Below, one piece after another: positions 1 to 37,024 of a stretch of 37,024 bases of DNA; the stretch's first letter is position 1; each line of letters starts with the position of its first letter. The stretch covers positions 1 to 37,024 of the forward strand of contig CAIOSO010000119.1 of assembly GCA_903860985.1 (NCBI GenBank). Reading direction: 5' to 3'. Below the pieces are notes generated by a model that was not told the DNA's origin, ran no database searches, and saw only the letters and a program-made list of their open reading frames with translations. Source of the DNA: an uncultured Flavobacteriales bacterium. Lineage in GTDB: Bacteria > Bacteroidota > Bacteroidia > Flavobacteriales_D > Crocinitomicaceae. The position numbers and the translations under genes are program-made.

Positions 1-1
1 C

Positions 2-2998
2 GGAATTACCTTTTCTCCCATTTTTGATGGATATGGTTCCTATTCGATTGCCTGTGTGGAGTTAGCTCCTTCGAATCCAAATACTGTTTGGGTTGGAACG
101 GGTGAAAACAATAATCAACGATCGGTTGCTTACGGTGATGGAGTTTATAAGTCCATGGATGGTGGTAAGTCGTTCACCAACATGGGATTAAAGACATCAG
201 AACACATCGGGAACATCATCATACATCCAACGGACGAAAATACTGTCTGGGTTTCTGCTTACGGTCCGTTATGGAGTAGTGGCGGTGAGCGTGGCGTGTA
301 TAAAACTACTGACGGAGGAAAAACATGGACAAGAACCTTGTTTGTTTCGGATAATACGGGAATTTCAGAAATTGCGATTGATCCTTCGAATCCAAACATT
401 CTATATGCAGCGGCGCACCAGCGCAGAAGACATGAGTGGACCTACATCGGCGGTGGACCAGAATCGATGGTATACAAGTCAACGGATGGTGGATTAACTT
501 GGCGTCCAATCAACGCAGGATTGCCGAAAGGGGATATGGGACGCGTTGGACTAGCTGTTTCACCAGTTGATCCGAACTATGTTTACGCGATTGTTGAAGC
601 GCGTTATGGAAAAGCGGGAGTTTACCGTTCAACGAATAAAGGAGAAAATTGGAGCAAACAAAGTGATTTCAATACAAGTGGTAACTATTACCAAGAAATC
701 ATGTGTGACCCATCAAATAAAAACAAAGTGTTCGCGATGGATACGTACATGCATCATACAGAAGATGGTGGAAAAACGTTTAAACCAACGGGAGAAACGA
801 ACAAACACGTGGATAATCACGCTATTTGGATCGATCCAAACAACACCGATCACTGGCTTGTTGGTTGTGATGGTGGATTGTACGAGACATATACACATGC
901 GAAAGAATGGAAATATTACGCGAATTTGCCGATTATTCAGTTCTACAAAGCAGTAACAGACAACGCGACGCCGTTCTACAATATCTATGGCGGGACTCAA
1001 GACAATAATTCTATGGGAGGTCCAGCTGCAACGAACAATGCCGCTGGAATATTGAATTCAGATTGGTTCATTACGAATGGTGGTGATGGATTTGAATCTG
1101 CAACAGATTGGTCCAATCCAAATATTACCTATGCGCAAGCACAATATGGGTGGATTGTACGTTACGACCGTGCTTCAGGTGAAAAAGTTCCGATTCAACC
1201 AATGTCCGGAAAAGGTGAGGCTGCTTATCGTTGGAATTGGGATTCACCGTTAATTGTTTCTACACACGACGCATCTACCTTGTATTTCGCGGCGAATAAA
1301 TTGTTTAAGTCCAATAATCGTGGGGACGACTGGCAAACGATTTCTCCGGATTTAACGCAGCAAATTGACCGCAATGAAATCGAAGTGATGGACCAAGTTT
1401 GGACCATTGACGCAGTGATGAAAAATGCATCCACTACTATTTACGGTAACATTGTTGCATTAGATGAGTCACCGAAGAAAAAAGGATTGTTATATGTTGG
1501 AACAGATGATGGATTAATTCAAGTATCCGAAAATGATGGTCAAACATGGAGTAAATACGCAACATTCCCAGGAGTTCCGGTGAATGCGCGTGTGAATATG
1601 CTGACGGCATCATTACACGAAGAAAACACGGTGTATGCGGTATTTAATCCACAGCGATCTGGAGATTTCAAACCGTATGTTTTACGTTCTGCGGACAAAG
1701 GAAAAACGTGGGTAAACATTACCTCCAATTTACCAGTTCGAGGAAATTCATACTGTTTGAAACAAGACCATGTCGATCCGAATTTAATGTTCGTTGGAAC
1801 GGAGTTCGGAGCATTTTTCACGAATGATGGAGGAGCAAACTGGACGAAATTGGCTGGATTGCCAACCGTTGCCGTGTATGACTTAGATATCCAAAAACGC
1901 GAGAACGATTTAGTGGCAGCAACGTTTGGACGTGGGTTCTATGTTTTGGACAACTACACGCCGTTGCGTTCATTGTCCAAAGTCAATTTGGACAAGAAAG
2001 CACATTTGTTCCCTGTGAAAGATGCACTTTCGTACGTGCCTGCTGATCCTCTCGGTTTAGATGGAACAGGATTCCAAGGACACAACATGTGGGCATCAGA
2101 GAATCCATCTTTTGGAGCAGTGTTTACCTTGCATTTAAAAGACGAATACAAAACATTGAAGGACACGCGTCAGGAAAAAGAGCAAGCTTTAGAGAAAGAC
2201 AAAAAAGATGTTGCATATCCGTCCTTTGATGAATTGCGTAAGGAACAATTAGAAGATGCAGCAAAGATTATTTGGATTATTTCGGATGCTTCAGGTAAAG
2301 AAGTTCGTCGCATGTCGGGAAGTCCAGCAAAAGGAATATCACGCACCGTATGGAATCTAAGATCGAACGCAACGAATCCAATTGGTTCAGGTGGTAATGG
2401 ATTCTTGGTTGCTCCGGGTACCTATTACGTAAGCGTATCATTGGTAAAAAATGGAACGGTGGAAGAACTAATTGCTAAAACTGCTTTCGAAGTCAAAGCA
2501 TTGAATAACCAAACGTTGGTAGCGAAAAATCCACAAGAATTGGCAGCGTTCAGATCTGAAGTAGCGGAATTAAATCGCAAGGTTTCTGGTGCAAATAGAT
2601 TGATGGATGAAACAAAAGATGAAATCGATTTAATGGAGAAAGCATTGATGTTATATCCAAACACGGATATGTCGTTGTTGAAAGAAATCAAAGAATTGAA
2701 AACGCTGATGTACGATTGCAACATATTAATGAATGGAGACGGCGTTCGTGCTGCTCATGAATTTGAAGTTGCGCCAAGTATTCAGTCGCGTTTAGGAATG
2801 GTGGAATACCAACTGTACGACAATACGGCAGGTGTGAGTAATACACACAAAGCAAACAAAACGATTGTTGAAGTAGAATATGCAGAACTTCGCGTGAAAT
2901 TGGATGAGGTCATCAAACGTGTTCAAGTTCTTCAAACGAAGTTGGACGCAGTAGCTATTCCGTACACAAAATCAAAAGAAAACTGGAAGGAGGATTAA
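2..2998 (+). CDS. BNR/sortilin-like repeat exo-protein, 5' truncated
   Basis: The frame is open from base 2, so the N-terminus lies upstream of the window; 998 residues are visible and the GTG at 56 is only an internal codon. About nine Asp-box motifs of the BNR/sialidase type are spread over the first two thirds, for example VYKSMDGGKSF, VYKTTDGGKTW, VYKSTDGGLTW and VLRSADKGKTW. This pattern builds a beta-propeller like that of VPS10/sortilin and of proteins often labelled glycosyl hydrolase in Bacteroidota. A FlgD-like beta-sandwich follows (IIWIISDASGKEVRR to about YVSVSLVKNG), and then a helical tail of about 150 residues. There is no T9SS sorting domain at the C-terminus. The propeller repeats alone do not prove enzymatic activity, and the substrate is unknown. 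It converges on fabI across a shared terminator. Confidence 0.85.
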   Translation, partial: GITFSPIFDGYGSYSIACVELAPSNPNTVWVGTGENNNQRSVAYGDGVYKSMDGGKSFTNMGLKTSEHIGNIIIHPTDENTVWVSAYGPLWSSGGERGVYKTTDGGKTWTRTLFVSDNTGISEIAIDPSNPNILYAAAHQRRRHEWTYIGGGPESMVYKSTDGGLTWRPINAGLPKGDMGRVGLAVSPVDPNYVYAIVEARYGKAGVYRSTNKGENWSKQSDFNTSGNYYQEIMCDPSNKNKVFAMDTYMHHTEDGGKTFKPTGETNKHVDNHAIWIDPNNTDHWLVGCDGGLYETYTHAKEWKYYANLPIIQFYKAVTDNATPFYNIYGGTQDNNSMGGPAATNNAAGILNSDWFITNGGDGFESATDWSNPNITYAQAQYGWIVRYDRASGEKVPIQPMSGKGEAAYRWNWDSPLIVSTHDASTLYFAANKLFKSNNRGDDWQTISPDLTQQIDRNEIEVMDQVWTIDAVMKNASTTIYGNIVALDESPKKKGLLYVGTDDGLIQVSENDGQTWSKYATFPGVPVNARVNMLTASLHEENTVYAVFNPQRSGDFKPYVLRSADKGKTWVNITSNLPVRGNSYCLKQDHVDPNLMFVGTEFGAFFTNDGGANWTKLAGLPTVAVYDLDIQKRENDLVAATFGRGFYVLDNYTPLRSLSKVNLDKKAHLFPVKDALSYVPADPLGLDGTGFQGHNMWASENPSFGAVFTLHLKDEYKTLKDTRQEKEQALEKDKKDVAYPSFDELRKEQLEDAAKIIWIISDASGKEVRRMSGSPAKGISRTVWNLRSNATNPIGSGGNGFLVAPGTYYVSVSLVKNGTVEELIAKTAFEVKALNNQTLVAKNPQELAAFRSEVAELNRKVSGANRLMDETKDEIDLMEKALMLYPNTDMSLLKEIKELKTLMYDCNILMNGDGVRAAHEFEVAPSIQSRLGMVEYQLYDNTAGVSNTHKANKTIVEVEYAELRVKLDEVIKRVQVLQTKLDAVAIPYTKSKENWKED

Positions 2999-3020
2999 TC
3001 CTCCGAAAGTTTAAGGCATA

Positions 3021-3055
3021 AAAAAGCCCGGACGATTTATTTGTCTGGGCTTTTT
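3021..3055. terminator. bidirectional intrinsic terminator
   Basis: AAAAAGCCCGGAC pairs with GTCTGGGCTTTTT, with one G-T wobble and a 9-base loop. A-tract and T-tract flanks let it work on both strands. It sits between the converging BNR-repeat gene and fabI. Confidence 0.85.
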
Positions 3056-3074
3056 AATATGATCATAAATCTGA

Positions 3075-3887
3075 TTACTCACCAAATTTTTCAATGACTT
3101 GTTGCGTCACCCCCGTATTGGAGAATCCACCATCGTGGAATAAATTCTGCATCGTAACGTATCTTGTTAAGTCTGAGAACATCGTTACACAATAGTCAGC
3201 ACATGCTACTGCAGATGCATTTCCTAGTGGTGACATTTGTTCTGAGAAGTTAATAAATTCTTTAAATCCTTTGATTCCTTGTCCAGCAGTTGTAACCGTT
3301 GGAGATTGAGAAATCGTATTTACGCGTACTTTTTTCGCGATTCCGTAGTGGTATCCAAATGAACGAGCGATGGACTCCAACAAAGATTTCGCATCAGCCA
3401 TATCGTTATAGTCAGGGAAAATACGTTGTGCTGCGATGTAAGAAAGGGCGATCACAGATCCCCATTCGTTCATAGCATCTTGTTTGTAAAGTGTTGCTAA
3501 AGTCTTGTGTAAAGAGATCGCAGAAACATCCATGGACTGATTGTAGTAATTGTAATCATTTTCCGTGTAATGTTTTCCTTTACGTACGTTTGGAGACATG
3601 CCAATAGAATGCAAAACGAAGTCGATTTTACCACCAAGGATTTCTTGAGCTTGTGTTACAAGGTTCGTTAAATCTTCAATGCTTGTTGCATCAGCTGGAA
3701 TAACTTGACTTCCAGTTTCAGCTGCTAATGTATTGATTTCACCCATTCGCATTGCGATTGGAGCGTTTGTCAACACGAATGTTGCTCCCTCTTCGTGTGC
3801 TCTCTGAGCGACTTTCCATGCGATGGATTGGTCGTTCAATGCACCAAAAATAATTCCTCGTTTTCCTTTTAGTAAGTTATTTGCCAT
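3075..3887 (-). CDS. fabI: enoyl-[acyl-carrier-protein] reductase (NADH), FabI type
   Basis: The 270-residue product is a short-chain dehydrogenase-fold enzyme that catalyses the last reduction of each fatty-acid elongation cycle (trans-2-enoyl-ACP to acyl-ACP). Length fits FabI. Visible signatures are the N-terminal nucleotide-binding segment GIIFGALNDQSIAW (residues 11-24), where FabI replaces the classical glycine motif; LHSIG at 92-96; and the active-site pattern Y150 ... Y160-x6-K167 (SYIAAQ ... DYNDMADAKS), the FabI arrangement. TISQSPTVTTAG at 191-202 is the substrate-loop region. It is the last gene of the leftward uvrB cluster but has its own -7 box at 3905-3912, inside the 3' end region of the preceding gene. 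Triclosan-class inhibitors target this family. Confidence 0.96.
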   Translation of the reverse strand: MANNLLKGKRGIIFGALNDQSIAWKVAQRAHEEGATFVLTNAPIAMRMGEINTLAAETGSQVIPADATSIEDLTNLVTQAQEILGGKIDFVLHSIGMSPNVRKGKHYTENDYNYYNQSMDVSAISLHKTLATLYKQDAMNEWGSVIALSYIAAQRIFPDYNDMADAKSLLESIARSFGYHYGIAKKVRVNTISQSPTVTTAGQGIKGFKEFINFSEQMSPLGNASAVACADYCVTMFSDLTRYVTMQNLFHDGGFSNTGVTQQVIEKFGE

Positions 3888-3904
3888 GTATCTTCAATTT
3901 TAAA

Positions 3905-3912
3905 CAAAAGTA
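3905..3912 (-). promoter_or_regulatory. -7 promoter box of fabI (TACTTTTG)
   Basis: On the minus strand TACTTTTG matches the Bacteroidota TAnnTTTG box and ends 17 bases before the fabI ATG. No good TTG -33 element was found at normal spacing, so strength is uncertain. It allows fabI to be transcribed apart from the upstream genes. Confidence 0.5.
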
Positions 3913-3919
3913 ATCAATC

Positions 3920-4459
3920 TTATTTTTCTAGCACGGATTTTAATTTTTTGAGTCCACCGTCGAGATCTTTCCCAATCATCTCATTCATGTTCAAAAGGTA
4001 GGTAATTGCATTCCACGGGTAAGGCGAGTTTCCTTTAAATCCCCAAATTACACGTGTTTTCTCTGTATTAATACTACTTGTTTCAAAGTAAGCATCGTCT
4101 TCATTTTCAAAGGGAACTTTGAAGCGTATGTGCATGTCAATTCTTTCTCCTGGTGTTAATTTGACGATTTCCATGGATCCAGTCCCCACCTTTTCATCCT
4201 TACTTTCCCATGCGGAAACGAATCCAATGGTGCCATCTGTCCCCGTATACGTTTTTTTCATTTTGGGATCTTGCCTTGACCAAACACTGAATTGATCTTG
4301 ATTTTTCAAGTACTTGAGGTAGTTGTAGACACTATCTTTTGGCAATGAAACTTCCACACTGCGTTCTAATTTGAATTTTTTCGGAGCGAAAATACCAATA
4401 GTTAAAACCGCTGTAATTAATACTAGAATCAGTAAGAATAATCGTTTAATCCATTTCAT
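3920..4459 (-). CDS. SRPBCC-fold membrane-anchored protein (polyketide cyclase-like)
   Basis: The 179-residue product starts with one hydrophobic segment (about residues 5-25, LFLLILVLITAVLTIGIFA) that looks like a signal anchor. An SRPBCC/START-like domain follows: a hydrophobic-ligand-binding helix-grip fold recognisable from the pattern SVEVSLPKDSVYNYLKYL, FVSAWESKDEKVGTGSMEI and TRVIWGFKG. Such proteins are often annotated as polyketide cyclase/dehydrase or transcription activator effector-binding relatives; no substrate can be assigned here. It lies between the DUF3817 gene and fabI on the same strand, with gaps of 45 and 32 bases, so it is probably part of the uvrB-led transcription unit. 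The fold call is firm; the function is unknown. Confidence 0.8.
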   Translation of the reverse strand: MKWIKRLFLLILVLITAVLTIGIFAPKKFKLERSVEVSLPKDSVYNYLKYLKNQDQFSVWSRQDPKMKKTYTGTDGTIGFVSAWESKDEKVGTGSMEIVKLTPGERIDMHIRFKVPFENEDDAYFETSSINTEKTRVIWGFKGNSPYPWNAITYLLNMNEMIGKDLDGGLKKLKSVLEK

Positions 4460-4504
4460 AATCCATTCGTTTTGAATTGCTTTACGCAGATGTTCAGAAA
4501 AAGG

Positions 4505-4789
4505 TTACCCCTGGCTTCTTAGGTATTTTTTCTCTGCCCAAAATGTTCCAAATGGAACGAAAGCGGCGATAAACAATATCAGTGCTTTCCCAAATGAAAA
4601 TTGTTTTGAAAAGAAAAAAATCGCTAGGTAGATGCAAAAAGCAATGAACAAAATTCCGTGAATCCATCCCACAATTTTATTTGGCCAAATCATCTCGAAT
4701 TGGTACTTCAAGACCATCGTGATGATGAGTCCAATCCAAGAGAATCCTTCAGCAATGGCAATTTTTTGAAATTGTTGTAAACGTGTCAT
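4505..4789 (-). CDS. DUF3817 family small membrane protein
   Basis: A 94-residue, mostly hydrophobic protein with about three membrane helices: around AEGFSWIGLIITMVLKYQ, IHGILFIAFCIYLAIFFF and ALILFIAAFVPFGTFWAEK. The EG-S start of helix 1, the K-Y after it and the G-x-HG motif (GWIHG) before helix 2 are typical of DUF3817 (YdzA-like) integral membrane proteins, whose role is not established. It begins two bases after the uvrB stop codon, so translation is probably coupled to uvrB. No export signal apart from the membrane helices. Confidence 0.85.
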   Translation of the reverse strand: MTRLQQFQKIAIAEGFSWIGLIITMVLKYQFEMIWPNKIVGWIHGILFIAFCIYLAIFFFSKQFSFGKALILFIAAFVPFGTFWAEKKYLRSQG

Positions 4790-4791
4790 AC

Positions 4792-6813
4792 TTATTTTTT
4801 TAATTGAGTTTCGAGTTCTTTTAATTGGTCTCGGAAACGCGCTGCTTCAATGAAATCAAGTTCCTTCGCTGCTTTTTCCATGGCTTTTCTCGTTGCTTTC
4901 AATCTCGCTTCGAGTTCTTTTGGATTCAAATACTTCTGAACAGGTTCCGCCGCCAATTGTGCCTGAGCGGCCTGCGTATACTTTAACTGTCGACCGGCAG
5001 TATCCCCATCGGCAACCTTTGTGGACTCCATGATTTTCTCTTTGGATTTATTCAAGGCAGTTGGAACTAGTCCATGTTCGAGGTTATAAGCGATTTGCAT
5101 CGCTCTTCTTCGTTCCGTTTCGGAAATCGTTCTTCGCATGGACTCCGTCATTTTGTCGGCGTACATCAGTACTTTTCCATTGACATTTCTCGCGGCGCGT
5201 CCAACGGTTTGTACCAATGAACGTTCATTTCGAAGGAATCCTTCTTTGTCGGCATCCAAAATCGCGACCAACGAAACCTCTGGAAGGTCAAGTCCTTCAC
5301 GTAGTAAGTTTACTCCGATCAGGACATCAAAATCTCCAAGTCTTAACTGTCGAAGAATTTCAACGCGTTCAATCGTATCGATTTCACTGTGAATATAGCG
5401 GCAAAGGATTCCGAGTTTGTCTAAGTATTTCTGTAATTCCTCCGCCATTCTTTTGGTCAGTGTTGTCACGAGAATACGTTCTTTTACAGCGATTCGTTCT
5501 TGAATTGCTGCCATTAAATGGTCAATTTGATGCTTGGACGGATGCACCTCAATGATTGGGTCTAGAAGTCCTGTTGGACGAATTAACTGCTGTACCATGA
5601 TTCCTTCAGAGCGTTGCATTTCGTAGTCAGCAGGCGTTGCCGAAACATAAATCGTATTGTTCAGGAATCCCTCGAATTCTTCAAACTTCAGTGGACGGTT
5701 GTCGATCGCTGCTTGCAGTCGAAATCCGTAGTCGATCAAATTGGTTTTTCGTGCGCGATCTCCCGCATACATCCCACGTACTTGTGGAAGTGTCACATGG
5801 CTTTCGTCGATTACAAGGAGAAAATCGTCTGGGAAATAATCGAGTAAGCAGAACGGACGTTCACCCGGTTGACGACGATCGAAATACCGTGAGTAATTTT
5901 CAATTCCAGAGCAGTAGCCTAGTTCACGGATCATTTCGAGGTCGTAGTTCACGCGTTCATCGAGTCGTTTGGACTCCTCTAATTTACCATCTTCCTTAAA
6001 GTTTTGAACTTGAACGACAAGGTCATCTTGGATTTGTTCGATGGCTTGACGCGTATTGTCTGGACTCGATACAAATAAATTGGCGGGAAAAATATCAATT
6101 TCCTTAAAGGTTTCGATGCGTTCGCTCGTTTCTGGGTCTATGGAAGAAATGGTTTCGATTTCATCGCCCCAAAATCCAATTCGAATCGCATAATCAGCAT
6201 AGGCTAGGAAGATGTCCACCGTTTCTCCGATCGCACGAAACATGCCGCGTTCAAATTTGTCACCGGCACGTTGGTACAAGTTTTCGACCAGTCTAAACAG
6301 GAATTTATTTCTTGCGACGGATTGTCCAACAGTCAAGTGTAAAATGCTTTCGCGGAATTCCTGTGGATTTCCGATGCCGTAAATACACGAAACGGATGCT
6401 ACGACTAGGACATCCTTGCGTCCAGATAGCAGGGCAGAGGTGGCGGATAAACGAAGTTTTTCAATCTCATCGTTGATTTGCAAATCCTTTTCAATGTAAA
6501 CGCCGGTTGTCGGTAAATAGGCTTCCGGCTGATAATAATCGTAGTAGGAAACAAAATATTCGATGGAATTCTCCGGGAAAAACTGCTTGAATTCCCCATA
6601 CAATTGAGCAGCTAATGTTTTGTTGTGCGAGAGAACTAAAGTTGGACGTTGAATTTGTTGAACGACGTTCGCAATTGTAAACGTTTTTCCGCTTCCCGTT
6701 ACTCCAAGTAACGTTTGGTCTGTAACACCGGCAGCTAATCCGGCGACTAATTGTCGAATTGCTTCCGGTTGATCACCGGTTGGCTGAAAGTCGGATACAA
6801 GTTGAAAGTCCAT
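4792..6813 (-). CDS. uvrB: UvrABC excision repair helicase subunit UvrB
   Basis: The 673-residue protein is the damage-verifying, ATP-dependent subunit of nucleotide excision repair. It receives DNA from UvrA and recruits UvrC. Visible are the N-terminal QLVSDFQPTGDQPEAI motif, the Walker A loop GVTGSGKT (residues 37-44), the damage-wedging beta-hairpin region rich in tyrosines (YYDYYQPEAYLP), the DESHVTLPQ Walker B region, the late helicase motifs (REGLDLPEVSLVAILDADKE, QTVGRAARN), and a C-terminal UVR motif (AAKELDFIEAARFRDQLKEL). I chose the ATG at 6813 over an in-frame upstream ATG at 6858 because a well-formed promoter (6820-6848) lies between them and family members start at this MDFQ-like position. 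It heads a leftward cluster. Confidence 0.96.
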   Translation of the reverse strand: MDFQLVSDFQPTGDQPEAIRQLVAGLAAGVTDQTLLGVTGSGKTFTIANVVQQIQRPTLVLSHNKTLAAQLYGEFKQFFPENSIEYFVSYYDYYQPEAYLPTTGVYIEKDLQINDEIEKLRLSATSALLSGRKDVLVVASVSCIYGIGNPQEFRESILHLTVGQSVARNKFLFRLVENLYQRAGDKFERGMFRAIGETVDIFLAYADYAIRIGFWGDEIETISSIDPETSERIETFKEIDIFPANLFVSSPDNTRQAIEQIQDDLVVQVQNFKEDGKLEESKRLDERVNYDLEMIRELGYCSGIENYSRYFDRRQPGERPFCLLDYFPDDFLLVIDESHVTLPQVRGMYAGDRARKTNLIDYGFRLQAAIDNRPLKFEEFEGFLNNTIYVSATPADYEMQRSEGIMVQQLIRPTGLLDPIIEVHPSKHQIDHLMAAIQERIAVKERILVTTLTKRMAEELQKYLDKLGILCRYIHSEIDTIERVEILRQLRLGDFDVLIGVNLLREGLDLPEVSLVAILDADKEGFLRNERSLVQTVGRAARNVNGKVLMYADKMTESMRRTISETERRRAMQIAYNLEHGLVPTALNKSKEKIMESTKVADGDTAGRQLKYTQAAQAQLAAEPVQKYLNPKELEARLKATRKAMEKAAKELDFIEAARFRDQLKELETQLKK

Positions 6814-6819
6814 CTTCGA

Positions 6820-6848
6820 CAAATGTAACGAATATCGTGATGTGTCAA
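6820..6848 (-). promoter_or_regulatory. uvrB promoter (TTG - 18 bp - TACATTTG)
   Basis: On the minus strand TTG (6848-6846) is followed after 18 bases by TACATTTG (6827-6820), a full match to the Bacteroidota consensus TTG-N17-23-TAnnTTTG. Only six bases separate the -7 box from the uvrB ATG, so the transcript would start at or very near the start codon. This decides the uvrB start. Confidence 0.75.
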
Positions 6849-6866
6849 ATGAATTCACACTTTTCC

Positions 6867-6874
6867 TATCTTTG
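6867..6874 (+). promoter_or_regulatory. -7 promoter box of the AHSA1-type gene (TATCTTTG)
   Basis: TATCTTTG matches TAnnTTTG and lies four bases before the ATG at 6879, so a near-leaderless mRNA is expected. No TTG at standard -33 spacing. It is back to back with the uvrB promoter. Confidence 0.55.
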
Positions 6875-6878
6875 TTTT

Positions 6879-7292
6879 ATGGAACAAGAATGGATTGAAG
6901 TAGAAGCAATGATTGAAGCGCCTATCGACAAAGTTTGGGAGAAATGGACAACAAGTGAACACGTGACAAAGTGGAATTTCGCACATGAGTCTTGGTGTTG
7001 TCCGTCCGCAGACATCGATTTACGAAAAGGTGGCGCCTTTTCTTATCGCATGGAAGCGGTAGACGGCTCCGCTGGATTTGACTTTCAAGGAACCTATGAT
7101 GCCGTTGAAGATCAGGAGTTCTTAGCAATTACTTTAGCTGATGGACGCAAATGGGAAGTTGAGTTTTCGGACTTAGGTTCATCTACTCATGTGACAGAAC
7201 GTTTTTACCCAGAAACGGAAAATACCTTGGAATTGCAGGAGCAGGGATGGCAAGCGATATTGAATCAATTCAAATCCTATTGCGAAGAGTAG
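6879..7292 (+). CDS. SRPBCC family protein, AHSA1-type
   Basis: A 137-residue cytosolic protein of the AHSA1 (activator of Hsp90 ATPase-like) branch of the SRPBCC superfamily. The N-terminus IEVEAMIEAPIDKVWEKWT, the WNFAHESWCCPSADIDLRKGG stretch (split across the sheet) and the C-terminal helix ending QGWQAILNQFKSY are characteristic. It has no signal peptide. The ligand is unknown; the C-terminal helix covering a hydrophobic cavity is the usual feature of the fold. The in-frame extension back to 6759 overlaps uvrB and its promoter and was rejected; the ATG at 6879 follows a -7 box directly. A DUF1801 gene follows after four bases, so the two are one transcript. Confidence 0.88.
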   Translation: MEQEWIEVEAMIEAPIDKVWEKWTTSEHVTKWNFAHESWCCPSADIDLRKGGAFSYRMEAVDGSAGFDFQGTYDAVEDQEFLAITLADGRKWEVEFSDLGSSTHVTERFYPETENTLELQEQGWQAILNQFKSYCEE

Positions 7293-7296
7293 AAGC

Positions 7297-7632
7297 ATGC
7301 ATCCGGAAGTAGAGGCACATATTCAATCCTTTCCAAAGGATACGCAGGAGAAACTGTTAGCGCTTCGTTCCTTTCTAATGAATTCCGTTGAGGGATTGGA
7401 GGAAACGAAGAATTACGGAATACCAACGTTCAAACTGAACGGAAAGAATTTCATACATTATGCTGGTTATGCGAAGCACATTGGATTCTATCCAGGAGCA
7501 GGGCCTGTCAAAGAATTGAGTGAGGAATTGAAAGGATATACTTTTGCCAAAGGATCTATTCAGTTCCCATTGACAAAAGAATTGCCTTTTGACTTAATCC
7601 AAAAAATCATCGATTTAAAATTGAAAGCATAA
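7297..7632 (+). CDS. DUF1801 (YdhG/iron-chaperone-like) protein
   Basis: A 111-residue cytosolic protein with the DUF1801 layout: an N-terminal helix pair (HIQSFPKDTQEKLLALRSFL), the signature EETKNYGIPTFKLNGKNFIHY, then IGFYPG and the closing segment FAKGSIQFPLTKELPFDLI with a final helix. This is the small alpha/beta fold of YdhG/YyaK-like proteins, distantly related to frataxin-type proteins. A role in iron handling has been proposed for some members but cannot be read from this sequence. It is translated four bases after the AHSA1-type SRPBCC gene; SRPBCC and DUF1801 genes often occur together in Bacteroidota, so they may act together. It ends at a strong terminator. Confidence 0.88.
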   Translation: MHPEVEAHIQSFPKDTQEKLLALRSFLMNSVEGLEETKNYGIPTFKLNGKNFIHYAGYAKHIGFYPGAGPVKELSEELKGYTFAKGSIQFPLTKELPFDLIQKIIDLKLKA

Positions 7633-7663
7633 AAAAGCCCTAACAGCATCGTCAGGGCTTTTA
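7631..7663. terminator. bidirectional intrinsic terminator
   Basis: AAAAAAGCCCTAAC pairs with GTCAGGGCTTTT with one A-C mismatch; the loop is six bases. It separates the rightward DUF1801 gene from the leftward small gene at 7665-7814. The A/T flanks fit use from both sides. Confidence 0.75.
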
Positions 7664-7664
7664 T

Positions 7665-7814
7665 TTAGTTTTTGCAAATGAAGACTTTGTGGTTTTTAAG
7701 TTTTTTCACTTCCAAAGATTTGCTGTAACTTAAGATAAAATATAGAGCAGCACTAGAAGGTTGTAACTTCACTTCATTTTTCACTAACGTTTCGGAGTAA
7801 TTTTTTTGAACCAT
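7665..7814 (-). CDS. conserved-looking 49-residue small protein
   Basis: The product begins MVQKNYSETLVKN and ends VFICKN. The central stretch PSSAALYFILSYSKSLEVKK resembles a recurring short-protein pattern of Flavobacteria (P-S-x-x-x-x-x-F-I-L-x-Y-S-K-S-L-x-V-x-K). I recognise that pattern from memory only. I chose the ATG at 7814 over a TTG 13 codons upstream. There is no signal peptide or membrane helix; the core is probably a single amphipathic helix. The gene points away from fbaA and ends against the terminator at 7631-7663. Function unknown. Confidence is moderate because it is short, though composition and terminator placement both support a real gene. Confidence 0.6.
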   Translation of the reverse strand: MVQKNYSETLVKNEVKLQPSSAALYFILSYSKSLEVKKLKNHKVFICKN

Positions 7815-7968
7815 AGGCTTGTTAAATGTTTCCTCAATAACGTTCAGATTCAACCTTTATTGTTTGAATCGTTTTATTTTTTGTGGTAGTATGTAGATGT
7901 CGATGTGACTAGGATCATTTACTGTTAGACCTGCGAGAAAATTTCAAGAGCATTTGTCCTAATTTTAC

Positions 7969-7976
7969 TACTTTTG
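7969..7976 (+). promoter_or_regulatory. -7 promoter box of fbaA (TACTTTTG)
   Basis: TACTTTTG matches TAnnTTTG, 20 bases before the fbaA ATG, giving a short leader of roughly 15 bases. No clear TTG at -33 spacing. The remaining 7815-7968 stretch shows no other feature. Confidence 0.5.
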
Positions 7977-7996
7977 CCTCATCAATCAACAACAAC

Positions 7997-9064
7997 ATGA
8001 ATAAATTAATTAAGTCAGGAGTAGCATCAGGAGATGAGGTTCAAGCAATCTTTCAGCTAGCCAAAGAAAAAGGCTTTGCCCTTCCAGCGGTGAATGTTAC
8101 TAGTTCAAGCACGGTTAACGGTGTGATGGAAGCAGCTGCAAAGTTAAATGCACCTGCGATCATTCAGTTTTCGAACGGAGGATGTCTCTATTTTGCTGGA
8201 AAAGCACTTTCAAATGAAAATGAGAAAGCGGCTATTCTAGGTGGAGTAGCAGGAGCAAAGCATGTACATGCTTTGGCTGAAGCTTATGGAGCTACCGTGA
8301 TCTTACATACCGATCATTGTGCAAAGAATTTACTACCTTGGATTGATGGACTTTTAGATGCCGGTGAAGCGTTTTTTAAAGAAACGGGTAAGCCGCTTTA
8401 TAGTTCTCACATGATTGATTTAAGTGAAGAATCATTGGTCGAAAATCTAGACATCTGTAAAAGTTATTTAGAACGCATGTCCAAAATGGGGATGACGCTA
8501 GAAATCGAGCTAGGTATTACCGGTGGAGAGGAAGATGGAGTGGATAATTCAGATGTCGATAATTCCAAATTATACACACAGCCAGAAGAGGTGGCATACG
8601 CATACGAGGAGTTGATGAAAATTAGTCCAAGGTTTACCATTGCGGCAGCTTTTGGAAATGTTCACGGGGTGTACAAACCAGGGAATGTTCAATTGACGCC
8701 CATTATTTTGAAAAATTCACAAGAATTTATTCAAGAGAAATACCAGACTGGACCAAATCCAATTGATTTCGTTTTTCATGGTGGATCAGGTTCAACAGTA
8801 GAGGAAATTCGTGAAGCAATCGGCTATGGTGTAGTGAAAATGAACATCGATACGGACTTGCAATTTGCCTTCACAGAAGGTGTTCGTGATTACGTTGCAG
8901 AAAAAATGAATTATCTTCGTACGCAGATTGGGAATCCTGATGGGGATGACATCCCGAACAAAAAATACTACGATCCAAGAAAATGGATGCGAGAAGGTGA
9001 ATTGACATTTATCAAACGCCTTACTCAATCATTTGAGGATTTAAACAATATTAACACACTTTAA
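7997..9064 (+). CDS. fbaA: class II fructose-bisphosphate aldolase
   Basis: The 355-residue zinc-dependent aldolase cleaves fructose 1,6-bisphosphate to DHAP and glyceraldehyde 3-phosphate in glycolysis and runs in reverse in gluconeogenesis. It is of the class IIA (E. coli FbaA) type by length and motifs: LHTDHCAKN with catalytic Asp106 and zinc ligand His107; [15 protein letters not shown] with a conserved Glu near 170; zinc ligand His223 in HGVYKPGN; and His261 in HGGSGS, which begins the phosphate-binding loop. The final catalytic region around [17 protein letters not shown] is intact. It lies 10 bases upstream of accD, a pairing I know from other Bacteroidota, and both are probably on one mRNA. 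Confidence 0.96.
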
Positions 9065-9074
9065 ATTGAAGGAA

Positions 9075-9920
9075 ATGTCTTGGTTTAAGCGAAGTAAAGA
9101 AGGAATTACAACAGCAACTAGTGATAAACTAGAAGTCCCTGAAGGACTTTGGGTACGTTGTTCAAACTGTAAAACATTGTTTACCAGTGATGACCTCGCG
9201 CACAACAATTACGTATGCGATCGTTGTTCACATCATGAACGAATTGGTTCTGAAGAATATTTCCAATTGATTTTCGACGACGGGAAATACACCGAAATCG
9301 CCGCAGATTTAACATCGGGTGATCCACTTGAATTTACGGATACAAAAAAATACGTAGACCGTGTTTCTGCGACACAAAAAGCAACTGGATTAAAAGATGC
9401 CGTTCGAACGGCGAAAGGCACGATCAACGGACAAAAATTAGTTGTTTCAGCTATGGATTTTCAATTCATTGGAGGATCTATGGGTTCCGTTATGGGAGAA
9501 AAAATTGTTCGTGGAATCGATGAAGCCATCAAAACCAATGCGGCTTTTATGATCATCTCTAAATCCGGAGGAGCAAGAATGATGGAGGCTGGTTATTCCT
9601 TGATGCAAATGGCGAAAGTTTCTGGTAAACTTGGACAATTGTCCGAAGCTAAGTTGCCTTACATCTCTTACTTAACAGATCCAACAACGGGTGGTGTGAC
9701 TGCCTCTTTTGCGATGTTGGGCGATATCAATATTGCTGAGCCAGGTGCGTTAATCGCGTTTGCTGGACCTCGTGTAGTGAAAGAAACCATTGGACGCGAT
9801 TTGCCAGATGGATTCCAAACTTCTGAGTTTTTATTAGAGCATGGATTCCTCGATTTTATTGTTGACCGTACCGAAATTAAGGAGAAATTAAGCCTGTCGA
9901 TTAAGATGTTCATGAATTAG
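9075..9920 (+). CDS. accD: acetyl-CoA carboxylase carboxyltransferase subunit beta
   Basis: The 281-residue protein is one half of the carboxyltransferase that moves CO2 from carboxybiotin to acetyl-CoA to make malonyl-CoA for fatty-acid synthesis; its partner AccA is not in the window. The N-terminal four-cysteine zinc ribbon is complete (C29, C32, C48, C51 in [10 protein letters not shown] and YVCDRCSHH). The crotonase-fold carboxyltransferase core shows [13 protein letters not shown] (oxyanion-hole glycines near 164), [17 protein letters not shown] and [15 protein letters not shown] start at the ATG at 9075 rather than the TTG at 9066, giving the usual MSWF-like start. It is 10 bases downstream of fbaA and 5 bases upstream of an MBL-fold gene. 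Confidence 0.95.
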
Positions 9921-9925
9921 ACTTC

Positions 9926-10621
9926 ATGAAAATCACCAAGTTGAATGCGGATAGTTCGTGGCTCTGGGAAATAAATGGGCTGAAGGTCTTAGTGGACCCA
10001 TGGTTCTCTGAAAGCCAAGTGGATGTTCACCCGCGGTTTTCCACTCAATTCCATTTGGATAAACAGCCTGAAGTTTTCGAAATACCTCGTCCGGATTTAA
10101 TTTTCATCTCTCATCCCTTCACAGATCATTGTGATCAGGAAACATTGATGAAATTATCTTCCGAAATCCCTGTTGTTTGCTTGCCTGTTATCCAACGAAA
10201 AATGCAAAAATGGAAGCATTTCAAACAGTTCATCGCTCTTTCAGAATCTCCTTTTCAGATAGAAAAAATTTCAAAAACCGGTCTTTTTGACCTTGTCCAT
10301 CATGCCTATTTAATTTCTGATGGTAAATCGTCGATGTGCTATGCGCCTCATGGGACAAGAAAAATTGTTCAAAAGAAGGAAGCAAGTGTTTTACTCACAA
10401 CTACCACAACCTACGAACTTCCATTTTACTTAGGAGGAACCGTAAATTTAGGGTGGCAAAAGGCAAAGGACTTGGCTCATAAATTGCAAGCCTCTACCAT
10501 AATTTCGACGCATGATGAAGCGAAAATTCAAATAGGAATTGTTGCAGCTTTGTCCAAGCGTACTTTTTCAAACAACCAAGAAATTCTCGTATTAAATCCC
10601 AGGGAGTCCATCGAAATTTAA
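9926..10621 (+). CDS. metallo-beta-lactamase-fold protein with degenerate metal site
   Basis: A 231-residue cytosolic protein. The start KITKLNADSSWLWEINGLKV followed by LVDPW is the beta-strand/Asp start seen in MBL-fold hydrolases of the UlaG-like kind. The expected HxHxDH motif appears as HPFTDH (residues 63-68 in ISHPFTDHCDQETL), so the first His, the Asp and the last His are kept but the second His is Phe. Later ligand-like residues may be H211 or so in ISTHDEAK; a typical mid-domain GH pair is not obvious. It could bind one metal or none. From memory it resembles a plastid/bacterial MBL-like family in which this motif is also altered. Five bases after accD, it probably shares that transcript; function unknown. 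Confidence 0.75.
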   Translation: MKITKLNADSSWLWEINGLKVLVDPWFSESQVDVHPRFSTQFHLDKQPEVFEIPRPDLIFISHPFTDHCDQETLMKLSSEIPVVCLPVIQRKMQKWKHFKQFIALSESPFQIEKISKTGLFDLVHHAYLISDGKSSMCYAPHGTRKIVQKKEASVLLTTTTTYELPFYLGGTVNLGWQKAKDLAHKLQASTIISTHDEAKIQIGIVAALSKRTFSNNQEILVLNPRESIEI

Positions 10622-10674
10622 GATTTTTTTACTTGCCGACTTATGCGTATTTTAGGACTCTCAAATCAAAACCT

Positions 10675-13600
10675 ATGCGTAAATTATTTCTATTCCTTTC
10701 GCTTTTAACTCTAGGATTTCAGTCCATTGCTCAAGATACAACCTGGGTACAGACCTTTACCTTTGATTCTATCACCGCTCGCAGATCTTTGTTTCAATTC
10801 CCATCAGAAATAGATACAATGCGTTTCGAAAAAGTAATGATGTATTACAAATTGAAATGTAGTCCCCTCACTTCCTGGGATCAATACGATTGTGGAGAAT
10901 GGGATTATTTGACTTATACACGTGTTTTTGATCATACAGGGAATTTTGACTCAATTGTTAACAATTCTAGTCGTTATTTATCAAACTGGGCTTCACCAAA
11001 CACCATTAATTACAAACCAATTCCATTCAATGAAGCGGACACCTATCAACGACAGGAATTTCACCGCAATGCGAATGCATTAACTTATTCAAATCCAGAA
11101 GTTTCCAATACAACAGCGAATTGGCCATTCAAAACGGACGAAAAGGGAGGTAGGTTTCAACAGTTAATCACCCTCCAACAATTAATTGCAGCAAATGTAC
11201 AATCAGGAGATTTACAATCTTTGCGATTGTTCATTCAAAATTTAGGTTCGAATGGCAATGTGTATTTTCCTGTAATTCGCTTAAAATCGACATTAGATCA
11301 AGACTTATTTGCATTTCATTCGGATGGATTTACGGAGGTTTACAATAGTTCAAGAGGGATCCCTAATAGTCAAACACCCTTAGTACTTGGTTCCAACGAA
11401 TTTGTTTTTTACCAACCATTTAGTTGGGATGGAATGTCTAATTTGATTGTAGAATATTCCTTTGAAAATGACTTTCCAAATGCAACTTCCTTGAATTTTG
11501 AAAGTGTTTCAGTTTCTGGAAACAAGGCAATTGCTTATCAGGGAAAAAATGGTTGTTTAACATTTAATGGTAGTAATTATACCATGCTGGAATATTCCGA
11601 TGAAGTCATGGGTGATGAAGTGACTATTGAATTTTGGGCCAAAGGAAATGGAGTGGCTGGATCTAATACGAGTTTTCTTGAAGCATATGACACACTCGGA
11701 AATCGTGTTTTGAACATTCACATGCCGTGGAGTAATAATAACCTTTATTGGGATGCAGGAAATCAAACAGGTTTTGACCGTATTAACAAGGCTATGTCCA
11801 CGAATGAAATAGATTCCGTTTGGAACCATTGGGCTTTTGTAAAAAAACAAAGTACGGGTGAAATGTTCATATATAAGAATGGGGCATTGTGGCATTCGGG
11901 AACTGGTTTGACGCGTTCAATAGGTTATATCCATCGCTTCATTCTAGGGGCGAGTAAAGACCAGTCTATTAAATGGAAAGGAAGTATTGATGAATTTAGA
12001 GTATTTAATTCGGCCTTATCCCAGTCCACCATTCAAGCAAACTTTGAACATAAAATTGATGCATCCCACCCAAATTGGTCGAATTTGAAAGTGTATTATG
12101 ACTTTGATAATGTCAATTATGCCGTGGATAAATCTTTAAATCAATACGATCTCATGCCCTCTGAATTCAATATGATTCAATTCAATGAACTGCCTTTGGT
12201 AGGTGTGACAACTGAGAATCTTATTCCTAAATTTTCATTCGGTCAAGGTCAATTAGTTACGCCTGTTGATACAGCCTATACAAATCAATTGAAAAAAATT
12301 GAACCGATTATTGTCTTTGAACAAGCACCACTTTTTCGTCATTTTGATATCGTTAATAGTTATATTGGACTACCTGAGGGAGAAATCCATGTGTATGATT
12401 ACGTTGGACACATTCTCAACACGATACCTGTTCAAACTTCGGTATCCCTTTTAAACAATCCAATTATTTGTTTCAATCCTCCTTATGAAATCATTCATGA
12501 TGTGGAAATTGCTCGTTACATCACTCCTTACGGCATCCAATTCGATCTCGGCCCAAATGGATTTACGTGGAAATACGATGTCACGGATTATCAGATGTAC
12601 TTGAAGGGACTCGTTGATTTAGCGGCACACAACACACAAGAATTGATTGATTTAAAATTTGCTTTCATTAAAGGGATTCCCCCTCGTGATGTTCATGCGC
12701 GTCAACCAATTTGGAGTGACTTTAAATCGTATAATTTCGCGCAAATGGCAAATGACGTGGTGTTACAGGAAAAACCGATTGTGCTTTCCGATACCTCTCA
12801 GACGTTTAAAATTAAAACAAGAATGTCGGGACACGGACAAGTTGGGGATGGCGCGTGTTGTGAATGGGTAGCGAATGACCACCAAATCAAAGTGGATGGT
12901 ATTTCACGTTTTAATTGGAATATTTGGCAATCAACGGATTGCGGAGACAACCCAAATATTGGACAAGGTGGAACTTGGCCATATGCCAGAGAGGGGTGGT
13001 GTCCGGGAGACCGTGTCAAAGAACATGAATTTGAATTAACTCCATACGTTAGCCCAGGTGATACGGTGAAATTGGATTATGCGATTAATGCGGTGCCAGG
13101 AAATGACCCAGGACAAGCCGGTGGAAATTACATTGCAGCTTATGATTTAATCTCTTATTCTGCTCCAAACTTTCAAAACGATGCGTCTATTTCGGATGTG
13201 TTAAATCCAAATAACTGGGAATATTACAGTAAATGGAATCCGACCTGTCAGAATCCACGTGTGGTGCTGAAAAATACCGGAGCTCAACCATTGACCTCTT
13301 GCCGCATTTTTGCTTGGATAACTTACGGAGATAACATCGTTTATGATTGGACTGGAAATCTTGGATTTTTAGAAGAGGTGGTGATTGAGTTGCCTGTAGA
13401 TAACATCGATTGGTGGACCGATTTATACAGTAATCAAACATTTACCGCTTGGGTTGCAGATGTGAATGGAATTATTGGCGAAGATGAGTACAATCAAAAT
13501 AGCTTGAAATCTGTCAAATTTGATGCCCCTGAACGTATTGATGGAGCATTTTATATTTGGTTGACAACGAATAACAAAGCAAGTGAAAATAAATACCGAT

Positions 13601-14145
13601 TAATCGATCATGCAGGAAACATTCTCTTTCAACGCGATGTATTAACGAATCAAACGCAATACAAGGATACCTTTAACTTAGCTCCTGGATGTTATTCGAT
13701 TATTGTAGAAGATTCCGATAGCGATGGACTTGGATTTTGGTACTCTAGTCAAGTAGAAGGTGAGACAACGGGACAAATGCGATTGAGACAAGTAGGAGGT
13801 TCTTACATTGAATTCTTCCCGCCAGATTTCGGAAATTATCACCGTTATGATTTTTCAGTAGGATTCACATTAGGAATCAAGGAAGAAGAATTGGCACATG
13901 AGATCGCAGTTTTCCCTAACCCAACAACTGGCTTGACAACCATTGAAGTAAGTGGGTCCGTCAATAATGATGCATCCATTGAGGTGTATGATTTATCAGG
14001 AAGACGTTTAATCAGTGAGAAAATGAATGCAACGGCTTTCTTTGCAGAATCCTTTTTGGACTTAAGTGCGATGAATGCAGGTTCGTATTTGGTTCGCATC
14101 ACAACAAATCAACGCGTGTATACCAAGGAATTGATCAAACAATAA
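10675..14145 (+). CDS. T9SS-secreted PNGase F-related protein with inserted LamG domain
   Basis: The 1156-residue protein has a signal peptide (about 1-20, LFLFLSLLTLGFQSIAQ). The first PNGase F half ends in CGEWDYL (C73-D77), the counterpart of CDEWDRY in Elizabethkingia PNGase F, whose last Asp is catalytic. About 530 residues intervene, including a laminin-G/concanavalin domain (about 271-461). PNGase F similarity then resumes at VEIARYITPYG (from 610) and KYDVTDYQMYLKG, and continues to SGHGQVGDGACCEW (Glu730, matching the second catalytic acid) and WPYAREGWCPGD. The third acid of PNGase F has no clear match. CARDB-like (833-935) and beta-sandwich domains precede a T9SS type A sorting domain (VFPNPTTG near 1079). 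Deglycosylation of secreted or host glycoproteins is inferred. I use the ATG at 10675, not an upstream TTG. Confidence 0.85.
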   Translation: MRKLFLFLSLLTLGFQSIAQDTTWVQTFTFDSITARRSLFQFPSEIDTMRFEKVMMYYKLKCSPLTSWDQYDCGEWDYLTYTRVFDHTGNFDSIVNNSSRYLSNWASPNTINYKPIPFNEADTYQRQEFHRNANALTYSNPEVSNTTANWPFKTDEKGGRFQQLITLQQLIAANVQSGDLQSLRLFIQNLGSNGNVYFPVIRLKSTLDQDLFAFHSDGFTEVYNSSRGIPNSQTPLVLGSNEFVFYQPFSWDGMSNLIVEYSFENDFPNATSLNFESVSVSGNKAIAYQGKNGCLTFNGSNYTMLEYSDEVMGDEVTIEFWAKGNGVAGSNTSFLEAYDTLGNRVLNIHMPWSNNNLYWDAGNQTGFDRINKAMSTNEIDSVWNHWAFVKKQSTGEMFIYKNGALWHSGTGLTRSIGYIHRFILGASKDQSIKWKGSIDEFRVFNSALSQSTIQANFEHKIDASHPNWSNLKVYYDFDNVNYAVDKSLNQYDLMPSEFNMIQFNELPLVGVTTENLIPKFSFGQGQLVTPVDTAYTNQLKKIEPIIVFEQAPLFRHFDIVNSYIGLPEGEIHVYDYVGHILNTIPVQTSVSLLNNPIICFNPPYEIIHDVEIARYITPYGIQFDLGPNGFTWKYDVTDYQMYLKGLVDLAAHNTQELIDLKFAFIKGIPPRDVHARQPIWSDFKSYNFAQMANDVVLQEKPIVLSDTSQTFKIKTRMSGHGQVGDGACCEWVANDHQIKVDGISRFNWNIWQSTDCGDNPNIGQGGTWPYAREGWCPGDRVKEHEFELTPYVSPGDTVKLDYAINAVPGNDPGQAGGNYIAAYDLISYSAPNFQNDASISDVLNPNNWEYYSKWNPTCQNPRVVLKNTGAQPLTSCRIFAWITYGDNIVYDWTGNLGFLEEVVIELPVDNIDWWTDLYSNQTFTAWVADVNGIIGEDEYNQNSLKSVKFDAPERIDGAFYIWLTTNNKASENKYRLIDHAGNILFQRDVLTNQTQYKDTFNLAPGCYSIIVEDSDSDGLGFWYSSQVEGETTGQMRLRQVGGSYIEFFPPDFGNYHRYDFSVGFTLGIKEEELAHEIAVFPNPTTGLTTIEVSGSVNNDASIEVYDLSGRRLISEKMNATAFFAESFLDLSAMNAGSYLVRITTNQRVYTKELIKQ

Positions 14146-14880
14146 TTACTGTTTATTGCTTGAATTAATACTTACCATAATGTCTTTCATCATTTCAATT
14201 TGAACTTGTTGAATTTCAAATAAGTCACGCTGTTGGTGTATGATTAAGTGATCGATTTTTTCATGCAACGTTCGGATTTCTAATTCAGACTTCAAGTTAA
14301 TCATGTAATCCATTTTCGAACGTTCACGGTCTTTCTCTTCTTGTCGATTTTGACTCATCATAATAATGGGCGCTTGCAACGCAGCAATGCAGGATAAAAT
14401 TAGATTAAGAAGTATGTATGGGTATGGGTCAAAACCTTTATTCATTAAAAGTGTCGCATTTATAACGATCCAAACAAATAGAAAAAACCCAAAGGAGGAA
14501 ATAAAGGTCCAGCTGCCACCAAAACTCGCCACTTTATCGGCCATGCGTTGCCCGACTGTAAGAGGAGTATTATCCTGAGTGATTGCTAAATTACTGATTT
14601 GAGTTTCATTCGATATCGTATCAATCACCATTTTCTCCAAGGAGGAAAGTTCCCCCATTTGTCCTTTTAACTTGTAGGCAATGAACTGTACACGGCAGGC
14701 ACTTAATTCACTCAGCGACATATTACTATTGTCCGTAAAGTCAGGATGTGCTATTTGTATGAACCCTAAAATGTTGTCTGAAATGGACCTTGCTTCAACT
14801 TTTTGTGTGAGCGGGAAAATTTCTTTGCTCATGTCGCTCATGAAAGTTTCTTCTGATTCTTTAGGTGCGGAGTGCTTCAT
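14146..14880 (-). CDS. DUF1003 membrane protein
   Basis: The 244-residue protein carries the DUF1003 core: GQRMAD (110-115), FGGSW (120-124), two membrane helices (about 126-146 and 155-176) and PIIMMSQNRQEEKDR (171-185). A charged helix after the second membrane segment (about 178-235) is probably a coiled coil. The first 100 residues are cytosolic and form a less conserved N-terminal region. The family's role is not established. The stop codon begins at the base right after the stop of the PNGase F-related gene, so the two converge with no spacer and no hairpin between them. ATGs at 14880 and 14841 are both possible starts; I keep the longer. Confidence 0.85.
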   Translation of the reverse strand: MKHSAPKESEETFMSDMSKEIFPLTQKVEARSISDNILGFIQIAHPDFTDNSNMSLSELSACRVQFIAYKLKGQMGELSSLEKMVIDTISNETQISNLAITQDNTPLTVGQRMADKVASFGGSWTFISSFGFFLFVWIVINATLLMNKGFDPYPYILLNLILSCIAALQAPIIMMSQNRQEEKDRERSKMDYMINLKSELEIRTLHEKIDHLIIHQQRDLFEIQQVQIEMMKDIMVSINSSNKQ

Positions 14881-14966
14881 AGGTCGAATTTTTAATCGAA
14901 GTTATAATTTAAAGTGTTCGTTCGTATAAAAAACGTCAAATTGACATATATTAGCATGCTAGTTAG

Positions 14967-15125
14967 ATGGAAATATCCAAACCAAAGCTTCGTTTACTAT
15001 TCGACATTTATCCTTATTTTTACTCAATGAATTGGAAAGAAGCTATTGTAAAATATTTCCCAGATGTATGGCAATATTTAATCATCATCATTATGTTTAT
15101 TTTTGCCGCAATTTTTATCCTTTAA
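14967..15125 (+). CDS. possible 52-residue single-pass membrane peptide
   Basis: An ATG at 14967 opens 52 codons ending TAA at 15125, ten bases before the ATG of the next gene. The product begins MEISKPKLRLLFDIYPYFYS and ends with a hydrophobic helix (WQYLIIIIMFIFAAIFIL), so it would be tail-anchored. TATATTAG at 14947-14954 is one base off the -7 consensus and spaced as in other near-leaderless genes here. Against it: a perfect -7 box for the next gene (15098-15105) lies inside its 3' end, and T-rich DNA can mimic a membrane helix. I do not recognise the sequence. An internal ATG at 15027 would give a 32-residue form. Confidence 0.4.
   Translation: MEISKPKLRLLFDIYPYFYSMNWKEAIVKYFPDVWQYLIIIIMFIFAAIFIL
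15098..15105 (+). promoter_or_regulatory. possible -7 box for the choice-of-anchor-B gene (TATTTTTG)
   Basis: TATTTTTG matches TAnnTTTG, 30 bases before the ATG at 15136. No TTG at -33 spacing. It falls in a T-rich stretch, so it may be chance. Confidence 0.35.
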
Positions 15126-15135
15126 GGCCTTACTT

Positions 15136-17493
15136 ATGTTCAAGTTTACTTGCTTTTTGAAATCGTCTTTGTGGTATTTCATTCTTATTTTTCTTGGGAA
15201 CCAATCCTTGATTGCCCAATTAAATATAGATTCCCTCTCGCACATTGATTATCAGCAATTGCACGGTGCAAACTTGAATGATGTATGGGGATATGTGGAT
15301 GAACTTGGGAACGAATATGCTATTGTTGGAACATCCAAAGGGACATCCATTGTGAATATTACCGATGGGTTCAATCCGCAAGAAGTGTTTTGGTTACCTG
15401 GTACGGAGTCCATTTGGAGAGACCCATGTGTTTATGGGAATTATGCATACGTTACAACGGAAGCGGAAGATGGACTGTTGATCATTGATTTAAGTCCATT
15501 GCCACAATCAACGAATCTGAGCTCAACTTTCTATACTGGACCAGCAGCTAATCCTTGGCAGTCTGCGCATACATGTTTTACATCAGCGAATGGCTATGCG
15601 TATATCTTTGGGTCAAACCGAGGAAATGGTGGAGTCATCATGTTGGATATTCACACGAATCCGATGAATCCAATCGAAGTTGGAACCTACGATTCATATT
15701 ACGTGCATGATGGATATGAACGAAATGACACCCTTTATATTGCACACATTTATAATGGATTCTTCAGTTTGGTGAATGTGGCGGATAAGTCCAATCCCAT
15801 TTTAATAGGGACACGAACTACTCCAAATTCCTTCACACACAATATTTGGCCCTCAGCGAATGGACATTATGTCTATACTACAGATGAAATTTCAGGTGCA
15901 TATGTCACCGCTTATGATATAGCGGATGGGTCAAATATTCAAGAAGTCGATCGTGTTCAAAGTACACAAAATTCATTTGTTATCCCACACAATGTCCATG
16001 TGCGCGGTGAATATTTGATCACAAGTTATTACAGTGATGGGGTCATCATTCACGATGCCACGTATCCATACAATTTAATTCAAGTTGGAAATTATGACAC
16101 GTACATTGGACAAACGCCAGGTTTTGATGGCTGTTGGGGTGTATATCCATTTTTTCCATCTGGAAAAGCGGTGGCGGCAGACATCACCAAAGGATTGTAT
16201 ATCCTTGGAATGAATTACAACAAGGCTTGTTACCTGGAGGGAGTTGTCACAGATGCAGTTAGTGGATTAACCTTGTCTAATGTGAGCGTTCAACTCTCTA
16301 GTGCAGTCATGCAGGAGAAAACAGATCAACTTGGATTTTACGCAACAGGATCTGCCTTGTCGGGTGTGTATACGATTAACTTTTCAAAGTCAGGATATTA
16401 TCCCATGACGATCACAGTTTCCTTGATAAATGATGAACTGATAACCTTGAATGTCCCCTTAATTCCGATTGCTCCATTTAATATGAACATAACGGTACTT
16501 GAGTACGGAACAAACAACCCCATTCCAGACGCACAAATTAGATTATTTCACCCCATGATTGAACACAATGGATTTACAAACGGATTAGGCGTAGAGGAGT
16601 TTGTGATGTATTATCAAGAAAGTTACCGACTAACAGTTGGAAAATGGGGATATCAAACCTTTTGTATCGATACAAGCATTACCGCGAATTCGAATGTATT
16701 AACGGTTCATTTGATTCCAGGATATTATGATGACTTTGAGTTCGACTTTGGCTGGAGTGTTTCCGGTGATGCAACAACGGGGATGTGGGAAAGAGGTGTG
16801 CCAAATCCTACTACGAATACTGTTCAAGCAATAGACGCCGAATGGGATTGTGGAAAAATGGCTTTTCTGACAGGAAATGATATTGGAATGAATCCAGATC
16901 ATGATGATGTAGATAGCGGATATACGCAATTACTTTCTCCACAAATGGATTTTAGTAATTTAACTACGCCATTCATCAATTTCGCTCAATCTTTCTTCTG
17001 CTACCATGGACCAGGATTATTTGATGACACCCTAAAAGTTTACTTATCCAACGGAACAACTACTGTGTTGATCTATCAAGTTGGAGCACCGGTCAGCTCA
17101 CCAATGACCTTCGAATATGTTAGCGTTCCTGTTTCTGGACTTCTGCCATTTACGAATTCCATGCAGGTGAAATTGACCATATCCGATTACGCCCCGAACA
17201 ATAACATTACAGAAGGGGGATTCGACCATTTTACAGTCACCAATATGCCAACGGCAACGGTTCCGGCAAAGGAGCTTTCAACTTGGGATCTTTATCCGAA
17301 TCCTTCTCAGGATAAACTTCACATTAAGGGACTTAATCAAATTGGAAATTGGTGCATTTTTGATGTAAGAGGTTGCGTTCTATTAGAAGGATTCACGGAA
17401 GAGTCTTCGATGGAAATCCCAGTAGACTACCTGATAAATGGTGTTTATTTTCTTCGCTTAAAAGAACAAGTGCGTCAATGGGTGAAACAATAA
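15136..17493 (+). CDS. choice-of-anchor B family protein with T9SS sorting domain
   Basis: The 785-residue protein starts with a signal peptide (about 1-28, cleaved after SLIAQ). Residues about 29-365 form the choice-of-anchor-B beta-propeller-like domain with LVIVD-type repeats (DVWGYVDELGNEYAIVGTS, GLLIIDLSPLP, YAYIFGSNRGNGGVIMLDI, HNIWPSANGHYVYTTDE). A carboxypeptidase-regulatory-like domain follows (about 366-445, LEGVVTDAVSGLTLSNVSV), then a second related Ig-like segment (about 448-535), a MAM-like beta-sandwich (about 535-700, DFEFDFGWSVSGDATTGMWE), and a T9SS type A sorting domain (from about 714, WDLYPNPSQDKLHI). It should be exported and anchored at or released from the outer membrane. 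Its ligand is unknown; the name describes the varied C-terminal anchors of the family. I start at the ATG at 15136, not the TTG at 15103. Confidence 0.9.
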   Translation: MFKFTCFLKSSLWYFILIFLGNQSLIAQLNIDSLSHIDYQQLHGANLNDVWGYVDELGNEYAIVGTSKGTSIVNITDGFNPQEVFWLPGTESIWRDPCVYGNYAYVTTEAEDGLLIIDLSPLPQSTNLSSTFYTGPAANPWQSAHTCFTSANGYAYIFGSNRGNGGVIMLDIHTNPMNPIEVGTYDSYYVHDGYERNDTLYIAHIYNGFFSLVNVADKSNPILIGTRTTPNSFTHNIWPSANGHYVYTTDEISGAYVTAYDIADGSNIQEVDRVQSTQNSFVIPHNVHVRGEYLITSYYSDGVIIHDATYPYNLIQVGNYDTYIGQTPGFDGCWGVYPFFPSGKAVAADITKGLYILGMNYNKACYLEGVVTDAVSGLTLSNVSVQLSSAVMQEKTDQLGFYATGSALSGVYTINFSKSGYYPMTITVSLINDELITLNVPLIPIAPFNMNITVLEYGTNNPIPDAQIRLFHPMIEHNGFTNGLGVEEFVMYYQESYRLTVGKWGYQTFCIDTSITANSNVLTVHLIPGYYDDFEFDFGWSVSGDATTGMWERGVPNPTTNTVQAIDAEWDCGKMAFLTGNDIGMNPDHDDVDSGYTQLLSPQMDFSNLTTPFINFAQSFFCYHGPGLFDDTLKVYLSNGTTTVLIYQVGAPVSSPMTFEYVSVPVSGLLPFTNSMQVKLTISDYAPNNNITEGGFDHFTVTNMPTATVPAKELSTWDLYPNPSQDKLHIKGLNQIGNWCIFDVRGCVLLEGFTEESSMEIPVDYLINGVYFLRLKEQVRQWVKQ

Positions 17494-17507
17494 ATGAATT
17501 TTACATG

Positions 17508-17515
17508 TATCTTTG
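17508..17515 (+). promoter_or_regulatory. -7 promoter box of the GT2 operon (TATCTTTG)
   Basis: TATCTTTG lies eight bases before the ATG at 17524 and just after the stop of the T9SS gene. It supports the start at 17524 over the ATG at 17494, which lies upstream of the box. No -33 TTG seen. Confidence 0.5.
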
Positions 17516-17523
17516 ATTTACCT

Positions 17524-18477
17524 ATGACAACAGATATTCAAGTTTCCATCGTTATACCGCTCTTAAATGAGGCCGAGTCTATACCTGAGTTACATCGTTG
17601 GATTCGCGATGTAATGAACGCGAATTCCCTCAGTTACGAGGTGATTTTTGTGGATGACGGAAGCAAAGATGGTTCATGGGGAATCATTGAAGGCTTGAGA
17701 AAAATCGATGCGCATGTGAAAGGCATCAAGTTTCAACGAAATTATGGCAAATCAGCTGCCTTGCATGTTGGTTTTGAAAAGGTACTTGGCGAAGTGGTCA
17801 TCACGATGGATGCGGATCTTCAAGATTCTCCTGATGAAATTCCGGCATTGTACGAAATGATTACCGTTCAAGATTACGATGTGGTTTCCGGATGGAAAAA
17901 GAAACGCCACGATCCAATCACCAAAACAGTTCCCACGAAATTGTACAATTGGGCAGCGCGAAGAATCACCGGTATTTACTTGCATGACTTCAATTGTGGA
18001 TTAAAAGCATATAAAAATTCAGTGGTGAAAAGCATCGAATTATATGGAGACATGCACCGGTATATTCCTGCGTTAGCTAAATATGCTGGATTCTCTCGGA
18101 TTGGCGAGAAAGTAGTACAGCATCAAGCAAGAAAGTACGGGGTGACGAAATTCGGATTAAATCGCTTTTTAAATGGTCCTTTAGACTTAATGACGGTTGC
18201 ATTCATGGGGAAATTCGGAAAGAAGCCCATGCATTTCTTTGGTGCTTGGGGAATGCTCATGTTTATGCTTGGATTCGGATTATTTCTCTATATGGGTATT
18301 GATAAATTGTTTTTCAATACGACATCCCTAAGATTATCGGAGCGATCTGAATTTTTTGTGGCTTTAGTCGCTATGATTATTGGTGTTCAATTTTTCCTAA
18401 CAGGATTTATTTCCGAACTAATCGGGAGGAACTCATCTACTAGAAATCAATACCTCGTTGAAAATGAATTGTTCTAA
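17524..18477 (+). CDS. glycosyltransferase family 2, polyprenyl-phosphate (GtrB/DPM1-like)
   Basis: The 317-residue enzyme has a GT-A catalytic domain at residues about 1-230: SIVIPLLNEAESI, VDDGSKDGS (43-51), and the metal-binding DADLQDSP with D96 and D98. Two membrane helices follow (about 240-262 and 280-305), then a short tail. This is the layout of GtrB/ArnC/dolichol-phosphate-mannose-synthase-like transferases, which move a sugar from a nucleotide donor to undecaprenyl phosphate at the inner membrane. RKYGVTKFGLNRF matches the conserved R-x-G-x-(S/T)-K-F region of the family. The sugar is not predictable. The stop overlaps the next ATG by one base (TAATG), so the HAD gene is translationally coupled. 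Start choice rests on the -7 box at 17508-17515. Confidence 0.92.
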   Translation: MTTDIQVSIVIPLLNEAESIPELHRWIRDVMNANSLSYEVIFVDDGSKDGSWGIIEGLRKIDAHVKGIKFQRNYGKSAALHVGFEKVLGEVVITMDADLQDSPDEIPALYEMITVQDYDVVSGWKKKRHDPITKTVPTKLYNWAARRITGIYLHDFNCGLKAYKNSVVKSIELYGDMHRYIPALAKYAGFSRIGEKVVQHQARKYGVTKFGLNRFLNGPLDLMTVAFMGKFGKKPMHFFGAWGMLMFMLGFGLFLYMGIDKLFFNTTSLRLSERSEFFVALVAMIIGVQFFLTGFISELIGRNSSTRNQYLVENELF

Positions 18478-19016
18478 TGGATAAATTGGCTCGTGTGGAT
18501 GTCAGCTGGACACTCTTCCTCGATAGAGATGGAGTCATCAATGAGCGGATTTTCGGAGGCTATATTTTAGATTACAAAGACTTTCGATTTTCAGAGGGAT
18601 TGTTGGAAAATGCACATTCCATTTTTAGTCGCTTTTGCAGGGTCATAGTCGTGACGAATCAACAATGTGTAGCAAAAGGACTTCTGTCAAAAGAAGAATT
18701 AGATCGTTTGCATGACGAAATGAACTTTGATTTTCAAAAAGCAGGAGCAAAGGTTGACCGCGTTTATGCCGCGTTAGAAAGAAAGGGAGAACCTCCATTT
18801 ATGCGAAAACCACATACGCGAATGGCGGAATTAGCTCAGAATGATTTCCCGGAAATTGATTTTTCTAAGTCCATCATGGTTGGAGATACAGACGGAGATC
18901 TTCAGTTTGGCAAAAATCTTGGAATGAAGACGGTATTGATACGAAGCGCGGAAAAAACGACCATCGAAGCCGATTTAATGCTAAATCGTTTAAGTGATTT
19001 AATAGATTTTATATGA
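18477..19016 (+). CDS. HAD-IIIA family phosphatase (GmhB/HisB-N-like)
   Basis: A 179-residue cytosolic HAD hydrolase. Motif I is FLDRDGVIN with nucleophile D16 and acid/base D18; motif II is VVTNQQ (T60); motif III is Lys111 in MRKPHTRM; motif IV is VGDTDGDLQFG (D137, D141). The order and the size fit the GmhB (heptose bisphosphate phosphatase) / histidinol-phosphatase subfamily. Unlike those enzymes it lacks the Cys/His zinc loop: the expected segment reads VYAALERKGEPPFMRKP with no cysteine. A sugar-phosphate substrate is likely from its place between glycosyltransferase genes, but is not shown. It overlaps the GT2 gene by one base and the next gene by four (ATGA). Confidence 0.88.
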   Translation: MDKLARVDVSWTLFLDRDGVINERIFGGYILDYKDFRFSEGLLENAHSIFSRFCRVIVVTNQQCVAKGLLSKEELDRLHDEMNFDFQKAGAKVDRVYAALERKGEPPFMRKPHTRMAELAQNDFPEIDFSKSIMVGDTDGDLQFGKNLGMKTVLIRSAEKTTIEADLMLNRLSDLIDFI

Positions 19017-19765
19017 AATATATTGTAATTATATGGGTGTTTTTGGTTCACATTTCAATGGCGCAAGTCAATCAAGTGGATGCAAAGGGACTCAAACAAG
19101 GACTTTGGCACAAGAATTTCCCTGGAACGAAAATCTATATGTACGAAGGAACATTCAAAGATGATAAACCCGTTGGAATCTTTACGTATCGTTACGAATC
19201 GGGAAGTGTCATGGCAATTGTCAATAACAAGCCTAATTCCAAACTTTCAATGGTTAAAATGTACTTCGAAAACGAAGCTTTGATGTCGGAAGGATGTTAC
19301 TGGGATCAAAAAAAAGATTCTATTTGGGTCAATTACAACGAACGAGGAGAATTGGTCAGTGCGGAAAGTTATGTTGATGATAAACTAAATGGTAAAAAAA
19401 TCATTTACTACTTGAACGATCAATTGGAAGCCGGTAAAATGAATGTTCTTTCCATAACGAATTACGTCAACGATCTGAAGGATGGCGCATACAAGGAATT
19501 TCATCCGACAGGCAAAGTGAAAAAAACAGGTAATTATGTCAATGGAGAACGTTTGGGAGAGTGGGTAGAGTACTACAATACCGGTCAAGTGATGACTCGT
19601 GTGAGGTATAAAAGAGACTTACTACATGGTTGGGCATATTACTACGATAAGAACGGTACGCAATTATCCAAAACAATGTGGCGCGATGGATTCAAACTGG
19701 AAGGAAAGGATTTAGAGTCGTTTTTAAAGCGATGTAAGGATAAAAATTTGGACCCAAATCAATAA
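19013..19765 (+). CDS. secreted MORN-repeat (YwqK-like) protein
   Basis: The 250-residue product has a signal peptide (about 1-18, YIVIIWVFLVHISMAQ). It then consists of MORN/YwqK-type repeats of about 20-24 residues, each with a G-x-(W/Y) core: KGLKQGLWHKNFP, YEGTFKDDKPVGIFTYRY, YVDDKLNGKKIIYYL, YVNDLKDGAYKEFHPTGK, YVNGERLGEWVEYYNTGQ and LLHGWAYYYDKNG. Databases often call such proteins toxin-antitoxin YwqK family antitoxin. No toxin gene is nearby, and the signal peptide plus position in a glycosyltransferase operon suggest an envelope or periplasmic role instead. It is coupled to the HAD gene by a four-base overlap (ATGA). The short C-terminal tail is charged and helical. Confidence 0.85.
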   Translation: MKYIVIIWVFLVHISMAQVNQVDAKGLKQGLWHKNFPGTKIYMYEGTFKDDKPVGIFTYRYESGSVMAIVNNKPNSKLSMVKMYFENEALMSEGCYWDQKKDSIWVNYNERGELVSAESYVDDKLNGKKIIYYLNDQLEAGKMNVLSITNYVNDLKDGAYKEFHPTGKVKKTGNYVNGERLGEWVEYYNTGQVMTRVRYKRDLLHGWAYYYDKNGTQLSKTMWRDGFKLEGKDLESFLKRCKDKNLDPNQ

Positions 19766-19770
19766 GGAAG

Positions 19771-20916
19771 GTGAGCGATCATAAGAATGTTACTTTTTTT
19801 TCTGCGTTGCCACCTTTTCGAGGTGGGATTGCTCAATTTAGCGAGCAACTTCGTTTGTCCCTAGTGAAAATGTGCAAGCTTCAAGCGTTTACCTTTCGAC
19901 ATCAATACCCTTCCTTTCTTTTTCCCGGACAATCCCAGTTCGAAGATCAGAAGCCAAAGGTTGCTTTCCCAAGAATCGTTTCCACTTTTCGTCCTTGGAC
20001 CTACTATCTTGCCTTGCGCGCATTGAAAAAGTCGAAGGCAGAACTTTTTATCACCAGTTATTGGATGAGCTTTTTTGGACCCATGATGGGGTATTGGGCA
20101 CGATTTTTACCAAGAAAAACGGTGAAAATAGCGATCATTCACAACCTGATACCACACGAAAAACGTTTTTTTGATCAAGCATTTAATCGCTTTTTCCTGA
20201 GACATTATGATGGATTCGTGCTGCTATCGGAATCAGTTGAACAAAGCGTTTTGGAATGTAAGCCCTCTGCGGAAACACTCCTGTTAAAACACCCGAGTTA
20301 CCAACAATTTGGAGTTAAGTTGGATGAAGGTTTTGCCAGACAAAAACTGGGTGTTGATCCGTCCAAGAAAACCTTATTATTTTTCGGGTTAATCAGAGAT
20401 TACAAAGGCTTAGATTTATTATTGGAAGCATTTTCCGAATTAGATGAATCTTTCCAGTTGCTAATCGCTGGAGAAGTATATGGCGAAAGAAATGTATATG
20501 AGACCCTCATCCAACAGTCCATAAATAAGCAAATATATTTCGTCGATCACTTCATACCAACGGAAGAAGTTGCGTATTATTTTAGCGCAGCGGACATATG
20601 TGTATTGCCATATCGATCGGCTACTCAATCAGGAATCAAAGCCATGTGCGATGCTTTTCAACTTCCGGTGTTAGTGAGTCAAGTTGGTGGTTTAACCGAA
20701 GAGATTACCGAAAATAAAAACGGCTTCCTCATTCACGACATGAGTCCCGAAGCACTCGCCTCTCAAATCACTTTACTCTTCGCTGAAAATCGAATGGAAA
20801 ACGTGTCGAAAAACCTTCAAATACAAAGTGAAAAGAAAGAAAATGAATGGGATCAATTTGCAGAATCCGTTCTCAAATTTGCAGACTTGATTCAACAATC
20901 GAAAAAATCAAACTGA
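19771..20916 (+). CDS. glycosyltransferase family 4 (GT-B fold)
   Basis: The 381-residue protein opens at a GTG (19771), five bases after the previous stop; AAGGAAG directly precedes it and there is no in-frame ATG until well into the domain. The N-terminal Rossmann half starts VTFFSALPPFRGGIAQFSEQ, with the glycine-rich acceptor-side loop typical of GT4. The C-terminal nucleotide-sugar half shows FFGLIRDYKGLDLLLEAF, then IPTEEVAYYFSAADICVLPY and SGIKAMCDAFQLPVLVSQVGG, the E-x7-E-like donor region in which the first Glu is replaced here. Its substrate is unknown. As the last gene of the GT2-HAD-MORN-GT4 operon, it probably builds a cell-envelope glycan or glycolipid. No membrane helix. Confidence 0.9.
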   Translation: MSDHKNVTFFSALPPFRGGIAQFSEQLRLSLVKMCKLQAFTFRHQYPSFLFPGQSQFEDQKPKVAFPRIVSTFRPWTYYLALRALKKSKAELFITSYWMSFFGPMMGYWARFLPRKTVKIAIIHNLIPHEKRFFDQAFNRFFLRHYDGFVLLSESVEQSVLECKPSAETLLLKHPSYQQFGVKLDEGFARQKLGVDPSKKTLLFFGLIRDYKGLDLLLEAFSELDESFQLLIAGEVYGERNVYETLIQQSINKQIYFVDHFIPTEEVAYYFSAADICVLPYRSATQSGIKAMCDAFQLPVLVSQVGGLTEEITENKNGFLIHDMSPEALASQITLLFAENRMENVSKNLQIQSEKKENEWDQFAESVLKFADLIQQSKKSN

Positions 20917-20936
20917 TTATCTCATCGATTGTTCAG

Positions 20937-20962
20937 GAAAGGCGAACTTTTATTTGCCTTTC
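20937..20962 (+). other. 10-bp hairpin overlapping the secDF promoter
   Basis: GAAAGGCGAA pairs with TTTGCCTTTC around a six-base loop, with one G-T wobble. It lies 20 bases after the GT4 stop, but no T-tract follows, so it is not a standard intrinsic terminator. Its right arm contains the TTG (20954-20956) of the secDF promoter, so it could be an operator or a terminator without a U-tract. Confidence 0.5.
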
Positions 20963-20984
20963 AGGATACTAAATTCTATATTTG
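20954..20984 (+). promoter_or_regulatory. secDF promoter (TTG - 20 bp - TATATTTG)
   Basis: TTG at 20954-20956 is followed after 20 bases by TATATTTG at 20977-20984, a full match to the Bacteroidota consensus. The expected leader to the ATG at 21017 is about 26 bases. A longer in-frame start (TTG, 20954) would begin inside the promoter and was rejected. Confidence 0.7.
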
Positions 20985-21016
20985 CAACCTTAAATAAATT
21001 TCAAATACGAATTAAC

Positions 21017-24001
21017 ATGCGTTTAAAAGGATTTTTTTGGTTTCTGACAATATTATTGACCGCTGTATGTGTCTATCAGTTATCATTCACAAGTGTAGCA
21101 AGTAGCGTAGAACGCAAAGCAGAGAAAGAAGCCGTACTCAAAGTTGAGCAACTAAAAAGAGAAGCGAAAGAAACAGGTGATTCTGTTCTATTGCCCAATA
21201 ATACAAAGGTTGACATCTTCTCTCCTGAAGGCGCAGAATTAGCAAAATCAGCTTACATCAATGAAATTCTTCGCTCGAAAGCGGAGAAACCGGTGTATCC
21301 AGTTTTAGGTGCAACGTTCTCTGAGGTAAAGAAATTGTCATTGGCTTTTGGATTAGACCTTGTAGGAGGAATGAGCGTAACCATGGAGATATCTTACCCA
21401 GATTTGATTCGATCTCATGTTAAAAATCAAAAAGACTTAAAATTTAGAAAGCCTTTTGATGTTGCTATGGCAAAATACAGTACAAGTGGGGGTGATTTCT
21501 TAGATATTTTCATTGCGTCTTATCAAAAAATCAATAAAGGACTTCCGTTAAACTACATCATCAAAGCAGATGGACTTGGAATTAAGTCTTCTGATAGCGA
21601 TATCGAATCTTACTTCCGTAAGTTAATCGCTTCGTCTATGGACGGTGTAGAGCAAATCATTAGCCGTCGTATCAATCAATTTGGTGTGGCGCAACCGAAT
21701 ATCCAACGTGACTTATCCACAAACAGATTGTGCATTGAACTTCCAGGAGTGCAAGATGAGAATACCGTGGCAAAGAAAATTCAATCAACTGCGAACTTAG
21801 AGTTTTTTGAAACCTACATGCCTGATCAACTTCAAATTCAATGGCAGGACGCTAGTCGTTTGTCTACGCAAAAAGAAGTGGAAGAACTTGCGGAAGTAAT
21901 TGCAGATACAACTGGAAAAGATACAACGGTAACTGCAGAAGTGAAGCCAGACGCCGGACTTTCATTGAAAAACATGAATAACAAAACAAAATCATTGGCA
22001 GAGTTGGTAAAACCTGTTGGTGGATTTGCAATGGGATATACTGAATTAGCTGATAAAGTGAAAGTTGATCAGATTTTACGTCGCCGTGACATTCAACGTG
22101 CATTCCCAGACGATGTTCAATTCATGTGGTCGGCAGAGCCAGAAAATGTAGACGATAAATCGAAGAAAACAGCTTACTTCTTATACGCTTGTCGTATTCC
22201 TGAAGGAGGAAAAGCGCGTGTAAATGGTTCTCATATCTCAAAAGCTTCCACTGGTTACGATTCACAAGATGGAAAAATCACAGTGGATTTGGAAATGACC
22301 GTAGAAGGATCAGACGAGTGGGGTAGAATGACAACAGAAAACAAAGACCGCATCATCGCGATTTCTATGGATAGCGTTGTTTACAGTGCACCACGCGTCA
22401 TCAATCCAATTACAACAGGTAGAACACAGATTTCTGGAAGCTTTACCTTCCAAGAAGCAGAAGATTTAGCTGGACTATTAAATGGTGGGGCTTTGCCTGC
22501 GCCATGTGTGATTAAAGAATTACAAAAAGTTGGACCAACAATTGGAGCTGAAAACTCCCAAGCAGCGTTGATTTCCTTTGCGGTTGCTTTCTTGGCGGTA
22601 TTGATTTACATGTTCTTCTATTACGGTAAAGCTGGATTAGCTGCGAACATCGCCTTGACAGTGAACGTAGTGCTGATCTTCGGTTGTTTGGCTTCGTTTG
22701 GAGCGGTATTGACATTGGCGGGTATCGCAGGTATCATATTAACAATTGGTACGGCGGTCGATGCAAACATTTTGATATTCGAACGTGTTCGAGAAGAACA
22801 GGCTGCTGGACTAGATTTAACGTCAGCGATTGCTGTTGGATTTAGAAAAGCGTTGCCTTCCATCATCGATGCAAACGTGACTCACTTCTTAGTTGCCTTG
22901 ATTTTGAAAATCTTTGGTACAGGTGAGATTGAATCTTTCGCAACAACATTGATCATCGGTATCTTTACATCTTTGTTTTCCGCAATTATTATTGGAGAGT
23001 TGGTAATAAATACATGGTTAGCAAAAGGAAAATCTGTTTCTTTCAATACCAAATACTCCAAAGGATTGTTCCAAAACTTCAATTTTAACTGGGTAGGAAA
23101 CCGTAAATATTTTTACATTTTCTCGATCTCTGTTACGATTTTAGGAATGGTTGGATTATTTACACGTGGATTGAAACAAAGCGTTGAATTCACAGGTGGT
23201 TATACATTCTCTGTTAAATTTGACAAGAAAGCGGATATCGAGTTCATTCGTACCAACTTGGAGAAAGTATTTATTGAAAACAACGAGATTGCTTCAATAG
23301 ATCTGAAAACAAAGTCAAATGATTACAACGTGGACATCGTTACCAACTACTTATTGAAGAAAGAAGGTTCGATGGACGAGGTGAAAACAAAATTGACAGA
23401 AGGATTAAACGCGTGTGACTCAAAATTAGGAGATCACAAAATTACTGGTCAACGATTTATCTCTGCGTCTGTTTCAAGTGAATTATGGTCCTCATCTGCC
23501 ATTGCCTTGTCTTTGGCGATGTTGGCGATCTTTGCATACATTCTATTGCGTTTCGGACACTGGCAATATTCCATTGGTGCGATTGTCGGATTGGCGCATG
23601 ATGCATTCTTCGTTATTTCGATCTTCTCTTTACTTCATGGTTACTTGCCATTCAGTTTAGATGTGAATCAGGCCTTCATAGCCGCGATCTTAACGGTTAT
23701 CGGTTACTCGATGAACGATACCGTGATTGTGTTTGACCGAATTCGTGAGAACTTACGTAAGAGCTCAGATTCAGAAAGTCAACACGACATCATCAATCGT
23801 TCATTGAACAAAACATTGAGTCGTACCTTCAATACATCCATGATCTTGTTTGTGGTTGTTTTGATCATGTTCATCTTCGGTGGACCAGCGATCAAAGGAT
23901 TCTTGTTTGCGATGCTTGTAGGGGTTGTCATTGGTACATACTCTTCACTTTGTGTTGCAACACCAATCTTGATTGACTTCTCTAAGAAATTGAAGGCGTA
24001 A
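21017..24001 (+). CDS. secDF: fused protein translocase subunit SecDF
   Basis: The 994-residue inner-membrane protein uses the proton gradient to pull exported proteins out of the SecYEG channel on the periplasmic side. The SecD half has the first membrane helix (about 4-26), the motif FGLDLVGGM (from 111), the large periplasmic P1 domain, and the GTAVDANILIFERVREE motif (from 578). The SecF half starts near 694 (NRKYFYIFSISVTIL), shows VEFTGGY, and has the paired motif GYSMNDTVIVFDRIREN (from 896). The Asp and Asn/Arg residues of these two motifs are thought to carry the proton path. SecD-SecF fusion is normal in Bacteroidota. An Ala/Glu/Lys-rich insert follows the first helix. Own promoter; terminated at 24019-24049. 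Confidence 0.96.
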   Translation: MRLKGFFWFLTILLTAVCVYQLSFTSVASSVERKAEKEAVLKVEQLKREAKETGDSVLLPNNTKVDIFSPEGAELAKSAYINEILRSKAEKPVYPVLGATFSEVKKLSLAFGLDLVGGMSVTMEISYPDLIRSHVKNQKDLKFRKPFDVAMAKYSTSGGDFLDIFIASYQKINKGLPLNYIIKADGLGIKSSDSDIESYFRKLIASSMDGVEQIISRRINQFGVAQPNIQRDLSTNRLCIELPGVQDENTVAKKIQSTANLEFFETYMPDQLQIQWQDASRLSTQKEVEELAEVIADTTGKDTTVTAEVKPDAGLSLKNMNNKTKSLAELVKPVGGFAMGYTELADKVKVDQILRRRDIQRAFPDDVQFMWSAEPENVDDKSKKTAYFLYACRIPEGGKARVNGSHISKASTGYDSQDGKITVDLEMTVEGSDEWGRMTTENKDRIIAISMDSVVYSAPRVINPITTGRTQISGSFTFQEAEDLAGLLNGGALPAPCVIKELQKVGPTIGAENSQAALISFAVAFLAVLIYMFFYYGKAGLAANIALTVNVVLIFGCLASFGAVLTLAGIAGIILTIGTAVDANILIFERVREEQAAGLDLTSAIAVGFRKALPSIIDANVTHFLVALILKIFGTGEIESFATTLIIGIFTSLFSAIIIGELVINTWLAKGKSVSFNTKYSKGLFQNFNFNWVGNRKYFYIFSISVTILGMVGLFTRGLKQSVEFTGGYTFSVKFDKKADIEFIRTNLEKVFIENNEIASIDLKTKSNDYNVDIVTNYLLKKEGSMDEVKTKLTEGLNACDSKLGDHKITGQRFISASVSSELWSSSAIALSLAMLAIFAYILLRFGHWQYSIGAIVGLAHDAFFVISIFSLLHGYLPFSLDVNQAFIAAILTVIGYSMNDTVIVFDRIRENLRKSSDSESQHDIINRSLNKTLSRTFNTSMILFVVVLIMFIFGGPAIKGFLFAMLVGVVIGTYSSLCVATPILIDFSKKLKA

Positions 24002-24018
24002 GCTTTTAGTCAATAGTT

Positions 24019-24049
24019 GAAAAGCCGTCCAATTTGGACGGCTTTTTTT
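24019..24049 (+). terminator. intrinsic terminator after secDF
   Basis: AAAGCCGTCC (24021-24030) pairs perfectly with GGACGGCTTT (24036-24045), extended by A-T pairs and followed by a T-tract. It may also serve the leftward AAA+ gene that ends at 24125. The rest of 24050-24124 shows no feature. Confidence 0.85.
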
Positions 24050-24124
24050 ATGCCTTATAAAAAGGATAGTGGAAAAGAATGAAGTCATTGGTATGGCTGA
24101 TCAACCAACATAAAAAGATTCCAA

Positions 24125-25261
24125 TTAGAAGAAGTTTTCTGGCAAAAGAAATTCATGAATGTTTTCCGGAGTGATTACTTTAAAGCTTGCCTCGGGATAA
24201 GCATTTTGAAAGGTCTTTGTCAATTTCACCGTTTTTTTAGTGTTCCATTTAAACTCGTAAGCATGAATTTGACCGCCAAATTCTTCGATTAGATCTAGTT
24301 CTTGTTGATTCACGGTACGCCAGAAAAACGAATTCTTATTCAGTTGTTGATATGCATTGTATTTTTGTCTTTCGGAAACCAAGAAATTTTCCCATAGGAA
24401 TCCAATGTCATTACGCAAAGAAACCGGATTGAAATTATTGATGACGGCATTTCGAATACCATTATCATAAAAATAGATCTTTCGACTACTTTTAAGCTCG
24501 TTTCGCAGGTTTCGACTGAATGAAGGTAGCCGGAACACAACGAAGGCCTGTTCGAGTAAATGAATGTATTTTTCAACTGTCTTCGCATCCATGCCGCAAA
24601 TGCTTCCTAATTCGTTATAGGAAACCTGTGATCCTATTTGAAAGGCAAGAGCCTGAAGTAAGCGAACGAGTTTGTCGGATTTGTGAATGCGTTCCCAAAG
24701 TAACACATCTTTATACAAATAACTATGACTGATTAATTTCAATCGTTCTTCTTCTTCACCGGGATTTGTAACCACCTCTGGGTAGTATCCATAGACCAAT
24801 CGGTGCGCGATTAAGCGATTTTCCTCTAGTAACCCATGATGTTGAACTAATTCTTGATAGGAGAAAGGGAATAGATTATATTCCCATTTCCGGCCAGTTA
24901 ATGGTTCATTGATGCGATTGGCCAAATCAAAGGATGAACTGCCCGTGGCAATGACTTGTATGTCGGTTAAGTTATCCGTAATTAATTTGAGTTTAAGCCC
25001 AATGTTTTCTATTCGTTGCGCTTCATCGATAACGAGTATTTTCTTTTTACCTAAAAGCATTTTTATACTCGTGGAACTAACATCTGAAAAGAGTTGTTGA
25101 ATATCTAATTCATCGGCATTCATCCAGAGTATGTCACTTGGGTCAAATGCTAAGTTTTTTAACAAGGTAGTTTTACCAACTTGCCTGGGTCCAAGTAAGA
25201 TAATTGCCTTTTGTTTAAACAACTTTTCCCGCAAACGCGTTGCTAATATTCTAGAAATCAT
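24125..25261 (-). CDS. AAA+ ATPase with DUF4143 C-terminal domain
   Basis: A 378-residue protein of the AAA_14/DUF4143 group. Walker A is GPRQVGKTT (residues 24-32), Walker B is KKILVIDEAQ with D79-E80, and ATGSSSFDL is the sensor-1 segment. A winged-helix part (SYNELGSICGMDAKTVEKYI) follows. The C-terminal DUF4143 region carries RTVNQQELDLIEE and HAYEFKWN, an E-x-D ... E-x-K arrangement like the PD-(D/E)xK nuclease fold. Such proteins are common, scattered and often horizontally transferred; their job is unknown. I start at the ATG at 25261, not the TTG two codons earlier. It stands alone, between terminators, behind very A+T-rich DNA with tandem repeats. Confidence 0.88.
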   Translation of the reverse strand: MISRILATRLREKLFKQKAIILLGPRQVGKTTLLKNLAFDPSDILWMNADELDIQQLFSDVSSTSIKMLLGKKKILVIDEAQRIENIGLKLKLITDNLTDIQVIATGSSSFDLANRINEPLTGRKWEYNLFPFSYQELVQHHGLLEENRLIAHRLVYGYYPEVVTNPGEEEERLKLISHSYLYKDVLLWERIHKSDKLVRLLQALAFQIGSQVSYNELGSICGMDAKTVEKYIHLLEQAFVVFRLPSFSRNLRNELKSSRKIYFYDNGIRNAVINNFNPVSLRNDIGFLWENFLVSERQKYNAYQQLNKNSFFWRTVNQQELDLIEEFGGQIHAYEFKWNTKKTVKLTKTFQNAYPEASFKVITPENIHEFLLPENFF

Positions 25262-25292
25262 ATTCAAAAATAGCTATTTAAGCATATAAATC

Positions 25293-25300
25293 CAAATATA
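25293..25300 (-). promoter_or_regulatory. -7 promoter box of the AAA+ gene (TATATTTG)
   Basis: On the minus strand TATATTTG matches TAnnTTTG, 31 bases before the ATG at 25261. The A+T-rich setting makes chance matches more likely. It lies right beside the 32-bp repeats. Confidence 0.4.
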
Positions 25301-25302
25301 TT

Positions 25303-25398
25303 TATATAAAAAAGAAATATAATCAGTAAAAAAGTATATAAAAACGGAATATAAACCAAAAAAATATATATAAAACGGGAAAGTAATCCTTAAAACTT
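25303..25398. repeat. three imperfect 32-bp tandem repeats
   Basis: Units begin with TATATAAA at 25303, 25335 and 25367, exactly 32 bases apart. Units 2 and 3 share TATATAAAA-CGG; later positions drift (ATATAATCA, ATATAAACC, AAGTAATCC). They sit immediately upstream of the -7 box of the AAA+ gene, where iteron-like or operator repeats would be expected. Confidence 0.55.
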
Positions 25399-25514
25399 AG
25401 TTATATGAAATGCAGGATGAATAAAGTTTAGTGTAAAAAACGGAGAGATTCGTGTTATTGTACTAGTCAGATTTTGCGGATAACTATAGCTCGAATCTCG
25501 AAGTTTTCACAATA

Positions 25515-25542
25515 AAAAAGCCAAGTATGAACTTGGCTTTCC
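25515..25542 (-). terminator. intrinsic terminator of the SprB-repeat gene
   Basis: AAAGCCAAG (25517-25525) pairs perfectly with CTTGGCTTT (25532-25540) around a six-base loop. On the minus strand it ends in a run of T, 15 bases past the stop of the leftward gene. Confidence 0.85.
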
Positions 25543-25557
25543 ATTTCGAATGAATGT

Positions 25558-28500
25558 TTATTCTTTCACGAATTGTTTCACAACGGCTTTATTATCTTGG
25601 TATAGTCCAAGGTAATAAGTTCCCGCAGCTAGTTTTCTACTCATCTCAATGGTTTGCTTTACCTTACCGTCTTTCGCTGTCAATTGAAAAGAGCTCACAA
25701 GTTGTCCGAAAATATTGAATAATTTCCCTTCAATCGTTGTCCCAACTACACCATCTACTTCCAATTCAAAAACCCCTTTGTTTGGATTCGGGTATAATTG
25801 AACCATCGAAAAACTTAATTCTTCCAGACCATCGGTTTTTACATCAACAACTGTGCTAGTGATACATCCATTTGCATCCTTGATGTAAACGGTATAAGTA
25901 GCAATAGATAAACCAGAGAACAAAGAACCTGAAAAATAATTCGTTCCGTCAATACTATAAGTGTATGGAAGATTCCCTCCAGCTCCCGTAACCGTAATTG
26001 TTCCATTTGAACCATTGGAAAGAGTAGTTGCACAAGAAATAGTTAATGGAGCAGGTTCAGTTACAGTGGTTGTAAATGTTTGCTGACAACCATTCGCATC
26101 TTTTACGGTAACCGTATAGGTTCCTGCTGAAAGTCCATTAAATGTATTGCTGGACACAAATGTCGTTCCGTTAATGCTATAGGTCAATGGGGCTGATCCA
26201 CCTGAAGCACTTACGAAAATTTGTCCGTTGTTTAATCCAGTACAAGAAATCATCGTTGGAACAGCGTTAACACCTATCGCAGCAGGTTCGGTAATCGTAA
26301 TGTTTGTTGTTCCCATGCACCCATTCGCATCTTGCGCATAAAGCGTGTAGGTTCCCGCCGCCAAATTACTGAATGTATTAGATGCTTGATAGCTAGTTCC
26401 ATTAATGGAATAACTATAGGATGCTTGTCCACCCGTTGCAGAAATTGTGATGGCCGCATTTGTATTCCCATGACAACTAATGTTCGTAATTTGGGTTGGA
26501 GTCGCTGTAATTGTCGCTGCTGATGGCAGGACAAAAGTACCAGTCCCAGAACATCCACCATTTTCTGTGATGGTGTAAGTATATGATCCTGGGGCAAGGT
26601 TTCCAAATACAGGAGAAGATTGAGCAGCTCCGTTATTTATTGAGTATGTATATGGAGCAGTTCCCCCTGTAGCTGTTAAGGTAACTTGTCCGTTGTTAGA
26701 TGTACACGTAGGAGCGAAATTTACGGTCCAATTTGCCGTGATTGCAGAACCACCTCCAACAATGACGTTAATAGTTTTTGAATCATTACAAATGTTGTCA
26801 TCTGGTGAAGTGCCATTAACTGTTGTGGAAGATATACTTACAGAATTACTTCCATTAACAAGTCCAGTTACTGTGATAAAAACCGTATCCATCGCACCGA
26901 CACTTGTTAATTGATTGGATGTATAATTGACAGAAGTAACAGCGCCGGTTCCAACTTGCCATGTTAAAACACCAGAAGTGATGGAGGTGCTACCTGTTTG
27001 TTGAACAATGACACCCACTTGAGTGGAAGACCCACAAGCCGCTCCAGTTCCTGGAACAAATACGGCAGAAATAGCAGCGTCTATAGCGTCTGGATTCATT
27101 CGAATAGCACTGACATTAGTTTTGGTTTGTGAGTTTTGGTAATCACCGGAGTAATAAAAGGTCACACCGTCAAAATCATCAATTGACATATGATGGTAAT
27201 CTCCCCATCGCGTATCTCCCGTTTTGGAAGAAGTTCCAGCAATAATTGTTGTTTCTGGCATGGTCATTTGTCCAAGTGGGTCACATGGTTTTCTACCGGT
27301 CATTTTGATAGATGGATAATCACCTGCGTTGTTGCTAGATGTTGAATAAGCCATGATGATGTTACCATATTTATCGATGTTAATCGCAGGCATCCAACGA
27401 CTTGTTCCAGTTCCAGGTGCATATGTTCCTTCTTGGTAATTCACCCATGTTGCTGTAGTTACATTTGAAGCACGTCGTAATTCAACCCAGCGAATTCCTG
27501 CTCGGTCAGCACCGTCCACATCTGTTGCTAAAGCAGCTAGGATTGTTTGATGATCGTCAAATACGCGCATTGGTGCTTTTTGCATAACCGGTTCTCGAAG
27601 TGGATCCAAGGTAATAGTTGTTCCAGGTTGTTTAATACATGCAAAACTGGTCAACCCGCAAAGTTTCGAATCGATTTCCGCGATGGAAACATCTTGAATT
27701 TTTGTTGATGTAGCAGTATTTGCTGTCCAGTTTATATTCATTTCCCATAATTCTAGCCAATCGTTCGTTCCACTATCTGGTGAACCATTTGAATGAGATT
27801 CATCATCTCTGTGTCGAATAAACAAAGGTTTCATTCCTGCAGGCGCAGCATTATCTCCTTCTAAATCTACAGGAGTAATTGATTGAAATCCAAATCCATT
27901 TAGGGTGTAACCAATCGTTGTTTTAATGAAAGGCGAAGTGGCGCCAGTCAACATAGCACTAATTTTCATAGCGTAAATACTTGGCGCTCCACCTTGATTT
28001 GTACTTGCTACAAATGCATCAGATGCGTCACAGAATGCATACTTTGGATAATCCGGAAACGCAGTACAAGTGAAAGAATAGGTGTAATATGCACCTTGTG
28101 GATTACTCGTTTGAGAAACGTGAATCATTAATTTGTTTCCAGAACTCGAAAATTCTGTTAAAAACCAACGTCTAGCCGGTTTGTAATATAAGACAATCGG
28201 GTCTCCTAATCCAGCTACACCTCCTAATCCTTGCATCGTTGCTGAACTCTGAATGGTCGCTCCAGTTGCTTTGTTGAAAATTCGGTAAACAGCACCACCA
28301 CTAGAATTGGTGGATTCAATTACCACATTGCTATCTGCATCTAAGGTTGGGTCAGGGGGTGATAAATTGGTTCCCAGTCCTTGAAATGCCCACAAAACAG
28401 TTGCTGAAGGAGTTTTTTCTGTTGCTTCATGTTGTTGCCACACCCAATCTGGATTGTGCGTGTTTGATTGATCTACTTCTAATAGTTCTTTTCCTTTAAA

Positions 28501-28662
28501 GTTTGGTTTAATAACTTGTTGGTGTGGTGTTACCTGATTTGGATTGGCAGGTACCAAATGGGAGATGGTAGGTGTGAAGTATCCAAGAAATTGAGAATCT
28601 TGCGCATAAGAGAAGATTGTTAACAAGGAAAATAAACCTAGATGGAGTAATTTTGTTTTCAT
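25558..28662 (-). CDS. SprB-repeat protein with T9SS type A sorting domain
   Basis: The 1034-residue protein has a signal peptide (about 1-20, LLHLGLFSLLTIFSYA). Residues about 80-540 form a large beta-rich exported domain seen in Bacteroidota exoproteins, with no recognised catalytic motif. A CARDB-like module follows. Four SprB-type repeats of about 75 residues then run from about 635 to 945, each with the core (Y/T)YSINGT, a later G-T-Y-T segment, and D-x-N-G-C (AGTYTLYAQDANGCMGT, AGTYTVTVKDANGCQQT, IATYTVYIKDANGCITS). SprB is the gliding adhesin of Flavobacterium, but four repeats are far fewer than in true SprB, so surface adhesion is only inferred. The last about 80 residues (from VQLYPNPNKG, near 954) are the T9SS sorting domain. 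Confidence 0.9.
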   Translation of the reverse strand: MKTKLLHLGLFSLLTIFSYAQDSQFLGYFTPTISHLVPANPNQVTPHQQVIKPNFKGKELLEVDQSNTHNPDWVWQQHEATEKTPSATVLWAFQGLGTNLSPPDPTLDADSNVVIESTNSSGGAVYRIFNKATGATIQSSATMQGLGGVAGLGDPIVLYYKPARRWFLTEFSSSGNKLMIHVSQTSNPQGAYYTYSFTCTAFPDYPKYAFCDASDAFVASTNQGGAPSIYAMKISAMLTGATSPFIKTTIGYTLNGFGFQSITPVDLEGDNAAPAGMKPLFIRHRDDESHSNGSPDSGTNDWLELWEMNINWTANTATSTKIQDVSIAEIDSKLCGLTSFACIKQPGTTITLDPLREPVMQKAPMRVFDDHQTILAALATDVDGADRAGIRWVELRRASNVTTATWVNYQEGTYAPGTGTSRWMPAINIDKYGNIIMAYSTSSNNAGDYPSIKMTGRKPCDPLGQMTMPETTIIAGTSSKTGDTRWGDYHHMSIDDFDGVTFYYSGDYQNSQTKTNVSAIRMNPDAIDAAISAVFVPGTGAACGSSTQVGVIVQQTGSTSITSGVLTWQVGTGAVTSVNYTSNQLTSVGAMDTVFITVTGLVNGSNSVSISSTTVNGTSPDDNICNDSKTINVIVGGGSAITANWTVNFAPTCTSNNGQVTLTATGGTAPYTYSINNGAAQSSPVFGNLAPGSYTYTITENGGCSGTGTFVLPSAATITATPTQITNISCHGNTNAAITISATGGQASYSYSINGTSYQASNTFSNLAAGTYTLYAQDANGCMGTTNITITEPAAIGVNAVPTMISCTGLNNGQIFVSASGGSAPLTYSINGTTFVSSNTFNGLSAGTYTVTVKDANGCQQTFTTTVTEPAPLTISCATTLSNGSNGTITVTGAGGNLPYTYSIDGTNYFSGSLFSGLSIATYTVYIKDANGCITSTVVDVKTDGLEELSFSMVQLYPNPNKGVFELEVDGVVGTTIEGKLFNIFGQLVSSFQLTAKDGKVKQTIEMSRKLAAGTYYLGLYQDNKAVVKQFVKE

Positions 28663-28711
28663 AGTTTTTTTGGTTTTGAGGACTAAAAGTAAGACATTCT
28701 TTTCAATTAAC

Positions 28712-28719
28712 TATCTTCG
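28712..28719 (+). promoter_or_regulatory. possible -7 box of yaaA (TATCTTCG)
   Basis: TATCTTCG differs from TAnnTTTG by one base and lies 19 bases before the yaaA ATG. TAnnTTCG variants also occur upstream of mpl (33765-33772) and of the DUF1003 gene. Weak evidence on its own. Confidence 0.3.
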
Positions 28720-28738
28720 TAATCAAAAAGTAATTCTC

Positions 28739-29500
28739 ATGAAAATCATCTTGTCACCAGCAAAAAACCTAAATGAACAAGTGTGCGAAAATTATGGTTC
28801 TTTCTTCCCGCTTTTTGAAAAAGAAGCTAATCAATTAATGAAAGACCTAAAAAAGATGAAAAAGGTTGGGCTAAAAGAATTAATGGATATTTCAATGGAT
28901 TTAGCCGAGCAAAATTTCACGCGTAATAAAGAATGGAAAAAAGCTTCCCTTCATCCTGAAAAGGCCTTCCCTGCTGTTAGTGTATTTGACGGGGAGGTTT
29001 ATCGAGCTTTAAGTGTTACAACGTTAGGGTCTTCGAAAAATGAAGCTTTAAATAAGGATTTACGCATCCTTTCAGGTTTGTACGGTATTTTAAAGCCATT
29101 CGATTTAATCTATCCTTATCGCTTAGAAATGGGCACTAAATTTTCGCCCAAAACAGAGCAAAAGAACTTATATGAATTTTGGGGAGAAAAAGTCACCAAA
29201 GCATTAAAAAAAGAAATGGATAAAGACGAAGTCATCATCAATTTGGCTTCTACGGAATATTTTAAAGTCATTCGACAAAACCTTCTCAAAAACAGAGTAA
29301 TTACCCCGATTTTTAAAGAATTTAAAAACGGTCAATTTACGACTGTAATGATGTACGCAAAACATGCTCGTGGAGCCATGGCTCGTTACCTCATTGAAAA
29401 TCAACTTTCGGATATCGAAGAATTGAAGTTGTACAACGTAGATGGATATGGGTACAATGAGTTACAATCCACAAAAGACGAATGGGTATTTATTCGCTAA
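28739..29500 (+). CDS. yaaA: peroxide stress protein YaaA
   Basis: A 253-residue cytosolic protein of the YaaA (DUF328/UPF0246) family. In E. coli, YaaA limits free intracellular iron during hydrogen peroxide stress and so protects DNA. Visible family features are the N-terminal KIILSPAKNLNEQ, the conserved AFPAVSVFDGEVYRAL, RILSGLYGILKPFDLIYPYRLEMG, INLASTEYFKVI, and a C-terminal AKHARGAMARYLIEN. Length matches the family. I start at the ATG at 28739, since the in-frame extension to 28670 has no family counterpart. It is a single gene; its last 11 bases overlap tail to tail with the DUF2452 gene. Confidence 0.93.
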   Translation: MKIILSPAKNLNEQVCENYGSFFPLFEKEANQLMKDLKKMKKVGLKELMDISMDLAEQNFTRNKEWKKASLHPEKAFPAVSVFDGEVYRALSVTTLGSSKNEALNKDLRILSGLYGILKPFDLIYPYRLEMGTKFSPKTEQKNLYEFWGEKVTKALKKEMDKDEVIINLASTEYFKVIRQNLLKNRVITPIFKEFKNGQFTTVMMYAKHARGAMARYLIENQLSDIEELKLYNVDGYGYNELQSTKDEWVFIR

Positions 29501-29963
29501 ATGAAAAGTCTGGATTGCGGTCTAGAATATCCCAAGTATGATCTGCGAGTAATTTCACCGTAGCAATAAACGTTAAATCTTGACCGGATTGACCCCATTG
29601 TGTGGGTCCAACCAATGATAAGGCGTATTTCCCCGAGCTACGTTGGTATAAATGATAGGTGTGATTGATGAATGGTTCAAATCGCATTTCTGCTTGATAG
29701 ATGAAATGGGAAATTTCTTTTCGTTCATTCAATTTTTTTGCTTGCGATGCCAATAATTGCATTTGTTCATACAATTGAGAAAGTTGCATATCGGTTTGGT
29801 GCTCCATGGCACTCACAGCGCGACCTTTGATTTTTCCTTGGTCCTCCGGTTTGATAATGGCTGATCCGGCGTGATGCGCGTATTCTAACGAATGTGGATT
29901 TTCCGTGATCTTATCTGGATCAATGGGATTAATAAATGCTTTTTTTCCTTCAGATTGACTCAC
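29490..29963 (-). CDS. DUF2452 family protein
   Basis: A 157-residue cytosolic protein. The segment NPIDPDKITENPHSLEYAHH followed by AGSAIIKPEDQGKIKGRA is the DUF2452 signature. The middle is helical (MQLSQLYEQMQLLASQAKKL) and the C-terminal part (FEPFINHTYHLYQRSSGKYAL) is followed by WGQSGQDLTFIATVKLLADHTW. Function is unknown. Translation starts at a GTG (29963) inside the stop of the upstream flavoprotein gene (GTGA overlap, four bases), so the two are coupled. The stop lies inside the 3' end of convergent yaaA. No signal peptide. Confidence 0.85.
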   Translation of the reverse strand: MSQSEGKKAFINPIDPDKITENPHSLEYAHHAGSAIIKPEDQGKIKGRAVSAMEHQTDMQLSQLYEQMQLLASQAKKLNERKEISHFIYQAEMRFEPFINHTYHLYQRSSGKYALSLVGPTQWGQSGQDLTFIATVKLLADHTWDILDRNPDFSFSE

Positions 29964-31084
29964 GAAAATATTTTTGACAGTTGCTTACCAACAGATGCGC
30001 CTATGGCAACACCCATTCCTCCCATACGAACACCAAAAGCTATGTTTTTGTTCGTTTTTTGGATGATTGGTTTTTTTTCACTTCCAACTGCCATGATTCC
30101 TGACCAAGAATAATCAATTTCAAGGGGTGTATTTGGAAGGATTAATTCATGTAGATACTGCTTTAATTTTTCTTGAATCACTAAGGTAGTCTCAAATTCA
30201 GTACTCGTTTCTCCTGCAAAATCTAAATTCCTTCCACCGCCAAATAAGATTCGATTTCCTACATTGCGAAAGTAATAATATCCAGATTCCATATGAAAAG
30301 TTCCCTTTACAGCAAGATTTGCAATGGGTTTGGTTACCAAAACTTGAGCACGAGCTGCTTGAATATCATCGAGGTAGTCTTTCGCAAAGGCATTGGTGCA
30401 AACCATGAGCTTTGCGCTTTGAAGCGGACCCATGGAGGTGTGAATTTCGACACCGGAATCAAAAGACTCAAACGACACAACCTCTACTCCAAACAGAAAA
30501 TGGATTCCTTCGTTCGTGCATGATCGATGCAATTCCTCGATCAATTTCCCCGTGTGAATGGCTCCTTCTAAGCGATTATGGTATGCCGTTTTGACACCGT
30601 GAAAACCGGCGTCCAATATTTTTGTTTTGTCCTCCGAATAAACGCTTGTTTCGCCCGAAATCTCGAAAAGTTTTTCATTTAAATAAGCAAGGAAATCGGG
30701 AGTCAAGGTGTCTTCATCTTCACGGATGATGTCCCATGAACCGCATGCTTCGTATTGAATGCTTGTTGGATCAACGAGCGAAAACAATTCCGTAAGTCCT
30801 TCCAAGCGCATCGCTACCGTTTCCCATACGGCATGTTTTTTCATTTTAGCGAAATCATCTTTTAGTTCTGTTGGACTTCCAAAACAGGCGAATCCCGCAT
30901 TTTTGGTGCTTGCACCGGTGGGTAAATATCCACGTTCGAGAATGATGATTTTCGCGCTTGGATTTGCTTTTCTGAGGTGCAATGCAGTACTCATCCCCAC
31001 GATTCCAGCACCAATGATGGTAAAATCAATTCCATCGGTGTAAATGGAACGTTCCCAGAAACTTAACTTGGAAAAAGGAAGCAT
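29960..31084 (-). CDS. FAD-dependent oxidoreductase, DAO family
   Basis: The 374-residue protein has a Rossmann dinucleotide-binding start IDFTIIGAGIVGMSTALHL (G25-x-G27-x-x-G30) followed by ILERGYLPTGASTKNAGFA, the loop carried by glycine oxidase/D-amino-acid dehydrogenase relatives. The middle region (SGYYYFRNVGNRILFGGGRN) and the C-terminal FAD segment (IDYSWSGIMAVGSEKKPIIQ, then VRMGGMGVAIGASVGKQL) are complete. It probably oxidises an amine or amino acid, but the substrate is not predictable. No signal peptide or membrane helix. It is followed by, and coupled with, the DUF2452 gene, and has a -7 box at 31125-31132. Confidence 0.9.
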   Translation of the reverse strand: MLPFSKLSFWERSIYTDGIDFTIIGAGIVGMSTALHLRKANPSAKIIILERGYLPTGASTKNAGFACFGSPTELKDDFAKMKKHAVWETVAMRLEGLTELFSLVDPTSIQYEACGSWDIIREDEDTLTPDFLAYLNEKLFEISGETSVYSEDKTKILDAGFHGVKTAYHNRLEGAIHTGKLIEELHRSCTNEGIHFLFGVEVVSFESFDSGVEIHTSMGPLQSAKLMVCTNAFAKDYLDDIQAARAQVLVTKPIANLAVKGTFHMESGYYYFRNVGNRILFGGGRNLDFAGETSTEFETTLVIQEKLKQYLHELILPNTPLEIDYSWSGIMAVGSEKKPIIQKTNKNIAFGVRMGGMGVAIGASVGKQLSKIFS

Positions 31085-31124
31085 TTTTTTAAGTCGTTAA
31101 TTTTTAGCAAATTTGTCTTTGAAA

Positions 31125-31132
31125 CAAATGTA
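31125..31132 (-). promoter_or_regulatory. -7 promoter box of the DAO gene (TACATTTG)
   Basis: On the minus strand TACATTTG matches TAnnTTTG, 40 bases before the ATG at 31084. No TTG at -33 spacing was found. This 91-base gap is shared with the divergent gene at 31176. Confidence 0.45.
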
Positions 31133-31175
31133 GGATTTTACGTTGACTCTATGATTTGTTTTCAAAGTTACAGCT

Positions 31176-33704
31176 ATGAGTAGATTCTTTATTTTTCTTT
31201 TGTTTTTAGGTTTTCAATCAATGGTGATTGGACAAACTCCGGTGCTTGTTGCATTAGAAGGAACCGTTCAAGATTTTGTTACTGGGAAAAAATTATTTGG
31301 TGCAACGGTTAATGTCATTCAAAATGGCGTTTCTGTTTCTCGTGTAGTTTCCGATAATAAAGGATATTATTATGTATCTGCGAAGGTTAATCCAAGCCAG
31401 ATTATGGCGCTTGTTATTGCGAATCCAGGCTATATGACGAAAAAAATGTCCTTTGACTTAAAAACGATTGAGCCAAAAACAAATGGGACAAACGGCGTAA
31501 AGTTAATCGATCAACTTCCACTGCAATTATATGTGATTCGTCCCAATGTTGATTTAAATTTCACGAAGGAAACCTATGCAGAAAAGTTTGTCTGGGACCA
31601 AGCAATTTACAAAGCGATTCCAGATGCTCAGGTAAAAGCTGAGATGGATAAAAAAGTGAAAGATTTATATAAAATTGCCCGTGATAAAGAAAAAACCATT
31701 GCTTATGTAGCCTCAGCAGACCTAGCGGTAAGTACCAAAGAATATGAGAAAGCAATTCTTTTTTACGATTCAGCTTTGGTAGTTTCTCCATTGGATGAGA
31801 ACATCACTCAAAAAAGAAAATCCGTTCAAACAATTATTGAAATCAACGAAAACGAAGCAAAACGCAAAAAAGAATTTGATAAACTAAAATCGGAAGGGGA
31901 TATTGCTTTTACGGCGAATAATTGGAAGTTGGCTGAGCAGAAATACAAATTGGCGGATCAACAAATCCCAAAAGACCCCTACATCGCTGCGAAGTTGGCA
32001 AAGATCTCCGAAAACATCTCGAATGAAGCAAAATACGCAGCGAACAAAACGCAATATGATAAAACCATGCAAACAGCAAATACCCTATTTGCAGGAAAAA
32101 AATACGATGAGGCATTGGTGAAATACAATGAGGCACTGAAGCTTCAACCGAACGAAAAGGAAAAAATCGAAGCGGAAATCAATAAAATCAAAGCCATTCA
32201 AGGGGATGCAAAAACGGAAGTTGAAGTAAAGCAGCAATTAAAATCTGCTAACGATTTGTACAGTCAAAAGAAATATGATCTTTCCATCGATATGTACAAA
32301 AAGGCAGAGGGAAGCATCGCGAAGTTCAAAAAACAAAGCTTAATTGATCAGTACTCAAAAGAGCTTCAAAATGGCATGAAGAAAGTAACAGATTGGAAAA
32401 ATTCGCAAGAGCAAATTTACAAGGATCAACTTGCGAAGGCCAATGAAAACTTTTCGAAAGGACTCCAATTTTATCCGGTAGCGAAGAATATTTTGAATTC
32501 AGACCCGATGAAAAGTCGTCAAAATGAACCATCTGTTATTGAGTTAAAAGACAAAATCACCAAAATGGAAGCGTACTACGCGCAACGAAAGGCAGCATAT
32601 CTGACGGTAAAGGCAAAAAACAATGCACAAGCATTGAAGGAATTGAAAGCGGTACAACTTTTGGCATCGACAAATGCTCGCTCTTTGCCAGTAACGGAGT
32701 TAAGTCAACTTCAAAAAAGCATCGATTCCTTGACGACTCTTACTACACCAGTGGTAGTGAAAACGAGTCCGGGGGTGAGGGAAGATGTGATTGTTGGAAC
32801 GCAATTAAAGGCACCAGGGGAACGCACTAACGGAACTCCAGAACAGGCATTTAATGATTTGAATAAAACAGCTCAACAAAAAGCTGAACGACCACAAGAG
32901 CAAATTCAGGAAATTAAGAATGTGTTTGATTATCAAAATCATTTTAATGAAACAATGAGCGCTGTTCAACAAGAATCTACAGATCAAAACATGGAGGCTT
33001 TTAAATCTGAACAGACCATGATTGAACGTAAAAATCAGGAGGGTTCGGATCAACGCCAAATGGAATTGCAAAAGGAGTTGCAAAAAAATGAAGTGGCGGT
33101 GACAACGCGCAATCAAACACAAGAAGAAAAACAAAATCAAAACGCCGAGAATATAAGTGTGTGGAAGGATGCAAAGGATGTCTCTAACGCCAATGTGCAG
33201 AAAGCAGCGGATAATTTACAGGAATCGGAGTTATCTCGTTCCAATCGCTTGTCGAATGAAGAGTCCATGCGTGCAGACAAATTGAAAGCGCAAGAAGAAA
33301 AGGATTTGACAGCACAAGAGAAAATGAAAACGAATTACGAGGTTTCGGTGACTAAACGCGATGTAGAGAATGCATCGAACCAAGATCAACAATATGAGCA
33401 AATTGAAAAAATCGCCTCATCCAAATTGGAATTAACAAATGCGCCAAATAACTTGAAGGACGAAGACGGTGTGTTGTTTCCAAAAAATACAATGACGGAA
33501 CGAACCTATACGGTTAAAAACGGACAAGGATTTGTGACCACGGTGATTGTGCGTCGGGTAGTAGTTGATAAAAACGGCTATGGAGTTGTTTTCGAGCAAA
33601 CAACGAAGGAAGATGGTGTCAATACCTTTACGCGTAATGAACAAGTAATTACGGATTACATTTGGTTCAATGAGTCCACAGGGGCAAATGTGATTGAAAA
33701 GTAA
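31176..33704 (+). CDS. secreted CRD-TPR-coiled-coil protein
   Basis: The 842-residue protein has a signal peptide (about 1-19, FFIFLLFLGFQSMVIGQ). A carboxypeptidase-regulatory-like domain follows (about 26-115, LEGTVQDFVTGKKLFGATVN). TPR-like helical repeats run over about 180-400 (YEKAILFYDSALVVSPLDE, NWKLAEQKYKLADQQIPKDP, YDEALVKYNEALKLQPNEKE, YDLSIDMYKKAEGSIAKF). A long, highly charged Q/E/K/N-rich region (about 550-770) is probably coiled coil, and a compact beta-rich end (from about 775, VLFPKNTMTERTYTVKNG) closes the protein. There is no OmpA or T9SS sorting domain. The end domain resembles tails of other Bacteroidota TPR proteins, from memory. A periplasmic scaffold role is inferred from domain type only. 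Confidence 0.75.
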   Translation: MSRFFIFLLFLGFQSMVIGQTPVLVALEGTVQDFVTGKKLFGATVNVIQNGVSVSRVVSDNKGYYYVSAKVNPSQIMALVIANPGYMTKKMSFDLKTIEPKTNGTNGVKLIDQLPLQLYVIRPNVDLNFTKETYAEKFVWDQAIYKAIPDAQVKAEMDKKVKDLYKIARDKEKTIAYVASADLAVSTKEYEKAILFYDSALVVSPLDENITQKRKSVQTIIEINENEAKRKKEFDKLKSEGDIAFTANNWKLAEQKYKLADQQIPKDPYIAAKLAKISENISNEAKYAANKTQYDKTMQTANTLFAGKKYDEALVKYNEALKLQPNEKEKIEAEINKIKAIQGDAKTEVEVKQQLKSANDLYSQKKYDLSIDMYKKAEGSIAKFKKQSLIDQYSKELQNGMKKVTDWKNSQEQIYKDQLAKANENFSKGLQFYPVAKNILNSDPMKSRQNEPSVIELKDKITKMEAYYAQRKAAYLTVKAKNNAQALKELKAVQLLASTNARSLPVTELSQLQKSIDSLTTLTTPVVVKTSPGVREDVIVGTQLKAPGERTNGTPEQAFNDLNKTAQQKAERPQEQIQEIKNVFDYQNHFNETMSAVQQESTDQNMEAFKSEQTMIERKNQEGSDQRQMELQKELQKNEVAVTTRNQTQEEKQNQNAENISVWKDAKDVSNANVQKAADNLQESELSRSNRLSNEESMRADKLKAQEEKDLTAQEKMKTNYEVSVTKRDVENASNQDQQYEQIEKIASSKLELTNAPNNLKDEDGVLFPKNTMTERTYTVKNGQGFVTTVIVRRVVVDKNGYGVVFEQTTKEDGVNTFTRNEQVITDYIWFNESTGANVIEK

Positions 33705-33786
33705 ATTCATATTCCGTTGTCAGTAACTATTCTGCCGCACAACTAAAATAATTGTCCATTCTTGTACTTTCGTTAAAAGTCAAGTA

Positions 33787-35148
33787 ATGAACGTACATTT
33801 TATCGCCATTGGCGGAAGCGCCATGCACAATTTAGCCATCGCACTCAATCGAAAAGGAATTCATGTGAGTGGTTCGGATGATGAAATTTTTGAGCCTTCT
33901 AGAACGCGTTTGGAGAAAGAAAGAATTTTACCGGCAAAAATTGGCTGGGATGTTGCGAATATCCACGCAGAATTAGATGCAGTTATCCTTGGAATGCATG
34001 CACGTGAGGATAATCCCGAATTGTTGAAAGCAAAGGAACTACAAATCCCTATGTACTCCTATCCAGAGTACTTGTATGAGCAAAGCAAAGATAAAATGCG
34101 CATTGTTATCGGTGGGAGTCATGGGAAAACAACGATCACTTCTATGCTATTGCATGCCATTAATAAACTAGGATTGAATGTCGACTTCATGGTTGGTGCG
34201 CAATTGGAAGGATACGATTGCATGGTGAAACTAACAAGCGATGCGAAATTCATGATTCTAGAAGGGGATGAATACTTGAGCTCACCTATCGATCGACGTC
34301 CAAAATTCCATTTGTATCGTCCAAATGTGGCTTTAATTAGCGGAATTGCATGGGACCACATTAATGTTTTTCCAACTTTTGAGAATTACACGAGTCAATT
34401 CGAAATCTTCTGTGATTTAATCGAGCCCAATGGAACCTTGATTTACAATACGGAGGACCCAGAAGTCCGCAAGCTTGGCGAACAAGCACGTGAAGGAATC
34501 ACATCGATTGCTTATCAAACACCAACATTCGAACCGACAGAAACAGGGACACTATTGCATTTCGAAGGACAATCTTTTCCATTGTTGATATTCGGACCGC
34601 ACAACTTGCAAAATTTAATGGGCGCGATGCATTTGGCGAAGTCCATCGGGATTGAATATACCGACTTCCTAAAATCGATGTCTGATTTTACGGGTGCTGG
34701 AAAACGCTTACAAAAAGTAATTGAGCGTCCTGATTTCGTCATGTTTAAGGATTTTGCCCATTCTCCATCGAAATTAAAAGCAACGACGGCCGCGGTGAAA
34801 CACCAATACCCGAATCGAAAAGTAGTAGCATGTATGGAATTACATACCTTTTCCTCGTTAAAAAAGGAATTCTTACCACATTATGAAGGCGCCATGATTG
34901 CAGCGGATGAAGCCTTGGTGTATTTCAATCCAGAGGTTGTTCATCACAAGAAATTAGAACCGATTTCCATCCAACAGGTGTCCGATGGATTCGGTGGATC
35001 TGTTGACGTCAAAGATAAAACAGCGGATGTTTTAGCGTTTATCCGTTCACAGAGTTGGAACAACGCTGTGCTTCTAATGATGTCTTCAGGAAACTTTGAT
35101 GGAATCGATTACGATCAACTAGGAGAAGATTTATGCGCCACATTGTAA
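33787..35148 (+). CDS. mpl: Mpl murein tripeptide ligase (UDP-MurNAc:tripeptide)
   Basis: The 453-residue Mur-ligase-family enzyme joins recycled murein tripeptide (L-Ala-gamma-D-Glu-meso-DAP) to UDP-MurNAc, feeding cell-wall fragments back to synthesis. The N-terminal Rossmann start HFIAIGGSAMHNLAIALNR is the Mpl/MurC type. The ATP loop is GGSHGKTT (K114), followed by LEGDEYLSSPIDRRPKFHLY and the catalytic-region motif FGPHNLQNLMGAM. The third domain contains GKRLQKV and FKDFAHSPSKLKATTAAVK, with the substrate-recognition end typical of Mpl rather than MurC. Many Bacteroidota annotate it as peptidoglycan synthetase. Its last 16 bases overlap the start of a class D beta-lactamase gene. A TACTTTCG variant -7 box is at 33765-33772. 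Confidence 0.92.
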   Translation: MNVHFIAIGGSAMHNLAIALNRKGIHVSGSDDEIFEPSRTRLEKERILPAKIGWDVANIHAELDAVILGMHAREDNPELLKAKELQIPMYSYPEYLYEQSKDKMRIVIGGSHGKTTITSMLLHAINKLGLNVDFMVGAQLEGYDCMVKLTSDAKFMILEGDEYLSSPIDRRPKFHLYRPNVALISGIAWDHINVFPTFENYTSQFEIFCDLIEPNGTLIYNTEDPEVRKLGEQAREGITSIAYQTPTFEPTETGTLLHFEGQSFPLLIFGPHNLQNLMGAMHLAKSIGIEYTDFLKSMSDFTGAGKRLQKVIERPDFVMFKDFAHSPSKLKATTAAVKHQYPNRKVVACMELHTFSSLKKEFLPHYEGAMIAADEALVYFNPEVVHHKKLEPISIQQVSDGFGGSVDVKDKTADVLAFIRSQSWNNAVLLMMSSGNFDGIDYDQLGEDLCATL

Positions 35149-35918
35149 GTATTCTAGTTTTATGGCTTGCTTTGGCAAGTTGTGGCTTGCCAAAATTCCA
35201 AGTTGAAAAAGCGGTTTCATTAGACTTGAAAAAGGAAGAAAGTACATTTTATTCGTTTACGGTGGTCATTTACGATTTGAAAACCAAGCAGTATTTTTAC
35301 TACAATGATTCCTTGGCGCATGTTCCATTTTCTCCGGCTTCGACGTTTAAAATTCCGAATACACTTATTGGATTAGAATGCAACATTTTAAAAGATTCAA
35401 CGACGAAATTGAATTTGGGAGCTTTAGATGATCCAACATTGAAATTTGCTTTTCAGAACTCCATTGTTCCATATTACCAAGAACTCGCTAAACGAATAGG
35501 GGATAAGAACATGCACGATTATTTGAAACGATTTCACTATGGAAATACCTTGTCTACTCCTGAGTTGACGACGTTTTGGCTGACCGGAGACTTACGAATT
35601 AGTGCTATTGAACAAATCGAATTTTTGAATAAAATCGAAAATCGTCAATTGGGACTGCGTTCAGAATCCTATGAAACGTTGATGGGAATTTTTCAAGAGC
35701 GTCGCGAAGGTTCTCTTAAGATTTATGGAAAAACTGGCTGGGGAGTCCAAGATGGACAAGACATCGGTTGGTTTGTTGGATTTGCACAAAATCAATCCGA
35801 TCGCTATCTTTTTGCTACCGTGATGACTTCTCCGGAGGAATTCTATGGAAAATTTGACTTTGGAACGAAACGTATTTCACTAACGAATGCTGCTTTTCAG
35901 CAACTCCTTAATCGCTAA
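35133..35918 (+). CDS. class D (OXA-like) beta-lactamase lipoprotein
   Basis: The 261-residue product has a lipoprotein signal peptide (LWLALASC, lipid-modified C17) and all active-site motifs of class D serine beta-lactamases: S70-T-F-K73 in PASTFKIPNTLIGLE, S110-I-V112 in SIVPYYQELAKRIG, Y136-G-N138 in FHYGN, W149 in FWLTGDLRISAIEQIEFL, and K200-T-G202 in YGKTGWGVQDG. Length and spacing match OXA enzymes, so hydrolysis of beta-lactams is plausible, but spectrum and activity are unproven; DD-peptidase-like penicillin binding is an alternative. The ATG lies 16 bases inside mpl, so the two are translationally coupled. No mobile-element sequence flanks it, so it looks chromosomal. Its 3' end overlaps the convergent DUF4199 gene by four bases. 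Confidence 0.92.
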   Translation: MRHIVSILVLWLALASCGLPKFQVEKAVSLDLKKEESTFYSFTVVIYDLKTKQYFYYNDSLAHVPFSPASTFKIPNTLIGLECNILKDSTTKLNLGALDDPTLKFAFQNSIVPYYQELAKRIGDKNMHDYLKRFHYGNTLSTPELTTFWLTGDLRISAIEQIEFLNKIENRQLGLRSESYETLMGIFQERREGSLKIYGKTGWGVQDGQDIGWFVGFAQNQSDRYLFATVMTSPEEFYGKFDFGTKRISLTNAAFQQLLNR

Positions 35919-36454
35919 TTTCTAAATACGATTCTTCTAAAAACAAGTGAAACCAATAAGGAATTCATGGTCGTATAGAAAAGCAAAGCAAGCAGAGAGA
36001 TCATCATGGTAAATTGGGGGTCCAATTTATTTTTCCAATCGTTAATCGCAAGTTTTCTAATTTCTTGATCACTTTTATTTTCCAATTCCGGTTGATTTTT
36101 ACGGATGGCATCCAGTTCCTTCTTTGTGTCAATGCGCACATAAACTTCTGACATTTTCTTTTCTCTGAATTCCGGGAAAATTTGACCGTAATAGAAAAAC
36201 AAGAACACACTCACAATAACGGTGTATGGAACACCAGCAAGCATTCCGTTTTTAATGTCCACCAACAAATTGCTTTCGCTTTCCGTTCGCTTTTGTTTGT
36301 AAATGCTCCAGGTAATCACAAACGTGAGGAGGAACATATTCAGAAGTCCGAAGTATTTAATGTCGTACAAAGAAACACTGAAAGCTAAAGCACCCATTTT
36401 CACACAAATCCAAATGAGACTCGCAATGAGTCCGTATTTTATTGCTTTGTTCAT
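35915..36454 (-). CDS. DUF4199 family membrane protein
   Basis: A 179-residue protein with about four membrane helices: AIKYGLIASLIWICVKMGALAF, YFGLLNMFLLTFVITWSIY, MLAGVPYTVIVSVFLFFYYG, and FTMMISLLALLFYTTMNSLL. A soluble helical segment (about residues 98-145) separates helices three and four. The layout, the first-helix start and the tail fit DUF4199, a Bacteroidota family of unknown function. Its ATG shares one base with the rho stop (TAATG), so translation is coupled to rho. The 3' end overlaps the convergent beta-lactamase gene by four bases. No function is claimed. Confidence 0.75.
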   Translation of the reverse strand: MNKAIKYGLIASLIWICVKMGALAFSVSLYDIKYFGLLNMFLLTFVITWSIYKQKRTESESNLLVDIKNGMLAGVPYTVIVSVFLFFYYGQIFPEFREKKMSEVYVRIDTKKELDAIRKNQPELENKSDQEIRKLAINDWKNKLDPQFTMMISLLALLFYTTMNSLLVSLVFRRIVFRN

Positions 36455-37024
36455 TAGCTATTCATTGAGATCAAAAACTCTTCGTTTGACATCGTATTTT
36501 CCATGTGTGATTTCAAGAATTCCATGGCCTCGACTGGATTCATATCAGCAATGAACTTGCGAATTAACCAAATCCGTTGCAACACATCTTTTTTAACGAG
36601 TAAGTCCTCGCGACGTGTACCAGAAGCTGTGATGTCAATCGCAGGATAGATGCGTCGATTGGAGATTTTACGATCTAACTGTAACTCCATGTTTCCAGTT
36701 CCTTTGAACTCCTCGAAAATGACTTCGTCCATTTTGGAACCTGTTTCAGTCAAGGCAGTTGCAAGGATGGATAAAGACCCACCGTTTTCAATTTTACGCG
36801 CAGAACCGAAGAATCGTTTAGGTTTGTGTAGCGCGTTTGCATCCACACCACCAGAAAGTACTTTTCCTGATGCTGGAGAAACTGTATTGTAAGCTCTAGC
36901 TAAACGTGTAATGGAGTCCAAAAGAATACATACATCGTGGCCACATTCTACCAATCGTTTTGCTTTTTCAAGCACCATATTCGCCACTTTTACGTGTCGT
37001 TCCGCTGGTTCATCGAAAGTAGAG
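36454..37024 (-). CDS. rho: transcription termination factor Rho, C-terminal part
   Basis: The window edge cuts the 5' end; 189 residues of the ATPase/RecA-like end are visible, open to the last base. The segment [20 protein letters not shown], then [20 protein letters not shown] (the Walker B Asp region), [20 protein letters not shown] (Q-loop), [20 protein letters not shown], and [20 protein letters not shown] (R-loop) match Rho closely. Rho is a hexameric RNA-dependent ATPase that ends transcription at untranslated RNA. The frame continues upstream past a GTG at 36987, so no internal start is used. It is followed by DUF4199 on the same strand with a one-base overlap (TAATG). Confidence 0.96.

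Follow-up and report, generated by a model that had tools for sequence, protein, structure and literature searches.

A gene on the + strand of the window (the whole stretch of DNA analysed, 37,024 nt) codes for a protein in which a PNGase F-like catalytic domain is interrupted by an insert of about 510 residues. It is probably a catalytically competent, T9SS-secreted PNGase of the PNGase F superfamily, with the insert as an arm. The architecture, the single fold across the split, the conservation and the export signal were established by computation; from there we infer activity, substrate class and binding, the most likely function being that of a PNGase delivered to the surface and acting on N-glycoproteins of plant, algal or invertebrate type, where the rigid insert would be the arm that binds. 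The features are as follows (all + strand).

10675..14145, +: whole gene, split PNGase F-like protein, 1156 aa (ORF, translation, full-length orthologs)
10675..10734, +: signal peptide, residues 1-20 (sequence; model helix 2-17)
10735..10950, +: PNGase F fold, first part, residues 21-92 (model, conservation, insert-free relatives)
10903-10905, +: D77 codon, within the first PNGase F part, motif CGEWD(77)Y
10951..12483, +: insert, about residues 93-603, between strands 79-92 and 604-616 (model strands)
10951..11079, +: insert N-terminal piece, 93-135 (profile match to mid relatives)
11080..11541, +: insert beta-rich region, 136-289 (model; without Pfam name)
11545..12204, +: insert LamG/pentraxin-fold domain, 291-510 (PF13385 301-454; structure matches)
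12205..12483, +: insert C-terminal piece, 511-603 (profile match to mid relatives; stand-alone model)
12484..13167, +: PNGase F fold, second part, 604-831 (Pfam, phmmer, model, conservation)
12640-12642, +: E656 codon
12832-12834, +: H720 codon
12862-12864, +: E730 codon
12988-12990, +: R772 codon
13168..13869, +: C-terminal beta domains, 832-1065 (boundaries are a reading of the model)
13909..14136, +: T9SS type A sorting domain, 1079-1154 (Pfam Por_Secre_tail)

The first-pass annotation had proposed a PNGase F-like catalytic domain split by a LamG-bearing insert, and the AlphaFold2 model agrees, with one fold across the split. The motif positions it gave were found again in the translation (D77 in CGEWDYL, VEIARYITPYG from 610, E730 in CCEW), WCPGD being residues 775-779 and WCPG 775-778. 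A phmmer comparison with PNGase F (1pnf) gave 9.3e-11, the best stretch being 611-810; the EWD half alone scored -1.9 to 2.1 bits against PNGase F chains, i.e. chance level by sequence. The model aligned to 1PNF with a Z of 22.8 (rmsd 3.1, 268 aligned residues; 1PNF 1-305 on model 17-831), to Ngly2 with a Z of 21.2 and to PNGF-II with a Z of 19.2. Comparison with insert-free relatives, as had been suggested, showed an uninterrupted core: a profile of 12 of them aligned to PNGase F 3-304 without break (2.3e-51), its WD falling on Trp59-Asp60. Since C-G-E-W-D is in addition invariant in the 113 long homologs, the model alignment, the insert-free profile and this invariance together make the assignment of the EWD half secure. 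The 1PNF alignment spans the insert, which therefore would sit in a hairpin and leave the double jelly roll whole. Thus residues 21-92 and 604-831 model as one PNGase F-type double jelly roll (two side-by-side eight-stranded jelly rolls), and the outcome named beforehand as fatal to the idea, two halves that do not form one sandwich pair, was not what modelling and alignment to 1PNF returned. The active-site stretches 727-729 and 754-778 have a pLDDT below 50 and the whole-model pTM is 0.51, so that the model fixes neither the pocket geometry nor where the arm lies with respect to it.

Pfam recognised N-glycanase_C (PF09113) at 701-812 (2.9e-11, 43.8 bits), Laminin_G_3 (PF13385) at 301-454 (5.4e-15) and Por_Secre_tail at 1079-1154 (3.8e-16). 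PF09113 was matched by all 42 A2 members, window protein included; N-glycanase_N (PF09112) had no match in the families of these 42 members or in three insert-free relatives (L193, L073 and L187), and a weak one, below cut-off, in the mid (small-insert) forms L181 and L185. Splitting of the PF09112 profile by the insert was rejected as the cause, because the three insert-free proteins also fail; given the fold seen in the model, the non-match is treated as a limit of the profile. At the N-terminus, signal-peptide cleavage before DTTW was read by eye, and D21 and T22, just after it in the alignment, are invariant in sequence set A2. The C-terminal beta domains (832-1065) are also present in insert-free relatives.

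D77 (equivalent to Asp60), H720, E730 (equivalent to Glu206) and R772 are invariant in 113/113 distinct long homologs, as are W76, E656, Q764-W768 and W775-G778; Y78 and Q655 are kept in 112/113. Columns conserved at 95% or more make up 19.4, 20.2 and 15.7% of the three PNGase stretches, 0-6.8% of the insert stretches and 12.1 and 9.1% of the C-terminal domains (113 long homologs). PNGase F numbering that the cited papers do not give, for instance for the Arg before GWCPG, is taken from alignment or background knowledge. The superfamily motif is present: W76-D77-Y78 supplies the aromatic-Asp-positive/aromatic triplet, and H720 and E730 the His plus Glu on one loop, an arrangement usual in other PNGases (PMC12381499). 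In zebrafish Ngly2 the equivalents of Asp60 and Glu206 are described as essential (PMC12753239).

The third acidic residue of PNGase F, Glu118, had been noted as lacking a clear counterpart, and rightly so: the aligned sites 652-654 are H/G, N and T/Q/W among the 113 long homologs, all non-acidic, so that the acidic residue at position 118 that defines type I is missing; nor do these sites retain the aromatic residue that PNGase F has at position 120. Compared with PNGase F, the 118 hairpin has lost about 5 residues of length (the exact counterpart of a Gly118-type residue is unsure, with no acid there) and bears E656 instead, in 113/113. Because type II PNGases have Gly at the 118 place and are active without Glu118 (PMC9522356), its absence is no argument against activity; it suggests that the site has room for N-glycans with core alpha1,3-fucose, as in plants, algae and invertebrates.

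The LamG domain seen by the first-pass annotation is present, but as a minor part (under half in the models) of a larger unit of about 510 residues. Modelled alone, 85-608 gave a pLDDT of 93.6 and a pTM of 0.89, and the insert models as one rigid unit of that length. Region 291-510 models as a LamG/pentraxin fold (concanavalin A-like sandwich), its structure matches being 4dqa (Z 22), PAPP-A (about 22) and pentraxins (about 20-21); no fold match was identified for the rest of the insert in the structure-match (VIA) list, which LamG matches fill, and 136-289 matches no Pfam family. The LamG residues R344, N347, H349, W352, Y358, D360, R369, W383 and H385 are kept in 107-113/113 long homologs, and the EWDY-to-TPY spacing is 531-556 in 57/57 long forms of the tree set.

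An active PNGase whose insert is a structural spacer, or a dimer or cell-surface contact without glycan binding, the LamG being a passenger, is possible but rather unlikely; as to catalysis it overlaps with the favoured explanation. The conserved polar/aromatic LamG cluster and the strict insert length speak against it, as does the fact that ligand binding is common among LamG and pentraxin folds. In its favour, the insert columns are far less conserved than the PNGase core, a type II enzyme stays active without its NBL domain (PMC9522356), and Ngly2 dimerises via its accessory domains (PMC12753239). Along its strand, the hairpin that bears the insert seems to lie away from Asp60, so the arm might not touch the substrate.

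Under the favoured explanation, the double jelly roll would fold from residues 21-92 plus 604-831, Asp77 and Glu730 would perform the Asp60/Glu206 chemistry on the GlcNAc-Asn amide, and Trp76, Tyr78, His720 and Arg772 would surround the chitobiose. Residues 93-603 would be a rigid arm grown from one hairpin and carrying the pentraxin-type LamG; its likeliest role is to bind glycans or glycoproteins and so keep the substrate at the cell surface. With Glu118 lost, the site could accept core alpha1,3-fucosylated N-glycans.

The split design is a conserved family, common to many related aquatic bacteria: the same end-to-end architecture occurs in many independent assemblies, including cultured Fluviicola chungangensis and Crocinitomix algicola. 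At E<=1e-150, a cut that also admits at least two insert-free genomes (G111 and G313), the long-family profile was matched by 289/399 sampled genomes of the order, mostly once; positive assemblies include some of 1.2-2.5 Mb, part of them incomplete. The 57 long forms are one clade (SH-aLRT 98, without bootstrap), which supports a single origin. The EWDY-to-TPY distance is 25-54 residues in 14 insert-free relatives (L073-L078, L187-L194) and 129-136 in 6 mid forms (L181-L186); pieces 93-135 and 511-603 resemble the small insert of the latter, the profile matching 1-128 plus 529-1136 in L181-L184. One stepwise growth of the insert was rejected, since mid and long forms held together gave a p-AU of 0.015 (a group named after seeing the tree); the mid-type insert therefore arose more than once or was lost. 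Tree cores were cut by motif because, in accessory-N and short forms, the N-terminal part came out misaligned in MAFFT; the tree takes in L058, L084 and L197, and a long-branch warning concerns the accessory-N and short rows. Insert-free and mid relatives have the same PNGase core as the window protein and, where checked, similar C-terminal domains (except the short L194), but, apart from mid L185 and L186, they lack the QE that it carries in the 118 hairpin (Q655-E656). By Pfam, LamG stands N-terminal to an uninterrupted PNGase core in L079, L080, L081 and L092; L195 was rejected as such a form, having an F5/F8 type C domain instead.

The T9SS tail had been put forward as an export signal, and the context is in keeping with it: a signal peptide, a Por_Secre_tail and, in the same genome, the SprA translocon (by which T9SS was searched) are those of a type A cargo, predicted to be secreted. 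The genome has two GH92 matches and one GH20 match (GH92 also in 3/14 control genomes, GH20 in 4/14). A scan of 7 neighbours in the window turned up no glycan-utilisation gene. A conserved operon pointing to function was rejected: among the loci examined, several with short flanks, neighbours (fba-accD upstream, an LVIVD-type protein downstream) recur only in the same genus. Over the 399 genomes, PNGase and GH92 occur together in 255, PNGase only in 33, GH92 only in 62 and neither in 49 (counted on 288 of the 289 positives, insert-free G111 and G313 also being positive), an odds ratio of 6.1 confounded by kinship and completeness that we take as weak support; the 33/288 PNGase-positive genomes without GH92 include all 7 positives of genus g22.

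These distributions bear on an amidase with a housekeeping role, acting on another glycan-amide (bacterial/archaeal N-glycoproteins or the cell's own surface glycoconjugates), which we consider unlikely. It would account for the breadth of the family, small assemblies included, for genus g22 keeping PNGase without GH92, for the lack of glycan-utilisation genes among the scanned neighbours and for the remodelled 118 hairpin of the long clade; the retained chitobiose-site residues, the GH92 and GH20 of the genome and the confounded GH92 association argue the other way. Very unlikely is a near-core Flavobacteriales surface amidase, not used for feeding, that cuts a glycan-amide in its own envelope or in bacterial/archaeal N-glycoproteins; its remodelled Gln-Glu 118 hairpin and pentraxin-like arm might serve, for example, in trimming surface-anchored T9SS cargo.

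That the protein had become a lectin, as the first-pass annotation allowed, or an adhesin on a PNGase scaffold, catalysis being lost, is hardly probable: the missing Glu118, the LamG domain and the modest PF09113 score (43.8 bits) would fit, but a decayed enzyme is disfavoured because D77, H720, E730 and R772 are invariant (with E656) in 113/113, against a LamG cluster changed or gapped in up to 6/113, and type II enzymes are active without Glu118 (PMC9522356). An assembly chimera or fusion of neighbouring genes, conceivable in a 191-contig assembly, is refuted for practical purposes by the full-length orthologs in independent assemblies.

What emerges is a large clade of PNGase F-related proteins whose catalytic domain is discontinuous and which profile annotation sees only in part. 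If they are active, N-glycan removal would count as near-core for the Crocinitomicaceae and for other members of the Flavobacteriales. The natural series (no insert, small insert, insert of about 510 residues) lends itself to testing the effect of an embedded lectin-like arm on an amidase, and the activity on core alpha1,3-fucosylated glycans predicted from the loss of Glu118 would serve glycan analysis.

Among known systems, PNGase F (Elizabethkingia meningoseptica, 1PNF/1PGS; PF09112+PF09113), a type I enzyme, shares the double jelly roll, the Asp60 and Glu206 equivalents, Trp59 and the GWCPG segment with Arg; it has no insert (314 aa versus 1156 aa), and in place of its Glu118, Arg61 and Trp191 the window protein has, respectively, a shortened hairpin with Q655-E656 at its end, Tyr78 and His720. 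Type II PNGases (PNGF-II, 4R4X/4R4Z; B. massiliensis, 7ZGN) resemble the window protein in fold (Z about 19) and, as far as the shortened hairpin can be aligned, in having no Glu at the 118 place; their N-terminal bowl-like domain is absent from it, its signal peptide being followed directly by PNGase strands, from residue 22 on. Zebrafish Ngly2 (9LWG; Z 21.2) has the same catalytic pair, but is lysosomal, and its PA and thioredoxin-like domains lie beyond the PNGase domain rather than within it (PMC12753239). PNGaseL, PNGaseDo and others of PMC12381499, two with T9SS tails, have accessory beta-modules as here, but described, in its available text, as N- or C-terminal to the catalytic domain rather than inside it; neither 'insert' nor 'split' appears as a word in that text, and in the models of these enzymes the space around C3 of the core GlcNAc is open. 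No PNGase interrupted by a LamG module was found in searches of the open-licence PMC literature. The fold of 291-510 is that of BACOVA_03559 (4DQA), PAPP-A and CRP/SAP (Z about 20-22), but here, unlike in those proteins, it is embedded within an amidase domain.

The PNGase F-like gene and the parts of its product, together with two genes of its neighbourhood, are laid out as follows.

10675-14145, + strand: PNGase F-like gene (1156 aa)
Residues 1-20, + strand: signal peptide
C62, C73-GEWDY and D77, + strand: first strands of the PNGase F fold, preceding the long insert
From residue 610 (VEIARYITPYG) to about 831, + strand: remainder of the PNGase F fold, after the insert
To about residue 1065, + strand: beta domains
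Residues 1079-1154, + strand: T9SS type A sorting domain
15103-17490, + strand: LVIVD and carboxypeptidase-regulatory-like T9SS protein, next but one downstream of the PNGase gene
25561-28662, - strand: SprB-repeat protein with a T9SS tail

The first-pass annotation had proposed a PNGase F-like domain split by an insert, to be checked on an AlphaFold model. In an AlphaFold2 model built on 42 homologs (mean pLDDT 84.1, pTM 0.51), residues 17-831 align with 1-305 of the PNGase F structure 1pnf (VIA; 268 positions, rmsd 3.1, Z 22.8), a match that spans the insert as proposed. Since the post-insert stretch (604-831) has only 228 residues, the first part must add to the 268 positions unless residues of the insert were among those matched, a point on which the range by itself is silent. 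Zebrafish Ngly2 (Z 21.2), PNGF-II (19.2) and the B. massiliensis PNGase (18.9) also matched the model (VIA). As computed on this model, where strands 79-92 and 604-616 flank the insert and the pocket loops are poorly modelled, the PNGase F fold would be one fold across the split.

Compared by itself with PNGase F chains, the N-terminal half reached bit scores of -1.9 to 2.1. In the comparison with insert-free relatives called for earlier, a profile of 12 of them aligns unbroken with PNGase F 3-304 (E 2.3e-51), its WD falling on Trp59-Asp60; judged from sequence, these relatives close the homology gap. Laminin_G_3, N-glycanase_C and Por_Secre_tail were matched by Pfam in the window protein and in all 42 members of the alignment that includes it, N-glycanase_N being absent from the families listed for them. 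It was also without match in three insert-free relatives scanned (L193, L073 and L187); the first half is therefore hidden from Pfam by divergence, not by the insert alone.

Modelled separately, the insert (residues 85-608; pLDDT 93.6, pTM 0.89) is predicted to be a rigid unit. Residues about 291-510 have a LamG/pentraxin fold (4dqa, Z 22.4; PAPP-A, about 22; CRP and SAP, about 20-21). Conservation was computed on 113 distinct long homologs, each above 1100 aa; identical sequences had been dropped, whereas close relatives stayed in the set. Columns at least 95% identical made up 15.7-20.2% of the PNGase stretches, the highest in the protein, 9.1-12.1% of the C-terminal domains and 0-6.8% of the insert, of which LamG is the best-conserved part; its polar/aromatic cluster is retained in 107-113 of the 113.

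Invariant in this set are C62, C73, G74, E75, W76, D77, E656, H720, E730, C756, Q764-W768, R772 and W775-G778; Y78 and Q655 are found in 112. D77 matches Asp60 of PNGase F and E730 matches Glu206, residues whose Ngly2 equivalents are reported as essential (PMC12753239); a His in place of a PNGase F Trp is described as usual among other PNGases (PMC12381499). The third acidic residue of PNGase F, said earlier to have no clear counterpart, is indeed missing: among the 113 aligned homologs there is no Glu118 equivalent, the hairpin being shortened and sites 652-654 non-acidic (H/G, N, T/Q/W). A type II enzyme reportedly has Gly there, leaving space for a core alpha1,3-fucose, with a different Glu proposed to stand in for Glu118 (PMC9522356). 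In the window protein the 118 hairpin carries Gln-Glu (655-656), and we infer that E656 replaces Glu118. A script search found this pair in 53 of the 56 rows of long forms (in the remaining three it was missed or differs) and in two of six mid forms (L185 and L186), and in none of the 14 insert-free, five accessory-N and seven short forms.

In the core tree (89 proteins), the 57 long forms make a single clade (SH-aLRT 98). Their EWDY-to-TPY spacing is 531-556 in every case, against 129-136 in the six mid and 25-54 in the 14 insert-free forms; a clade uniting mid and long forms was rejected (p-AU 0.015). In L079, L080, L081 and L092, Pfam places a LamG domain N-terminal to an uninterrupted PNGase core, so that the same parts are joined here in another way; in L195 that place is taken by an F5/F8 type C domain. 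No description of a PNGase with a LamG module set into it was found in the open-licence PMC literature searched. The 2025 survey PMC12381499, whose tree covers 1897 PNGase F sequences, may contain split PNGases unremarked; modules on either side of the catalytic domain are described there. Seven long forms (L174, L175, L178, L179, L196, L198 and L199; frames of 1263-1314 aa) have a different or extended C-terminus. The order also has short PNGases of about 400-560 aa on a distant branch (L023-L052), often sharing a genome with the long form; many f9 genomes have two matches.

The source genome has one full copy of the split gene. Full-length copies occur in 19 of 25 same-genus genomes (own included) and, at 31-38% identity, in seven genomes of other families; at E<=0.001, 39 of 40 genomes (own and relatives) match, many solely via shared tail domains. 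PF09113 was found in 305 of 399 sampled order genomes and 0 of 14 controls. The long-family profile at E<=1e-150, a cut that also admits at least the insert-free G111 and G313, matched 289 of the 399 (175 of the 238 of high quality); at E<=1e-30 it matched 49 of 395 phylum genomes, some solely via C-terminal domains. The relatives scan matched at least 591 stretches, at least 578 encoding a relative, of which the best 80 were retained (78 loci, 41 entering the alignment). Most of the named loci come from MAGs of Crocinitomicaceae and other Flavobacteriales; the matches listed also include the cultured organisms Fluviicola chungangensis and Crocinitomix algicola.

Export would most likely proceed via Sec, then T9SS: secretion, predicted earlier from the T9SS tail, agrees with the computed sorting domain and with the SprA encoded in the source genome. 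As to catalysis, substrate and arm function, we infer that the predicted enzyme most likely works on the cell surface or outside it, where it would hydrolyse the GlcNAc-Asn amide; the GH92 and GH20 enzymes of the genome could then trim the glycans set free, and the rigid arm with LamG would keep the glycoprotein close to the cell. Several observations count against this. The hairpin that bears the insert seems to be distal to Asp60, so the arm may not reach substrate; GH92 is missing from 33 of 288 counted PNGase-positive order genomes; and no glycan-utilisation gene was seen among the seven window neighbours scanned (beta-lactamase-fold hydrolase, DUF1003, LVIVD-type T9SS, SecDF, SprB-repeat, TPR and Sortilin/BNR proteins). 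In several loci of the same genus, relatives of the 15103-17490 protein are found close to the PNGase gene.

The genus g22 genomes G108, G135, G156, G170, G189, G213 and G302 keep the long-family match and have no GH92 match. Some public MAG contigs (L099, L107, L114 and L122) bear the titles Polynucleobacter, Chryseobacterium gleum or Chitinophaga pinensis, yet their genes share 58-79% identity with the window protein; these titles look like wrong taxonomic labels.
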